From assembly GCA_026197095.1 (NCBI GenBank), contig JAPHTF010000012.1, forward strand, positions 1 to 64,000: a stretch of 64,000 bases of DNA. The letters run 5' to 3'. Below, piece after piece: positions 1-64,000 of the stretch. This DNA comes from Gammaproteobacteria bacterium. Lineage in GTDB: Bacteria > Pseudomonadota > Gammaproteobacteria > UBA6429 > Thiohalophilaceae. The notes beneath the pieces were generated by a model. It ran no database searches. It worked only from the letters and a program-made list of their open reading frames with translations, and was not told where the DNA came from. How positions within the stretch are numbered: the first letter of the stretch is position 1; every line of letters begins with the position of its first letter. Position numbers and translations under genes: made by a program.

Positions 1-103
1 ATATAATACCTGGTGAAATGGCTAAGCCTGCTACTGCAGCAGATTGTGTTAAAAATTTACGACGATACTGGTTCGTCATTGATTCTGAATTTTTAGGTGA
101 CAT
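1..103 (-). CDS. dsrO: DsrO, N-terminal fragment (runs off the left edge)
   Basis: Only the first 34 codons are in the window. They encode a twin-arginine leader: the motif YRRKFL at residues 13-18 is followed by a small hydrophobic stretch rich in Ala and Gly. DsrO is the periplasmic iron-sulfur subunit of the DsrMKJOP membrane complex and is exported by the Tat route with its clusters already inserted, which fits this leader. The ATG overlaps the dsrJ stop codon by one base (TAATG), so the two genes are translationally coupled. The identity rests on the leader and on the position directly after dsrJ; the cluster-binding part lies outside the window. Confidence 0.85.
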   Translation of the reverse strand, partial: MSPKNSESMTNQYRRKFLTQSAAVAGLAISPGII

Positions 104-606
104 TATTTTTTGTCTCCTTCAGTCAGCATATTTAAGGTTTCTTTAGTTAAAGAACCGTTTGCTGCTAATTCTTTATGATGAGGATTTTGTGTATTTAATG
201 AATGTAGCTTGTTTGAAGCACCTTCAGGTAAATCTGAATGGCAATCAAAACAATCAACGTTCACTGCTGCGTAGTTATGACAACTGCTACAGAAATGTTC
301 GCTATCACCAATGCGAGCAAATTCACCATTTTCCTTTGGTGTTACATGACAATCAATACATTCAACAAGGCTATGTGTTTTAGTACGTACACCTTCACGC
401 ATTGTTTCATCACGTTTATGCTTTAAAAACGACATATGGTCTTTACGCATAACATCAACGGGCTCAACACACTCAGTCTTTTCAGATGCTTTTGCCTTAG
501 CCTTCGGTGGAACAGGGCCTAAGTCACCAGCATTAGAAATCATTGGCAGGGCAGAAAGCCCTACCAATACGACTAGATGTTTTGCAAACTGTCTCAGTGA
601 CATCAT
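103..606 (-). CDS. dsrJ: DsrJ, triheme periplasmic cytochrome c
   Basis: 167 aa. A hydrophobic N-terminal segment (about residues 8-25) acts as a signal or anchor. Three haem c sites are visible: CIDCH at 83-87, CSSCH at 106-110 and CFDCH at 119-123. Cys46 sits at the position of the cysteine known to be an unusual axial haem ligand in Allochromatium vinosum DsrJ. DsrJ is the periplasmic redox subunit of DsrMKJOP, which exchanges electrons between the quinone pool, periplasm and cytoplasmic DsrC. It lies 42 bp after dsrL and is coupled to dsrO. Nothing is missing compared with the family. Confidence 0.95.
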   Translation of the reverse strand: MMSLRQFAKHLVVLVGLSALPMISNAGDLGPVPPKAKAKASEKTECVEPVDVMRKDHMSFLKHKRDETMREGVRTKTHSLVECIDCHVTPKENGEFARIGDSEHFCSSCHNYAAVNVDCFDCHSDLPEGASNKLHSLNTQNPHHKELAANGSLTKETLNMLTEGDKK

Positions 607-648
607 TTACAGTTATCCTCAGTTTATTCTTATTTCAGTATAACTAAA

Positions 649-2595
649 TTAAGCATCGCCCATTGCCATGTCAATGTAACCCGTTGGGCAAACATCAGCA
701 CAGATATGACAACCAATACATTTTGAGTAATCAGTAGCAACATAACGACCCATTGTAGCCTCAGCTTTAGGTACACGATAAACAGCGTCTTGTGGACAGT
801 AGATAACACAGTTATCACACTCGAAACACATACCACAGCTCATGCAACGATCAGCTTCTTCTATAGCTTCTTCTTCAGAAAGACCTTTCATGCGTTCCTG
901 GAAGTGACCTAATACTTCATCAGAGCTTGGTACATCTTCAGAACGTACATGACGAGCGGTATATTGGAAATGACCGAGGAACAAATCATCTGCAGAAATA
1001 ATTTCATGTGCTGAACGATCTTCATAGTTATGCACAGAGAATTTTTCTGAATCTGTATGTTCAACAGTACCATGCCCATATTCAGCTGGAGATAAACCCG
1101 CTTCGTTTAGCTTGCTTAGCAAGTTAAAGTGATGTTTATCAACTTTTGGACGTTTACCCATATCTTCATTTTTAAAGAAGTGGTCAATACTTTCAGCAGC
1201 GATTGAGGCCTGACCAATTGCTGTTGTTAGAAGATGTGGACGAACAATATCACCACATACGAAGTGACCAGGTTTACCTGGAACTTGGTAATGTGCATCA
1301 GCATCGATTAAACCACGATCGTTACCGATGTCTTCGAAGCCATCTAATTTACCGCCTTGACCGATTGCTGATACAAGTAAGTCTAATGCGATTTCGTATT
1401 CAGAACCTTCGATTGGTGTAGAACCATCTTCTTCAAGTTTAATAACTTTTAATGCAGTAGCACGGCCGCTGCCATCACGAATGACTTCAACTGGGCTTAC
1501 ACAGCCAACAATTGTTACACCTTCACGTTCTGCATCATCAATTTCATGTTGTGCAGCAGGCATGTTTGCAATTGAAGAACGCGATAACAACATAACTTCT
1601 GCGCCTTGACGAACAGCTGAAGAAGCAACGTCATGAGCAGTTTGACCTAATACGATGTTTTCTGGGCGATCATTTTCGTGCATTTCAGTGATGTGACCTA
1701 AACGGCGAGCAACTGATGCAACGTCGATTGAAGTATCACCACCACCAATTACAACAACTTTTTCAGTAACAAGCTGTAAACGACCATCATTGAATGCTTC
1801 AAGGAAATCTACACCTGTTAAAACGTTTGCGGCTTCTTCTGCACCTGGTATAGGAAGTTGACGACCTGCTTGTGCACCGATAGCCCAAAGAATCGCATCG
1901 TAATCTTTTTCGAGTTGTTCAACCGTAACGTCTTTACCAACCCAAGTGTCCATTTTAACTTCAACACCCATATCAATAATACGGTCGATCTCACCATCTA
2001 ATACATCGCGCGGAGTACGGTAGCCAGGGATACCGTATTTCATCATGCCGCCTAATGTTTTGTGGTTATCAAATAAAGTAACTGCATGACCTTTAAGGCG
2101 TAACTGGTATGCACCCGCTAAACCAGCTGGACCACCACCGATAATAGCAATTTTCTTACCCGTGTCTTTACCCGCAGTAAACTTCAGTTTCATTTCTAAG
2201 GCTGAGTCACCAATGAATTGCTCAACTGCGTTGATACCAACGAAGTCTTCAACCTGGTTACGGTTACAACCGTCTTGACAAGGAGCAGGACATACACGAC
2301 CCATTACAGAAGGGAATGGGTTAGCCGCTGTAGAACGACGGAAAGCATACTCTTGCATACTTGTGTCGCCTGATGGTTTTTCGATACCACGAACGATATC
2401 TAACCAGCCACGAATGTCTTCACCTGAAGGACAGCTGCCCTGACAAGGAGGAGTACGGTTAACGTAAGTAGGACACTTGTGTGAAGTATCTTCTTTAAAG
2501 ATTTGTGAAGACCAGTCACCTGTTCTTTGGTCACCTTCTTTAAATTTACGGAAAGTTAATTTTTGGTTTTGCATGTCATCACGGGATGTCGCCAT
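649..2595 (-). CDS. dsrL: DsrL, NAD(P)H:acceptor oxidoreductase of the reverse Dsr pathway
   Basis: 648 aa, glutamate-synthase small-subunit-like flavoprotein. In order it shows an N-terminal cysteine cluster (PPCQGSCPSGED near 49-60), an FAD-binding Rossmann motif (GGGPAGLAGAYQL near 153), a second dinucleotide motif (VVIGGGDTSIDVA) for NAD(P), and a C-terminal ferredoxin-like domain with CMSCGMCFECDNC and CIGCHICADVCP. DsrL is found with oxidative DsrAB and takes the electrons released on sulfite formation to NAD(P). The linear ferredoxin tail matches the DsrL type of sulfur oxidisers. The upstream neighbour is dsrK, 53 bp away, in the same operon. Confidence 0.95.
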   Translation of the reverse strand: MATSRDDMQNQKLTFRKFKEGDQRTGDWSSQIFKEDTSHKCPTYVNRTPPCQGSCPSGEDIRGWLDIVRGIEKPSGDTSMQEYAFRRSTAANPFPSVMGRVCPAPCQDGCNRNQVEDFVGINAVEQFIGDSALEMKLKFTAGKDTGKKIAIIGGGPAGLAGAYQLRLKGHAVTLFDNHKTLGGMMKYGIPGYRTPRDVLDGEIDRIIDMGVEVKMDTWVGKDVTVEQLEKDYDAILWAIGAQAGRQLPIPGAEEAANVLTGVDFLEAFNDGRLQLVTEKVVVIGGGDTSIDVASVARRLGHITEMHENDRPENIVLGQTAHDVASSAVRQGAEVMLLSRSSIANMPAAQHEIDDAEREGVTIVGCVSPVEVIRDGSGRATALKVIKLEEDGSTPIEGSEYEIALDLLVSAIGQGGKLDGFEDIGNDRGLIDADAHYQVPGKPGHFVCGDIVRPHLLTTAIGQASIAAESIDHFFKNEDMGKRPKVDKHHFNLLSKLNEAGLSPAEYGHGTVEHTDSEKFSVHNYEDRSAHEIISADDLFLGHFQYTARHVRSEDVPSSDEVLGHFQERMKGLSEEEAIEEADRCMSCGMCFECDNCVIYCPQDAVYRVPKAEATMGRYVATDYSKCIGCHICADVCPTGYIDMAMGDA

Positions 2596-2648
2596 GTTTA
2601 TTCTCCTGATGAATCCGTTAGGATTTAAATTTATTCAGATTCGTTTAG

Positions 2649-4196
2649 TTATTGTTCATTGCTGTTATTGCTTGCATCGTTATCCACATCGTCTTCTGAA
2701 CCGGTGAGGATGATTGCATCACCTACTAGCTGATGAACACTAACAATGTCAGTCATACCAAAATTATAATATGGTAAAACCTTAGTAAATTGAGCCTTAC
2801 AAATTGCGCAGATCGCAGCGAGGTTTGTTACGCCATGATTATCTACAACAGATTTATAAGCTTCCATACGTGGTTGAGCGCCTTTAACACGTACTTCCAT
2901 TAAGTCGTCTGTTAACAGACCACCACCACCACCACAGCAGAAGGTTGCTTCGCCAATAGTATCAGCTGGCATATCTACGTAGTTGTTACATACAGCTTTT
3001 ATAACTGCACGTGGAATATCGATTTGACCACCTGGCTTATTACCCATATTTGATGCGCGTGCCACGTTACAAGAATCGTGGAAAGTCAGCGTCATATGAT
3101 CATTTTCAGACTTGTCGAGCTTAAGTCCACCTTTCTGAATCAAGTCATAGGTAAATTCACAAATATGCTGTGGAATAGGGTAGTTTTGATCAAGGAAGTC
3201 AAAAGGACCTGCTAACGTATTTAAGAAACTATATGCAACACGCCACGCATGGCCACACTCACCAAAAACAATACGTTTTACACCTAAATCAAGCGCAGCT
3301 TTACGAATACGTAAAGAAAGTTTACGCATGTTATCGTATGAACCAATGAACATGCCAAAGTTTGCTGCTTCAGAAGCATGTGAGCTCATAGTCCAGCTAA
3401 CACCTGCTTCATGGAATACTTTTGCGTAACCAATTAATCCATCAACATGAGGTTCTGCAAAGAAGTCAGCAGAAGGGGTGATTAATAAGATATCAGCACC
3501 TTTTTGATCGATTGGGAACTTAACCGCAACGCCCGTATCTTCTTCAACTTCTTCTTCAAGACCTTCTAATGTATCAACAAGTGCAGGCTGTGGCAGACCC
3601 AGGTTATTACCAATTGTCTGAGCCTTACCAATAATTTCATTACAGTATTTTTGACCCATTCCAATAGTGTCCATGATGTCACGGGCCGCCATTGAAATTT
3701 CAGCTGTATCAATACCGTAAGGGCAAAAAACTGAACAACGACGACATTGTGAACACTGATGGAAATAAGAGTACCAGTCATCTAATACTTCTTTATTTAA
3801 GTCAGCTGCGCCAACAAATCCTGGGATGCCTAAGGCACCAAAGAACTTACCGGCAAATGTTCTGTAACGACGGTAAACCTTACGAAGAAGATCCTGACGT
3901 GCAACAGGCATGTTCTTTGGATCTTTTGTGCCGAGGTAGTAATGACATTTATCAGTACAGGCACCACATTTTACACAACTATCTAAAAATACCTGGAATC
4001 CACGATAACGTGACCGTAAGTCATCCATTTTTGTTAAAACAGCTTCTTCCCAGTTATCAACTAACTCACCAGGAAAACCCAGTGGTTCTTGAAACTTTGC
4101 TTTTGCAATAAAAGGAGAGCTGTGTGCCATTGTTCCTTCTTTAAGTTTAGGAATAACGGTATATTCGTTTAATTCTGGTATTTCGAAATCTGCCAC
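2649..4196 (-). CDS. dsrK: DsrK, HdrD-like iron-sulfur subunit of DsrMKJOP
   Basis: 515 aa. A ferredoxin-like motif CVKCGACTDKC is followed by CSQCRRCSVFCPYG, giving two [4Fe-4S] sites. The C-terminal half carries the cysteine-rich CCG-type region of heterodisulfide reductase subunit D (FHDSCNVAR, FGECGHAWR, CCGGGGG, CAICKAQF), which binds the non-cubane catalytic cluster. DsrK is the cytoplasmic, membrane-attached subunit that reduces or oxidises the DsrC trisulfide/disulfide. It follows dsrM by 30 bp. The acidic, Asn-rich C-terminal tail (about residues 495-515) is probably variable and carries no known motif. Confidence 0.95.
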   Translation of the reverse strand: MADFEIPELNEYTVIPKLKEGTMAHSSPFIAKAKFQEPLGFPGELVDNWEEAVLTKMDDLRSRYRGFQVFLDSCVKCGACTDKCHYYLGTKDPKNMPVARQDLLRKVYRRYRTFAGKFFGALGIPGFVGAADLNKEVLDDWYSYFHQCSQCRRCSVFCPYGIDTAEISMAARDIMDTIGMGQKYCNEIIGKAQTIGNNLGLPQPALVDTLEGLEEEVEEDTGVAVKFPIDQKGADILLITPSADFFAEPHVDGLIGYAKVFHEAGVSWTMSSHASEAANFGMFIGSYDNMRKLSLRIRKAALDLGVKRIVFGECGHAWRVAYSFLNTLAGPFDFLDQNYPIPQHICEFTYDLIQKGGLKLDKSENDHMTLTFHDSCNVARASNMGNKPGGQIDIPRAVIKAVCNNYVDMPADTIGEATFCCGGGGGLLTDDLMEVRVKGAQPRMEAYKSVVDNHGVTNLAAICAICKAQFTKVLPYYNFGMTDIVSVHQLVGDAIILTGSEDDVDNDASNNSNEQ

Positions 4197-4226
4197 TTTA
4201 ATTTCCTCAAAGAACCTTACGGTTTT

Positions 4227-4985
4227 TTATTCCCCAGCTTTACGATCTGCTTCTAATTCTGCCGCCCACGGCGCCAGATGACGTTTTGTTCTTGAATTAT
4301 CAACCTGGTTGCGAGTCGGGCTGAAGAATACACCGGGTGCATGCAACAATTTACTAATAGGGAAGATAACCATTAACACTATTACAAGTGATAAATGAAC
4401 AAGCAATACAGTATCAGTAGGCAGTGGTTGTATATTAAATACCAACAAACCAAGCATAAATTCTTTTAGCATAACAATGTCAACATGACTTACGAATGAC
4501 ATCATCATACCTGTAGCTGCGATACCTAAAATAAGTAACAACATTAAGTAATCTGAAGGGCTCGAAATATAACGTACACGGTCAACTACAATGCGACGAA
4601 CCAATAAACCCGCTAAACCAATAAGCATGGCAAAACCTGCGTACTTACCAAATGCTTGAACCATTTCAAAACCGATGATTGGCATCAAGAAAGAGTCTGG
4701 AGATATTACGTAACGCATATGTCTGAAGAATGCGAGTAATAATGATAAGTGGAACATCCAGCCAAAAATCCAAATCCATTTATTTGATTTGAATAAACTA
4801 TTAAATAAAACAATTTCACTTGCCATGCGCATAACAACCCCACCCTGAGTGACAGGTGCAGGCATTGTTGGAATTTTTAAAGGCGCAGGCGTTTTTGCGT
4901 ATTGCACGATCTTACGAACAACACCGATAACAAGTATGGCGGTGGCTGCATAGAATGCTAGTGCATAGACTACGGATGCCGACAT
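4227..4985 (-). CDS. dsrM: DsrM, membrane cytochrome b subunit of DsrMKJOP
   Basis: 252 aa integral membrane protein with about five hydrophobic helices (around 5-25, 72-90, 113-131, 145-165 and 190-210). Histidines in the helices (for example GWMFHLSLLLAFFRH and LVHLSLVIV) are the expected haem b ligands. The fold is that of the NarI/HdrE family. DsrM takes electrons to or from quinone and pairs with DsrK. It is separated from dsrC by 104 bp containing a GC-rich stem-loop, the longest gap inside the operon apart from the promoter. Confidence 0.95.
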   Translation of the reverse strand: MSASVVYALAFYAATAILVIGVVRKIVQYAKTPAPLKIPTMPAPVTQGGVVMRMASEIVLFNSLFKSNKWIWIFGWMFHLSLLLAFFRHMRYVISPDSFLMPIIGFEMVQAFGKYAGFAMLIGLAGLLVRRIVVDRVRYISSPSDYLMLLLILGIAATGMMMSFVSHVDIVMLKEFMLGLLVFNIQPLPTDTVLLVHLSLVIVLMVIFPISKLLHAPGVFFSPTRNQVDNSRTKRHLAPWAAELEADRKAGE

Positions 4986-5042
4986 CTAACCGTTCCTTTT
5001 TTTAATAAAAAACAAATAAAAAATTATATTGTTGTTGTAAGA

Positions 5043-5063
5043 GGAGGGGAGTTACACCCCTCC
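5043..5063 (-). promoter_or_regulatory. GC-rich stem-loop between dsrC and dsrM
   Basis: A perfect 7-bp inverted repeat GGAGGGG / CCCCTCC with a 7-nt loop lies between the dsrC stop and the dsrM start. There is no T-run directly after it on the minus strand, so it is not a classic terminator. It is better read as a processing, stabilising or attenuating element that would give more dsrC than dsrM mRNA. That function is inferred. Confidence 0.6.
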
Positions 5064-5089
5064 AACTACAAACTATCTGGTGTACGTGA

Positions 5090-5425
5090 TTATACGCAAC
5101 CAGTTGGCTTAGGCAGACCTGCATATTTACAAGCTTGCTTACCTGGGCCATATGGGAACAATTCGTACAAGTACTTGCTGTTACCTTTATCTTTACCAAG
5201 TTTTTTGCCAATCGCTTTAGTCAGTACACGTACTGCTGGTGCAATTTGGTATTCTTCGTAGTATTCACGTAAGAAGTTGATAACTTCCCAATGATTTTCG
5301 TCTAACTTAGTGTCATCGATTCCAGCCATAACATCAGCAATTTCAGGAACCCATGTTGTTAAATCTTCTAAATAACCTTCTTCATCAACTTCATAACTTT
5401 TACCATTTACTTCAATAGCTGCCAT
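5090..5425 (-). CDS. dsrC: DsrC, sulfur-carrier protein
   Basis: 111 aa, the standard length. The C-terminal arm carries both redox cysteines: Cys99 and the penultimate Cys110, spaced C-X10-C, within the typical CKYAGLPKPTGCV end. DsrC is the protein substrate that receives sulfur from DsrEFH, is turned over by DsrAB and is recycled by DsrMK. It lies 26 bp after dsrH. A second DsrC-like gene without these cysteines lies at 11616-11954. Confidence 0.97.
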   Translation of the reverse strand: MAAIEVNGKSYEVDEEGYLEDLTTWVPEIADVMAGIDDTKLDENHWEVINFLREYYEEYQIAPAVRVLTKAIGKKLGKDKGNSKYLYELFPYGPGKQACKYAGLPKPTGCV

Positions 5426-5451
5426 GATAATTCTCCTAGTTTAATAATCTG

Positions 5452-5760
5452 TTATAGCCAAGCACTAACTGTGTCATTAGAAACAGTTAACTCAACAAAA
5501 CCTTTGTAATCGATAACTTTAATACCATCGATCAAACGATCTTCACTTAAGCCACGAGCCTTGATATCAGGGCCGAGAACATAAAAGCTCAAATCACCTT
5601 TAGCGTTTTCAATTACGCTAGATTTGTTACCACCACTCATCGCGCTATAAACACCATCTTCAATCAAAAGAACAGAACCACCTTTTGCTGCAAGACGTAC
5701 ACAAGCTTCTAATGTGTCACGTTCATAAGTAGATTTATTTACAGTATGTAATATAGACAT
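5452..5760 (-). CDS. dsrH: DsrH, subunit of the DsrEFH sulfur-transfer complex
   Basis: 102 aa, DsrH/TusB family. Cys20 (in LEACVRLA) is at the position of the conserved cysteine of A. vinosum DsrH. DsrE2F2H2 is a cytoplasmic hexamer that passes persulfide sulfur from TusA to DsrC. The dsrE-F-H order with 13-26 bp gaps is the canonical one. Confidence 0.95.
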   Translation of the reverse strand: MSILHTVNKSTYERDTLEACVRLAAKGGSVLLIEDGVYSAMSGGNKSSVIENAKGDLSFYVLGPDIKARGLSEDRLIDGIKVIDYKGFVELTVSNDTVSAWL

Positions 5761-5773
5761 TTCAATACTCTCC

Positions 5774-6181
5774 TTAGAAACTTAGCACGATATCTTGCGT
5801 ATCAAACAACTCAGCAAGTTCGGCAGAAGTTACAACGCGGATAGAATCTTTTTCAGCCCAATCTTCATCTTCATCTTCCCAGACTAAATGTTGCAGGTCA
5901 TCTAAAGTTAAACCGCGCGCTTCGAGTGATTCTTTTTCGATGTAGATTTTATTAACATCGTAATCACCTAAAGCAGAGTAGGTAGGAGAGAAGTTCTTAA
6001 TACCAACTTCAGAGGTATCCTGACCTTTCATTAATTGATAAACACCGTCATCAACGAAAGCCAATGAAACTTCTTGATCGAAAGCAGCGCCAATCAGTAC
6101 AACTTCGAGGGATTCCCACGCATAAATTGTACCGTAGGGTGCCTTGCGGTTGATGTACATAAATTTCTTTGCATCAGACAT
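5774..6181 (-). CDS. dsrF: DsrF, subunit of the DsrEFH sulfur-transfer complex
   Basis: 135 aa, DsrF/TusC family. It shows the typical conserved segments APYGTIYAWESLEVVLIGAAF and LAFVDDGVYQLMKGQ, the latter shared with the DsrH fold. It has no obvious catalytic cysteine, as usual for DsrF. It sits between dsrE and dsrH with short gaps and is co-translated with them. Confidence 0.95.
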   Translation of the reverse strand: MSDAKKFMYINRKAPYGTIYAWESLEVVLIGAAFDQEVSLAFVDDGVYQLMKGQDTSEVGIKNFSPTYSALGDYDVNKIYIEKESLEARGLTLDDLQHLVWEDEDEDWAEKDSIRVVTSAELAELFDTQDIVLSF

Positions 6182-6198
6182 TTTTTAACACCCTTAAA

Positions 6199-6591
6199 TT
6201 AGTCGCCGAAAACAACAAGACGGTCAGATTCAATACCAGCTTCGATTAACTGGCCAAGACCAGAAATACGGAAACCATCCATGATATTCATGCCATCTTT
6301 TTTGTTTCGTTCCATTTCACCCTGATCAACGATACCGCGACGCTGCGCGGCAGCAACACAAACGACCAGGTCGATATTGTGTGCTGCTGCTAACTCAGAC
6401 CACGTTTTTTGAATGTTCATGTCATCCTGTGGTGGAGTCGCGAATTTAGTGCCGTTGTTAACACCATCGTGGTAGAAGAATACGCGGAAGATCTCATGAC
6501 CCGCTTCTAAAGCAGCTTTAACATAGTTAATCGCTGTTACAGAAGCTTCATGGTTATAAGGTCCTTCGCTTACTTGAATACTAATCTTCAT
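6199..6591 (-). CDS. dsrE: DsrE, catalytic subunit of the DsrEFH sulfur-transfer complex
   Basis: 130 aa, DsrE/TusD family. The active-site cysteine is Cys78 in VVCVAAAQRRGI, the same number as in A. vinosum DsrE. It accepts sulfane sulfur and passes it on to DsrC. Together with DsrF and DsrH it marks the pathway as sulfur-oxidising. It lies 17 bp after dsrB. Confidence 0.96.
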   Translation of the reverse strand: MKISIQVSEGPYNHEASVTAINYVKAALEAGHEIFRVFFYHDGVNNGTKFATPPQDDMNIQKTWSELAAAHNIDLVVCVAAAQRRGIVDQGEMERNKKDGMNIMDGFRISGLGQLIEAGIESDRLVVFGD

Positions 6592-6608
6592 TATTCAATA
6601 TCCTTTTC

Positions 6609-7685
6609 TTAGAAACGGATATGAGTAGAAGCATTCAAGCTGTTACGAGCACCACGCCAGTTATCAATATGATACTTAGTGAATGGTAAACCAGTAACTT
6701 CGAAGAAACGTGGCCAACCGATACGGTCGATCCAGTCGTTAATACGTTCCCAATCTTTAGCGCCTTCTTTGTATTCTTTAAGAATGCGTTTAACGATTGC
6801 AGTCGCTTCAGGCCAACGTGGTGGATTATTTGGTACGCCAGCAGCCACTAATTTTTGGAAGCTAGGCTTGCTACGTGCATTCGAGTGATTACCACCAACC
6901 CAGATAGCTAACTTAGAGTTTTCTGGATCATTGATTTGCATTGGAGGACATGGTGGGAAACAAGCACCACAACAGATACATTTCTTTTCATCAACTTCTA
7001 AAGAAGGACGGCCGTTAACCATAGCTGGACGAATCGCAGCAACCGGGCAACGTGCAACAACTGTTGGACGTTCACACACGTTAGCAACTAAATCATGATT
7101 GATTCTTGGTGGCTTAGTGTGCTGAACATTGATCGCGATATCACCTTGACCACCACAGTTAATCTGGCAGCAAGAAGTTGTGATATGTACACGGTTAGGC
7201 ATATTGCATTGTTTGAACTCGTCAATTAACTCATCCATCATTGCTTTAACAACACCAGATGCATCAGTACCTGGAATATCACAATGTAACCAACCTTGTG
7301 TGTGCGACATCATTGCAACAGAGTTAGCAGTACCACCAACAATGAAACCCGCATCTTCTAAAGCTTTAATTAAAGCATCAACTTTAGAACCATCTGTAAC
7401 CATGTATTCAATGTTTGAACGTAATGTAAAGCGGATAAAACCATCAGCAAACTTGTCACCAATCTCCATGAGTTTACGTAAAGAGTAAACGTCCAAGATA
7501 CGTTGTGTACCTGCTTTAACAGTCCAGATTTCATCGCCGCTGTGAGCAACGTGAAGTAAAACGCCTGGACGTGGATGTTCATGATATTTCCACTGACCAA
7601 AGTTTTTACGCATTGTTGGATGCATATACTGGAAGCCATCTGGGCAACCAGACTCAATCGGTGAGCGCATATCTTCAAGAGCCAT
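6609..7685 (-). CDS. dsrB: DsrB, reverse dissimilatory sulfite reductase beta subunit
   Basis: 358 aa. The sirohaem/[4Fe-4S] cysteines are visible in TTSCCQINCGGQGD and in the VCERPTVVARCPVAA region. A ferredoxin insert KKCICCGACFPPCPP binds a further cluster. With DsrA it forms the cytoplasmic alpha2beta2 enzyme that oxidises DsrC-bound sulfur to sulfite. The oxidative direction is inferred from the DsrEFH and DsrL partners, since reductive and oxidative forms cannot be told apart by motif alone. The gap to dsrA is 54 bp. Confidence 0.97.
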   Translation of the reverse strand: MALEDMRSPIESGCPDGFQYMHPTMRKNFGQWKYHEHPRPGVLLHVAHSGDEIWTVKAGTQRILDVYSLRKLMEIGDKFADGFIRFTLRSNIEYMVTDGSKVDALIKALEDAGFIVGGTANSVAMMSHTQGWLHCDIPGTDASGVVKAMMDELIDEFKQCNMPNRVHITTSCCQINCGGQGDIAINVQHTKPPRINHDLVANVCERPTVVARCPVAAIRPAMVNGRPSLEVDEKKCICCGACFPPCPPMQINDPENSKLAIWVGGNHSNARSKPSFQKLVAAGVPNNPPRWPEATAIVKRILKEYKEGAKDWERINDWIDRIGWPRFFEVTGLPFTKYHIDNWRGARNSLNASTHIRF

Positions 7686-7739
7686 ATTAATCTCCTAGTA
7701 CTTTAAATCTAATTCGTTTTAATAATTAACACGCTTGAA

Positions 7740-8999
7740 TTATGCAGAAGCTTCTTCAGCTTTGCGTTCAAACCATTTTTCAGCTTCTTCATCCCAGCCG
7801 TCCATACGAACGTAAGAAGATTGGCGTGGATTGCTAACCATGTGTGGGTTAACGTCTACATCAATTCCTTCAAGGAAGTTAACTAAGCCAATACGCTCGA
7901 TCATTTCACCCGTACGCTCATGTTCTAAAGCATTCTCAGCGAAGAAATCGATGATATCGCCTGCCATTTCAACAAGCTCTTCGTAATCTTCTGCAGTATC
8001 AAGTTTCTTGAATGGAACAACTACTGTACCCATTAAGTCACCAATCTTCAGTGTACGTTTACCACCGATAAGAATTGATACACCTTTGTCATCACCAGGA
8101 GATAAAGCTTTAGTCATAACATTTAAGCAATGCATACAACGTACACAGTTGCTGTTATCAACAGTTAATTCATCGCTATCTGACAAAGTCATGCAGTTAG
8201 TAGGGCAACGAGTAGTCACGTTGTCGATGATGTATTGACGGCCTTTAGCTTTGATGAAATTTTTAACTTCAGCCTGGTCAATTTTCATATCATCACGCCA
8301 TGTACCGATTACTGCGAAGTCAGCACGTTCGATAGCATTTTGACAGTCATTTGGACAACCAGAAACTTTGAACTTAAATTTATAAGGAAGTGCTGGACGG
8401 TGAACATCATCAGTAAATTCGTTTACAAGGTGACGGTGAATAGCATGTTCGTTTGCACAAGATTGTTCACAACGAGCAGCACCAACACAAGACATAGCAG
8501 TACGTACACAAGGACCTGCACCACCTAAATCCCAGCCATATTCATTGATTTCATCAAAGAAGTGCTGGATACGAGCTGTATCAGTTCCGATGAACATGAT
8601 GTTACCCGTTTGACCGTGGAAAGTGATAAGACCCGAACCGTATTTTTCCCAGCTATCAGCCAGTTGGTTCATCATGTCAGTTGTGTAGTAGTTACCTGGA
8701 GTAGGTTGTACACGTAAAGTGTGGAATTCTTTAGACTCTGGGAAAGCGTTACCCACTTCAGAGAAACGTGGAATGATACCACCGCCGTAACCGAATACAG
8801 ATACGGTACCGCCTTTCCAATAACCTTTACGAGTTTCGTAAGAGTGCTCTAATTGGCCAAGTAAATCACCAACAGCTTTGTTGATATGTTCACTTGGATG
8901 ATTGTCACGAAGACGTTTAAAACCTGAGATGAATGAAGGCCATGGACCTTTTTCTAATTCATCAAGCATTGGTGTGTCATGGATTGTAGCTTTTGACAT
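7740..8999 (-). CDS. dsrA: DsrA, reverse dissimilatory sulfite reductase alpha subunit
   Basis: 419 aa. Cluster and sirohaem ligands appear in CVGAARCEQSC and CPNDCQNA, and a ferredoxin insert in TRCPTNCM and NCVRCMHCLN. The start is supported by the purine-rich AGGAGA seven bases upstream on the minus strand. It is the first gene of the operon. The 600 bp upstream are non-coding and rich in inverted repeats, as described separately. Confidence 0.97.
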   Translation of the reverse strand: MSKATIHDTPMLDELEKGPWPSFISGFKRLRDNHPSEHINKAVGDLLGQLEHSYETRKGYWKGGTVSVFGYGGGIIPRFSEVGNAFPESKEFHTLRVQPTPGNYYTTDMMNQLADSWEKYGSGLITFHGQTGNIMFIGTDTARIQHFFDEINEYGWDLGGAGPCVRTAMSCVGAARCEQSCANEHAIHRHLVNEFTDDVHRPALPYKFKFKVSGCPNDCQNAIERADFAVIGTWRDDMKIDQAEVKNFIKAKGRQYIIDNVTTRCPTNCMTLSDSDELTVDNSNCVRCMHCLNVMTKALSPGDDKGVSILIGGKRTLKIGDLMGTVVVPFKKLDTAEDYEELVEMAGDIIDFFAENALEHERTGEMIERIGLVNFLEGIDVDVNPHMVSNPRQSSYVRMDGWDEEAEKWFERKAEEASA

Positions 9000-9062
9000 T
9001 GCGTTCTCCTAATTGGTGTTACCCGATAAGCCGCGTTACAAAATTTCAAATTAAAGTTTTCA

Positions 9063-9094
9063 AGTATAGCTCTTATTTAGTTAAAACAAGAGCT
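9063..9094 (-). promoter_or_regulatory. Candidate dsrA promoter with overlapping inverted repeat
   Basis: On the minus strand a TATACT -10-like box (9063-9068) is preceded by a TTGTTT -35-like box (9084-9089) with a 15-bp spacer, slightly short. A perfect 7-bp inverted repeat AGCTCTT / AAGAGCT (9068-9074 and 9088-9094) brackets the spacer, where a regulator could block or activate. The -10 box lies 64 bp upstream of the dsrA ATG. The call is inferred from sequence only. Confidence 0.4.
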
Positions 9095-9107
9095 GCCTAC
9101 TTCTTGT

Positions 9108-9162
9108 GCTGTTATAGTGTTGCCAACACCATATATAGGGCTTGCAAGACTATAACGACAGC
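9108..9162. repeat. Long inverted repeat upstream of dsrA
   Basis: GCTGT-TATAG on the left pairs with CTATAACGACAGC on the right (7 bp perfect, then 5 bp more after a bulge). The interval holds two further palindromes, GTGTTG-C-CAACAC and CTTGCAAG. As RNA it would form a large hairpin in a dsr leader; as DNA it could be an operator. Confidence 0.5.
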
Positions 9163-9606
9163 ATTCTTTCAGTTGCGACGAAGTCTATGTGCCTCATGCC
9201 GTGACGAGAATCACACTGATGGGGGGTTAGGTAAGCCTGGCTTATCCCATTGTGGATATAAGCAACCTAGCCTTAATCCCATCTTAAACTATGCCTCTAG
9301 TGCAACATAACTTTGCATCATTCTATTAACCCGTATTAAAACAAGGAGTTAATAGATACCACATGCAGGATATATAGTCGTACATCCTGCTTGTGCTTAA
9401 ATCACGTATACTTAAAAGTTGAGGTGCTGGATATAACAATGCGACTCACTCTTAAAACTAGTATGCTTTCCTCGCTTATCATGATTATGCTACTGAATAA
9501 CCTAGTAAAATAATCAAGAATGCCGTAAGGATCGTGGGCGTATTTTACTGTTGCAAAAAAAGATTGCAATACTTAGATGGGTATAACTTGAGTTTATCTA
9601 CATATA

Positions 9607-10554
9607 ATGGTTAAAAATCACTCACCTTTTTCATTATTACCTGAAGCAGAACCGGCTTATCAGATGTGGCGCGATTGGAAATTATCTGTCTATCCAAAAC
9701 AGTCCAATGAATTACTTGTGTCAATTGATAATCCCTTTACTTTAACTGCAAATGAAAAGGAGACAATTCGGCAATGTTTCATTCGTGCCAATATGGCAAT
9801 TTACTCTATTAAATATATGTCTGATTTTGCGAGCAAAAAAATTGTTGAAATAATAGGCAATGAATTTGGTTTATTTCGTTTAGACAATAACCTTGGAGCT
9901 GATAGTGATAACATCACATCGCTACAAGTGATCGAAGGCGGACGTAAGCAAGGATATATCCCGTATAGCAATATGAAACTCAGCTGGCATACGGATGGTT
10001 ACTACAACCTTGCTGAGGAACAGATTAGAGGCGTAATCTTGCATTGCGTTAATTCAGCCGTTGAAGGTGGTGAAAATGCGCTTTTAGACCATGAAATGAT
10101 GTATATACACTTGAGAGATCGCGATCCTGCCTATATATCTGCATTGATGAAGCCAGACGTTTTAACGATTCCAGCTAACATTGAAAATGGAGTAAACATT
10201 CGTGACGCACAAACGGGGCCTGTTTTTTCTATTGACCCGAATTCTGGTGCTTTACATATGCGCTATAGCGCACGAAAACGAAATATCATCTGGGCTGATG
10301 ATAAGGTTACAGCAGCAGCTGTAACTGCAATAGATGACTTTCTGGCAAGTGATTCACCCTGGATAATGAGGCATCGGCTTGAGCCTGGACAAGGATTGAT
10401 TTGTAATAATGTATTACATAACCGCACATCATTTAATAATGGTGATGCTAGTGAAAATCAACGTTTAATTTATCGTGGACGTTACTATGATAGGTTATCC
10501 GATACCTCTTTTAACGATACTGCAAAAGCAATATTCATTAGTTCCAGCAATTGA
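9607..10554 (+). CDS. TauD/TfdA-type Fe(II)/2-oxoglutarate dioxygenase
   Basis: 315 aa. The iron-binding triad is visible: His128 and Asp130 in SWHTDGYYN and His271 in VLHNRTSF, followed by the 2-oxoglutarate arginine in LIYRGRYYDR. The family hydroxylates small organic molecules such as taurine, betaines or alkyl sulfates; the substrate here cannot be told from sequence. It is divergent from dsrA across the control region and starts a short plus-strand run with the 62-aa gene and the Cas6-like gene. A sulfonate or organosulfur substrate would fit a sulfur oxidiser, but that is speculation. Confidence 0.85.
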   Translation: MVKNHSPFSLLPEAEPAYQMWRDWKLSVYPKQSNELLVSIDNPFTLTANEKETIRQCFIRANMAIYSIKYMSDFASKKIVEIIGNEFGLFRLDNNLGADSDNITSLQVIEGGRKQGYIPYSNMKLSWHTDGYYNLAEEQIRGVILHCVNSAVEGGENALLDHEMMYIHLRDRDPAYISALMKPDVLTIPANIENGVNIRDAQTGPVFSIDPNSGALHMRYSARKRNIIWADDKVTAAAVTAIDDFLASDSPWIMRHRLEPGQGLICNNVLHNRTSFNNGDASENQRLIYRGRYYDRLSDTSFNDTAKAIFISSSN

Positions 10555-10580
10555 ATAAAGAAATTTAAGGATTAGAAAAC

Positions 10581-10769
10581 ATGTTGTATTTAAGTGAAGT
10601 GTTAATGGAAGGCCATGCTTTGGAAAGTTTTAAAGAGCTTTGCCAGGCCGTTTCTGAAAAAGGAAAGGCGGGAGAAATGTTTTTTCGCATAGATGTAAAA
10701 CCCCCGTTTACCGACACACCAGAAAATTGGGAAGAGCAACTTGAAGCCGCGTTTACTTCTGCATATTAA
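10581..10769 (+). CDS. Small conserved-looking protein of unknown function
   Basis: 62 aa, acidic, no cysteine pair, no signal peptide and no membrane segment. I do not recognise it. It sits 26 bp after the TauD-type gene, with an AAGGA ribosome site upstream of the ATG, and 24 bp before the Cas6-like gene, so the three genes look like one transcript. It may be a partner of either neighbour. Confidence 0.6.
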   Translation: MLYLSEVLMEGHALESFKELCQAVSEKGKAGEMFFRIDVKPPFTDTPENWEEQLEAAFTSAY

Positions 10770-10793
10770 ATAATTCTGTAGACCGCTTAGAAT

Positions 10794-11492
10794 ATGGATG
10801 AGAAATTTATGTATTGGAACGAAGATAAAAAAACAGAAAAGTTTGAAATCCCTGATGATATTGTCGATTTATCCTTTGTCATAAAATGCAAATGCCTGCC
10901 ACTCGAGCATATGCATGCGCTTTCTGAAAGTTTATGTGCAGCTTTACCCTGGCTTGAAAATGAAAAGCTTGCAGGAATTCATCCTATCAATGGAGCTGAG
11001 TCAGGTAATGGTTGGGAACGTTCATGTGATCCAAACGAGCTTATCTATTTATCTCGTCGTCAAAAGATGACTTTACGTTTGCCAAAAGAACATCTCGATT
11101 CAGCAGAAGAACTCGTTGGCCAAACATTAAGTGTTGCAGGGCATGATATTGAAATAGGAAAAAGTTCGATAAAAAAATTGAGTGATTTACCTACAGCTTT
11201 TTGTCGCTCAATTTTGGTTGATGGCCGCATGGAAGAAGAAGACTTCTTACAATGGGCATTTGAGGAGTTAAAAGCATTAAATATTAATGTACGCAAGATG
11301 ATGCCAGGCAAGGAAAGGATTATAAAACTAGCTGATAATAAAGTACGAATCACACGTAGCTTAATGGTTGCAGAGCTGGAACAGGCCGAATCAGTACGTC
11401 TTCAACAACATGGTATGGGTGAGGGCAGAAAGTTAGGTTGTGGAATATTTATGCCACAAAAAGATATAAAAGCGGTTAATTCAGACGATTAA
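10794..11492 (+). CDS. Cas6/Cmx6-like RAMP-fold protein, no CRISPR array nearby
   Basis: 232 aa. I recognise the pattern of the type I-MYXAN Cas6 (Cmx6) family from memory. An N-terminal beta strand (VDLSFVIKCKCLP) is followed by the helix with HMHALSESLCAALPWL, then a central LTLRLPKEHLDSAEEL segment. Near the C-terminus a glycine-rich loop GMGEGRKLGCGIF fits the G-loop (G-x-G-x(n)-G-x-G) of Cas6 and other RAMP proteins. Canonical Cas6 cuts CRISPR precursor RNA, but this window has no array and no other cas gene. Its neighbours are the TauD-type gene, the 62-aa gene and a DsrC paralogue, so it may act on another RNA. His39 and His41 and the Tyr residues could be catalytic, but I cannot assign them. 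Family assignment is moderately sure; function is open. Confidence 0.65.
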   Translation: MDEKFMYWNEDKKTEKFEIPDDIVDLSFVIKCKCLPLEHMHALSESLCAALPWLENEKLAGIHPINGAESGNGWERSCDPNELIYLSRRQKMTLRLPKEHLDSAEELVGQTLSVAGHDIEIGKSSIKKLSDLPTAFCRSILVDGRMEEEDFLQWAFEELKALNINVRKMMPGKERIIKLADNKVRITRSLMVAELEQAESVRLQQHGMGEGRKLGCGIFMPQKDIKAVNSDD

Positions 11493-11615
11493 AAGCTTTA
11501 ATTTTGACAAATTTTCTGGTTAAATAAGCGCCCATTAATATACGCGCGAATTTAATGACGCTGCATAATCAAATTTTTAACAATTTAGAAAATAAATACT
11601 CTAGAGGAATTAATA

Positions 11616-11954
11616 ATGGCACTGGAAGTAAACGGACAAACAATCGCAACTACTGATGATGGCTATCTTGAAGACTCAAATGATTGGAACTTAGACGTTG
11701 CACAAGCAATTGCTGATGCAGACGAGTTACCGATGACAGAAAGACACTGGGATGTGGTTAACTATTTGCGCGATGAGCATGTTAATAATAATGGTGCTGA
11801 GCCAAATGAACGTACTATTTTAAAAGCGATGAGTAGTGCTTGGGGCGAAAAAGTGAGCTCTAAAATAATGTACGAAATGTTCCCCGCAATGCCTTCGAAA
11901 CAAGGTCGTAAAATTGCAGGTTTACCAAAAAGTACACGTAAAGGCGGTTATTAA
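11616..11954 (+). CDS. DsrC/TusE-family paralogue lacking both redox cysteines (RspA-like)
   Basis: 112 aa and clearly a DsrC homologue: it keeps LEVNGQTIATTDDGYLED, the RHWDVVNYLRDE core and the AGLPK arm motif. The C-terminal arm reads GRKIAGLPKSTRKGGY, so Cys99 of DsrC is replaced by Arg and the penultimate Cys is gone. It cannot carry sulfur by the DsrC chemistry. Cysteine-less DsrC-like proteins have been described as RspA, with a suspected regulatory role; some DsrC proteins bind DNA. A GAGGAAT ribosome site precedes the ATG. It lies 2.6 kb from dsrA on the opposite strand. Confidence 0.85.
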   Translation: MALEVNGQTIATTDDGYLEDSNDWNLDVAQAIADADELPMTERHWDVVNYLRDEHVNNNGAEPNERTILKAMSSAWGEKVSSKIMYEMFPAMPSKQGRKIAGLPKSTRKGGY

Positions 11955-12103
11955 GCCATTAATTGGGCTAAATATCGAATCTAGGCCAAAATGGGTATAG
12001 TCTGATTCATTGTAGACTGGTAAATTTCGTTTTAAGGATTCGATTCCAACAAATTTTAGCTTTTCGGGTATAGTCGAAAAGCAAACATACTGAGGATTTA
12101 AAA

Positions 12104-12322
12104 ATGAGTGAAAAAGCAAAATTAATCGCAGAAATGCTCGAAATGCAAAAAATGTTTCAAGATTATGAACATAAAAATGGTGTAGATTCTGCAGAATATT
12201 TCGCAGCTAAAGAAGGTCATCCATTATTTGGTTATGCTCAAAAATATCAAGATTTAGCCAACAAAGTTGATGCTATGGCTCATGAAGATAAAGGTTCAAC
12301 TCGTTGGTTTAAATCTCATTAA
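12104..12322 (+). CDS. Small helical protein of unknown function
   Basis: 72 aa, mostly charged and helical (for example KLIAEMLEMQKMFQDYEH), without cysteine or membrane segment. I do not recognise it. A GAGGA ribosome site precedes the ATG, and a strong intrinsic terminator follows 17 bp after the stop, so it is a real, separately ended gene. It may share a transcript with the DsrC paralogue upstream. Confidence 0.7.
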   Translation: MSEKAKLIAEMLEMQKMFQDYEHKNGVDSAEYFAAKEGHPLFGYAQKYQDLANKVDAMAHEDKGSTRWFKSH

Positions 12323-12339
12323 GAACGATTTGATACTAT

Positions 12340-12382
12340 AAAAAAGGCGCTGCTGGTTTATAACACCGCGGCGCCTTTTTTT
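12340..12382 (+). terminator. Intrinsic terminator after the 72-aa gene
   Basis: AAAAAAGGCGC and GCGCCTTTTTT form the stem, with a 20-nt loop and a T7 tail on the plus strand. It closes the transcript coming from the DsrC-paralogue side. Confidence 0.9.
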
Positions 12383-12415
12383 ATGCCTGAAAGTTAAAAT
12401 AAAAATCAAAGGATC

Positions 12416-12646
12416 TCAACTCAAAGGCGTAAAGGTACGCAGAGTTTTTAAGTTTTAATAATGTGTACTCTATTGTCATTGCGGGCGATAGTGTTGCTTC
12501 TCATAGTTATTCCTCTATCCCGAGAGAGTGCTTCAGTCATATTGTGCTTTCGCAATGACAGGTTTTTTACACAATTTATAGGCTACAACGGAAACACAAA
12601 GTAACTTTGCGGCTCACTGCGTTCTTTGCGTTGAAATATTTTGATC
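12416..12646. repeat. Pair of inverted GCAAAG-type intergenic repeats
   Basis: The left copy (about 12416-12450) reads in the sense TCAACTCAAAGGCGTAAAGG. The right copy (about 12596-12646) is the same family in reverse (CTGCGTTCTTTGCGTTGAAA). The same unit occurs twice, again inverted, at 20055-20236. Similar AACGCAAAGAACGCAGAGG motifs are common dispersed intergenic repeats in bacteria. No coding potential is seen between the arms. Confidence 0.65.
12474..12560. repeat. Element bounded by TGTCATTGCG / CGCAATGACA
   Basis: A perfect 10-bp terminal inverted repeat encloses 67 bp and is nested between the two GCAAAG-type arms. It resembles the widespread GTCATTGCGAG-type dispersed palindromic elements. 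It has no reading frame. Confidence 0.6.
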
Positions 12647-12653
12647 TTAGTCT

Positions 12654-13328
12654 TTAAAGTTCTGACCACATGCGAAATAAATTCACATACGAGACATCAA
12701 TTTGTTTAGTCTCTACATCATCCGGACGTGTCTTTAATAATGATTCACGTGCCTGATTTAACTGATAGAGTAACTCACGTTTAGCCGGGTCTCGTATCAT
12801 GCTTTGAGACCATGTCACTGCGACTAAACGCGTACCTTTAGTGACCTCTGCAACATGGTGCAAGCTTGAAGAAGGGTAAACGACAGCCGAGCCTGCAGAG
12901 AGTTTAATTTTTTGTTCACCAAACGATGTGCGTATTACTAACTCTCCACCTTCATATTCATTTGGTTCATTTAAAAATACTGTTGTAGAAACGTCAGAAC
13001 GATATTGTTGTCCTGCATTTCCCATAATAGGATCATCTACATGATCACCGTATGTCATACCTTTGTTATAACGTGCATAATAAGGCGCAGCTACTCTTAA
13101 TGGTATTGCAGCGGCCTTAAACTCATCATGTTGAATTAAACTTCCCATAACAATGTTATTAAGTTGTTGCATTTGTGTATCATCAATCGAAAGTTCTTCA
13201 TTATTTTTAACACGTTTTGCCGCCATACCCGCAGATAACGTTCCATCAACAAAATTGGCTTTTTCCAAGGTTTGCTTAACAAAATCAAGTCGTTGTTGAT
13301 CAAGAATATTTGGGATTGTTATGAGCAT
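12654..13328 (-). CDS. PKHD-type Fe(II)/2-oxoglutarate hydroxylase (PiuC/YbiX family)
   Basis: 224 aa, the usual length of the family. The iron ligands are His96 and Asp98 in YGDHVDDP and His157 in SSLHHVAEV, with Arg167 (KGTRLVAV) for 2-oxoglutarate. Family members are often iron-regulated and linked to siderophore uptake, but no TonB receptor is present here. The start ATG is preceded by CAGGTAATT. It is a single gene divergent from the 105-aa gene. Confidence 0.88.
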   Translation of the reverse strand: MLITIPNILDQQRLDFVKQTLEKANFVDGTLSAGMAAKRVKNNEELSIDDTQMQQLNNIVMGSLIQHDEFKAAAIPLRVAAPYYARYNKGMTYGDHVDDPIMGNAGQQYRSDVSTTVFLNEPNEYEGGELVIRTSFGEQKIKLSAGSAVVYPSSSLHHVAEVTKGTRLVAVTWSQSMIRDPAKRELLYQLNQARESLLKTRPDDVETKQIDVSYVNLFRMWSEL

Positions 13329-13421
13329 AAATAATTACCTGAGTCTGATATGTAATGTATAATAATACCCTATAAATAAAGCGAAAACGCTATAATTTAA
13401 TCTGGCTTTGAGGAAAAAGAA

Positions 13422-13739
13422 ATGATACTTAATGTTGCTGTCGATGGTCAAAATGTCGATATAAATGTACCTGATACAATGCTGTCTGAAGCGCGTGATT
13501 TTTTTGAAAAAGTTGATTCAGATTTGGATAAAGGTTATCAAATGGGACGCTATTGGGTAGAAAATCCTAATCCTGAACAACGTTGCCAAATTGCAGCAGA
13601 TAAATTAGTGACTGCAATTGAAAATGAAAATAGAAATATGGCAACAATGATGTCAGCTTATATTTTAAGTAAAGCGCCACATATTGAAAGTGTTGTTATT
13701 GATTCAAGTGATGAAATTCAGGAAATACATTTCTTATAA
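13422..13739 (+). CDS. Conserved-looking protein of unknown function
   Basis: 105 aa, soluble and acidic, with a single Cys and no signal peptide. It begins with a beta-rich stretch (LNVAVDGQNVDINVP) and continues helical; its end (VVIDSSDEIQEIHFL) looks like a strand. A GAGGAAAAAG ribosome site supports the start. It converges with the GNAT gene, and the two coding ends overlap by six bases. I do not recognise the family. Confidence 0.7.
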   Translation: MILNVAVDGQNVDINVPDTMLSEARDFFEKVDSDLDKGYQMGRYWVENPNPEQRCQIAADKLVTAIENENRNMATMMSAYILSKAPHIESVVIDSSDEIQEIHFL

Positions 13740-14165
13740 TTTCTTCTGCATTTCATAATGCTGGATCTGATTAAATAATAAGTTTGTTTTTTTTGTCACT
13801 GTAAAACCAATCTTCTCATAAAACCCTGTAGCAAGTTCGCGTGAATTTAATGTGATTAATTTAATTCCATTTGTGTATGCTTCTTTTTCTAAATCAGTAT
13901 AAATGGCTTTTGCTATACCCTGTTTTTCATAGTCTTGTTTAACCGCCATATAACGGATTTGAGCGGTAGTTTTATTTATGTAGTGCAAACGACCAACCGC
14001 AATAATACGATTGTCTACCTCTACCATACGATGAATGGACTCATTTTCTAGTTCGTCCTTTTCACTGTCCAAAGCCTGTCCCCAGGGTTTTCGAAGTAAC
14101 TCCCAGCGGGTTTTGTAATATCGTTCAAAATCAGACTGTGATAACGGTGTGAGTATTTTATACAT
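13734..14165 (-). CDS. GNAT-family N-acetyltransferase
   Basis: 143 aa. It shows the acetyl-CoA loop pattern (AVKQDYEKQGIAKAIYTDLE, Q/R-x-x-G-x-A type) and the C-terminal LNSRELATGFYEKIGF motif typical of ElaA-like GNAT proteins. The substrate is unknown. It stands 64 bp downstream of the 2OG oxygenase in the same direction and may be co-transcribed with it. Confidence 0.85.
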   Translation of the reverse strand: MYKILTPLSQSDFERYYKTRWELLRKPWGQALDSEKDELENESIHRMVEVDNRIIAVGRLHYINKTTAQIRYMAVKQDYEKQGIAKAIYTDLEKEAYTNGIKLITLNSRELATGFYEKIGFTVTKKTNLLFNQIQHYEMQKKL

Positions 14166-14229
14166 AAACTTTTTATTTATATAAGAAACACAGTCTTGAA
14201 GGAAAGTATTTTTAAAACATATTTATATT

Positions 14230-14835
14230 TTAAGCAAAAACAATCCAAGTTGTGGCTATATATTTTACACCTTCATTAACGGTTACAGCACGATGCTCAT
14301 GTGTCCAAAATGGTGGGAACAATACCAACTTTCCTTTTTCCGGCGTTACTTTTACATCTTGAAATAAGAACTCTGTTTCACCTCCGGGGCCTGGAACATC
14401 ATTCAAATACCAAAGTGCAACTAATTGACGTTGACTAAAATCGTGTGAGCCACCATCTATGTGCCAGTGATAATACTCAGCTGGATTGTAACGTTGTATG
14501 CCATAACCCATATCTTTAAATGGTCCTTTAAAATAGGGGTATGCTTCACGGAATTCTTTAACGGCTATTCCTAATGAACGAAATAAATTGTTATCAACAT
14601 CTTTCCAGTGTTCTTTACCGCTGACAACAAGATCGGTTGTTTTTTTAATACTGGTATCCTGTGAAACAGTTTGGCCAATGCGTCCTTGGTATTGATCTTC
14701 AGTATTTTCTTCAAATCGTCTGATCATATCGTCACATAATTCTGTAGGTAACGCATTTTTTTGTTCAAAAATAAAAGTGTTTGGTTTAACTTCTTTTATG
14801 GTTTTAAGTGGGCTTGATTGAGATGACAGAGACAT
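14230..14835 (-). CDS. 2OG-Fe(II) oxygenase (prolyl 4-hydroxylase-like)
   Basis: 201 aa. The iron triad is His125 and Asp127 (HWHIDGG) and His179 or His181 (PFWTHEHRAV); a double-stranded beta-helix pattern with LWYLND and GGETEF is clear. A basic residue after the last His (KYIATTW) would bind 2-oxoglutarate. The substrate is unknown. It is the third oxygenase of this superfamily within 5.3 kb. Confidence 0.85.
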   Translation of the reverse strand: MSLSSQSSPLKTIKEVKPNTFIFEQKNALPTELCDDMIRRFEENTEDQYQGRIGQTVSQDTSIKKTTDLVVSGKEHWKDVDNNLFRSLGIAVKEFREAYPYFKGPFKDMGYGIQRYNPAEYYHWHIDGGSHDFSQRQLVALWYLNDVPGPGGETEFLFQDVKVTPEKGKLVLFPPFWTHEHRAVTVNEGVKYIATTWIVFA

Positions 14836-14867
14836 GAATCTTCCTATAACGACATTATTTACATAAA

Positions 14868-15920
14868 TTATAAACGGTTATTTTCAATTAAATTTTGTAT
14901 TTCAGATTGTTGTGATTTGAGATCAGGCTCATTAATTTTGAGAATTTCTTGGCATAAGGCTAACCAGTGTTCTTTTCCGTGTTCAACAATTTCAGTCATT
15001 TTACTTAATGAGCCCGCTTCAATCCACTCATCATAGCCTTTAATTAAAGAGGGATAGAGATCTTTACGCATATTATTTAAATTACCAAAATAAAAATGCC
15101 ATGATGGTGCTGAATTTAAAGATAATAATGCGGGTAGGGTTGTCAGGCTATCAGCCAGATGATCACGAACAGCGCGTAGCATAATGGCTGCTTTTGAGTG
15201 AGGCAAAGTAAATAAGAGCGTTCGCCATTCTTCACCTAACAGCTCACCTGCCTGAATTTCACCTCGTTCATGTTCAATAACGTTTTTAACTTCGGTGTCA
15301 GTCATTTCTGCAAGTGCAGCATCAAGATTATTGTCACAATCGTAACAAGCAAAAGCACGTCCTAGTGCATTATCGGGTTTATTCCATCTCCAGGTTTCGA
15401 GCTGCTCCCATAATAAACGTCGAAAACTTTCTTTGCGAATATAAATATTGTTTTGATGTGACATCGCTGGTGGAGCTGACATATCACGCGCATATTCTTT
15501 GCCCGCGACATAGAGAGAATAATCATTATGCTGTTCATGCAAATTAAGATCTGCAAGAAAAAAGTGGGGGCGATTGTTTATACCCATGCCACCACTATAT
15601 ACAAGCTGGTGTTCATGTAACGTGTCATTAATTGAATCTGATTCAAAAGGAGAGAGCGTCTTATTACTAATATCAATATCCAGATATTCGGATCCTTCTA
15701 AATCATTCCAAAGCTTTTCTCGCTGTTTAAGCCATTTGCCAACAACCGCATTTGGCAGAATTGTTGAAAATGGCTTGTTGTTTTCCCATCGATATAGTTC
15801 TCTCATTTTTAGCAGATATATGCATAACGTATAGTCTCCTGCATGACTCGCATCGGCAACATGACAATTATGCTGAACCGTTTTAGATAAGTTGGTTATA
15901 AGGGATTGCTTGTTTTGCAT
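14868..15920 (-). CDS. Conserved hypothetical protein, possibly Sfum_1244-like
   Basis: 350 aa, soluble, no signal peptide. Aromatic-rich conserved-looking segments include YLLKMRELYRWE near the N-terminus, WEQLETWRWNKPDNALGRAFACYDCD in the middle, and PSWHFYFGNLNNMRKDLYP. A C-x-x-C pair (AFACYDCD) is the only cysteine motif. I recall such proteins in sulfur-metabolising bacteria under the name Sfum_1244 family, but I cannot confirm this. It lies 32 bp before the 2OG oxygenase and is probably co-transcribed with it. Confidence 0.6.
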   Translation of the reverse strand: MQNKQSLITNLSKTVQHNCHVADASHAGDYTLCIYLLKMRELYRWENNKPFSTILPNAVVGKWLKQREKLWNDLEGSEYLDIDISNKTLSPFESDSINDTLHEHQLVYSGGMGINNRPHFFLADLNLHEQHNDYSLYVAGKEYARDMSAPPAMSHQNNIYIRKESFRRLLWEQLETWRWNKPDNALGRAFACYDCDNNLDAALAEMTDTEVKNVIEHERGEIQAGELLGEEWRTLLFTLPHSKAAIMLRAVRDHLADSLTTLPALLSLNSAPSWHFYFGNLNNMRKDLYPSLIKGYDEWIEAGSLSKMTEIVEHGKEHWLALCQEILKINEPDLKSQQSEIQNLIENNRL

Positions 15921-15966
15921 AATAATCAGGTTACCTTACCTAAGGGATATTGAGTAGAATAAATAG

Positions 15967-15983
15967 CTGAGTAAAATACTCAG
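15967..15983. repeat. Hairpin CTGAGT-aaaat-ACTCAG
   Basis: A perfect 6-bp inverted repeat followed by TTTTAT on the plus strand, in the divergent gap before the 350-aa gene. It could be an operator or a weak terminator. No function is assigned. Confidence 0.4.
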
Positions 15984-16056
15984 TTTTATACTAGCATGCC
16001 AAATCAGATAGCAAAAGTTTACAACGACAGTTTACTGTTAACGGGTCATAGTGCGT

Positions 16057-16062
16057 TATAAT
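16057..16062 (+). promoter_or_regulatory. TATAAT -10 box upstream of the 182-aa gene
   Basis: A perfect sigma-70 -10 hexamer lies 68 bp before the GTG start. No clean -35 hexamer is present at 16-18 bp, so an activator or a poor -35 is likely. Confidence 0.4.
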
Positions 16063-16129
16063 AGGAACCTTTCTTAAGTGTATTTACTTAAAGTTTATAT
16101 GGTATCTTATTGTTTTTAGAGGATTTATT

Positions 16130-16678
16130 GTGAGAATTAAGAGTCGTTGGAGTAAAAAAGGTAAAACGCACACGATTGAAGAAATTGCCGGAGCAGTCGC
16201 CTTTATTAACTGGCGTATTGCTGGAAACTGTTTACTGAGTTTAGAAAATAACGACTTTCAAACAGACACACACGAGCAGCGCCTTAGTATTATTACTGAG
16301 TTCCTGATCTTCACCATTCATATGATTGATCGAATGACGATTGAGAATTTTGATGAAAATGAACGTATTCGTTTCATTACAGAATTGGTCACGAAGACGG
16401 CAAAACATTTGGAAGATAATAAACGTGATTTAATTGGATCAGGTGATTATCGAGATGATTTCATTGCGTCACTGAATGAGCGAATAAATGAGTATTCTGA
16501 ATTCTCTTATGATGAGAAAGACGGTCCAAGTTTTCCTATGAAACGCTTTTTTGGTGATAAAGTGGCGTTAGTGATGGGTGAGAAAAATCAAAAATGGGTA
16601 GCTGATCAAATTATTGAAATTGAAGTGCGAGACATCATGTCTCACCTGCGTAAATCAGTGCCGAATTTATTTAAATAA
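16130..16678 (+). CDS. Conserved-looking helical protein of unknown function
   Basis: 182 aa, starting at GTG with AGAGGA seven bases upstream. It is all-helical by appearance, begins with a basic N-terminus (RIKSRWSKKGKTHT) and has no cysteine motif except one Cys at about 31. There is no signal peptide. I do not recognise it. It forms its own unit, with the beta-barrel gene following 119 bp later. Confidence 0.7.
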   Translation: MRIKSRWSKKGKTHTIEEIAGAVAFINWRIAGNCLLSLENNDFQTDTHEQRLSIITEFLIFTIHMIDRMTIENFDENERIRFITELVTKTAKHLEDNKRDLIGSGDYRDDFIASLNERINEYSEFSYDEKDGPSFPMKRFFGDKVALVMGEKNQKWVADQIIEIEVRDIMSHLRKSVPNLFK

Positions 16679-16797
16679 TAACACGCTTTTTATTTTTCAT
16701 ATGAGAAGATGCTTATTAACTTTATTATTTGCATAATATATACTGTTGTGCGTGATTAACATGTATTTTATTAAATAAAATTTAAGGAAAAATTTAA

Positions 16798-17358
16798 ATG
16801 AATAAATCAATAATTACTACAACTGTGCTTCTTTTCATGTTGAGTGCAGGCTCAATGGTTCATGCTGCTACCGGAAGTAGTTTAAACATTAAAACGGGAA
16901 GCTTTTCCATAAATGATAAGACTCAAAACATTGGCGGAACAACAGTCACATTTGATGACTCATCAGATTCTGTTTTCTCTATTGAGTATGAAAGTGCATT
17001 TGGCAAGAACTTTTCGTGGGGTGTTGACGTTCTGAATTATTCAAATGATATTTTGGCTGGCTCTAGTGCGAATGATGCCAGTACACTGCTCGTTATGGGT
17101 ACTGTAAGAAAATACTTTGATGTAAGTAAGCATGTTCAGCCTTATATCGGTGGCGGTGTAGGTACATCTGTTGTAACTATTGTAGGTTCAGGCTCTGGTA
17201 TTGCATTTCAGGGGATGGCAGGGATTAAATTCCCATTTGATAGTATTTCTGCAATCCTGGAATATAAATTTATATCATCAGAAGCTGATGATGATTATGG
17301 AGCATCGATTGATGTATCCGGTAGTGGAATTTTTGCTGGTATTGCTATTAATTTTTAA
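16798..17358 (+). CDS. Small outer-membrane beta-barrel protein
   Basis: 186 aa. A signal peptide (about 1-23, ending VHAA) is followed by alternating amphipathic strands with paired glycines and aromatics. The C-terminus ends in Phe (GIAINF), the outer-membrane insertion signature. The pattern VQPYIGGGVGTSVV and the length fit an OmpW/OmpX-like eight-stranded barrel. The function is probably structural or transport. An AAGGAAAAA ribosome site precedes the ATG, and a terminator follows. Confidence 0.75.
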   Translation: MNKSIITTTVLLFMLSAGSMVHAATGSSLNIKTGSFSINDKTQNIGGTTVTFDDSSDSVFSIEYESAFGKNFSWGVDVLNYSNDILAGSSANDASTLLVMGTVRKYFDVSKHVQPYIGGGVGTSVVTIVGSGSGIAFQGMAGIKFPFDSISAILEYKFISSEADDDYGASIDVSGSGIFAGIAINF

Positions 17359-17379
17359 AATTTGAAGCTTATAGAAGAC

Positions 17380-17409
17380 AAAAAGCCAGGTTATATACCT
17401 GGCTTTTTT
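17380..17409. terminator. Bidirectional intrinsic terminator
   Basis: AAAAAGCCAGG / CCTGGCTTTTTT with a 7-nt loop, A-rich on the left and T-rich on the right. It ends the beta-barrel gene on the plus strand and the HD-GYP gene on the minus strand. Confidence 0.9.
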
Positions 17410-17427
17410 GTATGGCACATTTCCACG

Positions 17428-18693
17428 TTAGGTTAGAGATTCTTCATCAATGATTCTTTTCACATCAATATTAAATTCTTTTGCATCAGCAATACGTTTG
17501 ATTTCTGGTCTACCGTCTTTTTTTTCCCATATCGAGCTGGCAAGATTAACCAGTTTTCGGCGTGGATAAAATTCTTTATCTCTATTCATCAATAACATGA
17601 CTACTGGTTTCATACGATGTGTTTCATTTAGTTTAACAACTAAACCAATGTGACCAGTTTTTAATTCTACGATGCTGCCAATGGGATAAATACCTAATGT
17701 GCGTATAAATTTTTGCATGAGTTCTTCATCAAAATTATCAGGCATCCATTCATATAGTCTCTGCATGGCTTCATGTGGTGTCATTCCATCATGATAGACA
17801 CGATCACTTGTTATCGCATCATATACGTCTGTAATTGAAACAATTTTTGTAAAGTAGCTAATGCTTTTAGCATTTAATTTATCTGGATAACCCTGTCCAT
17901 TAAGTCGTTCATGATGGTTTCTGACTATTGTTAGCACTTCATCAGATAAGTTTTTATCGTTACGAATTAATTCATATCCCATACCCGGGTGTGATTTCAT
18001 AATTTCAAATTCATCGTTAGTTAATTTACCAGGCTTATTAAGAACTTTAAGAGGTACTCGCATTTTCCCGATATCATGTAACAATGCACCTAAGCCTAAT
18101 TCATTTAATTTATCTTTAGGGAGATTTAAAGCACGTCCAAATGTTAAGGATAAAACACAAACATTTAAGCTATGTATGGCGGTATATTCATCACGATTTT
18201 TTAACTGTGTGAGCCACATCGAAGCATCTATACTTGTTGCGATATTGCTGGCTAATTCTGCAACGAGCTTTTTTGCTTTTTGTGTGTCGACAACTTTGCC
18301 CATTCTTGCTTCGTTGAGCATGTTATCAATATAGCTGCGAGTTTTATCACGCGCCTTACGTGCGCTGATCAGATCTTCAGTAAAACTCGATTTATCAAAT
18401 TTGGTCTTTGTTAGTATAACCGTGTCAGTGAAATCAACTTTTTTTGATTTAGGTTTTTTCTTTTTTACAGGTTTTTGTGTGGATGCTAATGTTTGTAATG
18501 ATGCAGAAATATCAAAGGGTGTTTTTTCGGTATCGATATAAACATATTTACAGGTTGATAATATTGTTTGAAGTTCTTCAGTATCATTTAACAAAAAACC
18601 TTGAAATAGAAATGGTGATTCGACCCATGGTTTATCCAGTTCCGATACATACATACCTAACTTTAAATCTTCACTATGAACTTTTATTTTCAT
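17428..18693 (-). CDS. HD-GYP domain protein with N-terminal DUF3391, cyclic-di-GMP phosphodiesterase
   Basis: 421 aa. The N-terminal DUF3391-like region (MKIKVHSEDLKLGMYVSELD) is followed by a Lys-rich linker. The HD-GYP domain shows HSLNVCVLSL, LLHDIGKMRVP and the HHERLNGQGYP signature. HD-GYP proteins hydrolyse c-di-GMP to pGpG or GMP. All metal ligands look present, so it should be active. The C-terminal extension (about 320-421) is the usual one for this architecture. It pairs functionally with the GGDEF protein at 29072-30082. Confidence 0.92.
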   Translation of the reverse strand: MKIKVHSEDLKLGMYVSELDKPWVESPFLFQGFLLNDTEELQTILSTCKYVYIDTEKTPFDISASLQTLASTQKPVKKKKPKSKKVDFTDTVILTKTKFDKSSFTEDLISARKARDKTRSYIDNMLNEARMGKVVDTQKAKKLVAELASNIATSIDASMWLTQLKNRDEYTAIHSLNVCVLSLTFGRALNLPKDKLNELGLGALLHDIGKMRVPLKVLNKPGKLTNDEFEIMKSHPGMGYELIRNDKNLSDEVLTIVRNHHERLNGQGYPDKLNAKSISYFTKIVSITDVYDAITSDRVYHDGMTPHEAMQRLYEWMPDNFDEELMQKFIRTLGIYPIGSIVELKTGHIGLVVKLNETHRMKPVVMLLMNRDKEFYPRRKLVNLASSIWEKKDGRPEIKRIADAKEFNIDVKRIIDEESLT

Positions 18694-18838
18694 AAAACCT
18701 AAATATTAATTATTGGAAAAATCACCTTACATAGCTTATATCGGTTAATTGTAGTTTTGCTTAATGTTTTTTGAGCTGGTTTTTTAAATATAAATAGCAA
18801 GGGGAGGTGGGGAGAGTTCAATTATATCGTGAAACAAT

Positions 18839-18867
18839 AAAAAGGCCAGAATAAATCTGGCCTTTTT
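18839..18867 (-). terminator. Intrinsic terminator downstream of the broken 64-codon gene
   Basis: AAAAAGGCCAGA / TCTGGCCTTTTT with a 5-nt loop. It lies 39 bp after the stop of the minus-strand small gene, which shows that the small gene is, or was, a complete transcription unit. Confidence 0.85.
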
Positions 18868-18905
18868 AAAAAACTGATGTAACGGGGCTAATTACCTGGA
18901 TGTAA

Positions 18906-19100
18906 TTATTTAGTCCAGTTACCGAAGTTTTCTGTAGTACGTTCAGTACCATCTTCGTAACCTGCACTGTAAGCTTCAGTTACACGCTGCTCTTCACGTT
19001 CTGGGTTGTGAACGTATCCACCTTGCCAGCCTTGAACGTATTCAGCGTCTACGCCCATTTCTTCCATTTTAGTACATGCATCATAATATTATTGGTTCAT
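18906..19100 (-). pseudogene. 64-codon gene interrupted by an in-frame TAA at codon 4
   Basis: On the minus strand a strong ribosome site (GAGGAGA) is followed by ATG AAC CAA TAA. The same frame then stays open for 60 codons: YYDACTKMEEMGVDAEYVQG and onward to a TAA at 18906-18908. The protein is compact, with conserved-looking repeats of Gly, Tyr and Trp (QGWQGGY, SAGYEDG) and the stretch HNPEREEQRVTEAY. A canonical terminator follows. The early stop (19089-19091) is one base from GAA or CAA. Translation could restart at Met12 (19067) or Met15, but no ribosome site precedes either. Possible explanations are a recent nonsense mutation, a sequence error or readthrough. I do not recognise the family. 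Confidence 0.7.
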
Positions 19101-19191
19101 CGGTATCTCCTCGGAATAATCCGGTAATTATCTCAATTTAAGAACAAATGTTCAAATTCTTTATCCAGCTTTTCCCTATAAATAAGCCCGG

Positions 19192-19292
19192 GGTTCAGCT
19201 CGAATCTTATCTATTCCTGACCATCATGCATTGCTGGCTAAACTGAACCAGTTTCACCTGATGGTGTAGGAATCAATGCAGCCAGAGCTGCA
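19192..19292 (-). ncRNA. Structured segment upstream of the small gene (leader or small RNA)
   Basis: Several pairing arms are seen. ATTCCT-g-ACCATC (19213-19225) pairs with GATGGT-gt-AGGAAT (19260-19273). Inside it CTGG (19234-19237) pairs with CCAG (19248-19251). GGTTCAG (19192-19198) can pair alternatively with CTGAACC (19243-19249). TGCAGC-caga-GCTGCA (19277-19292) is a separate hairpin. The overlap of two mutually exclusive pairings is the pattern of a switch. It is about 90 bp upstream of the small gene's start on the minus strand. The strand and function are inferred; it does not match a riboswitch I know. Confidence 0.4.
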
Positions 19293-19415
19293 CCTCTATC
19301 TTTTCCAGTCCCGCTGACTTGCTCTCGCGACACTTGAACAGTACTTAACTGTCCGAATTTTGTAGGCTTTAATTATGTTTGAATTGCGACGATTCGTCTG
19401 TAACATAACAGCCAT

Positions 19416-19442
19416 ATTAACCATGCTATTAACATGGTTAAT
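19416..19442. repeat. Perfect 10-bp inverted repeat
   Basis: ATTAACCATG / CATGGTTAAT with a 7-bp spacer. It sits in the gap between the broken small gene and the Sel1 gene, where promoters for both directions are expected, so it is a candidate operator. The rest of 19293-19611 shows no gene. Confidence 0.55.
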
Positions 19443-19611
19443 GGTTTTAGCTTCAGAAGTATACAAAGCTATACGGCGGGTAAATATATCCCTATAGGGC
19501 AGGTTTATAATATTATCCTCTATCTTAGGGGTAATAACCTAGTTGGTGCGTCAGGTATGTGTTTCAGGCTATACTAGCGGGCTAATTTTAATCGTTTTAA
19601 GGGATACCGAC

Positions 19612-20040
19612 ATGACTGAAGGCGAAGATATTGTTGACTATAACAGCGCGATGAGTGCTTTTGAATCAAAACACTTTTCTACTGCTATACAGCTCCTTTC
19701 TCCATTTGCTGAAAAAGGGAACCCTGAAGCACAACACCGTTGTGCCATTATGTTTCAAAATGGCTTAGGCGTTGCACCTAACGAAGCTAAAGCCGTTGAG
19801 TATATGACCGCGGCAGCAGAACAGGGACATGCCGTTGCACAACATGGTCTTGGTTTTATGTATATGGAAGGTGAGTGTGTAGAAAAGAATGCTGAGAAAG
19901 CATTAGAGTGGTTTTTAAAAGCCGCTGAACAAGGCATGGTCGGTTCCATGACAACTATTGCTATGATGTATGAAGAAGGTAAAGGGGTTGAGAAGAACCC
20001 AGAACTAGCCAAAGAATGGTACGCAAAGGCAGGTTTTTAG
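19612..20040 (+). CDS. Sel1-repeat (TPR-like) protein
   Basis: 142 aa from the ATG at 19612, chosen because AAGGGAT lies just upstream; the frame is open for 23 more codons but without a ribosome site. At least three Sel1 repeats of about 36 residues are visible (GNPEAQHRCAIMFQNGLGVA, AEQGHAVAQHGLGFMYMEGE, AEQGMVGSMTTIAMMYEEGK). Sel1 repeats bind proteins and are common in signalling or envelope adaptors. There is no signal peptide, so it is likely cytoplasmic. Its partner is unknown. Confidence 0.85.
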   Translation: MTEGEDIVDYNSAMSAFESKHFSTAIQLLSPFAEKGNPEAQHRCAIMFQNGLGVAPNEAKAVEYMTAAAEQGHAVAQHGLGFMYMEGECVEKNAEKALEWFLKAAEQGMVGSMTTIAMMYEEGKGVEKNPELAKEWYAKAGF

Positions 20041-20054
20041 TTTAACTCAAGATG

Positions 20055-20236
20055 TTTATCGCAAAGTACGCAGTGGCGCAAAGAGCGCAAAGGAAAACGA
20101 AGTAATAATATTTATTACTCCACTATTATTTGTGATGGATAAATTTGTATTTAAGTTTATAACATCGTTACCTAACTTGCTTAACATTAAAAACTTTGCG
20201 TTCTTAGCGCCTCTGCGCTCTTTGCGTTGAAAACTC
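20055..20236. repeat. Second inverted pair of GCAAAG-type intergenic repeats
   Basis: The left arm, about 20055-20098, contains CGCAAAGTACGCAGTGGCGC. The right arm, about 20188-20236, is its reverse type, with TTTGCGTTCTTAGCGCCTCT. They flank about 90 bp of AT-rich DNA. The family is the same as at 12416-12646. Confidence 0.7.
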
Positions 20237-20260
20237 TAATTTTTTAAGTGGAATTAACTA

Positions 20261-21301
20261 ATGCGTCCAGCACATTTAACAACAGTTTTAGATAAAGAAT
20301 TTTTAAGTACTGAAGAAGGCCATCACACACCTGTTATGTTGTGGGGTGCACCAGGTGTTGGTAAGTCACAAATCATCTCTCAAATTGCTAAACGACATAA
20401 TGCACCTTCAATTGATATTCGTTTATCTCAAATGGAGCCAAGTGATTTGCGCGGTATTCCTTTTCGTGATGGCATTCGTGTTGAATGGGCTATACCTTCA
20501 ATGTTGCCAAATGCGGAAACGCACGGTCCTGAAGGGATTTTATTTTTAGATGAAATTACTTCAGCACCACCGAGTGTATCTGCTGCTGCTTATCAGTTAA
20601 TTTTAGATCGTAAGCTCGGTGATTATGAAGTGCCTAAAGGCTGGGCAATATTTGCAGCAGGTAACCGCCAAGGTGACCGCGGTGTAACTTATACAATGCC
20701 TGCACCCTTAGCGAATCGTTTTTCACATTTTGATTTTGAAGTTAATGTTGATGACTGGGTGGCATGGGCATATAAAAATAATATAGATGATCGTGTTATT
20801 GCTTTTGTCCGTTTTCGTCCTGAGCTTTTATTTGAGTTTGATCCGGCACATAACCCGGTTGCTTTCCCTTCACCGCGGTCCTGGGAATTTGCGCATCGTG
20901 CGGTACAAAAGTTTGAACACCAAAATGAGATTCGTTTAGGTGCATTACAAGCCTGTGTTGGTCCTGCTGCGGGAATAGAATTAAATGCCTTTATCACTAA
21001 CCTTGATCAATTACCTGACATTGGCGCAATTCTTAAAGGTGAGCAGGTTGAAGCACCCTCTGAAATCGATTTGCAGTATGCCGTTGCTTCCTCATTAGTT
21101 AGACACGCTATTCGCGTGCAAGAAAGCGATGATGCTCAAGCCGTTCATGGTCATATATTAAATTATGCTTCTGTTTTTCCTCAACGTGAAATGGGCGTTA
21201 TGTTGGTTTCGGATATGCACAGGGCAATTGGTAATGATATTTTTGCTGTACCTGAATTTGCTCAGTGGTCAAATGCGATTGCTGATGTCATGCTTTATTA
21301 A
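20261..21301 (+). CDS. MoxR-type AAA+ ATPase
   Basis: 346 aa. Walker A GAPGVGKS near 29-36, Walker B ILFLDEIT, and the sensor-type segment IFAAGNRQGD are clear. MoxR ATPases act with VWA-domain proteins as chaperones that load cofactors or activate enzymes, as in the NorQ/NorD and CbbQ/CbbO pairs. Here the VWA partner follows by 31 bp, and a DsrS-like gene follows that. I infer that the pair serves a sulfur-oxidation enzyme. Confidence 0.92.
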   Translation: MRPAHLTTVLDKEFLSTEEGHHTPVMLWGAPGVGKSQIISQIAKRHNAPSIDIRLSQMEPSDLRGIPFRDGIRVEWAIPSMLPNAETHGPEGILFLDEITSAPPSVSAAAYQLILDRKLGDYEVPKGWAIFAAGNRQGDRGVTYTMPAPLANRFSHFDFEVNVDDWVAWAYKNNIDDRVIAFVRFRPELLFEFDPAHNPVAFPSPRSWEFAHRAVQKFEHQNEIRLGALQACVGPAAGIELNAFITNLDQLPDIGAILKGEQVEAPSEIDLQYAVASSLVRHAIRVQESDDAQAVHGHILNYASVFPQREMGVMLVSDMHRAIGNDIFAVPEFAQWSNAIADVMLY

Positions 21302-21332
21302 CTTTGTTGTTTCTAAATGTCTGCACTGATAA

Positions 21333-22685
21333 ATGATAAATCAAGCTGAACATGATTTAAATCCTGTAGAATTAAAGTTAACTGCTGCGCGTACGCGTTT
21401 AATTATTGATAAACCTTTTTTAGGTGCCTTAGTTTTGCGTTTACCAATGGAACAAGCTGATCCCGAATGGTGTAAAACAACGGCAACAGATGCACGTAAG
21501 TTTTATTACAATTACGAATTTATTGACTGCCTTTCTATCGAAGAAACACAATTTATGCTTTCACATGAAGCTTTGCATTGTGCGCTATCTCATTTTTCTC
21601 GCCGTCAACATCGGGTTACTCATAAGTGGGATCTGTCTTGTGACTATGCGATAAATCCATTACTCATTAAAGATGGACTGACACCTCCGCCAGGGACATT
21701 GCACTTACGCGAATATGAAGGTATGACTGCGGAAGAAATTTATCCATTAATTGATGACCTGGATAATCAAGAAACATTAGACCAACATATTTATGATGAT
21801 TCGAATTCAGAAGGTGAAAATAATCTTGCTCCACCACCTGAAAGTGATTCAGACGCAGACAATACCACAAAAGAAAAATCACCCAGTCAGGGTGCAGGTT
21901 CACAACAGTCTCCTGAACAACAAACAGGCCAGAGTGGAAGTCAACCGAGTTCAAATGACAAAGAAGGTGGTGGACAATCATCTCAACCACAAAAACAGGA
22001 CAAAAATCAAAATGGAAAGGGTGCCGAAAAACCTCAACCATTAACTCATCAAGAAAAAGAAAACTTAACCGTACAGTGGCAACAGCGCTTAGCAGGTGCC
22101 GCACAACAAGCCATGCAGGCAGGAAAGCTTGATGGTGAAATGGCGCGGATGGTGGATTTTTTATTACAGCCACAATTGCCATGGAGAAACTTAGTCTCGC
22201 GATATTTAAATTCGATTGCGCGAGATGATTATAGTTACACACGGCCGTCTACGCGTCGTGGTGATCCGGCTATTTACCCCAGTCTGCGCAGTGCACAACT
22301 TGATATTGCCATTGCAATTGATACCAGTGGTTCAATAAGTCAAAATGAAATTCAGGAATTTGTTTCTGAAATTGATTCACTTAAAGGTCAGATGCGAGCG
22401 AGAGTAACGCTTATTGCCTGTGATTCAGAATTAGCCGAAGGTTGCCCGTGGATATATGAGCCCTGGGAAGAGTTTAGCCTGCCTAAAAGTATTAAAGGTG
22501 GGGGTGGTACACGCTTTACACCCGTTTTTGACTGGGCGAATAAGCAAGATAAGATGCCCGATATATTAGTCTATTTTACTGATGCAGATGGTGAGTTTCC
22601 CAATGTTGAACCTGCTTTTGATGTACTCTGGTTGATCAAAGGAAAATCAAAAGTGCCCTGGGGGCAGCGAGTTCAACTCAATTAA
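21333..22685 (+). CDS. VWA-like domain protein with metallopeptidase-like N-terminus (DUF2201)
   Basis: 450 aa. The N-terminal domain carries an HExxH-type motif (LSHEALHCALSHFSRR). A Gln/Ser/Lys-rich low-complexity linker (about residues 150-235) follows. The C-terminal VWA-like domain has a MIDAS-type DTSGSIS and ends with VLVYFTDADGEFP. This is the usual partner of a MoxR ATPase. The gene starts 31 bp after the ATPase stop. Whether the zinc site is catalytic or structural is not known for the family. Confidence 0.88.
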   Translation: MINQAEHDLNPVELKLTAARTRLIIDKPFLGALVLRLPMEQADPEWCKTTATDARKFYYNYEFIDCLSIEETQFMLSHEALHCALSHFSRRQHRVTHKWDLSCDYAINPLLIKDGLTPPPGTLHLREYEGMTAEEIYPLIDDLDNQETLDQHIYDDSNSEGENNLAPPPESDSDADNTTKEKSPSQGAGSQQSPEQQTGQSGSQPSSNDKEGGGQSSQPQKQDKNQNGKGAEKPQPLTHQEKENLTVQWQQRLAGAAQQAMQAGKLDGEMARMVDFLLQPQLPWRNLVSRYLNSIARDDYSYTRPSTRRGDPAIYPSLRSAQLDIAIAIDTSGSISQNEIQEFVSEIDSLKGQMRARVTLIACDSELAEGCPWIYEPWEEFSLPKSIKGGGGTRFTPVFDWANKQDKMPDILVYFTDADGEFPNVEPAFDVLWLIKGKSKVPWGQRVQLN

Positions 22686-22763
22686 CAAGCTCGACGTTTT
22701 GGCTGAAACAGTGCCGGAATGCCGCAATGAAAAAATAAATAATGTAGTAAGAATATATAGAAT

Positions 22764-23888
22764 ATGAATCTCTCAAATGAAGATAATTTAAGAATGAATG
22801 TATTGCTGCATCAAGATTTGCAAGCAATTCGTATTGATGAATCTAAAATGATCGTTTATGGCTTGTCAGAAAAAGGTGAAGCAAAAGTCCCTTTAAAAGC
22901 TAACTGTAAAGATGATGTTTATATTAAACAGGTCAAAGAACTTATCTCAACACATGTTCTTGGTTCGCCTGGTGGATATCCAATTTTCTTACGCCGTTGG
23001 ACTCGTATGGGGCAATCTCGTACTCATGAAAGCCTTGAACGTTTATTGTTGCTGGGTGAGTCTGAAGCGATTGTTGCAGTAGTTAATGCAGATGACGTCA
23101 CTAATGAAGTTGCTCGGCGTGCATGGTGGGCGATGCCAACAGCTGAGAATGCACGATGTTTATTACGCCATGATGATGTGGTTAATGGTGAGATGGGTAA
23201 AGAACTGGCAGATTTTTTAGTCGAGTTTTTACCTTTTGAAGAAGAACCACGTGCCATGATTGAATCGGCACGGCTGGTTTTACAACAAAATCTTATTACT
23301 GAAGATGTGCGTGATAATTTATGGAAAAAAGGGCAACGTAAAAATGCCCTGTTAGTGGGTTTTTTAAAAGCGCTACCTGATCAACTTCCGGTTGAAACAG
23401 ATGAGCATAAGTTATTAGAAGAACTAAATGACAAACTAATTTCATTAAAAGACAATGTTTATGCTGAGATTGTATTGCGATTACTCAGTCAAGCCGGGCA
23501 GGCTTATCTGCAAACGGTTGAAGCTGTTTTGAAAAAGCCCTCAAATCAGGATGTCGTGATCTTACTTTTCAAAACGATTAGCAACTACTTTGATAGTGTA
23601 CGTCCTAATCAGGCTATCTATCAGGACATAGATGTTTTAATTTTAGATGCAAATAAATATGTTGATACGACTGCAACACAGGTTGAAGATCTTAAACAAA
23701 TATTACAATTAATACCTGAATTATCTTCATTCATGAAATCAATTTTAATTTTATCATTGATTGATGAAGCATTAGTTATTCCTGTTTTTTCTCGTACAGA
23801 TGCTATTGGTTCATTAATGAGAAAAAAACTCGATCATATTGTGAGTCCTTTGTTAAAGGAAATATCAATATTAAAGGGTAAGAACTAA
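22764..23888 (+). CDS. dsrS: DsrS-like protein
   Basis: 374 aa, soluble, about 42 kDa, no signal peptide. The N-terminal motif HVLGSPGGYPIFLRRWTRMGQ and the following LLLLGESEAIVAVV and RRAWWAMPTAENAR recall DsrS of Allochromatium, which is the last gene of its dsr cluster and has a size of about 41 kDa. DsrS has no known enzymatic function; it supports dsr function at a post-transcriptional level. Here it is separated from the dsr operon by 14 kb and follows the MoxR/VWA pair by 78 bp. Identification is from memory of the family. Confidence 0.7.
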   Translation: MNLSNEDNLRMNVLLHQDLQAIRIDESKMIVYGLSEKGEAKVPLKANCKDDVYIKQVKELISTHVLGSPGGYPIFLRRWTRMGQSRTHESLERLLLLGESEAIVAVVNADDVTNEVARRAWWAMPTAENARCLLRHDDVVNGEMGKELADFLVEFLPFEEEPRAMIESARLVLQQNLITEDVRDNLWKKGQRKNALLVGFLKALPDQLPVETDEHKLLEELNDKLISLKDNVYAEIVLRLLSQAGQAYLQTVEAVLKKPSNQDVVILLFKTISNYFDSVRPNQAIYQDIDVLILDANKYVDTTATQVEDLKQILQLIPELSSFMKSILILSLIDEALVIPVFSRTDAIGSLMRKKLDHIVSPLLKEISILKGKN

Positions 23889-23938
23889 TATTGTCTTAAA
23901 TGTAACAGGATAGTCATTAGTTGAGTTTGTTGCGTATT

Positions 23939-24307
23939 TTAACGTTTAGCGACCCAATCTAAAGCTTCCTGCTCGTTTAAACAGGCCTTCACATGTTTGT
24001 CACTCGTCAGGATTTTATAAAGAGTGACACTATTTATTGTTTCTGGACCACAGATAACCGCTAATTTAAAATCACCCCTATTAGTCGCATTGTTGATAAT
24101 ATAATCCGCTAACATATTTATTTCCATGTAGTCTTCAGAAATATTTGCTTCTTGAAAATCAGCGATGGTATTCAAGCCATTATGAAATTCAGGATTGCTT
24201 CTGATTTCAGATATAAATTTAACTAGTGCTTCAGGTTCTATTTTTCCTTCAAATTTACAATAAATGGTTTGTTTGTTGAGGTTAATAGAGTAGTTCATAT
24301 TTGTCAT
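23939..24307 (-). CDS. STAS/SpoIIAA-like small protein
   Basis: 122 aa. The alternation of strand and helix (YSINLNKQTIYCKFEGKIEP, then NTIADFQEANISED and FKLAVICGPE) looks like the single-domain SpoIIAA-like/STAS fold found in stand-alone proteins. There is no catalytic motif. It stands alone on the minus strand, converging with the DsrS-like gene. The family is not certain. Confidence 0.6.
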   Translation of the reverse strand: MTNMNYSINLNKQTIYCKFEGKIEPEALVKFISEIRSNPEFHNGLNTIADFQEANISEDYMEINMLADYIINNATNRGDFKLAVICGPETINSVTLYKILTSDKHVKACLNEQEALDWVAKR

Positions 24308-24361
24308 TGCGTGTTACTCAAGGTCGGGATTAATTGTCGTGCTAGTATTTTTATCGTTATC

Positions 24362-26167
24362 TTATAAGAAAAGCCATTGTTTTTGTCGTTTAGCAACTTC
24401 GTCACTCATGTTTTCATCAAGCTGTAAGTAACACGTAGTGAGTTCTGCTGCTTGAAGCGTGAGGGTGAACACTTTAAGTTCATCACGTCGAAAGGCATGA
24501 ATACGGAGTTGTTCACCTTCTTGATAGCTGTTAACAATATTATTTATAGTCGGGTTGTTAACTTTTAAATCATTTACGGCAATAATAATATCACCAGCGG
24601 AAAGTCCTGCAATTTCTGCGCTTTCATCAGTAAAGACGTGTGTGATTTTTGCGCCTAAAGGGTCGTCTTCAAAGCGCGCACCAATAGATGTTGTTTGGCC
24701 ATTGTTATCCTTGGCTGGCAAACCACCTTTGTCTTCGACAGAGACAGTAGGGCGCAGTTTATACTCCACGCCAAAATCAGCAAGCATTGTTTCGAGTGGT
24801 AGCTCATCAACACCATATAAATAGCGTTCAAAAAAATCAGTTAAATCAAGACCCGCAATATTGCTACATATTTTTTCAATCTCACCTTCTGGTACGCCAA
24901 TCGATTTTTTACCAAAATGTATCCACAAATAGCGCATTACATCATCAAGGGAATTTTTATTATTAGTTTGTTTGCGAATTGTAAGATCTAAACACAATGC
25001 GAGCAGTCCGCCTTTGGCGTAATAGCTTACAATGCTATTTGGTGCGCTTTCATCTTGTTTGTAAAATTTTGTCCAGGCCTCGAAACTCGATTCTGCAATA
25101 CTTTGAATTAAACGACCTTTGCCGCGTAATACGCGTGTAATCGTTTGCCCAAGCAGTTCAAGATAACTTTCTATAGATATAACTTTGCTGCGTGCCAGCG
25201 CAAGTTCATCATAGTATGAGGTAATACCCTCAAATGCCCATAGCTGGCGCGTATATGTTTCACTTGTTAAGTCGTAGGGCATGAACCCTTCGGGCTTAAT
25301 GCGTTTCACATTCCATGTATGAAAATATTCATGGCTGCATAAGCCTAAAAAGGTTCGGTACTTTTCATCTGGTTCAGCGGGATGATTTTTTAGTGGCAGA
25401 TTACTGCGACTGCACATCAGGCTTGTTGAGCTACGATGTTCCAGGCCACCATATCCATCGCCCGTCACCATTGCAAGAAAGATATACTCGTCTAATTCAG
25501 GCAATTCGCCAAACATAGAGCAATGTGTCTGACAGATTTTAGCCAGATCGTGTTTGAGTCTTTCGCTATCTGCCCGCTGTATTCCGGTTAACGCCATTGT
25601 GTGTTTTTTGTTTTCAACTGAAAACTTAAACTCTGTCTGCGTGCCGATTTCAACAGGGTGATCAATAAGATCGTCATAATCACAGGCCAGGTAGGTACCA
25701 AACCCTAATGAATCAATTTTTTTACTTCTAAGTGAGGTTGTAATATGCCAGTCTGAATATAGCTCATCGTCAGGCTGTTTAATGTCGACACTACATGACT
25801 CTGCTTCAAAACCATGTGGCATTAAAAATAAACTTGTACCGTTATAAAAAGCGTGGCTCATATCAAAATGAGCAGATCGTACTGATAAATCCCAGGCATA
25901 TACTTCATATTCAAGTAAAAGGGGGGCATTAACAGCCTCTGCTTGCCATGTGCTTTTATCAAGTTTAGTAAGTGTTATGTTTTTATTATTAGCTTCAGCT
26001 TTAACACGGATGATATTTTTAGCAAAATCGCGAATCATATAGCTACCTGGAATCCAGGCGGGCAATGAGACTACCTGGCCATTTTTATCCGGGTTCTTAA
26101 TCTCTAGTGTTACTTTGAAAATATGGGCATGTGGGTTAAAGAGGTTAACCGTGTATTTTATGTTCAT
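24362..26167 (-). CDS. M61 family metallopeptidase with C-terminal PDZ domain
   Basis: 601 aa. The zinc motif HEYFH is at residues 279-283 (HEYFHTWNVKRIKP), with the third ligand expected in the following WAFEGITSYYDEL. The N-terminal beta-rich domain (about 1-180) and a PDZ domain near 490-560 (TDESAEIAGLSAGDIIIAVN) complete the usual architecture. M61 enzymes are glycyl aminopeptidase-type proteases. No signal peptide is seen. The coding start overlaps the stop of the preceding gene by 4 bp. Confidence 0.92.
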   Translation of the reverse strand: MNIKYTVNLFNPHAHIFKVTLEIKNPDKNGQVVSLPAWIPGSYMIRDFAKNIIRVKAEANNKNITLTKLDKSTWQAEAVNAPLLLEYEVYAWDLSVRSAHFDMSHAFYNGTSLFLMPHGFEAESCSVDIKQPDDELYSDWHITTSLRSKKIDSLGFGTYLACDYDDLIDHPVEIGTQTEFKFSVENKKHTMALTGIQRADSERLKHDLAKICQTHCSMFGELPELDEYIFLAMVTGDGYGGLEHRSSTSLMCSRSNLPLKNHPAEPDEKYRTFLGLCSHEYFHTWNVKRIKPEGFMPYDLTSETYTRQLWAFEGITSYYDELALARSKVISIESYLELLGQTITRVLRGKGRLIQSIAESSFEAWTKFYKQDESAPNSIVSYYAKGGLLALCLDLTIRKQTNNKNSLDDVMRYLWIHFGKKSIGVPEGEIEKICSNIAGLDLTDFFERYLYGVDELPLETMLADFGVEYKLRPTVSVEDKGGLPAKDNNGQTTSIGARFEDDPLGAKITHVFTDESAEIAGLSAGDIIIAVNDLKVNNPTINNIVNSYQEGEQLRIHAFRRDELKVFTLTLQAAELTTCYLQLDENMSDEVAKRQKQWLFL

Positions 26168-26958
26168 TCAGTTACTTCAGGTTGAGTGTCAAGTTTTGTT
26201 TCAGGTTTATTTACTTTTACATATAAATAAATTAATTTTTTATTATCTTTTTTTGTCGAATACGTTTTTGAGTCATCGCTTTGTGTGATTTTCTTGCTTG
26301 AGGCGACTTCTAACCATTCACCCGTTTTTCCAACAATCGTCGTATCGAGTTCTGTGTGTTGTATAGCACCCGCTATGTCATCACTTGGTGTTGAAATATT
26401 TAAACCTACCTGGATGACTGACCAGTCACTAAATTCATGCACTTTGAATATATAATTTTGACTGACTTTCTTGTATGTAAAGGATTGTGTTTCAGTACCA
26501 TCTGCATAACGTTTTCTTTCGGCAAGCGGAATTGAAATACCTGTGTTGAGGCTTACCCATTGTCGCTCTGTAATTGACATGGATTGCGATGTATTGTTAA
26601 AACTCTTACCTGATTGATATGTGTTTTCAGCCTGATTAAAATCAATATTTCGGCTTGAAGCAATAAATTCAATGGTAAGCGGGGAAGGTGGAGTATCTAT
26701 TTTTTTAACAATATGTAAAAGGGTTTTAGTTTTATTCTCTGTGCCTTTAATAATAAGAAGATTGTTTGTATGAGATATTGAAATAGATTCATCAATAAGT
26801 GACCTGAGAACTGAAATAACATCTTCACCTGTTATATATTTTAATTCTACAGATGTTACTTCTTTTTCTTCTGAATCAGGTATATCTGCTGCACTTACCA
26901 TGGTGTGTGATAATACAAAGGTAAAGGCAAAAATTATTAGGTTAAGTGTTTTACTCAT
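26164..26958 (-). CDS. Secretin N-domain-like periplasmic protein
   Basis: 264 aa with a signal peptide (about 1-23, ending VSAA). The segment SVELKYITGEDVISVLRSLI, then LLIIKGTENKTKTLLHIVKKIDTPP, is the pattern of a secretin short-domain (NolW/STN-like). The rest (about 95-245) is beta-rich and resembles the beginning of a secretin domain, but is too short for a pore. It could be a truncated secretin relative or a periplasmic adaptor. It overlaps both neighbours by four bases in the operon. Confidence 0.6.
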   Translation of the reverse strand: MSKTLNLIIFAFTFVLSHTMVSAADIPDSEEKEVTSVELKYITGEDVISVLRSLIDESISISHTNNLLIIKGTENKTKTLLHIVKKIDTPPSPLTIEFIASSRNIDFNQAENTYQSGKSFNNTSQSMSITERQWVSLNTGISIPLAERKRYADGTETQSFTYKKVSQNYIFKVHEFSDWSVIQVGLNISTPSDDIAGAIQHTELDTTIVGKTGEWLEVASSKKITQSDDSKTYSTKKDNKKLIYLYVKVNKPETKLDTQPEVTE

Positions 26959-27470
26959 ATGTGTAATCTGCGTAAGTTTGCATCAGGTGTACTATGTTCC
27001 CAAACTTCATTAAAGAAATTTGATAGCTCAGTGACTAAGCGTGGACGGTCAAAGTTCGCGAAGCCATCATAACGATCGGCATAGCGTAAATATATGACAC
27101 CTTTACCATCAAAGAGTGAGAAGGCTTCATTGTAAGATTTATATTCTTCAGAAATTTTTCGAACTTCAATACTGCTTGTGAGCTGATGAATAAGTTCAAT
27201 AAAGCGGTGTCCATTTTTGGTTATTGGGTCAGAGTCACTGACGAGAATACGTATCTTTGTAAACCTGCTCGATATTGAAAGTTGTTTAACTGCATCAAGG
27301 AAATCCAGGCTATCAAAAACACCTGGATCAAGATGCTTTGAAAGGATATCTATATTTCTTGTTGCCTGCTGCGTTAGCACTACGTTAATAATTTTCACTT
27401 CATCGCGATGCGCGAGTGTAATATCAGCATCATTTTTCTTAAATTTGGATATTTGATTATCGGACTTCAT
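26955..27470 (-). CDS. Protein of unknown function next to a GNAT (DUF7931-like)
   Basis: 171 aa, soluble, without signal peptide. The pattern KIRILVSDSDPITKNGHRFIELI and VIYLRYADRYDGFANFDRP is of a phospholipase D-like or nucleic-acid-handling fold but lacks an HKD motif. It lies between a GNAT and the secretin-like gene, with short gaps or overlaps. I recall such genes beside GNAT genes in gammaproteobacteria but cannot give a function. Confidence 0.6.
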   Translation of the reverse strand: MKSDNQISKFKKNDADITLAHRDEVKIINVVLTQQATRNIDILSKHLDPGVFDSLDFLDAVKQLSISSRFTKIRILVSDSDPITKNGHRFIELIHQLTSSIEVRKISEEYKSYNEAFSLFDGKGVIYLRYADRYDGFANFDRPRLVTELSNFFNEVWEHSTPDANLRRLHI

Positions 27471-27488
27471 AAAATCTTACCAGGTTAT

Positions 27489-27911
27489 TTAACCGAGATA
27501 TTGCATATTGTAGTGTGGTATTTCTGCATCCAGATAGCGATCACTTGTTACAGTAAAACCGTATTTTTTATAAAATCCGACTGCGTGCTCTTGTGCGGAT
27601 AATTTTATCGTCATAATCGAGCACTCTTGTGCCATGGCGAGCATATATTTAAGCATGTTTTCACCAATTTTACGATTTCCGTACTCTTTTAGAACAGACA
27701 TTCTTCCTATATGCCCGTCTTTTAACAACCTCGCTGTTCCTACGGGCTTATTGTCATAATAGGCTAAAATATGAGCAGAATCATTATCAAATTCATCCCA
27801 TTCCAGTTCAACAGGAACATGTTGTTCTTTAATAAATACAGAAGTGCGGATATGCTCTATGTCAGTAAAACTGTTAGCAAAGTTGACGGTCTTAATACTA
27901 ATCTTACTCAT
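27489..27911 (-). CDS. GNAT-family N-acetyltransferase
   Basis: 140 aa from the ATG at 27911, which overlaps the roxA stop (ATGAGTAA), so the genes are coupled; an earlier start in the roxA frame is less likely. It shows the acetyl-CoA loop (RMSVLKEYGNRKIGENMLKYML) and the C-terminal LSAQEHAVGFYKKYGF motif of ElaA-type GNATs. The substrate is unknown. It resembles the gene at 13734-14165 in length and motif, a possible paralogue. Confidence 0.85.
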   Translation of the reverse strand: MSKISIKTVNFANSFTDIEHIRTSVFIKEQHVPVELEWDEFDNDSAHILAYYDNKPVGTARLLKDGHIGRMSVLKEYGNRKIGENMLKYMLAMAQECSIMTIKLSAQEHAVGFYKKYGFTVTSDRYLDAEIPHYNMQYLG

Positions 27912-29055
27912 CAGAAAATTCGATATAACCTGCATTAAAAAGTTCGCATAAAAATGCTAATGTGTTTTCATCATCAAGCAGTGTTTTCAGTTCTTCATAT
28001 ACATAAATATGCTGGTTACAAAATAGTTTAGCCATCTCATTGGTATCAGGCTTGAGAGTATATTTTGTGCCATTTATAAATAAACTGAGATGACCATTTT
28101 GATCATAGAGGTAATTTACTCTAACCGATGCAATACGCCGAAGACGACCTGATTCTTTATAAGAATTAATGAATTCTATTGGAGTAAGTTCATTTTCTTC
28201 CAGGTTCTCGTCGTTAGTAAGGTAATCAGTAATGAATCGCCCGTACCAGTTTTCAAGTCGGGTTCTATCTTTGAATTGTGAAAGCAGTATTTCCTGAACC
28301 TTACTTATAGCATCAGAGGTGATTTCACCAGGATTTTGCTGGCCTGATAAATCAGGATCGTTATAGCGCAGGTTGTCAGTTAGCTCAGAAATATGATCAT
28401 CGACATAGCTGCTAAGAAGCTCAGCATGTGAGGGTGCTCGAAAGCCAATTGAAAAGGTCATGCAATTTTCAAGACCAATACCGTAATGTGACACATTGGG
28501 GGGTAAATACAACATATCACCCGCCTCAAGTATCCATTCTAATTCAGCAGTAAAGTGCTTAATGATTTTTAAAGGGCTATCCGCTTCAAAATTATCTTCA
28601 TCGACAGGCTGTTCACTTATCATCCATTTTCTTCTACCGCTGGCTTGCAGTAAAAATACATCATACTGATCGAGATGAGGGCCAACACTTCCCTCGGGTG
28701 CAGCATAACTCGCCATGAGATCATCAACTCGCCAACTTGGAATGAAGTTGAACTGATGCAAAAGGTCATCAAATTCTGGAAAGACTTTGTTTAAACCTTG
28801 TATTAAAAGTGTCCAGTGACTTTCAGGCAGTGTAGAAAATCGTGATTCCCGGAATGGCCCGTTTTCCAGACTCCACTTAATGCCAGATTTATTTTCCTGA
28901 ATAATACGTGATTCAATAAAATCTTCGCAAGCCAGCCCGGCTAATTCTTCAGCTGAGATTGGGGGCTGGTAGTCTGGAAAAGCAGAACGAATTAATAGCG
29001 GCTTTTTTTGCCAGTAATTTTTAAGAAAGTCAGTGATGTCAAAGTTGTCAATCAA
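27904..29055 (-). CDS. roxA: Ribosomal oxygenase RoxA (YcfD), JmjC-type
   Basis: 383 aa. Fe(II) ligands are His127 and Asp129 (VGPHLDQYDVFLLQ) and His190 (YLPPNVSHYG). The family hydroxylates an arginine of ribosomal protein L16. The length fits E. coli YcfD plus its C-terminal winged-helix-like part. It sits next to the GGDEF gene and purB; in E. coli ycfD is also near purB, so the neighbourhood supports the call. Confidence 0.93.
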   Translation of the reverse strand: MIDNFDITDFLKNYWQKKPLLIRSAFPDYQPPISAEELAGLACEDFIESRIIQENKSGIKWSLENGPFRESRFSTLPESHWTLLIQGLNKVFPEFDDLLHQFNFIPSWRVDDLMASYAAPEGSVGPHLDQYDVFLLQASGRRKWMISEQPVDEDNFEADSPLKIIKHFTAELEWILEAGDMLYLPPNVSHYGIGLENCMTFSIGFRAPSHAELLSSYVDDHISELTDNLRYNDPDLSGQQNPGEITSDAISKVQEILLSQFKDRTRLENWYGRFITDYLTNDENLEENELTPIEFINSYKESGRLRRIASVRVNYLYDQNGHLSLFINGTKYTLKPDTNEMAKLFCNQHIYVYEELKTLLDDENTLAFLCELFNAGYIEFSDE

Positions 29056-29071
29056 AGTTTATATTTTCTTA

Positions 29072-30082
29072 TCAAAAGAGTTCAATATCACCATCATTAA
29101 TTTTAGTATCCTGTATTTTATTTTGACTGATTAATGACTCAAAGCTAAATGTTTTATTGCGACCATGTTCTTTTGCGTAATATAGCGCTTTATCTGCCCG
29201 TTCTATTATGGAAGATAAAGGAATTTTATTATTAAACTCACAAAATCCGATGCTTGTGGTGACTTTATTTTCCATAGGGTAGTTAAATTGTTCAGTGTTT
29301 TCTCTGAACCTGTTCAAAATTGTTTCAGCTAATTCTAAATCGACATGATGTAATAACACCGCAAACTCTTCGCCACCGTATCTAAACAGCATATCACTGT
29401 CGCGAAATGTTTTTTTCATCAGGTTAGAGAAAAGTAGTAAAACTTCATCTCCGTAAACATGACCGAATTTATCATTAACCTGTTTAAAAAAATCTATATC
29501 AAGTAAAGCAAAGGCAAATTTACACGGTTCATCACCTGCACGATTTTCCAGGTCAAAGTTTTCATGGAGTTTTACCAGTTGGGAGTCGAATGACTGCCTG
29601 TTTAAAAGCCCGGTAAGGGAATCTGTTTCTTTATTTCTTAGCAGGTGAACCTGGTGATTATAGGCGCTGAGAAGCGTGTAAACATAGTGTTCATCAATGA
29701 CATCTTCACATATGGTAATTAATAGCCCACGATTTGAACGTTCACTTTCAACGGTGAAAACCTGAACGAAATTTTCGGTAGGCAAATACTTGAACCCATC
29801 AAATGACATAGCGCTATCATCTGAAGACAGCTTCATGAGCTGGTTTTTATTAATACAGTTTTTATTTTTGCTACGACAGGCGATTAAAGTCGGCGAGAAT
29901 TTTTTTTCGTGGGCATCATATATGCTGTAGCCTTGCTCATATAGATAAAACTCACCTGCAGGGTATGATTTTTCAAGCACATCCAGTAATGCCTTACGAA
30001 GATGTTCTATATCTTCTTGTCGAATCAAGCTGAGCAGATCTTTGACCGGACAATCTATTTTATTATTTAATTTTAACTCCAT
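29072..30082 (-). CDS. GGDEF diguanylate cyclase with N-terminal sensor region
   Basis: 336 aa. The GGEEF active-site motif is at 236-240 (FRYGGEEFAVLL), preceded by the substrate and metal segment DIDFFKQVNDKFGHVYGDEVL. The N-terminal 150 residues look like a GAF-type sensor, with a DSLTGLLNR junction. No membrane segment is present, so it is cytoplasmic. No RxxD inhibitory site is apparent before the motif. It is between roxA and purB and is co-transcribed. Confidence 0.92.
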   Translation of the reverse strand: MELKLNNKIDCPVKDLLSLIRQEDIEHLRKALLDVLEKSYPAGEFYLYEQGYSIYDAHEKKFSPTLIACRSKNKNCINKNQLMKLSSDDSAMSFDGFKYLPTENFVQVFTVESERSNRGLLITICEDVIDEHYVYTLLSAYNHQVHLLRNKETDSLTGLLNRQSFDSQLVKLHENFDLENRAGDEPCKFAFALLDIDFFKQVNDKFGHVYGDEVLLLFSNLMKKTFRDSDMLFRYGGEEFAVLLHHVDLELAETILNRFRENTEQFNYPMENKVTTSIGFCEFNNKIPLSSIIERADKALYYAKEHGRNKTFSFESLISQNKIQDTKINDGDIELF

Positions 30083-30100
30083 CTTTTATAGTTAAATAAA

Positions 30101-31483
<1,383 letters not shown>

Positions 31484-31709
31484 TTAACTAAATAACGCGT
31501 AAAAATTTGGTCATATTCTACCTTCAATTAACTGTAAATGATATTGGGGAGCATAGCTAAAATTTGCTAATTCCTAATAAAATCATGTAGATATAATTAG
31601 ATTAATCAATAATTGATGTTGCTTAGGTTTTTCGCTACTCTCAAGTACCCCCAATAAAACACAATAACAATATTTAATCAGAACTTTAATCAGAACATGG
31701 AGTGACACA

Positions 31710-32024
31710 ATGATTGTGAGCAACCTCGAAGTTGTACCAGGGAAAAGAACCATTAAGCATTTTGGTTTGGTGCAGGGCAGTTCAGTACGGGCTAAACATG
31801 TGGGCCGTGATTTTATGGCGGGCCTGAAGAATATATTTGGCGGAGAACTAAAGGGGTACACCGAATTACTACAAGAATCGCGTGAAGAGGCCTATAACCG
31901 TATGTTAGAACAGGCAAAAGCCACAGGTGCTAATGCAGTACTGAATGTGCGTTTTTCAACATCCAGTATTGCTGCAGGGGCGGCAGAACTCTTTGCCTAT
32001 GGAACTGCGGTGACCCTTGAGTGA
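31710..32024 (+). CDS. YbjQ/UPF0145 family protein
   Basis: 104 aa, full-length for the family, with VQGSSVRAKHVGRDFMAGLK, a FGGELKGY turn and the ending NAVLNVRFSTSS...FAYGTAV. The family forms pentamers; the function is unknown and often listed as heavy-metal-binding. It begins a three-gene plus-strand set with a second YbjQ-like gene and an M48 peptidase. The ribosome site is GGAGTG. Confidence 0.88.
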   Translation: MIVSNLEVVPGKRTIKHFGLVQGSSVRAKHVGRDFMAGLKNIFGGELKGYTELLQESREEAYNRMLEQAKATGANAVLNVRFSTSSIAAGAAELFAYGTAVTLE

Positions 32025-32053
32025 TCCAGTACTAAAAGCAGGAGGCTTTCACA

Positions 32054-32500
32054 ATGTATGATCTCATTATATTTATTGTTCTTCTTGCGTTGGGCTATGG
32101 CTTTGGGCGATACGCTGAATCGAAACATTATAAATCGATAATAAAACGCGAAAAAGAGCTCAATAAAATTCCCGCAGTTGCGACACGTATTCCACCAATA
32201 AGAAGACAGGATTTAAATAGCCAGTTGGTGGCAGGTAATGTGGTTATCTCTATCGATTATTTTAAACGTTTCATCGCGGGCTTACGTAATATTTTTGGTG
32301 GTCGGGTAACGTCATATGAAACATTACTCGATCGCGCTCGCCGTGAAGCAATACTTCGAATGAAAGAAGAAGCCGAAAAACTCAATGCTGAACTTGTGTT
32401 TAATATTAAGCTTGAAACATCCAGTATTCATAAGGGACGCGGTAATTCAATCGGATCAGTTGAAGTGTTAGCTTATGGCACAGCGCTTTATCCATCATAA
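32054..32500 (+). CDS. Membrane-anchored YbjQ-like protein
   Basis: 148 aa. Residues 3-18 form a membrane helix (LIIFIVLLALGYGFG), followed by a basic linker. From about 65 on it repeats the YbjQ core (FKRFIAGLRNIFGGRVTSYE, LVFNIKLETSSI, EVLAYGTALY). It is thus a paralogue of the upstream gene fused to an N-terminal anchor. The gap is 29 bp. Confidence 0.85.
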   Translation: MYDLIIFIVLLALGYGFGRYAESKHYKSIIKREKELNKIPAVATRIPPIRRQDLNSQLVAGNVVISIDYFKRFIAGLRNIFGGRVTSYETLLDRARREAILRMKEEAEKLNAELVFNIKLETSSIHKGRGNSIGSVEVLAYGTALYPS

Positions 32501-32514
32501 GTATTTAAACAATA

Positions 32515-33375
32515 ATGGACTATTCAAATCCCGAACTGCCTGAAGGTATTAATACTAGCAAGGAACATCCGTTAAAAGAGTTCTTTATTTTAACGGCAGG
32601 TATACTGGCACTTGTCTTTATTGTTATCTCAACGCTTATCTTACTGGTTGATAATTTTGCCGATAAAATTCCTTTTGAACTGGAAAATGAATTACCTGTT
32701 ACCAGCATTATAAAATACGAACAGGCAGAAAAATTGCCACCCTATCTTGAAAAAGTCACGCACAAAGTACTGAAGAGTTTTGAGCTTCCTGAAGAAATAA
32801 AAATCACCTTTCATTATGTCAATGATGATACGGTCAATGCATTTGCAACATTAGGTGGCCATATTGTTTTATATCGAGGTTTAATAGAAAAGTTAAAGCA
32901 TGAGGAAGAGCTTGCTATGGTTATTGCGCATGAAATTGCGCATATAAAATACCGGCATCCCATTATGAGTGCGAGTCATGGCATAGTCGTAGGGATAGTT
33001 TTAACTGCACTGAATAGTACATCAGGTAATTCAATTGTTAGTGATTTAATGGGAACAACAGGTACGGCTACATTGATGAAGTTTTCGCGCGATTTTGAAT
33101 ATCAGGCAGATAAAGACGCGATTAATAGTTTAATAAAGTTATACGGTCATGCAGAAGGCGCATTAGGTTTATTTAAAGTGTTTGAAGAGGAGCAAGGAAA
33201 TCAATTGAATTTTGAATTTCTTGCAACCCATCCCTTAACAGATAACCGTATTTCTCAAACAACGAGAATGATTAATGCAAATCCGAATAAACAAAGTCAT
33301 ACCATGAGGGCTTACCCTGATAGTTTTAAAGAATGGTTAAAAATCCAAAAAGAGAAGACTGATGAGAGCAAATGA
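32515..33375 (+). CDS. M48 family zinc metallopeptidase
   Basis: 286 aa. One membrane helix at about 23-46 is followed by the zinc motif HEIAH at 139-143 (VIAHEIAHIKYRHP); the third ligand is expected in EYQADKDA near 198. It fits the periplasmic/membrane HtpX/BepA-like group with a single anchor. The preceding YbjQ-like stop is 14 bp away, so translation is probably coupled. Confidence 0.9.
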   Translation: MDYSNPELPEGINTSKEHPLKEFFILTAGILALVFIVISTLILLVDNFADKIPFELENELPVTSIIKYEQAEKLPPYLEKVTHKVLKSFELPEEIKITFHYVNDDTVNAFATLGGHIVLYRGLIEKLKHEEELAMVIAHEIAHIKYRHPIMSASHGIVVGIVLTALNSTSGNSIVSDLMGTTGTATLMKFSRDFEYQADKDAINSLIKLYGHAEGALGLFKVFEEEQGNQLNFEFLATHPLTDNRISQTTRMINANPNKQSHTMRAYPDSFKEWLKIQKEKTDESK

Positions 33376-33405
33376 CGGCAGCTTCCGATTTAACTTATTG
33401 TGAAG

Positions 33406-34326
33406 TTATCCCAATAGTGCATTTAAATGTGCAGCGACACAACGGCCGAGAGCGGAGAGAGCATATCCACCTTCCAATGCAGAGACAATTCTCCCCTTTG
33501 CATACTTATCTGCAATTGTTTTAATTTCGCGGGTTACCCAGGCATAGTCCTGTTCTACCAGATGCAGGTTAGCCATATCGTCTTCAACATGTGCATCAAA
33601 ACCTGCGGAGATCAGAATTAATTCAGGCTGGAATGCCTCTAGCCTGGGTAACCAGTTAGATTTCACCGTAGTACGGAATGCCACACTACCTGTCCCTGCG
33701 GCTAACGGCACATTAACAATATGATTTGCCACAACATGGCTACCGGTATTCGGATAAAAGGGATGCTGGAAAGTTGAACAAAGTAAAACTTCAGGTGTTT
33801 CCCGGAAGATATCCTCAGTGCCATTACCATGATGGACATCAAAATCGATAATTGCGATTCTCTTCAACTGATGTGTCTGCAATGTATGGGCGGCGCCTAC
33901 TGCAATATTATTAAAGATACAAAAGCCCATGGCCTTATTATGTTCGGCGTGATGACCGGGAGGGCGCACATTACAAAAGGCGGCTTCGCTTTGTCCTGAC
34001 ATAACCAGGTCGACGCCAAGCACCACTGCACCGGCTGCACGTAAAGCAGCGTATAAGGTGTGTGGATTCATGCATGTATCCGGGTCTAGCCAAACCATAC
34101 CCTGATCAGGTGCTTTGTGAAAAATGGAGTCAACATACTCAGGATCATGCACCCGACACAGCTGCTCACGACTTGCCAGTGGTGCATCATGGTGCTGCAA
34201 AACCATATCTAAGCCGCTCGATATTAACTGGTCTTGAATTGCACTTAACCGGGCTGGACTCTCAGGATGATGAGATCCCATTTCATGTAGTGCGCAATCC
34301 GGGTGTGAAATTAAGGAAATTGCCAT
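33406..34326 (-). CDS. Histone deacetylase-like amidohydrolase
   Basis: 306 aa. The class II HDAC signature is present: RPPGHHAEHNKAMGFC for the charge relay and IAIIDFDVHHGNGTED for zinc binding. The Tyr/Gly active-site region ISAGFDAH is also seen. Bacterial members deacetylate acetylpolyamines or acetyl-lysine. It is adjacent to an acyl-CoA synthetase/acetyltransferase, the same pair seen in many bacteria, which suggests a joint role in reversible protein or metabolite acetylation. Confidence 0.93.
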   Translation of the reverse strand: MAISLISHPDCALHEMGSHHPESPARLSAIQDQLISSGLDMVLQHHDAPLASREQLCRVHDPEYVDSIFHKAPDQGMVWLDPDTCMNPHTLYAALRAAGAVVLGVDLVMSGQSEAAFCNVRPPGHHAEHNKAMGFCIFNNIAVGAAHTLQTHQLKRIAIIDFDVHHGNGTEDIFRETPEVLLCSTFQHPFYPNTGSHVVANHIVNVPLAAGTGSVAFRTTVKSNWLPRLEAFQPELILISAGFDAHVEDDMANLHLVEQDYAWVTREIKTIADKYAKGRIVSALEGGYALSALGRCVAAHLNALLG

Positions 34327-34379
34327 AAATTTTTTCCATTGTTCTTTGTTGCAACCAGGACAAACTTACAACACATCAT

Positions 34380-37058
34380 TTACAGTATCTTTTTAATGTA
34401 ATAAATACCTGGGTCATCCTTGCTTAGCTTGGTTGTAAAACCGAATGTTTGAACTAACTCAAGCATGGGTTTATTAATTTTTAATACTTCACCATCAATA
34501 ATACTCAGTCTTTTCATCCTGGCTACCTGGATAAGTTTGTCGAGTAAGTGCGAACCAAGCCCTTTCTTATGCCACTTATCTGCGATCACAATGGCAAATT
34601 CACAACTCTCTCCATCAGGATTAGTCACATAGCGTGCTACGCCAATTTCTGTCTCTTTATCACCTATTTCTGCTACTGCAATTAATGCCATTTCACGATC
34701 ATAATCAATTTGGGTAAATCGCATTAACATTTGTGGTGTGAGTTCATGCAATGCTTGCATAAAGCGGAAATACTTTGATTCAGGTGACAAGTTATGCACA
34801 AATGCCAGTTCGATTTCAGCATCTTCGGGACGAATAGGCCGAATAGTAATCGTCGTGCCATCGCTGAGTTGCATGTGAGAGACAAGGTGTACCGGATAGG
34901 GATGGATTGCCATGTGCTCATATGGTTCTGATAGAGGTTTTTGTAGCGCGACCACGATGCGTGCATCAAGCACCATCGCACCATGTTCATTAACAACAAC
35001 CGGATTGATATCCAGTTCATGTATTTGAGGTAACTCACAAACCATTTCAGATAATCGTCGTAGTAAATGTTTAAGTGCAGCATCATTAATAGCGGGAAGG
35101 TTTCGGAAAGTCCCTAACAGTTTTGATACCTGTGTTTGATTGATCAGATCATCAATAATAAAAGTATTCAATGGCGGCAGGGCAACAGCACGATCGCGCA
35201 TAATTTCAACAAGGACTCCGCCCGCACCAAATGTAATGACGGGGCCGAAGACAGGATCACGGGTAACACCTACTATTAGTTCGCGATGATGAGGGTTGTG
35301 ATACATGTGTTCAAGTATTACCCCTTCAATTTTTGCATCAGGCTTTTGTTTTTGAACTGTTGCAATTATTTCAGTGTAAGCACTACGAACAGCCTGGGCA
35401 TTGGTAATATTTAAGCGAACCCCATTGACATCAGATTTATGACTGATGTCGGGAGAATTAATTTTCATTACCACTGGAAATCCCAATGACTCAGCAGCTA
35501 CCAATGCGTCATTCACTGAATGCGCTTCATGTGCAACCATTACGGGAATATCAAATGCTGACAAGAGTGCTTTACACTCTGCGTGACTAAGTAAGGTTCG
35601 TTTTTCACTTAAAGCACCTTCAATAATCATACGTGTACCAATAATATCGGGTTCACTATGGCGTGCTAAAGGAGCGGGGACTTGCAGAAGAAGTTGTTGG
35701 TTATGGTAATAGTCAACCAGGTAACCAAATGCTTCCACTGCAGTTTCAGGTGTAGTGAAAGTAGGAATTTGATGCTGGATAAATAATTCCCGTGCAGAAG
35801 TTACATGCTGGTTTCCCATCCAGCAGGTTAAAACAGGTTTATGATATTGCTGACTGGCATGGATAACAGCACGTGCAGCATCTTCTGGTTGGGTCATTGC
35901 CTGAGGCGTTAATATCACCAGCACGCCATCAATGTTTTTATTTTGTAGACAGATTGAAACCGCATCAGCATAGTGCTTTGGTGTTGCATCACCGAGGATA
36001 TCTACCGGATTACTCTTCGACCAATAAGCAGGCAAAATATTGTTTAAGCGATCTATCGTTGATTCATCTAATGTGGCTAATTTAATACCGCAATCAATGG
36101 CGCGATCGGTTGCCATGATGCCAGGTCCACCACCATTTGTAATAATGATAAGTCGATCACCTGGAATATGTTTTGTCGTGGCAAGTAGCTGGGCTGCGGC
36201 AAACAATTGTTCAACGGTCTGTGCACGTACAACGCCGGCACGTCGTATAGCGGCATCAAACACATCATCTGCACCGACCAGAGAACCTGTATGTGTTAAT
36301 GCAGCGCGGGCACTTTCTGCATGCCGACCAACTTTCATAATGACAACCGGTTTTAATCTTGCCGCACTGCGCAGACTACTCATAAAGCTGCGTGAATCAC
36401 GAATTCCTTCTACATAGATAAGTATACTTTTGGTATCCGGATCGAGTGCCAGGTAATCAAGTATGTCTCCAAATTTTATATCGGCTGCATCTCCGAGTGA
36501 GACAATGGCGGAAAAACCTATTTCATAAGGAGCTGCCCAGTCCATAATGGCGGTACACAATGCACCGGATTGTGATATCAATGCAAGGCTGCCACGCTGT
36601 GCAGTATTTTTGCTAAAGGTAGCGTTAAGATGACTACCCGGACGAATCAGTCCCAGACAGTTAGGGCCGAGGATACGCATTCGATATCGGCTTGCTTCTT
36701 CAAGAATAGCCTTGAGTAATTCGGGACCATTTTCGTTTTCATTATTAAAGCCAGCAGAAAGAATAATCACTGCCCGCACGCCATATTCACCGCAGGCATG
36801 AATAATCTCTGGTATGCTTGATTTCGGTGTTGCAATTATTGCGAGATCAACCGGGCCGGCAACAGCGTTAATTGAAGCATAACAACGTTTACCATGAATT
36901 TTTTTGTGTTTTGGATTAATCGGGTAAACCTTACCGGAGAATTTATCCTGAATAAGATTAAGGTAGACGCGGGCACCCACAGATTCAGGACGTTCACTTG
37001 CTCCAAATAGGGCAATGGAACCGGGTGAAAATAAATGTTGAAGATAATGGGCACTCAT
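34380..37058 (-). CDS. NDP-forming acyl-CoA synthetase fused to a GNAT acetyltransferase (Pat/PatZ-like)
   Basis: 892 aa. In order: a CoA-binding domain (about 1-125; GASERPESVGARVY), a succinyl-CoA-ligase-like domain with the catalytic-loop pattern AALTHTGSLVGADD, an ATP-grasp domain (about 470-690; FPVVMKINSPDISHKSD) and a C-terminal GNAT domain (about 730-892; KWHKKGLGSHLLDKL). The architecture is that of E. coli PatZ/YfiQ, a protein lysine acetyltransferase in which the synthetase part may be inactive. It lies 54 bp from the HDAC-like gene. Confidence 0.93.
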   Translation of the reverse strand: MSAHYLQHLFSPGSIALFGASERPESVGARVYLNLIQDKFSGKVYPINPKHKKIHGKRCYASINAVAGPVDLAIIATPKSSIPEIIHACGEYGVRAVIILSAGFNNENENGPELLKAILEEASRYRMRILGPNCLGLIRPGSHLNATFSKNTAQRGSLALISQSGALCTAIMDWAAPYEIGFSAIVSLGDAADIKFGDILDYLALDPDTKSILIYVEGIRDSRSFMSSLRSAARLKPVVIMKVGRHAESARAALTHTGSLVGADDVFDAAIRRAGVVRAQTVEQLFAAAQLLATTKHIPGDRLIIITNGGGPGIMATDRAIDCGIKLATLDESTIDRLNNILPAYWSKSNPVDILGDATPKHYADAVSICLQNKNIDGVLVILTPQAMTQPEDAARAVIHASQQYHKPVLTCWMGNQHVTSARELFIQHQIPTFTTPETAVEAFGYLVDYYHNQQLLLQVPAPLARHSEPDIIGTRMIIEGALSEKRTLLSHAECKALLSAFDIPVMVAHEAHSVNDALVAAESLGFPVVMKINSPDISHKSDVNGVRLNITNAQAVRSAYTEIIATVQKQKPDAKIEGVILEHMYHNPHHRELIVGVTRDPVFGPVITFGAGGVLVEIMRDRAVALPPLNTFIIDDLINQTQVSKLLGTFRNLPAINDAALKHLLRRLSEMVCELPQIHELDINPVVVNEHGAMVLDARIVVALQKPLSEPYEHMAIHPYPVHLVSHMQLSDGTTITIRPIRPEDAEIELAFVHNLSPESKYFRFMQALHELTPQMLMRFTQIDYDREMALIAVAEIGDKETEIGVARYVTNPDGESCEFAIVIADKWHKKGLGSHLLDKLIQVARMKRLSIIDGEVLKINKPMLELVQTFGFTTKLSKDDPGIYYIKKIL

Positions 37059-37379
37059 TTTGATATCTCATCAGTTAAATAAAACAATAATTAAAGTGTT
37101 ACTTCTTTAGCGGGACGACTATTATCTTGTAACACCAAGTTTTTTTGTGAAAGAATCAAGAACGATATTTAGCATTAACATTGATAAAGTACCAAAGAGA
37201 AATAATGCAATCAATATATGCTGCTGGTGTTATTGTGGCATTTATATCTGTAATGCTGATATGAAGGAGTGTTGCACGTGCATTAAATAATAAAGCTACC
37301 AGGCAGACTTCAGACTATAAGGTAAATTACAGAATAATGTCTAATTATTGTCAGCAACTCCAAACAGGAGAGTGGAGCG
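37059..37379. other. Gap between the divergent acyl-CoA synthetase and cytochrome cd1 genes
   Basis: 321 bp, AT-rich. It must hold both promoters. A minus-strand frame (37122-37241) encodes a hydrophobic 39-codon peptide but has TAA at codon 4 and no ribosome site, so it is not called. A ribosome site (GGAGAG) directly precedes the cytochrome ATG. No clear operator is seen. Confidence 0.5.
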
Positions 37380-38996
37380 ATGAATAGCACACTGAACTAT
37401 ACGAAGCACATCATAAGAACTCTTATTTGTATAACGACAATATTGGGGGTACCGATTGCTGGCTGGGCCGAAGACTTAGATAAGGCTGAGCAGCTGTATG
37501 CTAATCATTGTGCTGTCTGTCATGGGGCGGACAGGGGAGGATACATTGGGCCGGCTTTAAACAGCGATCAAACTAAGCTTACCCAGAAGCAAATAGTATC
37601 CAGAATTCGCGAAGGCGGTGTCACGACCTTGATGCCGCAGCATCCTACATGGCGCGGTAAACTATCGACAAAAGAAAAGAGTTTATTAGCCTCACTGATA
37701 GCAACACGCCCGAAGCTATCCAGGTCATGGGGATTAAGTGACATACAAAATTCACTTGAAATACTCGTGGCGGATGAATCTACTTTACCTGGCAAACCAA
37801 ATTACTCTATAGAGAAGCTGGATGATCTCATGGCCATTATGGTTCGTGGCCGTTTTGCTGCGGGTGATGCAGCTAAAGTTGTGTTCTTTGATGGCAGAAC
37901 AAATAAAAAGGTGGGTGAGGTTTCAACTGACTTTGCACCACACCTGATGGATTTTCATCCGCAACAGGAACGTTGGGCTTATGTTCGAGATGATCTTGGC
38001 TACATCATAAAGATTGATCTTTATTCGTTAAAAATTGTTCGTAAGGTGCGTGCTGGATTGAACGGAACCTCACTGGCAATATCTCGTGATGGACGATACC
38101 TCGCCGCGGGTTCATATATACCTAATACAGCAGTGATTCTGGACGCCATGACCCTTGAGCCTCTAAAACTGATAGAACTGCGCGGTATTAACCCTGACGG
38201 CAAAATGGTAGAGGCTGACTCTGGTATGATCACCAGCACACCGTTTGCAGACTACTTTGTGATTGCGCTCGAACAGGCCGGCCAGGTGTGGATCATGGAA
38301 CTGAATAAACCGGACATGCCTGTCACTAAAATAACTAACGTAGGCCGGCATCTGCATGATGCTTTTCTCTCACCCAATGGTCGTCACATAGTCGTTTCCT
38401 CTTATGATGATAATATCAATGCAGTCATCGACCTGGATAAAAAAAGTATCGTCAAAAAAATTCCTGCCGGATGTCAGCCGCACCTTGGTTCAGGTGCCGT
38501 TGTGCGATCACAAGGCAAACTACTGGGTATCGGCACCAATATTGGTTCGCGGTCCTGCAATTCATACGAAGTAACCGTGTTTGATATGGAGACTTTTGAA
38601 GTGCTTAAGCGTATTCCTGTTATAGGCCCAACTGAGTCGCCTGCCGCCCATCCCAGGGCACCTTATATTGTGGTCGACATCGTTGGAACAGGTCCGAATG
38701 CGAACAAGATCCAGTTCATAGATAAAAAAACATTGAACGTTGCCAAGACCCTGACTGTTGCAGGCACGCTTGGTCATTCACACTTTCCGGAATACACGGC
38801 TCGGGGGGATTACCTCTATGTCAGCGCATCAGTTGGCGGAGACCGAATCGCTGGCTATGATGGTGACCAGCTCGTCATCTACAATGCACACACTCTGGAG
38901 AAAGTAAAAACGGTATCAATGGAGGTACCTGCCGGCGTGTTTTCACATTTACGTGCGCGCGCTGTTGTAGTGGGGTACGAAGGTAAAGCACCTTAA
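37380..38996 (+). CDS. Cytochrome cd1-type protein (NirS/NirN family)
   Basis: 538 aa. A signal peptide (about 1-30, ending GWAE) is followed by a cytochrome c domain with CAVCH at 44-48 and a candidate Met ligand in TLMPQHP. Then comes an eight-bladed propeller of the haem d1 type. The d1-ligand positions of nitrite reductase look kept: His188 (FAPHLM) as proximal ligand, and His326 (HLHDAF) and His368 (CQPHLG) as distal-side histidines. It could be a nitrite reductase or a NirN-like d1 carrier. No d1-biosynthesis gene is in the window, and it stands alone. Confidence 0.88.
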   Translation: MNSTLNYTKHIIRTLICITTILGVPIAGWAEDLDKAEQLYANHCAVCHGADRGGYIGPALNSDQTKLTQKQIVSRIREGGVTTLMPQHPTWRGKLSTKEKSLLASLIATRPKLSRSWGLSDIQNSLEILVADESTLPGKPNYSIEKLDDLMAIMVRGRFAAGDAAKVVFFDGRTNKKVGEVSTDFAPHLMDFHPQQERWAYVRDDLGYIIKIDLYSLKIVRKVRAGLNGTSLAISRDGRYLAAGSYIPNTAVILDAMTLEPLKLIELRGINPDGKMVEADSGMITSTPFADYFVIALEQAGQVWIMELNKPDMPVTKITNVGRHLHDAFLSPNGRHIVVSSYDDNINAVIDLDKKSIVKKIPAGCQPHLGSGAVVRSQGKLLGIGTNIGSRSCNSYEVTVFDMETFEVLKRIPVIGPTESPAAHPRAPYIVVDIVGTGPNANKIQFIDKKTLNVAKTLTVAGTLGHSHFPEYTARGDYLYVSASVGGDRIAGYDGDQLVIYNAHTLEKVKTVSMEVPAGVFSHLRARAVVVGYEGKAP

Positions 38997-39173
38997 AGAA
39001 TGATTTTTGGGTGTAGCACTTGACGATTAGTTTACAGCCGACCCGCAAAAGCAGAGGCAGCATTTTTTATTCCCTCTGTCCTTAAAATTTTACCAGGCGA
39101 CTAATTCAGCCATTCATTATTATATTTTTATATGGCAAGATGAATAACTATTTCCACGTAAGGAGAAATTTAT

Positions 39174-39527
39174 ATGTCAGTCGAAGATGTTATTGCGCAA
39201 TTAGACAGTCATAGTGAAGTCTTAGAATCACACGTATTGCTTAGAGAAATAAAAATGGAGCTGGATATTGGTGAATATCAACCGCTAATTAAAATAAAAA
39301 TATATAAGAGTTCATTGGTTAAAGGTAACCCATATCATTTTGAAGTCAGTCACCATGTCCATACCCCGGAGCAAATGTCGCCTTACTTTCCTTCTCGCAC
39401 TTCTTTCTCCTCTGAAAAAGAAGCCATTGATAAAGCGATCACTTCCACAACATCTTGTTTAAAAGACGCTATTAATAAAGGTCATAATCCTGAAGATGAA
39501 TGGTTAATAGAAAATGAAAACTTTTAA
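39174..39527 (+). CDS. Small protein of unknown function
   Basis: 117 aa, soluble, no cysteine motif except one Cys at about 101. It has a strand-rich middle (EYQPLIKIKIYKSSLVKG, PYHFEVSHHVHTPEQM) and a helical C-terminus. A strong AAGGAGA ribosome site precedes the ATG. I do not recognise it. It stands alone between the cytochrome and the Cpx operon. Confidence 0.7.
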   Translation: MSVEDVIAQLDSHSEVLESHVLLREIKMELDIGEYQPLIKIKIYKSSLVKGNPYHFEVSHHVHTPEQMSPYFPSRTSFSSEKEAIDKAITSTTSCLKDAINKGHNPEDEWLIENENF

Positions 39528-39742
39528 GTCAAAATGTTACTTAGTGGTTAATCAGTAAATCTTCGTTTTTATTGAGTGATGGTGGCGGTTTAGGTAGTGA
39601 GTCTTTTACTTTAAAAGTAGCGATTAATTCAGATTCAACGAATTACATAGTTAATAGTTAAACCAGTTAATGATAGTTCAAGGGCAGGGTGCATAGCGTA
39701 ACAAGACATTGCAGATAATTAGCAAGTGATCTGTTAACTAAT

Positions 39743-41086
39743 TTAAGCCGGTAAACGCATTTCTATACATAAGCCTCCATTTTGATGGTTGTATGCTTTT
39801 ATATTCCCTTTATGAATTTCTATCGCGCGACGTGCGATTGCAAGTCCCAGTCCATAACCCGGAATTTTTACGTTCTGTTTAGTATCATTGATACGAACGA
39901 AAGGCTGAAACAGATCTTTTAATTTTTCTTCACTAATACCTTCGCCGCTATCGCAAACAGTAATAATTATAATATTACTCTCCTGGTATAGTGTGATATC
40001 GACTTGAGTCTTTTCAGGTGTGTAAAAAATAGCATTGCGGATAATATTTTCTATTGCTCTACGTAACAGCTCCATACTGCCATTGACTAATATTTCATTT
40101 TTTGAGTTAAAGACGACCTGTTTATTTTGTGACTCTGCTTCGAAGCGTGCATCATCAGCAATAGACGTTATCAGGCCATTGATATCAAAATAATCATTTT
40201 CATTATTGTGCACATCTGCTTCAAGGCGCGACAGTGTTAGCAGGTTCCCGACCAGATCGTCTAGTCGCAGACTTTCCTTTTCTATGCGCTGTATCAGGGT
40301 TTCAGTTTTGTCGGGTTGCTGGCGCACCATTTCAATGGCAACTTGTAAACGTGCCAGGGGAGAGCGTATTTCATGAGAGACATCATTTAATAGTCGTTTC
40401 TGTACATTTATTAGCTGCTGAACTTGCTCTGCCATATTGTCGAAATCTATAGCCAGGTCTGTAATTTCATCTTTTCGATTACCGATATTCTGCATGACCC
40501 GGGTATCTAGTCGTCCTTTAGCAAATTCATTTGTTGCTTCACGTAAATATCGAATTGGACGCGTGATATACCAGGCCAGTCCAGCACTAAAAAGCAGGCT
40601 ACCAAGAAATACAACCAGTAGTGGAGTAGAAGGAAGATGCCTTGGAAACCAGTTTAAATGTTGTGATTTACGATAATGACGTCGGGGTATAAACAATAAA
40701 AACTTTTCACCTTTTGGTGTAGTTACAAATTGAATGGATGATTGTTTCGGATCCGTTGCTGCTTTGCGCGCTTGATCGAGCATTAAACGGGGAACAGGCC
40801 TGTTAAACAGGTCTTTGCCGGCATCATCAACGATTAAAACGGCTAAAGGCCGGCGATTAACAATTTTATATCGTTCTATCGCTTTTTCTAAACCCGCCTG
40901 ACCTTCTTTGTGTAATATCCTGCTTAACTCAGTAACATTGAATTCTGCGCGAGGGCTATCCGCTAACATTTCCAGTTGTTCAATACGCTCTTTATTGTGT
41001 TGCCAGATAAGCGCACCAACAAGAGTGCCTATGACTAACATTGTTAGCCAGAAGCCAAAGAAAATTTTCCAGAATAATCGTCCCAT
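39743..41086 (-). CDS. cpxA: Sensor histidine kinase, CpxA-like
   Basis: 447 aa from the ATG at 41086, which lies one base after the stop of the response regulator gene; longer starts would overlap it. Two membrane helices (about 5-27 and 150-172) frame a periplasmic sensor, followed by HAMP, the H-box (HEIRSPLARLQVAIEM), N-box (ENIIRNAIFYT) and G-box (GYGLGLAIARR). The pairing with cpxP-like and CpxR-box elements supports the envelope-stress assignment. Confidence 0.85.
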   Translation of the reverse strand: MGRLFWKIFFGFWLTMLVIGTLVGALIWQHNKERIEQLEMLADSPRAEFNVTELSRILHKEGQAGLEKAIERYKIVNRRPLAVLIVDDAGKDLFNRPVPRLMLDQARKAATDPKQSSIQFVTTPKGEKFLLFIPRRHYRKSQHLNWFPRHLPSTPLLVVFLGSLLFSAGLAWYITRPIRYLREATNEFAKGRLDTRVMQNIGNRKDEITDLAIDFDNMAEQVQQLINVQKRLLNDVSHEIRSPLARLQVAIEMVRQQPDKTETLIQRIEKESLRLDDLVGNLLTLSRLEADVHNNENDYFDINGLITSIADDARFEAESQNKQVVFNSKNEILVNGSMELLRRAIENIIRNAIFYTPEKTQVDITLYQESNIIIITVCDSGEGISEEKLKDLFQPFVRINDTKQNVKIPGYGLGLAIARRAIEIHKGNIKAYNHQNGGLCIEMRLPA

Positions 41087-41087
41087 G

Positions 41088-41777
41088 TTATATCTCATTT
41101 GAAAGTTGATAGCCCTGACCACGCACAGTGATTAGCATTTGACCTAAACCATATTGAGCCAATTTTTTACGCAGGTTACTCATGTGCATATCGATACTGC
41201 GATCATATTTTTCCAGTGTACGGCCTAATCCATGTTCGGATAAGTTTTCTTTGCTCACTACTTTGCCAACCTGTTTTACCAGAGTATGCAGTAGATTAAA
41301 CTCGGTACTGGTTAAATCGAGAGCCTGCCCTTTAGCAAATGCAGCGCGAGAAGATGGATTGATTTTTAATAAACCAATTTGTTGTACATAATCATTATCT
41401 TCGTGACGCAGGCTATTTTGTGTACGACGTAACACGGCATGTAAACGCGCCAGTAATTCCCGGGGATTGAAAGGTTTGGAGATATAATCATCTGCACCTA
41501 TTTCGAGTCCAACAATACGATCGATATCATCTCCTTTAGCCGTCAGCATTAATACCGGGATACTTGATTCACTACGAATACGTCGAAGTACTTCAAATCC
41601 GTCTAATTCTGGCATCATGACATCGAGTACTATGATGTCATATTGAGAAGAGAGTGCTTTTGAGAGTCCCTGTTTGCCATCGAAAGCATGATCAATACGA
41701 AAACCTTCAACTGCCAGGTATTCATCCAGCATAGAGGATAATTCAGTATCATCATCAATGAGTAATATACGTGTCAT
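41088..41777 (-). CDS. cpxR: Response regulator, CpxR-like (OmpR family)
   Basis: 229 aa. Receiver domain with phospho-acceptor Asp in IIVLDVMMPELDG, acidic pocket IDDD, Thr and Lys in LMLTAKGD and ISKPFN, then a winged-helix DNA-binding domain (about 130-229). It is divergent from the Spy/CpxP-like gene, and GTAAA boxes lie in the gap, so self-regulation and activation of cpxP are likely. Confidence 0.9.
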   Translation of the reverse strand: MTRILLIDDDTELSSMLDEYLAVEGFRIDHAFDGKQGLSKALSSQYDIIVLDVMMPELDGFEVLRRIRSESSIPVLMLTAKGDDIDRIVGLEIGADDYISKPFNPRELLARLHAVLRRTQNSLRHEDNDYVQQIGLLKINPSSRAAFAKGQALDLTSTEFNLLHTLVKQVGKVVSKENLSEHGLGRTLEKYDRSIDMHMSNLRKKLAQYGLGQMLITVRGQGYQLSNEI

Positions 41778-41841
41778 AGGCCTTTAATTTGCACTGATTA
41801 AAACTGGATTTTGGCATAGATCTGCTTGTTATTTCGTTGTC

Positions 41842-41866
41842 TTTACACATCTTTACATAACTTTAC
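41842..41866. promoter_or_regulatory. Three phased CpxR boxes
   Basis: On the minus strand GTAAA occurs three times at 10-bp spacing (plus-strand TTTAC at 41842, 41852 and 41862), that is GTAAA-N5-GTAAA-N5-GTAAA. The known CpxR consensus is GTAAA-N5-GTAAA. The site is between cpxR (start 41777) and cpxP (start 41961) and can serve both. Confidence 0.85.
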
Positions 41867-41960
41867 CCAGTCCTGACCCGAATTTGCATGACGTTTTTGC
41901 ATACTTCAAATCAAGGCAGCAGCAGTTGTTGCTTAAATTAATCAATATTGGAGAAAACGC

Positions 41961-42398
41961 ATGAAAAAACGTAACTGGATTATTGGAAGCATACTCGCTG
42001 GTGCTATTGGTATTACCGGCGTAGCACAGGCTTGTTCTGGATATGGTGAACATTCGCGTGGTGATCATAAAGGTGACCGAATGATGCATGTAATGAAAAA
42101 GCTGGATCTGACTAAAGAACAGCGTCAGGCCGTTCGTAATATAAAGAAAGAGTCACGAGATCAAATGGAAGTGAAACGTGATGAGATGTTTGAACTTCGC
42201 AAGGCTTTAAGAAAAGAGGCAAATGCTAAAAAATACAATGCAGCCAAGGTACGTGAATTAGCCGATGCCAAGGCAAAGATCATGTCAGATATAACAGTAC
42301 AACGTATTGAGACAATGAATCGTGTTCGTAAAGAGCTGACACCAGAGCAACTTGAAAAACTGGATGACATTAAAGCTAGACGTTTTGATCGAGACTAA
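41961..42398 (+). CDS. cpxP: Periplasmic CpxP/Spy-like protein
   Basis: 145 aa. A signal peptide (about 1-25, ending AQA) is followed by a helical, highly charged body with two LTxxQ motifs: LTKEQRQAV near 50 and LTPEQLEKL near 132. This is the Spy/CpxP family, chaperone-like inhibitors of CpxA. The GTAAA boxes upstream and the divergent cpxRA operon support the name. Confidence 0.88.
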   Translation: MKKRNWIIGSILAGAIGITGVAQACSGYGEHSRGDHKGDRMMHVMKKLDLTKEQRQAVRNIKKESRDQMEVKRDEMFELRKALRKEANAKKYNAAKVRELADAKAKIMSDITVQRIETMNRVRKELTPEQLEKLDDIKARRFDRD

Positions 42399-42417
42399 AC
42401 AATTACTCACTGCTAAG

Positions 42418-42456
42418 ACATTGGAGCTTGCATAGAAATATGCCTGGCTCCGATGT
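42418..42456 (+). promoter_or_regulatory. Long hairpin in the cpxP 3' untranslated region
   Basis: ACATTGGAGC pairs with GCTCCGATGT (one U-G pair), and inside GCATA pairs with TATGC closing a GAAA tetraloop. There is no T-run, so it is not a simple terminator. It starts 20 bp after the cpxP stop codon. It may be the 3' end of the mRNA or a small RNA; in enterobacteria the cpxP 3' end gives the CpxQ RNA, but identity is not claimed. Confidence 0.5.
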
Positions 42457-42558
42457 TGCCATTAATGTTAACAAATAAATTCAGCGGATACACAAAGCCG
42501 CATCCATGAATAAAAAACAGATTTTTTGTGTGAACTAAAATTATAAGAGGTTGAAAGA

Positions 42559-43122
42559 ATGAGAGATACCGATGAAAAGTTTACATGGCCAACAGTTGGG
42601 TTGCACTGGATTCTTGCTATTGCCATGATTGCTATGCTTGTATTTGGCTTATATCTTGAAGAGATGCCGCGCAGTCCGGAAAAGGGAGAATTAATCGGCT
42701 TGCATAAATCGATAGGAGTCATGATTTTTGTTTTAGCTGTTGCCAGAGTTTACTTGCGATTTCTAAACAAATTTCCCCGGCCAATGAGTGTGTTAACAAA
42801 CTGGCAAGAAAAATTAGCCAAGGTTACACATTGGGTTTTAATTATTGGTACTTTATTGATGCCTGTTTCAGGGGTAATTATGGCCATTGGTGGTGGTCAT
42901 CCTGTTGCGTTATTTGGCTTAGAATTTATTGTCGGTACCGGTGTGAAAAATGAAATTCTCTCTAACATTGGAAAAGCGGGACACGGGCTTGGTGGCAAGT
43001 TATTAATTTTATTTGTGCTTTTTCATTTTATTGGCGCGATCAAACGTCAATTTTTTGATAAAGATGGCACCATTTCAAGAATGCTTGGGATTAAAGTTAG
43101 GGCAGAACATTCTATCGAATAA
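42559..43122 (+). CDS. Cytochrome b561
   Basis: 187 aa, four membrane helices. Haem ligand histidines are in LHWILA, LIGLHKSIGVM, KVTHWVLI and FHFIGAI. It is the prokaryotic b561 (CybB-like) family that carries electrons from quinol, probably to periplasmic acceptors or oxygen species. A GAGG ribosome site precedes the ATG. It follows cpxP and may belong to the Cpx-regulated set, though no box is directly upstream. Confidence 0.9.
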   Translation: MRDTDEKFTWPTVGLHWILAIAMIAMLVFGLYLEEMPRSPEKGELIGLHKSIGVMIFVLAVARVYLRFLNKFPRPMSVLTNWQEKLAKVTHWVLIIGTLLMPVSGVIMAIGGGHPVALFGLEFIVGTGVKNEILSNIGKAGHGLGGKLLILFVLFHFIGAIKRQFFDKDGTISRMLGIKVRAEHSIE

Positions 43123-43161
43123 TGATGTTGTTATTGCTCATATCTCACTATTTACAGATAC

Positions 43162-43185
43162 GGGCGCCGCGTTAAGCGTGCGCCC
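43162..43185. repeat. Strong stem-loop between converging genes
   Basis: GGGCGC-CGC-GTTAA-GCG-T-GCGCCC forms a 9-bp stem with one bulge in the gap between cytochrome b561 and the patatin gene. There is no T-run on either strand, so it may act only as a transcription roadblock or 3' end structure. Confidence 0.55.
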
Positions 43186-43269
43186 AACTTGAACATTAAA
43201 GATTAAATAGTACACATACATCCGTCTTCAGTTGAGACTTCAACCGCTCAAAGTCGCAGCTGACGTTTG

Positions 43270-44220
43270 TCATTGAGTTAATAATTTTTCAAGGGCAGGG
43301 CGCATTCGTTCAACACTTGCTCTGCCTTCTTCTATAGCAACTTTTGCCTGATCAAACTCCATAAGACCTAAATGTGACAGTTGTGGTGACAAAACAATAT
43401 CAGGTGGGTCGCCTGCCATTCTGCTACGGGTTAGGCGGTCTTGCATAATATTAATGGAGCTGGCGGTGACTTCAAGTACACCTGGAGAGTCCAGATCATC
43501 GCCAAATAAGCGGCTGAGAATGATATTTTTTTGTTCTTGAAAACTCGTCGAAATCTGTGCTGTGATTCTGTTCAGCAGATTCTTTTCATTGTTGTTACTT
43601 GTTTTATCCAGCGTTGTCTTTTGATGGTTATTTTTTCGGGTATGCTTTCCTACAATATCACCATTCAAGTTAACCGCGATAACAATATCTGCACCCATGG
43701 CACGGCAAAGAGAAACGGGCACAGGATTTGATAGTCCACCATCGACTAGCCACCGTCCATTAACTTTAATTGGCGTGAATATGCCTGGAAGTGCAATCGA
43801 AGCACGCACTGCTTTGAGTAACGAGCCTTCTTGAAACCATATTTCTCGGCCGGTCTCTAATTCTGTTGCGACTGCAGCAAAACGGTGTGGTAATGATTCA
43901 ATATCGTCCTCTTCGACATGTCGACGAAAAAAATTAAATAATCTGTCACCTTGAATAAAACCACCACCAATTACAGTAAAATCAAAAAAATTAAGAATTT
44001 CTTTCCATGTTATTGAGTATGCCATTTCCTCCAGTTGATCGATTTTATTACTGGCATAAGCCGCACCAACAATAGCACCAATGGATGTTCCCGCTACGAT
44101 GTCAGGTTTGATACCTAACTTTAATAATGCCTGGATAACACCAATATGTGCCCAGCCGCGAGCCGAGCCACTACCTAATGCGAGTCCTATTTTCGGATGA
44201 TAAGAAGATTCTGTGGCCAA
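43270..44220 (-). CDS. Patatin-like phospholipase (RssA family)
   Basis: 316 aa. The nucleophile elbow GTSIGA (Ser), the oxyanion glycine-rich GSGSARGWAHIG at the N-terminus and the DGG of the catalytic dyad (LVDGGLSNPVP) are present. It is a lipid acyl hydrolase of the cytoplasm or membrane. It is 24 bp from the DHOD-like gene and follows the PFOR operon. Confidence 0.92.
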   Translation of the reverse strand: MATESSYHPKIGLALGSGSARGWAHIGVIQALLKLGIKPDIVAGTSIGAIVGAAYASNKIDQLEEMAYSITWKEILNFFDFTVIGGGFIQGDRLFNFFRRHVEEDDIESLPHRFAAVATELETGREIWFQEGSLLKAVRASIALPGIFTPIKVNGRWLVDGGLSNPVPVSLCRAMGADIVIAVNLNGDIVGKHTRKNNHQKTTLDKTSNNNEKNLLNRITAQISTSFQEQKNIILSRLFGDDLDSPGVLEVTASSINIMQDRLTRSRMAGDPPDIVLSPQLSHLGLMEFDQAKVAIEEGRASVERMRPALEKLLTQ

Positions 44221-44244
44221 GCTTCACATTTCCTTATTAAAATA

Positions 44245-45240
44245 TTATTGAGCATAGCTTTTTATTACATGCATATAGTTACAATGTTCAAGTTGCTCAG
44301 GATTAATAGCACAAGCTTTACTTAAGCTACCTTTCATTTGTGTTACTGAATCATATTCATGTTCTTCAAGCCATTTAAGTAGCTCGTCCTTAATAACTGA
44401 AATATGTGACGGGCCATTATTTAAAAGTACACTGCATAAATGAGTAATATCCGCACCGACAAGTAACGCTTTGATGATATCGCTTGTATTATGAAAGCCA
44501 CCGGTAGCGGCGATAGATATATTTACATAATCCCTTATTAATGCAATCCAGCGAATTCTGAGCAATGATTCGTTTGAATTTGATAGCTCAAGATGCGGTT
44601 TTAGTTGCAGTGTTTCGAGATCGATATCGGGTTGATAAAAACGATTAAAGAGGGAAACACCTTGTGCCCCGGCGTGTTGCAATTTAAGCACCATATTTGC
44701 AACAGATGAAAACTGAGATGAGAGCTTCATCGTTACCGGGATAGTAATATGCTGACGTAAGTCTGTCAGGAGCTGAATATAACGCTTTTCAACTACCTCG
44801 CCTGCAGTATCGGGATCCGCCGCGATGTAATACACATTTAGCTCAAGTGCATCGGCTCCGGCTTGCTGCAATTCTCTACCGGTATCAATCCATCCATTGG
44901 TAGAAATGCCATTCAAACTGGCAATGATAGGGATGCCTAATGATGATTTATAGCGTTGTATACGGTCTAAATAATTATCGAGTTCACTGCCATAATCATC
45001 GGGTATTGGCTGATAGGATTGTGCTTCATAATTGCCAAGCGCTTGTGAATGGACAAAACGTTCAAGTTGCTTTTGTTCGTATTCAATGGATTCTTCGAAT
45101 AAGGAAGGAAGAACTAATGCTGAAGCGCCTGCATCTTCTAGTTTCTTAGCTGAATCGAGTTCACCTGTTAAGGGTGATGAAGAAGGAACCAATGGATTAT
45201 CCAGTTTGAGTCCGAGGTACTCTGTACTCAAATCGATCAT
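44245..45240 (-). CDS. Dihydroorotate dehydrogenase-like protein
   Basis: 331 aa, TIM-barrel flavoprotein of the DHOD class-1 type; it shows LNGISTNGWIDTGRELQQAGADA and PVTMKLSSQFSSV and the phosphate-binding AATGGFH. The catalytic Cys/Ser loop of true PyrD is not clear. Such proteins often neighbour PFOR genes and are thought not to make pyrimidines. The start overlaps the PFOR stop by 4 bp, so they are coupled. Confidence 0.85.
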   Translation of the reverse strand: MIDLSTEYLGLKLDNPLVPSSSPLTGELDSAKKLEDAGASALVLPSLFEESIEYEQKQLERFVHSQALGNYEAQSYQPIPDDYGSELDNYLDRIQRYKSSLGIPIIASLNGISTNGWIDTGRELQQAGADALELNVYYIAADPDTAGEVVEKRYIQLLTDLRQHITIPVTMKLSSQFSSVANMVLKLQHAGAQGVSLFNRFYQPDIDLETLQLKPHLELSNSNESLLRIRWIALIRDYVNISIAATGGFHNTSDIIKALLVGADITHLCSVLLNNGPSHISVIKDELLKWLEEHEYDSVTQMKGSLSKACAINPEQLEHCNYMHVIKSYAQ

Positions 45241-48200
45241 GATGTTTGCTCCCCTTTTGTATCTATCGCTTTCAGTTTTCGATGGGGTGGTTCGATATCA
45301 CCATTTTCATCCCACTCGAGACTGGCAAGTTGTTCATAATATCGATAACGATGTTGCACCTCTCGCTGTGATTGCTGGAGAAATTTTTCAGCGTTTTCTG
45401 GGTGAGTTCGCCATAACATATTAAAACGAATTTCTGTTTCAATGAAGTCTCGATATGGAATAGAAGGTGCCCTGGAATCCAGATGCAATGGATTTTTTCC
45501 TGCAGCTGCATGCTCTGGGTTGTATCGAAATAAAGGCCAGTGACCACTGTCGACCGCAAGTTGCTGATGAAGATGGTTATCTTTTAAATCATAACCATGA
45601 GCGATACAGGGTGAATAAGCAATAATAAGTGATGGTCCCGGATACGCTTCAGCTTCATGGAATGCATGAACAGTCTGAATATCTTTGGCCCCATATGCAA
45701 CACGCGCGATATAAACGTGTTCATAATCCATCGCCAATAGCGCGAGATCTTTTTTGGCTGTGTATTTCCCGGCGGCAGAAAATTTTGCCACGGCGCCTCT
45801 TGGAGTCGCTTTTGAAGTTTGTCCGCCTGTATTGGAATACACTTCAGTATCCAGTACAAGGATATTGACATCTTCACCCGAGGCAAGCACATGATCGAGT
45901 CCACCATAGCCAATATCATACGCCCAGCCATCTCCACCAATTATCCATACACTTTTGCGACTGAGGTTTTCTGCCACGCTCTCCAGTTCACGCGCTGCAG
46001 GGGACTTAATATTTTTTAGTTTGTTACGTAATGTTTGTATCTTTTCTCGTTGTTGAGCAATGCCTGTTTCATTTGATTCATCAGGATTGAGTAGTTGTGT
46101 GACGAGCTCATCGCCAACTTCAGTATGTAATTGTTGCAGCAACTCGAGCGCATATTCTTTTTGTTTATTAATGGCCAGACGCATTCCCAGGCCAAACTCA
46201 GCATTATCTTCAAATAAGGAATTTGACCATGCCGGCCCACGACCTTTATCATTTTTTGCCCAGGGTGTAGTTGGTAAATTACCACCATAAATGGATGAAC
46301 ATCCCGTCGCATTTGCAACCACCATACGGTCACCAAATAATTGGCTTGCGAGTTTAATATAGGGCGTTTCACCACAACCGACACATGCACCTGAAAATTC
46401 AAATAAAGGTTGTAAGATCATTGCGCCTTTAATCGTCGCAGTTTTAATGCTGGTTCTGTCATATTCAGGAAGCGTGAGGAAATATTCGTAATTTTGTTTT
46501 TCCTGTTGACGTAGTTCAGACGTGTACGGAACCATATTTAACGCTTTATGACTTGCGTTAGTTTTATCGCGTATCGGGCAAATATCGGCACATAATCCGC
46601 AACCGGTGCAGTCTTCAGGCGATACCTGATAACTCATCTGCAATCCCTGCGGGAAGTCTTTACCTTTAATGGCCATTGACTTGAATGAAGGTGATGCACT
46701 ACTTAGCAAACTTTCATCAAACACTTTACTGCGAATCACACCATGAGGACAAACAAGAGGACACTTACCACATTGTGTACAGAGGGTTTCATCAAGTACT
46801 GGAATTTCCAGAGCAATATTGCGTTTTTCAAAAGCTGCAGTACCTGAAGGATAGGTGCCATCAACCGGAAATAAACTCACAGGAATGTGATCGCCGCGGC
46901 CTGCAATGATCTCGCCGGTAACCTTTTTAACAAACTCCGGTGCACTGCCGGGTATGTGATCAGTTAAATCAAATGTTGCATTGGTTTTATTTGGAATGGT
47001 GACTTCATGTAAATTCGCCAGTGTTTCATCAATGGCTTTGAAGTTAAGTTCAACTAAGTGTTTTCCTTTACGGCCATAGGTTTTCTGCACGGCATCTTTT
47101 ATTGCTTTAATTGCTTCATCGGCGGATAGAACTCCCGAAATGGAGAAGAAGCAGGTCTGCATAATCGTGTTAATGCGTTTATCCATTCCCGCTTTATCAG
47201 CAATATTATAGGCATCAATACAATATAGCCTTATATGCTTATCAATGATTTGTTGCTGCATGTTTTTAGGTAAACTCGTCCAAACAGCGTCGACGGCTAA
47301 AGGAGTATTTAATAAGAACACTGCATTGTCAGCGGCTTTATCAAGCATGGGATAACGTTCAAGAAAAATAGGTTGATGGCAGGCAATAAAATTAGCATCA
47401 CCATCTTCTATGAGGTAAGAAGAATGAATCGGTTTATCACCAAAGCGCAAATGTGAAATAGTTACTGCGCCTGATTTTTTTGAGTCATAAACAAAATAAC
47501 CTTGTGCATATTTATCCGTCGACTCACCAATAATTTTTATACTGTTCTTGTTTGCACCAACCGTTCCATCACTCCCCAGTCCGTAAAATATTGCCTGAAA
47601 GGTATGATTGTGTGCATCAGTTCGGAAGTTTTCATCCCACTCAAGACTGCTATGGGTGACATCATCATGAATACCAATGGTAAAATGATTTTTGGGTTCA
47701 GCTTTACCGAGTTCATCAAAAACCGCTTTAATCATCGCAGGAGTAAACTCTTTTGATGACAAACCATAGCGGCCACCAATAACAACGGGTAATTGTTTAA
47801 AGCGTTGTTCGTTTTTATTACGCCCCGAGATATTGTCTTGTGCTAACGCAGTGATGATATCTTTATAAAGCGGTTCACCATCTGCACCGGGTTCCTTGGT
47901 ACGATCCAGTACAGCAATGGCTTGAGCTGTTGAAGGCAACGCATCGAGTAATGCTTGTGCATCGAAAGGACGGAACAAACGGACTTTGAGTAATCCTGTT
48001 TTTTCACCTTGTCGATTTAGAAAGCTAACCGTTTCTTCTGCTGTTTCTGTACCTGATCCCATTAAGATCATTATTTTTTCGGCATCATCAGCACCGATAT
48101 AATCAAACAGGTGATATACGCGTCCTGTGAGAGAAGCAAATTTATCCATATACTTCTGCACAATGGAAGGCATTGCAGCGTAATACGAATTAACACTTTC

Positions 48201-48890
48201 ACGTGCCTGAAAAAACACGTCCGGATTTTGTGAGGTACCGCGAATGACGGGGTGTTCAGGTGACAAGGCACGGGCACGATGTGCTGTAACATATTCGTTA
48301 TTAATCATTTCTTTAATGACTTGAATATCAATTGCCTGAATCTTTGCTACTTCATGGGACGTGCGGAAGCCATCAAAGAAATGTACGATGGGAATACGTG
48401 ATTCCAATGTAGCAGCTTGTGCAATTAAGGCCATATCCATCACCTCTTGAGGCGAGCCGGATACAAGAAATGAAAACCCCGTCGTTCGAGCGGCCATCAC
48501 ATCACTGTGGTCACCAAAAATTGAAAGTGCTTGCGCTGCAATAGAACGGGCAGCCACATGAAATACAGCAGGAGAGAGTTCGCCAGCTATCTTGAACATA
48601 TTGGGGATCATTAATAATAATCCCTGAGAGGCGGTAAATGTTGTCGTTAGTGCGCCGGTTTGTAATGCGCCATGAATAGTACCCGCGGCACCACCTTCAC
48701 TTTGCATTTCGATAATGCGCGGTACGGTGCCCCATAGATTTGGCTTGTTGCGTGACGACCATTCGTCTGCCCATTCGCCCATAGGGGATGCGGGTGTAAT
48801 AGGGTAGATTGCAATGACTTCATTGGTCATATGTGCGATCTCGGCGGCTGCCTGATTGCCATCTATGGTAAGAGTTTGAGATTCTTTCAC
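45237..48890 (-). CDS. nifJ: Pyruvate:ferredoxin (flavodoxin) oxidoreductase
   Basis: 1217 aa, the size of a fused single-chain PFOR. The order is: pyrimidine-binding domain (about 1-400), gamma domain (about 420-630), two ferredoxin clusters (CTQCGKCPLVCPHG near 695 and CTGCGLCADICP near 750), the cysteine for the proximal cluster (CVGCGETPYIK) and the TPP motif (GGDGWAYDIG). It converts pyruvate and CoA to acetyl-CoA and CO2 with low-potential electrons, or the reverse. In a sulfur oxidiser it may serve anaerobic metabolism or carbon assimilation. Confidence 0.96.
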   Translation of the reverse strand: MKESQTLTIDGNQAAAEIAHMTNEVIAIYPITPASPMGEWADEWSSRNKPNLWGTVPRIIEMQSEGGAAGTIHGALQTGALTTTFTASQGLLLMIPNMFKIAGELSPAVFHVAARSIAAQALSIFGDHSDVMAARTTGFSFLVSGSPQEVMDMALIAQAATLESRIPIVHFFDGFRTSHEVAKIQAIDIQVIKEMINNEYVTAHRARALSPEHPVIRGTSQNPDVFFQARESVNSYYAAMPSIVQKYMDKFASLTGRVYHLFDYIGADDAEKIMILMGSGTETAEETVSFLNRQGEKTGLLKVRLFRPFDAQALLDALPSTAQAIAVLDRTKEPGADGEPLYKDIITALAQDNISGRNKNEQRFKQLPVVIGGRYGLSSKEFTPAMIKAVFDELGKAEPKNHFTIGIHDDVTHSSLEWDENFRTDAHNHTFQAIFYGLGSDGTVGANKNSIKIIGESTDKYAQGYFVYDSKKSGAVTISHLRFGDKPIHSSYLIEDGDANFIACHQPIFLERYPMLDKAADNAVFLLNTPLAVDAVWTSLPKNMQQQIIDKHIRLYCIDAYNIADKAGMDKRINTIMQTCFFSISGVLSADEAIKAIKDAVQKTYGRKGKHLVELNFKAIDETLANLHEVTIPNKTNATFDLTDHIPGSAPEFVKKVTGEIIAGRGDHIPVSLFPVDGTYPSGTAAFEKRNIALEIPVLDETLCTQCGKCPLVCPHGVIRSKVFDESLLSSASPSFKSMAIKGKDFPQGLQMSYQVSPEDCTGCGLCADICPIRDKTNASHKALNMVPYTSELRQQEKQNYEYFLTLPEYDRTSIKTATIKGAMILQPLFEFSGACVGCGETPYIKLASQLFGDRMVVANATGCSSIYGGNLPTTPWAKNDKGRGPAWSNSLFEDNAEFGLGMRLAINKQKEYALELLQQLHTEVGDELVTQLLNPDESNETGIAQQREKIQTLRNKLKNIKSPAARELESVAENLSRKSVWIIGGDGWAYDIGYGGLDHVLASGEDVNILVLDTEVYSNTGGQTSKATPRGAVAKFSAAGKYTAKKDLALLAMDYEHVYIARVAYGAKDIQTVHAFHEAEAYPGPSLIIAYSPCIAHGYDLKDNHLHQQLAVDSGHWPLFRYNPEHAAAGKNPLHLDSRAPSIPYRDFIETEIRFNMLWRTHPENAEKFLQQSQREVQHRYRYYEQLASLEWDENGDIEPPHRKLKAIDTKGEQTS

Positions 48891-49195
48891 CTGATCCTCC
48901 TAATCCTACTGAACCGATATAAATTTACCGTATCAGTTATACCTTAACATGGGCGATAACATAAATGGGCTATGTAACATTTATCATTATCTACTTTAAC
49001 TTACTTTCACTGAATTTCACTTGATTTCACATGATTTCAATTGATTTCGCTCAAATTGTTTAGAGTTCATGGTTAAGCATGGTATCAGTGCTTAATAATA
49101 CAACTGATCCAGGTAATGTATTCATTATTACAGTAAAAACAGACATAAAAAAACCGGTAATGAGTACCGGTTTTTTAGTGTTAATGATGTATTTA
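48891..49195. repeat. PFOR upstream gap with five tandem 10-bp repeats
   Basis: The 305-bp gap holds no gene. From 49005 to 49054 there are five units of TTTCACTTGA-like sequence, each starting exactly ten bases after the previous one (49005, 49015, 49025, 49035, 49045). On the minus strand these read GAAAT-N5, phased with the helix, 115-165 bp before the PFOR start. They look like binding sites for an activator or a bent DNA track. Confidence 0.65.
49147..49176 (-). terminator. Intrinsic terminator of acnA
   Basis: AAAAAAACCGGTA / TACCGGTTTTTT with a short loop, 20 bp after the acnA stop on the minus strand. The palindrome works in both directions. Confidence 0.9.
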
Positions 49196-51871
49196 TTAAT
49201 TGGCTAACTGACGTAATACGTAATGTAAGATACCGCCGTTACGCATGTAGATAATTTCCTGTGGCGTATCGATACGTACTTTAGCGCTGAATGTAATGTC
49301 ACCCTTATCTCCAGAAGCAACAACATTAACTTCTTTCGCATCACCGTTATTTAAACCTGTGATAGAAAAGACTTCATGGCCTGTTAACCCTAAACTTGCC
49401 GCGGTATCACCCTCATTAAATTGTAATGGAACAATCCCCATACACACGAGGTTAGTACGGTGAATACGTTCATAGCTTTCAGCAATAACCGCCTTGACAC
49501 CTAACAGACGTGGACCTTTTGCTGCCCAGTCACGTGATGAACCCGAACCGTATTCTTTACCTGCAATAACAATACTGGCTACACCTTCTTTTTGGTATTG
49601 CATGGCAGCTTCATAGATAGAGGTTTGTTTGCCTTCAGGAAGCTGTAATGTAATACCACCTTCGGTGCCAGGCGCGAGTAAGTTACGTAATCGAATATTG
49701 GCAAAGGTGCCTCGCATCATGACCTCATGATTACCACGACGTGAACCGTATGAGTTAAAGTCTGATGTAGCTACACCATTATCCATTAGGTATTTACCTG
49801 CCGGACTGTCTTGTTTTATCGCACCTGCGGGTGAAATATGATCGGTTGTTACTGAATCACCCAGTAACGCGAGTACACGTGCACCCGTAATGTCTTCAAC
49901 AGTACCAGCTTCTTTACTCATGTCAGTAAAGTACGGTGGATTTTGCACGTAAGTTGAATCATTGTTCCAGTCAAAAAGTTGCCCTTCTGGCGACTTAAGG
50001 TTTGCCCAACGGTCGTTACCCGCAAATACATCTTGATAAGATGTTGTGAATTGTTCGCGCGTCACATTAGCAAGTACAACTTCCTGAATTTCATGTTGAG
50101 TCGGCCAGATATCTTTTAAGTAAACATCATTACCATTTTTATCTTTACCTAAAGAATCATTCTGTAAATCAATATCCATCGTTCCTGCTATGGCATATGC
50201 AACAACCAAAGGTGGAGAGGCCAGGTAATTCATACGCACTTCGGCATGAACACGGCCTTCAAAGTTACGATTACCAGAGATAACAGATGTGACTGTTAAA
50301 TCTTCATCACTAATCGCTTTACTGACTTCTGCTGGTAATGGGCCTGAATTACCGATACATGTTGTACAACCATAACCGACAACATTAAAACCTAAGGCAT
50401 TAAGGTCATCCATTAAACCCGCGTGTTCTAAATAGTCAGATACAACACGAGAGCCAGGTCCTAACGATGTCTTAACCCATGGTTTAACATTTAAACCTAA
50501 TGCATGTGCTTTACGTGCGACTAAACCAGCACCTAACATGACAGAAGGGTTAGAAGTATTTGTACAAGAGGTAATCGCAGCAATAACAACTGCGCCATCT
50601 TTAATTTCTACATCTTGTCCATTCATTGTTGTAGCAGCAACACCAGAACTTGTCGATTTGCGTTCTTCTTTTAATGCTTTTAAAGAACTCGTAAACATAG
50701 GCTGTGACTGACTCAGCGGTACACGATCTTGTGGACGTTTAGGGCCTGCCAAACTCGGCTCAACTGTTGAAATATCTAATTCAATCGTTGAGCTAAATTT
50801 AACGTTTAGCATATCTGCTTTTGACGTATTTTTAGCACGGAAGAAACCTTGTGCTTTTGCATACGCTTCAACAACAGCAATTGAATCTTCATCACGACCT
50901 GATAAACGTAAGTAGTTAATTGTTTCTTCATCAATCGGGAATATGCCACAGGTTGCGCCATATTCAGGTGCCATGTTAGCAAGTGTTGCACGATCAGCAA
51001 GGGGTAAAGAATCTAAACCTTCACCATAGAACTCAACGAACTTACCCACAACACCATGCTTACGTAACATTTCAACAACAATCAAAACAAGATCAGTTGC
51101 TGTTGTGCCTTCAGGGAGTTTACCTTTTAATTCAAAGCCAACCACTTGAGGAATTAACATTGAAATAGGTTGGCCTAACATTGCAGCTTCAGCTTCAATA
51201 CCGCCCACACCCCAACCGAGTACACCTAAACCATTAATCATGGTTGTATGAGAATCTGTACCTACTAATGAGTCAGGATAAACTTGTAATACACCATTAT
51301 TTGTTTGTGTGAAAACAGTACGCGCAAGATATTCAAGGTTAACTTGATGCACGATACCTGTTTCAGGTGGCACAACTTTAAAGTTTGAAAAGGCTTTTTG
51401 TCCCCACTTCAAAAATGCATAACGTTCCTGGTTACGTTGATACTCGAGCGATTCATTTTCTTCAAATGCAGATTGGTTACCAAATTTATCGACCTGTACA
51501 GAATGATCAATAACTAACTCAGCAGGTTGTAATGGATTAATTTTATCAGGATCACCGCCGAGATTTTTCATTGCATCACGCATGGCGGCCAAATCAACAA
51601 CAGCAGGTACACCGGTAAAATCTTGCATCAAGACACGGGCAGGGCGAAAAGCAATTTCCTGGCTTGGCTCAGCTAGAGGATCCCAGTTTGCTAAGGCTTC
51701 AATATCTTGCTTATTTACTGTTAAGTTATCTTCAAAGCGTAATAAGTTTTCGAGCAAAACTTTCATTGAGAAAGGTAAGTTCTCGCTGCCTTTAATTGCA
51801 TCCAGACGGTAGTATTCATAGTCTTGTCCATTTACTTTTAGGACATCGCGAGAATTGAAACTGTTACTCAT
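49196..51871 (-). CDS. acnA: Aconitate hydratase A
   Basis: 891 aa from the ATG at 51871 ([15 protein letters not shown]), with GAGGAA upstream; a longer GTG-started frame adds an unlikely 53 residues. Cluster ligands are in [10 protein letters not shown] and GCTTCIGN. The swivel-domain motif [10 protein letters not shown] is present. This is the AcnA/IRP-type enzyme, converting citrate to isocitrate in the TCA cycle. It also can bind RNA when its cluster is lost. A 300-bp gap with a terminator separates it from PFOR. Confidence 0.96.
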
Positions 51872-52056
51872 ATTACTTCCTCGATTAAAATCTTGCTTGT
51901 TTATAACTTGTTGTTTTTTAAAGAAAAATATTGTTGTTCTTGCTGGAAATGCCGATATTATAGCCTGAATTTGGTTTTTATGCGCGGCTGATTCATTTAT
52001 CAAAGCCAATCCGTGAATAATATAAACCACGAATAAATACTGAGTTTTATAGGGCG

Positions 52057-52467
52057 TTAATTTTTAGAAATTATTGATGTGACTATTTGGTTTAGTAAAG
52101 CAATGGTTTCGGGTGTGAACTCACTGGAAATCCGATCTTGTACGAGAGCAACTTCTCTTTTTGCTAATTCTAATCGCCTTAAACCTGACTCAGTTAATTT
52201 CATATAAAATGAACGTTTGTCTTTTGGGTTTTTTATACTCTCAACGATATCCGCTTTGATCAGATCGTTTGATAATACACTCATTGTTGCTCGCGTAACA
52301 TTTAAATATCGACTTAAATCAGAGACGGTGATCTTGCCTGATTTTTCTAAAAATAACATTGCACGAAATTGTGGTATGCGTAAGCCTGAATACATTAAAG
52401 CTAAATTTAATTTTTTTTCAAAAATTTGTGTTGCTTCCAGCAATTGAATGATGTGTAGCGATTCCAT
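52057..52467 (-). CDS. MarR-family transcriptional regulator
   Basis: 136 aa from the ATG at 52467, preceded by AGGAT; a 14-residue longer start is possible. It has the winged-helix pattern of MarR ([24 protein letters not shown], then [20 protein letters not shown]). It is divergent from a DsrE2 gene, and a palindrome in the gap suits it as operator, so it probably represses dsrE2 and itself. No cysteine is present for direct sulfur sensing. Confidence 0.88.
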
Positions 52468-52560
52468 TTTAATCCTGTTTTTATAGTAGTTAGTTAGGCT
52501 AACAATCAAAAAACTATTTCACTATATTAACTTATTTTTATAGTCTTAATACAGGTTAAT

Positions 52561-52580
52561 AATTACATAGATATGTAATT
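52561..52580. promoter_or_regulatory. MarR-type palindromic operator candidate
   Basis: AATTACATA-ga-TATGTAATT is a perfect 9-bp inverted repeat, 42 bp upstream of the DsrE2 start. A second small palindrome, GTTAG-g-CTAAC, is at 52493-52503 near the marR start. Confidence 0.65.
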
Positions 52581-52621
52581 AATTATTTAGACATAATTAA
52601 AATAAGTTTAGGAGTATTGTT

Positions 52622-53191
52622 ATGAGTACAGTAATTGAAGACGGTATGATAGAAAATATTTCACTTGTAAATAAGATAACAGATCTTGAAGAAAAAATTA
52701 AAGCAATGGAAAAAAGATTACCTAAGGATCAGGTTTCAATTATTGTCTTATCAGGTGACTTTGATAAAGCTATGGCAGCATTCATGATGGCTAATGGTGC
52801 TGTTGGTATGGGCATGGAAGTGACAATGTTTTTTACTTTTTGGGGATGTTCGGTCATTAAAAAGGAAAGAAGGCTTAAAGGTAAAAAATTTACTCATAAG
52901 CTTGTTAATCTGATGTTACCCGCAAGTAGTAAAGAACTTCCGCCATCAAAAATGTCTTTTGCTGGATTTGGGCGAAAAATGTTTAATCATATGATGAAAG
53001 GTCAAATGTCATCACTTGAAGAACAAATAGAAATTGCGGTTGAATCAGGTGTTAAATTTCAAGTGTGTTCGCCATCATTAGGAATGATGGGATTTGATAA
53101 AGATGAATGGGCTGTGCCTGTCGATATATGTGGTGTCGCGGCAATGTATGAAGTCGCACTTAATGCAAGAACAGCATATTTCATTTCTTGA
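52622..53191 (+). CDS. dsrE2: DsrE2-type sulfur-transfer protein
   Basis: 189 aa. An N-terminal helical coiled-coil-like region (about 12-35) precedes the DsrE fold with IIVLSGDFDKAMAAFMMANG and the strand MEVTMFFTFWGCSV, where a Cys follows FFTFWG; a second Cys is in KFQVCSPSLGMMGF. DsrE2 proteins of sulfur oxidisers usually go with rhodanese and TusA and hand sulfur onward; here neither is adjacent. A hydrophobic stretch (about 48-75) suggests membrane association. The ribosome site is AGGAG. Confidence 0.85.
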   Translation: MSTVIEDGMIENISLVNKITDLEEKIKAMEKRLPKDQVSIIVLSGDFDKAMAAFMMANGAVGMGMEVTMFFTFWGCSVIKKERRLKGKKFTHKLVNLMLPASSKELPPSKMSFAGFGRKMFNHMMKGQMSSLEEQIEIAVESGVKFQVCSPSLGMMGFDKDEWAVPVDICGVAAMYEVALNARTAYFIS

Positions 53192-53268
53192 ATATAAAAA
53201 AGGATAAAGACAGCCGTGTAGTATTAATATGCTGCCTTGATCCATTTTTAATTTAAGGTCTGTTATAT

Positions 53269-53889
53269 TTATGTTTTATTAAGCTGGTTTTCAGCCTCGC
53301 GCATATATTTTTTACGATTAAAGAGAATATGCCAGCGGCGTCCCCCAAGTTGTTGCCATAAGACTGCACTTCGAATTCCGGCTAAAAGAACAGTTCTGAT
53401 TTTATTCGATACAGTTGTATTAGTAAGATGATGTTGCTCACCATTCACCATAATGCGCGGACCAAGCTTACTAATGGTGCGACTGTATAAGTCAGCAATA
53501 TTTGCAATAACATTTTCATGTGTTGTTGAAAAATGTTCAGACTGCCGGGTGGCCAATTCTACGCCACTTGATAATGTTTCAAGCATTTCAGAATTATTCA
53601 TAAGCCGTCTCTCAAGGAATAAGATACCCACAACATATCGTGAGATATCGATATTTCGATGTTCTGCATCTTTACCAAATTGATATATTAATGTTCGGAA
53701 GCCAAGTGAAAGATTGTTTATATTCCCAAAAACCTGAAGCACATCATCAGGATCCGTTTCAAAAATGCTTTCTACACTGACCTTTAAGTCATCATCAGCA
53801 ATAGTTCCTTCGTTTGCTAATGTATTAACCAGTGCAGCGGCGCGAAAGACACCTGCAAGTGCAAGAGTTCGTGATTCAAATTCATCCAT
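53269..53889 (-). CDS. hflD: HflD, lysogenisation regulator homologue
   Basis: 206 aa, all-helical, with ALAGVFRAAALVNTLANEG at the N-terminus and the GIRSAVLWQQLGGRRWHILF end typical of HflD. It directly follows mnmA with a 22-bp gap, as in E. coli (mnmA-hflD-purB), which supports the call. Its cellular role is poorly known. Confidence 0.93.
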   Translation of the reverse strand: MDEFESRTLALAGVFRAAALVNTLANEGTIADDDLKVSVESIFETDPDDVLQVFGNINNLSLGFRTLIYQFGKDAEHRNIDISRYVVGILFLERRLMNNSEMLETLSSGVELATRQSEHFSTTHENVIANIADLYSRTISKLGPRIMVNGEQHHLTNTTVSNKIRTVLLAGIRSAVLWQQLGGRRWHILFNRKKYMREAENQLNKT

Positions 53890-53911
53890 TATATAAATTC
53901 TTTAGGGTTAT

Positions 53912-55087
53912 TTAATTATGCGTATTTGCGTCTAAAGGTGTATTCGAGATATGTGGCGTGTTCGAAATACGCGGTGTATTCGAAATACGCGGTGTATTCG
54001 AAATAATGGTCCCACCACCTAAACATTCTTCACCATCATAAAAAACAATGGCTTGCCCGGGCGTGATAGCCCATTGTGGCTGATCAAATATAATATGCCA
54101 TGTTTGATCTTTTTCTTGATACTCAACCGTGCAACTAGCATCTTTTTGCCGGTAGCGTGTTTTAGCAACACAGCGAAATGAAAATGATGGAGCTTTACCT
54201 TGTACCCAATGCATATCATTAGCAGAACATTCTTTTTGGTGTAGAAGAGGGTGGTTATTACCTTGCACCACGATAAGAATATTATTTTCTAAGTCTTTAT
54301 CGGCAACATACCAGGGTGTATCACTAAAATTTTTTAAGCCACCAATGCCCAGGCCTTGTCTTTGCCCAAGTGTGTAATACATTAATCCATCATGTTTGCC
54401 AACGCGCTGGCCATCAGGTGTTTGCATTTCACCGGGCTGAGCAGGTAAATATTTTTGCAAAAAGGCTTTAAAATCACGTTCCCCAATAAAACAAATACCT
54501 GTGCTGTCTTTTTTGTCGTAAGTAATAAGATTGTTTTCTTCTGCAATTCTACGCACTTCAGGTTTTTCAAGCTCACCAACTGGGAATAAACTTTTTGCAA
54601 GTTGTTCCTGACCTAAAGTATACAAAAAGTATGTTTGGTCTTTATTATTATCAATACCTTTGATGAGTTTATAAACGCCATCCTGAAAACGAATGCGGGC
54701 ATAATGGCCAGTCGCAATTTTTTTTGCTCCTTGTGAAATAGCATAATCAAGAAAGGCTTTAAACTTTATTTCCTTGTTACATAGAATATCCGGGTTGGGT
54801 GTTCTGCCCGCGGCATACTCCTGTAAGAAATATTCAAATACGCGATCCCAGTATTGATCTGAAAAATTAACGCTTTGTAAGTTTACATCTAAAACATCAC
54901 AGACTTTTTGAGCATCACTTAAATCTTCTTCTGCAGCACAGTAACCATCTTTATCATCACCTTCCCAGTTTTTCATGAAAAGACCCTGCACAGAAAAACC
55001 TTGTTGCTTTAGCAATAACGCTGCAACAGATGAATCAACACCACCGGACATGCCAACAAATATATTTGAACCTTTTTCTAAACTCAT
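53912..55087 (-). CDS. mnmA: tRNA-specific 2-thiouridylase MnmA with repeat-bearing C-terminal tail
   Basis: 391 aa. The PP-loop [14 protein letters not shown] near 12, catalytic Cys in [12 protein letters not shown] and the second Cys in STGICFIGE are present. MnmA makes s2U34 in tRNA, with sulfur relayed by TusBCD-E in other bacteria. The conserved protein ends near residue 367 ([11 protein letters not shown]). The last 25 residues are four copies of a hexapeptide ISNTPx, encoded by 18-bp repeats, absent from the usual family, probably from slippage. Confidence 0.95.
53942..54004. repeat. 18-bp tandem repeat at the 3' end of mnmA
   Basis: About 3.5 copies of ATTCGAAATACGCGGTGT (plus strand), the last two identical. 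They stay in frame because 18 is a multiple of three. They encode [12 protein letters not shown]. Confidence 0.85.
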
Positions 55088-55273
55088 ATTTTATAACTAT
55101 ATTTTATGCGGCTAAAGTTGCTAAGGTTTATTTCGTTGTCATGAAAAAGAGGCGGTTTAATACTGTTTACGAGAATTTTAATATGAATATTCGGTGACAG
55201 ATATGATGTACGCAGTTTCATTGAATGTAATCAGACAAATTATATTCTCAATTTTCCTTATTTGCAGTAAAAC

Positions 55274-55289
55274 TTTACACAATCTTGAC
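55274..55289 (+). promoter_or_regulatory. TTNAC direct repeat upstream of the response regulator
   Basis: TTTAC (55274) and TTGAC (55285) lie 11 bp apart. The same repeats occur before eptA and the tlpA cluster. It is 76 bp upstream of the regulator start and suggests self-regulation. Confidence 0.6.
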
Positions 55290-55364
55290 ATAAAAACAAT
55301 TAAAATTCGCCTTGAATTACATTTTTCATAGTAAGCTATTTGTTGTGATAACCGGAAATATGAA

Positions 55365-56054
55365 ATGCGGATCTTAATCATTGAAGACAATCAAGATATT
55401 GCTGCAAATCTTGCAGACTATTTAGAAAACCAGGGACATACCATTGATGCTGCTGCAGACGGTATAACAGGTTTACATATGGCGGTGGTCAACGAATATG
55501 AAGTGATTATTCTGGATCTTATGTTGCCAGGAATGGACGGTATTGATGTCTGTAAAAAAATTCGTACAGAAGCGCTAAAACAAACGCCTATTCTTATGTT
55601 AACTGCCCGCGATACGGTTGAAGACAAGCTCAATGGTTTTTCTGTCGGTGCTGATGATTACCTGGTAAAACCTTTTTCAATGCGTGAATTACATGCCCGT
55701 TTACAAATATTAAGCCGCCGGCAAATACAGCCATTTGGCAGTAACAAACTTCGCGTTGCCGATCTTGAGCTTGATTTAGGAACAATGGAAGTACATCGAG
55801 GGAGTGAACTTATTGATCTGGCACCCATTGGCAAAAAGCTGCTCGAAGAATTAATGCGCTCGGCACCAAAGCTTGTACGGCGACAAAAGCTGGAACATGT
55901 TATTTGGGGTGATATCCCACCAGATAGTGATGCATTAAGAGCACATATGCATAATTTGCGTCGATTAATCGACAAACCTTTTAATAAACAACTCCTGCAA
56001 ACTGAACGTGGTTTAGGTTACCGCCTGGTTGATCCCGATGCAATTTCGTCATAG
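55365..56054 (+). CDS. OmpR-family response regulator (PmrA/QseB type)
   Basis: 229 aa. Receiver: acidic pair IIEDN, phospho-Asp in VIILDLMLPGMDG, Thr and Lys in LMLTARDT and LVKPF; then winged helix with MHNLRRLIDKPF and TERGLGYRLV. It overlaps its kinase gene by 17 bp. The neighbours eptA and the TlpA cluster share its box, so it probably answers envelope or cationic-peptide signals like PmrA. Confidence 0.92.
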   Translation: MRILIIEDNQDIAANLADYLENQGHTIDAAADGITGLHMAVVNEYEVIILDLMLPGMDGIDVCKKIRTEALKQTPILMLTARDTVEDKLNGFSVGADDYLVKPFSMRELHARLQILSRRQIQPFGSNKLRVADLELDLGTMEVHRGSELIDLAPIGKKLLEELMRSAPKLVRRQKLEHVIWGDIPPDSDALRAHMHNLRRLIDKPFNKQLLQTERGLGYRLVDPDAISS

Positions 56055-57306
56055 TTTACGTTTTCGAATTCTTTTCTCCTACCTGATATTTGGCATCAGT
56101 TTTGGTGTTGTGATGGCAGTATTCCATTACCTTTCACTAGATGAGCTGGAAGAAATTCTGATTTACGAGCAGGTAACAGATGAAATGCACCTTTTTGTTA
56201 ACCTTACTGATAAAGATAAAAATATCACCCGCCTTCATACAAAAAAAATCACTGCATTTAAAAAAACACCTGGTGAAGTCATCGTTTCTTTTCCATTTCT
56301 TAGTTCATTGTCTCCGGGTTTTCATGAAAAATATTTCAATAAGCATACTTACACCATTTTGATTAATGAAAAAGAGAATTTTCGTTATTATGTTTTATAT
56401 GATGAAACCGATTTTGCTGCACGGGAAGATTTTTTATTAATTACTCTTTCTATTAGTATCGCACTAGCCATACTTTTTGCACTTTGGTTTGGCTATTGGA
56501 TTTCAGGAAAAATAATTTCGCCCATTAGGTATTTGGCAAATCAGGTAGGACAATTGCAGACCGGCCAATTAGAAATAAAATTATCAACTGAATATGCTGA
56601 TGATGAAGTGGGACAGTTAGCTGAAACGTTTGATGAGTTTATGCATAAGCTTGTTCTATTTGTTGAACGAGAACGTAGCTTTACTGCCGCTGCAAGCCAC
56701 GAGTTACGTACGCCGCTTGCAATTATACAAGGCGCAGTTGAAGTAATGATTGCAAAAGGTAATTTAACCGCTGAAGATGCTAAGCGACTCGAGCGTATAG
56801 AACGAGCTTCTCATGATATGAGCCAGAACCTGACTGCTTTACTGGTATTGGCTCGTGAACCAAGTGGCGAAGCTGTGGTTGAAGGTGAAGTTGATCTCCC
56901 ACAAATTATTGAAAACGTTATACAGTCATACCAGGTGGCTTATTCAGCTAATAATGATGTTTCCCTTAACCTGGATTTACGTAACCATGTCGTCATTAAT
57001 GCGCCATCAAATATTGTCAGTATCCTGGTTGGTAACCTGATACGAAATGCTTTTTTATATACTGAGAAAGGCTGTATTAATATTCGTCTTGATAGCAACA
57101 AACTTGAAATTTCTGACACGGGTATTGGTGTTTCAGAAAAAGATTTACCCAATATATTTAAGCAGGGTTTTCGTGGTTCGAATGCTGTAGGAAATGGTTC
57201 AGGTTTGGGTTTGTCATTAGCAAAACGAATTTGTGATTATTATGGCTGGGAACTAATAATTGATAGTAATAAAAATACAGGCACAATTGTGACCTGGTAC
57301 TTTTAA
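56038..57306 (+). CDS. Sensor histidine kinase partnered with the 55365 regulator
   Basis: 422 aa from ATG at 56038, which lies inside the regulator's end (a TTG nine bases earlier is less likely). Two membrane helices (about 9-28 and 134-156) enclose a short periplasmic part, then HAMP, the H-box ASHELRTPLAIIQGAVEV, N-box VGNLIRNAFLYT and G-box GSGLGLSLAKR. It forms an operon with the regulator. Confidence 0.92.
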   Translation: MQFRHSLRFRILFSYLIFGISFGVVMAVFHYLSLDELEEILIYEQVTDEMHLFVNLTDKDKNITRLHTKKITAFKKTPGEVIVSFPFLSSLSPGFHEKYFNKHTYTILINEKENFRYYVLYDETDFAAREDFLLITLSISIALAILFALWFGYWISGKIISPIRYLANQVGQLQTGQLEIKLSTEYADDEVGQLAETFDEFMHKLVLFVERERSFTAAASHELRTPLAIIQGAVEVMIAKGNLTAEDAKRLERIERASHDMSQNLTALLVLAREPSGEAVVEGEVDLPQIIENVIQSYQVAYSANNDVSLNLDLRNHVVINAPSNIVSILVGNLIRNAFLYTEKGCINIRLDSNKLEISDTGIGVSEKDLPNIFKQGFRGSNAVGNGSGLGLSLAKRICDYYGWELIIDSNKNTGTIVTWYF

Positions 57307-57308
57307 TT

Positions 57309-57346
57309 TTGACGTAATTTTAACCTTACCTTTACCTTACCTTTAT
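57309..57346 (+). promoter_or_regulatory. Four TTNAC-type boxes upstream of eptA
   Basis: TTGAC, TTAAC, TTTAC and TTTAT start at 57309, 57320, 57331 and 57342, exactly 11 bp apart. They lie just after the kinase stop, about 200 bp before eptA. Confidence 0.7.
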
Positions 57347-57544
57347 TCTTCCATACATATACTTCTTATTAATTTTTATGCGTTTGTTCGTATAAAAATA
57401 ACCAACTCACTTCAGGGATGACTTTTTCATAGTTGCGTATTTTATTATGTACTTGACTATGGGTATTTGGGTATTTGGGTATTAGTTAGCGCGACCAGAA
57501 TAATTATATTGTGTCAGAAGTAAGTAATAAGCGGTTAGGTCTGA

Positions 57545-59224
57545 ATGATTAAAAGCATGCAAATTGACAAGCAGTTATACCAGAAAGTTAGTACAACTAT
57601 TTTTTCTTTTGCGGGTAAATACCCAATATTAACAGTAACGATTTATCTTATGCTGACAGGTAATTTGGCTTTTTGGTCTGCATTTCAAAAAATAAATACC
57701 GGAAGCTTTCTAAATACGCTTTTGTTTACCGTTTCATTTTTTATATTTATTGCTTTATTTATAGCAGTCTTGCTTTATCTTGTTAGATTCAAATATGTAT
57801 TAAAACCGATATTGGTATTTATTCTTATCGCATCATCTTTTGCCAGTTATTTTATGACCAACTATGGTGTCATGATTGATACCACAATGATTTATAACTT
57901 AATGGAAACGGACTCAAGTGAAGCAGGTGATTTGATAAGTACGGGGCTTATTTTACATGTGTTTTTATTTGGCGTTTTACCCTCTATTCTAATAGTTAAA
58001 AGCCGCATTTATTATTTGTCACCTGCAAAACAGGCTTTTCGCAATACTGTAGCAATAGGATTATTTATTGCTATCTTTATTGGTAATTTCCTGATGTTTT
58101 CTTCCCACTACGCGTCTTTTTTCAGAAATCATCATCATGTTCGTTACCTGATTAATCCTGTAAATTATGTATATAGTATTGGTAAATATCTATCACAGAC
58201 CCTAATGGTTGAAGACACCACAGCAGTACAGATTGGCATGGATGCGCATGTAAACAAAGATATAAAGATGATTAAGAAACGATCCGTTATTGTGCTGGTC
58301 GTTGGCGAAACGGCGCGTGCTATGAATTTTTCACTTAATGGGTATAATAAAAATACCAATCCGCTACTTGCAAATGAGGATATATTAAATTATCCGAATT
58401 TTTATTCGTGTGGAACGTCTACCCATGTATCTTTACCTTGTATGTTTTCCATGTTTGGGCGAGAAGATTTTGATGAAGCTCGAGCAAAATATTTTGAAAA
58501 ATTACCCGATGTATTACAACGTGCAGGAATCGATGTATCCTGGAGAGATAATAATTCTGGCTGTAAAGGTGTTTGTAAAAATATACCGACAGAAAATACT
58601 AACCTTATAAATTTAGATTATGTCTGTAGCGATTCTGAATGTTATGATGAGGCCATGCTTGTTGGTCTCAAAGACATTATTAAAGCTAAAACTAAAAATG
58701 CTGTTATTATATTGCATCAAAAGGGCAGTCATGGCCCGGCTTATTATCTGCGCCATCCATCAACCTTTCAGAAATTCATACCTGAATGTGAAACAAGTGA
58801 GCTCAGTAATTGTTCAACTAATGAAATTACAAATGCATATGACAATACGATTCTCTACACCGATCACTTTCTGGCTAAGGTAATTTCATTGCTTAAAGAC
58901 GAAGCAGGCGAAATTGATACTGCGATGTTGTATGTGTCTGATCATGGCGAGTCACTGGGTGAAAACCATGTTTACCTACACAGCTTGCCCTACCTGATTG
59001 CACCTGAAGACCAAAAGCATGTGCCATTCATAACCTGGTTTTCAGACAGCTTTAGCGAACACAATCTACTTGATCAGACATGCCTGAAGAAGAATGTTAA
59101 TAATGCCTATAGTCACGATAACTTATTTCATTCAATATTAGGCTTAACACACGTATCAACATCAATTTATAAACCTGAACTAGATATCTACAGACATTGC
59201 AGGAAGCCCATAAGCTACTTGTGA
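57545..59224 (+). CDS. eptA: Lipid A phosphoethanolamine transferase
   Basis: 559 aa. Four to five membrane helices in the first 180 residues; periplasmic sulfatase-like domain with metal Glu in VVGETARAMNFSL, phospho-acceptor Thr in SCGTSTHVSLPC and VSDHGESLGENHVYLH. Several disulfide cysteines fit EptA. It adds phosphoethanolamine to lipid A and is a known target of PmrA-type regulators. The upstream 11-bp repeats support this link. Confidence 0.93.
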   Translation: MIKSMQIDKQLYQKVSTTIFSFAGKYPILTVTIYLMLTGNLAFWSAFQKINTGSFLNTLLFTVSFFIFIALFIAVLLYLVRFKYVLKPILVFILIASSFASYFMTNYGVMIDTTMIYNLMETDSSEAGDLISTGLILHVFLFGVLPSILIVKSRIYYLSPAKQAFRNTVAIGLFIAIFIGNFLMFSSHYASFFRNHHHVRYLINPVNYVYSIGKYLSQTLMVEDTTAVQIGMDAHVNKDIKMIKKRSVIVLVVGETARAMNFSLNGYNKNTNPLLANEDILNYPNFYSCGTSTHVSLPCMFSMFGREDFDEARAKYFEKLPDVLQRAGIDVSWRDNNSGCKGVCKNIPTENTNLINLDYVCSDSECYDEAMLVGLKDIIKAKTKNAVIILHQKGSHGPAYYLRHPSTFQKFIPECETSELSNCSTNEITNAYDNTILYTDHFLAKVISLLKDEAGEIDTAMLYVSDHGESLGENHVYLHSLPYLIAPEDQKHVPFITWFSDSFSEHNLLDQTCLKKNVNNAYSHDNLFHSILGLTHVSTSIYKPELDIYRHCRKPISYL

Positions 59225-59280
59225 GAGAAGGCTATATTCAACAGCCTGAAAATGTTAGACCCTTTCACATTTCGAGCATT

Positions 59281-59318
59281 TTGACATAATTTTGACATTC
59301 TCTTTACACAGTTTTAAC
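59281..59318 (+). promoter_or_regulatory. Four TTNAC boxes upstream of the tlpA cluster
   Basis: TTGAC, TTGAC, TTTAC and TTAAC start at 59281, 59292, 59303 and 59314, again exactly 11 bp apart, 50 bp before the tlpA start. Confidence 0.75.
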
Positions 59319-59367
59319 CGCTTATTTTTTACATTACAGTTTCAATTTTTATAAAGAGACGAAAAAA

Positions 59368-59838
59368 ATGAGATTGATTTTAAGTCTAACTGTATTTCTG
59401 TTATTTAACATAGCAGCACATGCTGCCTCAAATTCCACCTTAACTTTTAAAACAGACACAGGCGCTATTCAATTATCCGACTATAAAGGTAAGGTGATTT
59501 ATCTCGACTTTTGGGCTTCATGGTGCATTCCTTGTCGCAAGTCCTTTCCCTGGATGAATGACATGCAAAAACGTCTTGGTAATAAAGGTTTTAAAGTCAT
59601 TGCGGTAAATCTTGATCAAGAGCAAGACAAAGCGAAAGCTTTTCTTGAGAAAACACCTGCCAACTTTACTGTCGCTTATGATCCGGAAGGTGTTTCTGCA
59701 GTCGCATTTAAAGTTAAAGGCATGCCGAGCTCCTATCTTATCGATCGAACCGGAAAAATTTCATTTACACATATTGGCTTTCGTGAAAAAGAAATTCCCG
59801 CACTGGAACAGAAAATCAAACAGTTATTGTCGAAGTAG
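59368..59838 (+). CDS. TlpA-type periplasmic thioredoxin
   Basis: 156 aa. A signal peptide (about 1-19, ending AHA) is followed by the thioredoxin fold with WASWCIPCRKSFP; the redox pair is C-x-x-C (CIPC). The cis-Pro loop is VKGMPSSYLID. It is a thiol-disulfide protein, probably reducing cysteines in periplasmic partners such as the DUF4266 lipoprotein, which ends in cysteines. It is the first gene of the cluster. Confidence 0.92.
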   Translation: MRLILSLTVFLLFNIAAHAASNSTLTFKTDTGAIQLSDYKGKVIYLDFWASWCIPCRKSFPWMNDMQKRLGNKGFKVIAVNLDQEQDKAKAFLEKTPANFTVAYDPEGVSAVAFKVKGMPSSYLIDRTGKISFTHIGFREKEIPALEQKIKQLLSK

Positions 59839-59851
59839 CAGGAGTCGTATC

Positions 59852-60070
59852 ATGAAGTTACCTATTTCTATATTTCTCATATTAACCGCGTTTATCTCTG
59901 GCTGTAGTTCATGGGGTGTTCAACCCTGGGAGCGTAATAAACTTGCTGAGAAAAAAATGCAACTTGAACCCGCACTGCTGGACAGTTATCTGGATTCACA
60001 TATTTATTATAGTAAAGAAACTTCAAGTGGTGGTGCAGGTGTTGGTGGAGGAGGTTGCGGATGCAATTAA
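59852..60070 (+). CDS. Small lipoprotein with DUF4266 and a Gly/Cys-rich tail
   Basis: 72 aa from ATG at 59852 with AGGAG nine bases upstream. Lipobox FISGC places the lipidated Cys at 18. The core WGVQPWERNKLAEKKMQLEP is the DUF4266 signature. The tail is SSGGAGVGGGGCGCN, with a C-x-C. The following gene starts inside its end and they overlap by 10 bp. DUF4266 proteins recur beside DUF3570 and ApbE genes; the function is unknown. Confidence 0.9.
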   Translation: MKLPISIFLILTAFISGCSSWGVQPWERNKLAEKKMQLEPALLDSYLDSHIYYSKETSSGGAGVGGGGCGCN

Positions 60071-61290
60071 AAAAATCAAAATCAGTTCGTAAGGTGTTAG
60101 CGGTTGCAACGACATCTTTATTATCGGGTATGGCTCACTCTGCGAATAGCGGTGATAACAGCTGGGAAATGGACTCTGCAGTATTATTCTACAGTGAAGC
60201 TGATCGGGTGAGTGTTATTGAACCTGTCGTTAGCCTACGTAAAGATATGGGGGATGAACATTTCCTGAATCTTCGTTTTGTATTCGACAGTTTAACCGGC
60301 TCGTCTCCTAATGGCGCCATTAAAACATCTAGTGCGCAAACATTTACAACACCGTCTGGTAATTCAACCTATATAACAGCAGCAAATGAAACACCGTTAG
60401 ATTCAACATTTCATGATACTCGTGTTGCAGTGAATGCTGAGTGGGAAAAGCCTCTTAACAAAACAACGAAAGTTACCTATGGAGCGAATATATCTAAAGA
60501 ATTTGATTATCAATCACTTGGTGTGTCAGCGAATTTTTCATGGGACTTCAATAATCGCAATACAACCCTGACTGCGGGTGCAGCTATAAATGCTGATACT
60601 ATTAATCCTGTGGGTGGTGTGCCGACAGGTTTAACTGCTATGTCTGCTTCAAAATTGACGACTGGCAGTGATGACACTAAAACGGTGACCGATCTGATTT
60701 TAGGGGTTACACAAGTTATTAATCGTACAACTTTAATGCAGCTTAATCTTAATATAGGCAGTGACAGCGGTTACATGACTGATCCTTATAAGATTCTTAG
60801 TGTGCTTGATGGCAGCGGTAATTTAAGGGCAACTGATCCTTACCTTTATGAAAAACGCCCCGATAGTCGAAGCCGCCAAGCACTGTACTGGAAAACAGTC
60901 ATGGGATTCAGTGATGACGTACTTAATCTTTCTTATCGTTATTATTGGGATGACTGGGATGTATCATCACATACGATTGAAGCGAAATATCGTTTCTCTT
61001 TAGGTGACAAACAGTATATCCAACCTGAGGTGCGTTATTATCTTCAGGACAAGGCAAATTTTTATTATTACAACTTAGTCGATGGTGCGATTCCAACGTA
61101 TGCCAGTGCAGATTATCGTTTAGCAGATTTGAAAACGACAACGCTGGCATTTAAATATGGTATTGACCTGGATAAAGACAGTGAGTTTGCAGTTCGCATA
61201 GGTAAAATGAACCAAACCAGTAATGGAGATGCACCTTTTGAAGATGTTGATGCGACTTTTGTGCAGCTAAACTACCGTATGGTATTTTAA
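60061..61290 (+). CDS. DUF3570 outer-membrane beta-barrel protein
   Basis: 409 aa from ATG at 60061, with GGAGGAGG upstream inside the lipoprotein gene; a TTG two codons earlier is less likely. A signal peptide (about 1-28, ending AHSA) is followed by many short amphipathic strands, and the last residue is Phe (YRMVF), as in outer-membrane barrels. It is the largest member of the cluster. It may be a porin-like channel for the redox activity of TlpA and ApbE. Function is inferred. Confidence 0.85.
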   Translation: MQLKKSKSVRKVLAVATTSLLSGMAHSANSGDNSWEMDSAVLFYSEADRVSVIEPVVSLRKDMGDEHFLNLRFVFDSLTGSSPNGAIKTSSAQTFTTPSGNSTYITAANETPLDSTFHDTRVAVNAEWEKPLNKTTKVTYGANISKEFDYQSLGVSANFSWDFNNRNTTLTAGAAINADTINPVGGVPTGLTAMSASKLTTGSDDTKTVTDLILGVTQVINRTTLMQLNLNIGSDSGYMTDPYKILSVLDGSGNLRATDPYLYEKRPDSRSRQALYWKTVMGFSDDVLNLSYRYYWDDWDVSSHTIEAKYRFSLGDKQYIQPEVRYYLQDKANFYYYNLVDGAIPTYASADYRLADLKTTTLAFKYGIDLDKDSEFAVRIGKMNQTSNGDAPFEDVDATFVQLNYRMVF

Positions 61291-61340
61291 ATAACATTAG
61301 GGCTTGGGATGTTACAGATTTAACTGTAGCATCTTGTATT

Positions 61341-62246
61341 ATGAGTTTTGATATAAAACAAGATGAGGGGTTTTGGCGCGGTGAATTCCAATCCATGGCC
61401 AGTCCTTGTGAACTGCTCATTGAAACTGATGATGAATCGCTTGCGTATGCATTAACAAAACTCGCCTTTGAAGAAGCGTCACGAATAGAACAAAAATTTA
61501 GTCGTTATCGTCAGGATAATATTATTTACAAAATAAATAATAGTCAGGGCAAAAAAATCAGCGTTGATCAAGAAACAGCGTTGTTACTTGATTACGCTGA
61601 TCAGTGTTTTCAAATGAGCGACGGTTTTTTTGATGTTACATCAGGCGTATTACGTGAAGTCTGGAAGTTTGATGGCAGCGATAATGTCCCCAGTCGAAAT
61701 AAAGTCAAAGCAGTTTTACCGCGCATAGGCTGGCAAAAAGTAAACTGGCAGAGTCCGGATTTTACCCTGCCTGAGGGTATGGAGATTGATTTAGGTGGAA
61801 TAGGGAAAGAGTACGCGGTTGACCGTACCGCCATGTTAATACGCGCTCATAGCGACAATAGTGTATTAATTAATTACGGTGGCGACCTGTATGCAACAAA
61901 ACCTAAAAAAAACGGCAACGGTTGGCTGATAGGTATTGAAAAAACAGGTATTAAACCAGCTCAAATAAAAAATAAAAAACGTACTAGCATTAAAGAATTT
62001 CAACTAATACAAGGTGGTATCGCTACTAGTGGTGATGTATATCGTTACTTAGTTAAAGATGGGATTCGTTACAGCCACATTCTTGATCCACATACTGGCT
62101 GGCCTATTAAAGAAGCCCCACATTCAATCACTGTTGTTGCAGAAAGTTGTATTGAAGCGGGGATTCTTGCCACACTCGGCATGTTAAACGGTAAAGCCGC
62201 AAAAAAATTCCTTCAGGCTCAAGGTGTAACATTCTGGATAAATTAA
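61341..62246 (+). CDS. apbE: ApbE-type FAD:protein FMN transferase
   Basis: 301 aa. It has FSRYRQDNIIYKIN, VTSGVLREVWKF, DLGGIGKEYAVDRTA, VLINYGGDLYA and the HILDPHTGWPI motif of ApbE. The family attaches FMN to Thr in secreted proteins, but no SGAT-type acceptor is seen in the cluster. No signal peptide or lipobox is apparent at the N-terminus, unlike most family members. A hairpin (about 61308-61333) lies between it and the DUF3570 gene. The gap is 50 bp. Confidence 0.9.
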   Translation: MSFDIKQDEGFWRGEFQSMASPCELLIETDDESLAYALTKLAFEEASRIEQKFSRYRQDNIIYKINNSQGKKISVDQETALLLDYADQCFQMSDGFFDVTSGVLREVWKFDGSDNVPSRNKVKAVLPRIGWQKVNWQSPDFTLPEGMEIDLGGIGKEYAVDRTAMLIRAHSDNSVLINYGGDLYATKPKKNGNGWLIGIEKTGIKPAQIKNKKRTSIKEFQLIQGGIATSGDVYRYLVKDGIRYSHILDPHTGWPIKEAPHSITVVAESCIEAGILATLGMLNGKAAKKFLQAQGVTFWIN

Positions 62247-62258
62247 TATTTTATATTT

Positions 62259-63038
62259 TTATTCGAGTTTTAGTTTGTTTAACCAGTCACTGACTTCTTT
62301 AAGTAGCACATCACCGCGATCTGTAATGTAATGGTCGGCATCGGGCACAATGCGTTGTTCAGATTGAGAAATACCTGTCGACTTGATCATTTCTAATCTC
62401 AATGGCGCAGTTTTAGTTACTGAATTAAATTCTTTTTGCCCATAAATATCTAATACAGGAATTTTAAATTTATCAAGTGGGAAGGGTTTTTCCATGTATT
62501 GTTTTAAGTCTGTTACACCCATACCAATCCCGATATAAGCATCTGCACCTTTGCCGCCTGTTTTATCAAACCAGGCCATGCTCATATGAACACTACAGCT
62601 GTGTGCGATAAGAACAATATTTTTAATGTTCTTGCTCTTTAAAAATTTAATCGCGGCTTCAATGCGTGAAAAAGATTCAGGAAATATGGGGACATAATCA
62701 TAATATTTAGCATCTTTCGCCAGTACGGGCATTTGAATTGATAATGTATGCCAGCCTGATGCTGGTAGACCGATTCTTAATGGTTGTGCAACATCTTTCC
62801 AGGCTGGGTGATAACCCCGGCCGTGCATGATAATGACTGCACCTTTAGGTTTTTCAACTTCTGATTCCATATATATAGATAAGAAATCATGCTTGCCGTC
62901 TTTTAAATAGACGGGCTCACCATCAAGAATTGAATCAACGATTTCATCTGCGAGGCGTTTTTCACGTTCTAAATCAGATGCCTGCACTGAAAAAATCATC
63001 ACAGACAATAATAACGACAACATTATTTTTATATTCAT
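62259..63038 (-). CDS. Alpha/beta hydrolase (DUF3530-like), exported
   Basis: 259 aa. Signal peptide about 1-20 (SVQA). The fold shows KGAVIIMHGRGYHPAW, the nucleophile region IVLIAHSCSVHMSMAW and the His at PDADHYITDRG. The nucleophile is Ser in AHSCS, the usual G-x-S-x-G being altered to A-H-S-C-S. The substrate is unknown. It converges with the apbE gene with a gap of 12 bp. Confidence 0.75.
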   Translation of the reverse strand: MNIKIMLSLLLSVMIFSVQASDLEREKRLADEIVDSILDGEPVYLKDGKHDFLSIYMESEVEKPKGAVIIMHGRGYHPAWKDVAQPLRIGLPASGWHTLSIQMPVLAKDAKYYDYVPIFPESFSRIEAAIKFLKSKNIKNIVLIAHSCSVHMSMAWFDKTGGKGADAYIGIGMGVTDLKQYMEKPFPLDKFKIPVLDIYGQKEFNSVTKTAPLRLEMIKSTGISQSEQRIVPDADHYITDRGDVLLKEVSDWLNKLKLE

Positions 63039-63080
63039 AACTAAAACCTATTTTCAAATTATTACTAATGTTTTAAATAT

Positions 63081-63533
63081 TTATGAGTTTATATCTTGTA
63101 TTAAAAATAACGGAAATTCTTTTCCATCAAGGTAATCTTCAATTGACTTTATCACTAACGGACTTCTTAAATTAGTGCATTGTCTGATTTCTTCTTCAGT
63201 CAACCAGGTTGTACGTTCAATTCCATCATCTAACTTTTTATCTTTGTACTCATTAATAACTTCACCAACAAAACACACTCGTAAATATGTATCCCCATTG
63301 TCGTGTTTCCAGCGATAAATGCCACTAATGTATTTAGGTGTGAAGTCCCAGCGAGTTTCTTCTAAGGTTTCACGAATAACCGCATCCGTTAATGTTTCAT
63401 TATTATCTAAATGGCCAGCCGGTTGATTAATTACTTTTTTACCGTTGTCGTTTTCCTCCACCAGCAGGAATTTTCCTTCGCGTTGAATGATTGCTGCGAC
63501 GGTGACGTGTGGTGCCCAATAATTTAATTGCAT
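63081..63533 (-). CDS. nudJ: Nudix hydrolase NudJ
   Basis: 150 aa from the ATG at 63533 (MQLNYWAPHVTVAAII). The Nudix box GHLDNNETLTDAVIRETLEE is complete (G-x5-E-x7-RE-x2-EE). NudJ cleaves thiamin pyrophosphate precursors and nucleoside diphosphates. It follows rluE as in E. coli (rluE-nudJ-mnmA). A start further upstream would run through rluE; the chosen start overlaps rluE by 95 bp. Confidence 0.9.
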   Translation of the reverse strand: MQLNYWAPHVTVAAIIQREGKFLLVEENDNGKKVINQPAGHLDNNETLTDAVIRETLEETRWDFTPKYISGIYRWKHDNGDTYLRVCFVGEVINEYKDKKLDDGIERTTWLTEEEIRQCTNLRSPLVIKSIEDYLDGKEFPLFLIQDINS

Positions 63534-64000
63534 TCGCTTGTTTTTCAAGTTGTGGTGGAGTGGAGATTTTACTCCATTCTCCTGGTGATAAGCCATTAAT
63601 TGTAAATTCACCAATTGAATAGCGAATTAATCGCAGAGTAGGGAAGCCAACGGCTGCTGTCATACGTCGTACTTGCCGATTTTTTCCTTCTGTAATGGTG
63701 AGTTCGCACCAGGAGGTTGGAATTTCTGCACGGTAGCGCACAGGAGGATCGCGTGGCCATATATCAGGTTCATTTATTTTTTTTGCTTTTGCCGGTAAGG
63801 TTTTGCCATCTTTTAGAATAACGCCTGATTCAAGCTGTGAAAGTGCCGCATCGGTCATTTCCCCTTCAACTTGAACCCAGTATGTTTTAGGTTGCTTGTG
63901 TTTTGGATGACTTAAGCAATGCTGGATTTTACCCTCGTCGGTCAGTATCAACAGGCCTTCGCTATCATGATCGAGTCTGCCTGCAGGGTAAAAGTTTTTA
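63439..64000 (-). CDS. rluE: 23S rRNA pseudouridine synthase RluE, N-terminus cut by the right edge
   Basis: The frame enters the window with the catalytic motif GRLDHDSEGLLILTD (Asp), followed by KTYWVQVEGE, WCELTITEGKNRQVRRM and GEFTINGLSPGEW. This is the RsuA/RluE family; RluE makes pseudouridine 2457 in 23S rRNA. The last 30 residues (GTTRHRRSNHSTRRKIPAGG and on) are overprinted on the start of nudJ in another frame, so they are probably not conserved. Confidence 0.88.
   Translation of the reverse strand, partial: KNFYPAGRLDHDSEGLLILTDEGKIQHCLSHPKHKQPKTYWVQVEGEMTDAALSQLESGVILKDGKTLPAKAKKINEPDIWPRDPPVRYRAEIPTSWCELTITEGKNRQVRRMTAAVGFPTLRLIRYSIGEFTINGLSPGEWSKISTPPQLEKQANAIKLLGTTRHRRSNHSTRRKIPAGGGKRQR

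Follow-up and report, generated by a model that had tools for sequence, protein, structure and literature searches.

A Cas6-family protein outside CRISPR-Cas is linked to the reverse-Dsr locus of sulfur-oxidising bacteria

Introduction

Since members of the Cas6 family are, to our knowledge, known solely for the processing of CRISPR guide RNA, we asked why a gene of this family is found next to the genes of reverse dissimilatory sulfite reductase, and whether it belongs to a CRISPR system, to sulfur oxidation, or to both. Marine and symbiotic sulfur oxidisers rely on reverse-Dsr sulfur oxidation as a main energy pathway, and we know of little that has been established on the regulation and accessory factors of this pathway. 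The stretch of DNA analysed, hereafter the window, comprises 64,000 nucleotides. A first-pass annotation of it had read the 232-aa product as an orphan RAMP-fold Cas6 of the Cmx6 group, used outside immunity in a combination of genes that might be conserved in other sulfur oxidisers.

Results

Identity and fold of the 232-aa protein

Searches with the 232-aa protein gave 196.5 bits against the Pfam model PF09559 Cas6 (cut-off 26.7), 130 bits against the NCBIfam model TIGR02807 cas6_cmx6 (cut-off 98.85) and at most 204 bits against the Cas6 models of PADLOC, and the sole relative by sequence in the PDB was 8fcj, the Cas6 of a type I-B CRISPR-associated transposon. An AlphaFold model built with 29 natural homologues (pLDDT 88.4) met the test for a Cas6/RAMP fold, as far as a predicted model can. 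The top Foldseek matches of this model were the Cas6 chains of 8fcu and 8fcj (8fcu_B best; TM 0.78/0.83), Pyrococcus Cas6 and Cse3 ranked next, and nearly all matches at E<=0.001 were Cas6/Cse3 or Cascade chains. The C-terminal glycine-rich loop GMGEGRKLGCGIF is conserved in relatives as GxGxxRxxGCG. The protein is unambiguously a genuine member of the Cas6 family, and the assignment to the Cmx6 group with a C-terminal glycine loop was thus confirmed, the absence of a structural match that would have refuted it not having been met.

CRISPR status of the genome

No CRISPR-like repeats were found in the 64-kb window, and neither a cas operon nor an array of the same type lies beside the 232-aa Cas6; dsr or module neighbours are seen instead in 111 loci. 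In the 3.12-Mb genome the 232-aa Cas6 is the only PF09559 gene found and PF01905 Cas7 is absent, and no type I-MYXAN locus was found in it. The only CRISPR-Cas detected was a type I-F variant on another contig (L063 1-10808, contig C130), where matches to I-F variant models identified Cas1fv, Cas3fv, Cas7f/fv, Cas5fv and Cas6f together with an array of GTTCACTGCCGCACAGGCAGCTTAGAAA repeats, spaced by 60 bp and reaching the contig end. The gene is independent of CRISPR because this resident system possesses its own Cas6f and because Cas1 is missing from 30 of 59 cas6-bearing genomes, and the 232-aa Cas6 belongs to no CRISPR system in this genome. The orphan status claimed by the first-pass annotation therefore stood for the window, where there are no repeats, and had to be qualified for the genome, where the I-F variant locus lies elsewhere; a complete type I-MYXAN locus with arrays, which would have made the protein an ordinary Cas6, did not turn up, and its proposed place outside immunity was supported.

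Neighbouring genes

The features of the window that bear on the locus are collected in Table 1. The dsrAB genes (6609-8999) are divergent from the TauD-p62-cas6 module, and the neighbours anticipated by the first-pass annotation (a TauD-type oxygenase, a 62-aa unknown and a cysteine-less DsrC) were all recovered. The p62 protein gave no Pfam or NCBIfam match, and a search with its fold against the PDB likewise returned none. The translation of the DsrC-family protein contains no cysteine, so the test for the C-terminal redox cysteines of true DsrC was not met, and we take it to be the paralogue that goes by the name RspA. A phage origin was rejected, no phage matches having been obtained.

Table 1. 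Features of the window at and around the dsr-linked cas6 gene
Feature	Position	Strand	Evidence
Strong hairpin between dsrC and dsrM; unproven candidate RNA substrate	5035..5071	-	More stable than shuffles
dsrB	6609..7685	-	Gene order and weak TIGR02064 cross-match at the same place
dsrA, reverse-type dissimilatory sulfite reductase alpha subunit	7740..8999	-	TIGR02064, 619 bits
Operator-like palindrome TATCCCATTGTGGATATA, dsrA-TauD divergent region	9243..9260	+	38/60 orthologous regions vs 0.38 in shuffles
TauD-family Fe(II)/2-oxoglutarate oxygenase; begins the module, transcribed divergently from dsrA	9607..10554	+	PF02668, 2.5e-17
p62, 62 aa, family unknown, immediately upstream of cas6	10581..10769	+	Conserved neighbour
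dsr-linked Cas6-family protein, 232 aa, ATG start	10794..11492	+	PF09559 and TIGR02807 above cut-off, AlphaFold model, Foldseek
DsrC/TusE-family paralogue, RspA-like	11616..11954	+	PF04358, TIGR03342
Related element CCAAAATGGGTATAG, upstream of -10-like TGnTAnAnT, ahead of p72	11986..12000	+	36/49 regions vs 0.47 in shuffles
p72, conserved 72-aa protein of unknown family	12104..12322	+	Conserved neighbour
PKHD-type Fe(II)/2OG hydroxylase, neighbour conserved only loosely	12654..13328	-	Domain match and synteny

Besides the TauD-family and PKHD-type enzymes, a third distinct Fe(II)/2-oxoglutarate oxygenase is encoded at 14230-14835, so that the dsr locus has three such enzymes encoded no more than about 6 kb away, and all three recur near it in relatives.

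Synteny

Comparison of 111 loci, some of which represent the same genome twice, revealed that the order TauD, p62, Cas6, RspA and p72, with dsrA divergent from TauD, was found repeatedly across many families. Counting only those loci in which the contig was long enough, p62 stood at its expected place upstream of cas6 in 102 of 106, RspA was present at its own expected place in 89 of 95 and p72 in 73 of 94, and TauD was near cas6 in 92 of 104, dsrA in 79 of 88 and the PKHD hydroxylase in 71 of 90. The TauD, p62 and cas6 genes are tightly packed, with median gaps of 29 and 26 bp. Four genomes of betaproteobacterial type, a designation that is our reading of sequence divergence and not a named taxon, have Cas6 and dsrA as immediate divergent neighbours, with RspA after Cas6 and p62 missing. 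In about 100 loci Cas6 is linked with p62, RspA and dsr, and these genes are also found together in genomes throughout the class, as the suggestion of a combination conserved in other sulfur oxidisers had foreseen.

Co-occurrence with dsrA and p62

A Cas6 homologue was detected, in one copy each, in 33 of 58 relatives, and when these 58 were scored against strong dsrA matches the few mismatches between the two genes were mostly at contig ends. Among 369 genomes across the class, many of them MAGs, cas6 was found in 118 and dsrA in 117; both genes were present in 110, cas6 without dsrA in 8, dsrA without cas6 in 7 and neither in 244 (Fisher p = 1.5e-74, without phylogenetic correction). The discordant genomes were mostly incomplete or had relatives with both genes. 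The p62 gene was present in 106 of the 369 genomes, all but one of which (105) also carried cas6. At least 535 confirmed stretches contain a Cas6 homologue, and the carriers among the matches listed include Thiohalobacter, Thiohalomonas, Thioalkalivibrio denitrificans, Candidatus Marithrix, Parabeggiatoa, Sedimenticola and Acidiferrobacterales.

The distance between cas6 and dsrA in complete genomes is usually 2-4 kb. Two genomes of 1.4-1.5 Mb, G145 and G359, have kept both genes at 42 and 518 kb from each other, respectively, and have retained p62 at yet another location; since the three genes are kept though unlinked, their co-inheritance is not merely hitch-hiking. Five genomes of only 1.0-1.1 Mb with cas6 (G075, G177, G289, G321, G384) all lack Cas1, and all three of the five whose loci were compared (L192, L193, L195) retain the full order from dsr through TauD, p62, Cas6 and RspA to p72. 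The pattern is broken by G162 (L189), in which the Cas6 module is complete and no dsrA match was obtained, and by G242 (L198), in which dsr and RspA are present and no cas6 match was obtained.

Sequence changes, active site and selection

The dsr-linked Cas6 sequences were aligned with seven relatives, five in annotated cas operons, one in 8fcj and one on a Gloeobacter plasmid (residue numbers follow the 232-aa protein). The alignment revealed an extra N-terminal FWxED segment and an ESGNGWxRP insertion in the dsr-linked proteins, of which G73, W74 and R89 are invariant in 123/123. The column equivalent to His46 of the Pyrococcus enzyme, E55 in the 232-aa protein, is His in six of the seven relatives and in only one of the 123 dsr-linked sequences; the equivalence rests on a common LHE/LHD motif aligned by eye, the Pyrococcus sequence having been checked against the PDB. 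The glycine-rich loop and its basic residues are kept (G209 in 121, R212 in 111 and G217 in all of the 123), and so are H39 (122/123) and H63 (116/123).

The catalytic triad of Pyrococcus furiosus Cas6 is Tyr31/His46/Lys52, the position of the catalytic histidine varies among Cas6 types, and SsoCas6 cuts without the usual histidine (PMC3652601). Cleavage by the dsr-linked protein is not excluded, because of this precedent and because H39 and H63 are conserved. The missing canonical histidine favours RNA binding over canonical cutting, both activities being inferred.

Estimates of omega (dN/dS) for cas6 were 0.05-0.10 in same-genus pairs with estimable dS, several other pairs being saturated, and the gene is under purifying selection. 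Gamma- and beta-type dsr-linked Cas6 sequences formed a single clade (support 0.80) on a long stem (0.70). The relative on the Gloeobacter morelensis plasmid (L177 5974-6765) is a Cas6/Cmx6 encoded next to a PAPS-reductase-family protein, with no evident cas operon around it, and possibly represents a type IV-B-like or other mobile locus.

RNA and DNA elements around the locus

The hairpin in the gap between dsrC and dsrM was more stable than all 30 shuffles in 57 of 70 orthologous gaps; across families its pairing is preserved, its sequence is variable and a T-run often does not follow it. It is missing in the three small genomes with the full gene order (L192, L193 and L195), which keep Cas6, and it was for this reason rejected as a universal Cas6 substrate; it is therefore at most one target. 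Analyses with RNAalifold of the cas6-RspA and RspA-p72 gaps indicated no RNA structure conserved across families, only genus-level hairpins ahead of p72 in the latter, and no structured element conserved across families was found in the cas6 operon. An Rfam scan of the first 20 kb returned nothing but sub-threshold chance matches. Immediately before p72, the hairpin GCTTTTCGGGTATAGTCGAAAAGC at 12059-12082 of the window is found genus-wide with compensatory changes.

The two operator-like elements of Table 1 have in common the motif TATCCC-N4-6-GGGATATA / CCAAAxTGGATATAG, and the p72-side copy sits about 20 nt upstream of the -10-like element. This shared motif suggests that a common transcription factor may act on dsr and on the Cas6 module. 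The dsr genes of Allochromatium vinosum are co-transcribed, with an additional promoter for dsrC (PMC3368242), and DsrC has been reported to bind DNA upstream of dsr (PMC5944118), so a DNA-binding RspA is conceivable. The dsrA-TauD region also contains, at 9165-9230 of the window, a block of about 65 nt (TTTCAGTTGCGACG...GTGACGAGAATCACACTGATGGGGG) whose conservation is high within the genus and weak at family level.

Discussion

The reading that we prefer, tentatively and at slightly less than even confidence, is that Cas6 has been domesticated for reverse-Dsr sulfur oxidation as a hairpin-RNA binder acting post-transcriptionally with p62 and RspA. A Cas6/Cmx6-type protein would have been recruited once into the reverse-Dsr locus of an ancestor from which the present sulfur oxidisers of gamma- and betaproteobacterial type descend, and would have stayed with dsrAB ever since. 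It no longer depends on CRISPR arrays or cas operons. Its ligand is most likely a hairpin RNA of the host, bound by the paired RAMP folds and the glycine-rich loop, canonical cleavage being presumably largely gone with the loss of the His46-equivalent. The p62 protein is its probable direct partner, the cysteine-less RspA lies in the same module, and in this company Cas6 would tune, at a step later than transcription, how the Dsr machinery is expressed or assembled. An RNA-binding role is favoured because the RNA-binding elements are kept, the catalytic histidine is lost and the partners are constant. The RNA binding, the post-transcriptional role, the partnership with p62 and the identity of the RNA are inferences, and no RNA substrate has been shown.

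The same residues can be read otherwise. The protein might be an active endoribonuclease, specific for hairpins and with its active site moved elsewhere (H39, H63, R89 and the GNGW loop), that cuts the dsr polycistronic mRNA, for instance at the dsrC-dsrM hairpin, separating dsrABEFHC from dsrMK and setting the level of DsrC. The stability of that hairpin, its pairing preserved despite variable sequence, the near-invariance of both histidines and the shifting position of the catalytic histidine between Cas6 types (PMC3652601) speak for such an enzyme, but the canonical histidine is gone, small genomes keep Cas6 without the hairpin, and intergenic operon hairpins are common and may merely stabilise or attenuate mRNA, so that we regard it as unlikely. 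We also doubt that the Cas6 fold serves without RNA as a protein-binding scaffold or assembly factor of the Dsr sulfur relay with p62 and RspA as clients, although these two are its nearest and most constant neighbours, RspA is of the DsrC family, and a new invariant tryptophan loop was gained as the canonical catalytic residue was lost; against it, the glycine-rich loop and basic residues of RNA-binding Cas6 proteins have been kept.

The established homology of DsrC with TusE and of DsrEFH with TusBCD, together with the annotation of RspA in the TusE/DsrC family, would allow a role in tRNA thiolation, exerted on tRNA or on some other RNA, but cas6 follows dsrA and not the far more widespread tRNA thiolation, and we consider this improbable. 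Least credible to us is an ordinary crRNA-processing Cas6 that serves remote arrays in trans, or the relic of a lost CRISPR locus: the score does exceed the cas6_cmx6 equivalog cut-off and action of Cas6 in trans on other arrays is known, but half of the carriers examined (30 of 59) have no Cas1, the resident I-F variant comes with a Cas6f of its own, and the strict co-occurrence with dsrA, the low omega and the synteny stable across families do not fit it.

Returning to the domesticated RNA binder, a wider claim may be made, on which we are evenly divided: that Cas6, p62 and RspA form an undescribed RNA-based control or assembly module at the core of proteobacterial reverse-Dsr sulfur oxidation, with a CRISPR-derived RNA binder whose immune role is entirely lost and which is needed for central energy metabolism even at about 1 Mb. 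A CRISPR-annotated protein that follows reverse-Dsr with almost no exceptions would be a clear example of a fold for crRNA processing that has left immunity, and the two small unknown proteins, p62 and p72, would become named members of the pathway. The annotation cas6_cmx6 in sulfur oxidisers is no indicator of CRISPR systems.

Comparison with known systems

The open-access literature, to which our search was limited, yielded no published link of Cas6 with dsr or RspA and no orphan or non-CRISPR Cas6 of this sort; the protein family is known, its dsr setting is undescribed in that literature, and the module may itself be a system of a new kind. RspA-type DsrC paralogues are likewise of the DsrC family, cysteine-less and dsr-linked, and their constant link to Cas6 and p62 is undescribed in the same literature.

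The Cas6/Cmx6 of type I-MYXAN (I-B-like) CRISPR-Cas shares with the dsr-linked protein the family scores, the fold, the glycine-rich loop and a DH motif at the start of helix 1. Unlike it, the dsr-linked Cas6 has no cas operon or array, has lost the His46-equivalent in 122 of 123 sequences, and carries the FWxED and ESGNGWxRP insertions and a C-terminal PxK motif; the set that defines the type (Cas3, Cas8/Cmx8, Cas7 and Cas5 with Cas6) is not met, PF01905 Cas7 being absent. Pyrococcus furiosus Cas6, among the next-best fold matches (TM about 0.6), has the His46 whose equivalent is missing in the 232-aa protein. The best relative of solved structure is the Cas6 of the type I-B CRISPR-associated transposon (8fcj/8fcu; TM as above, 22% identity), with which the GIHPI segment is common, while that protein works in a transposon Cascade, possesses the LHEL histidine and is without the GNGW insertion that the dsr-linked proteins have gained.
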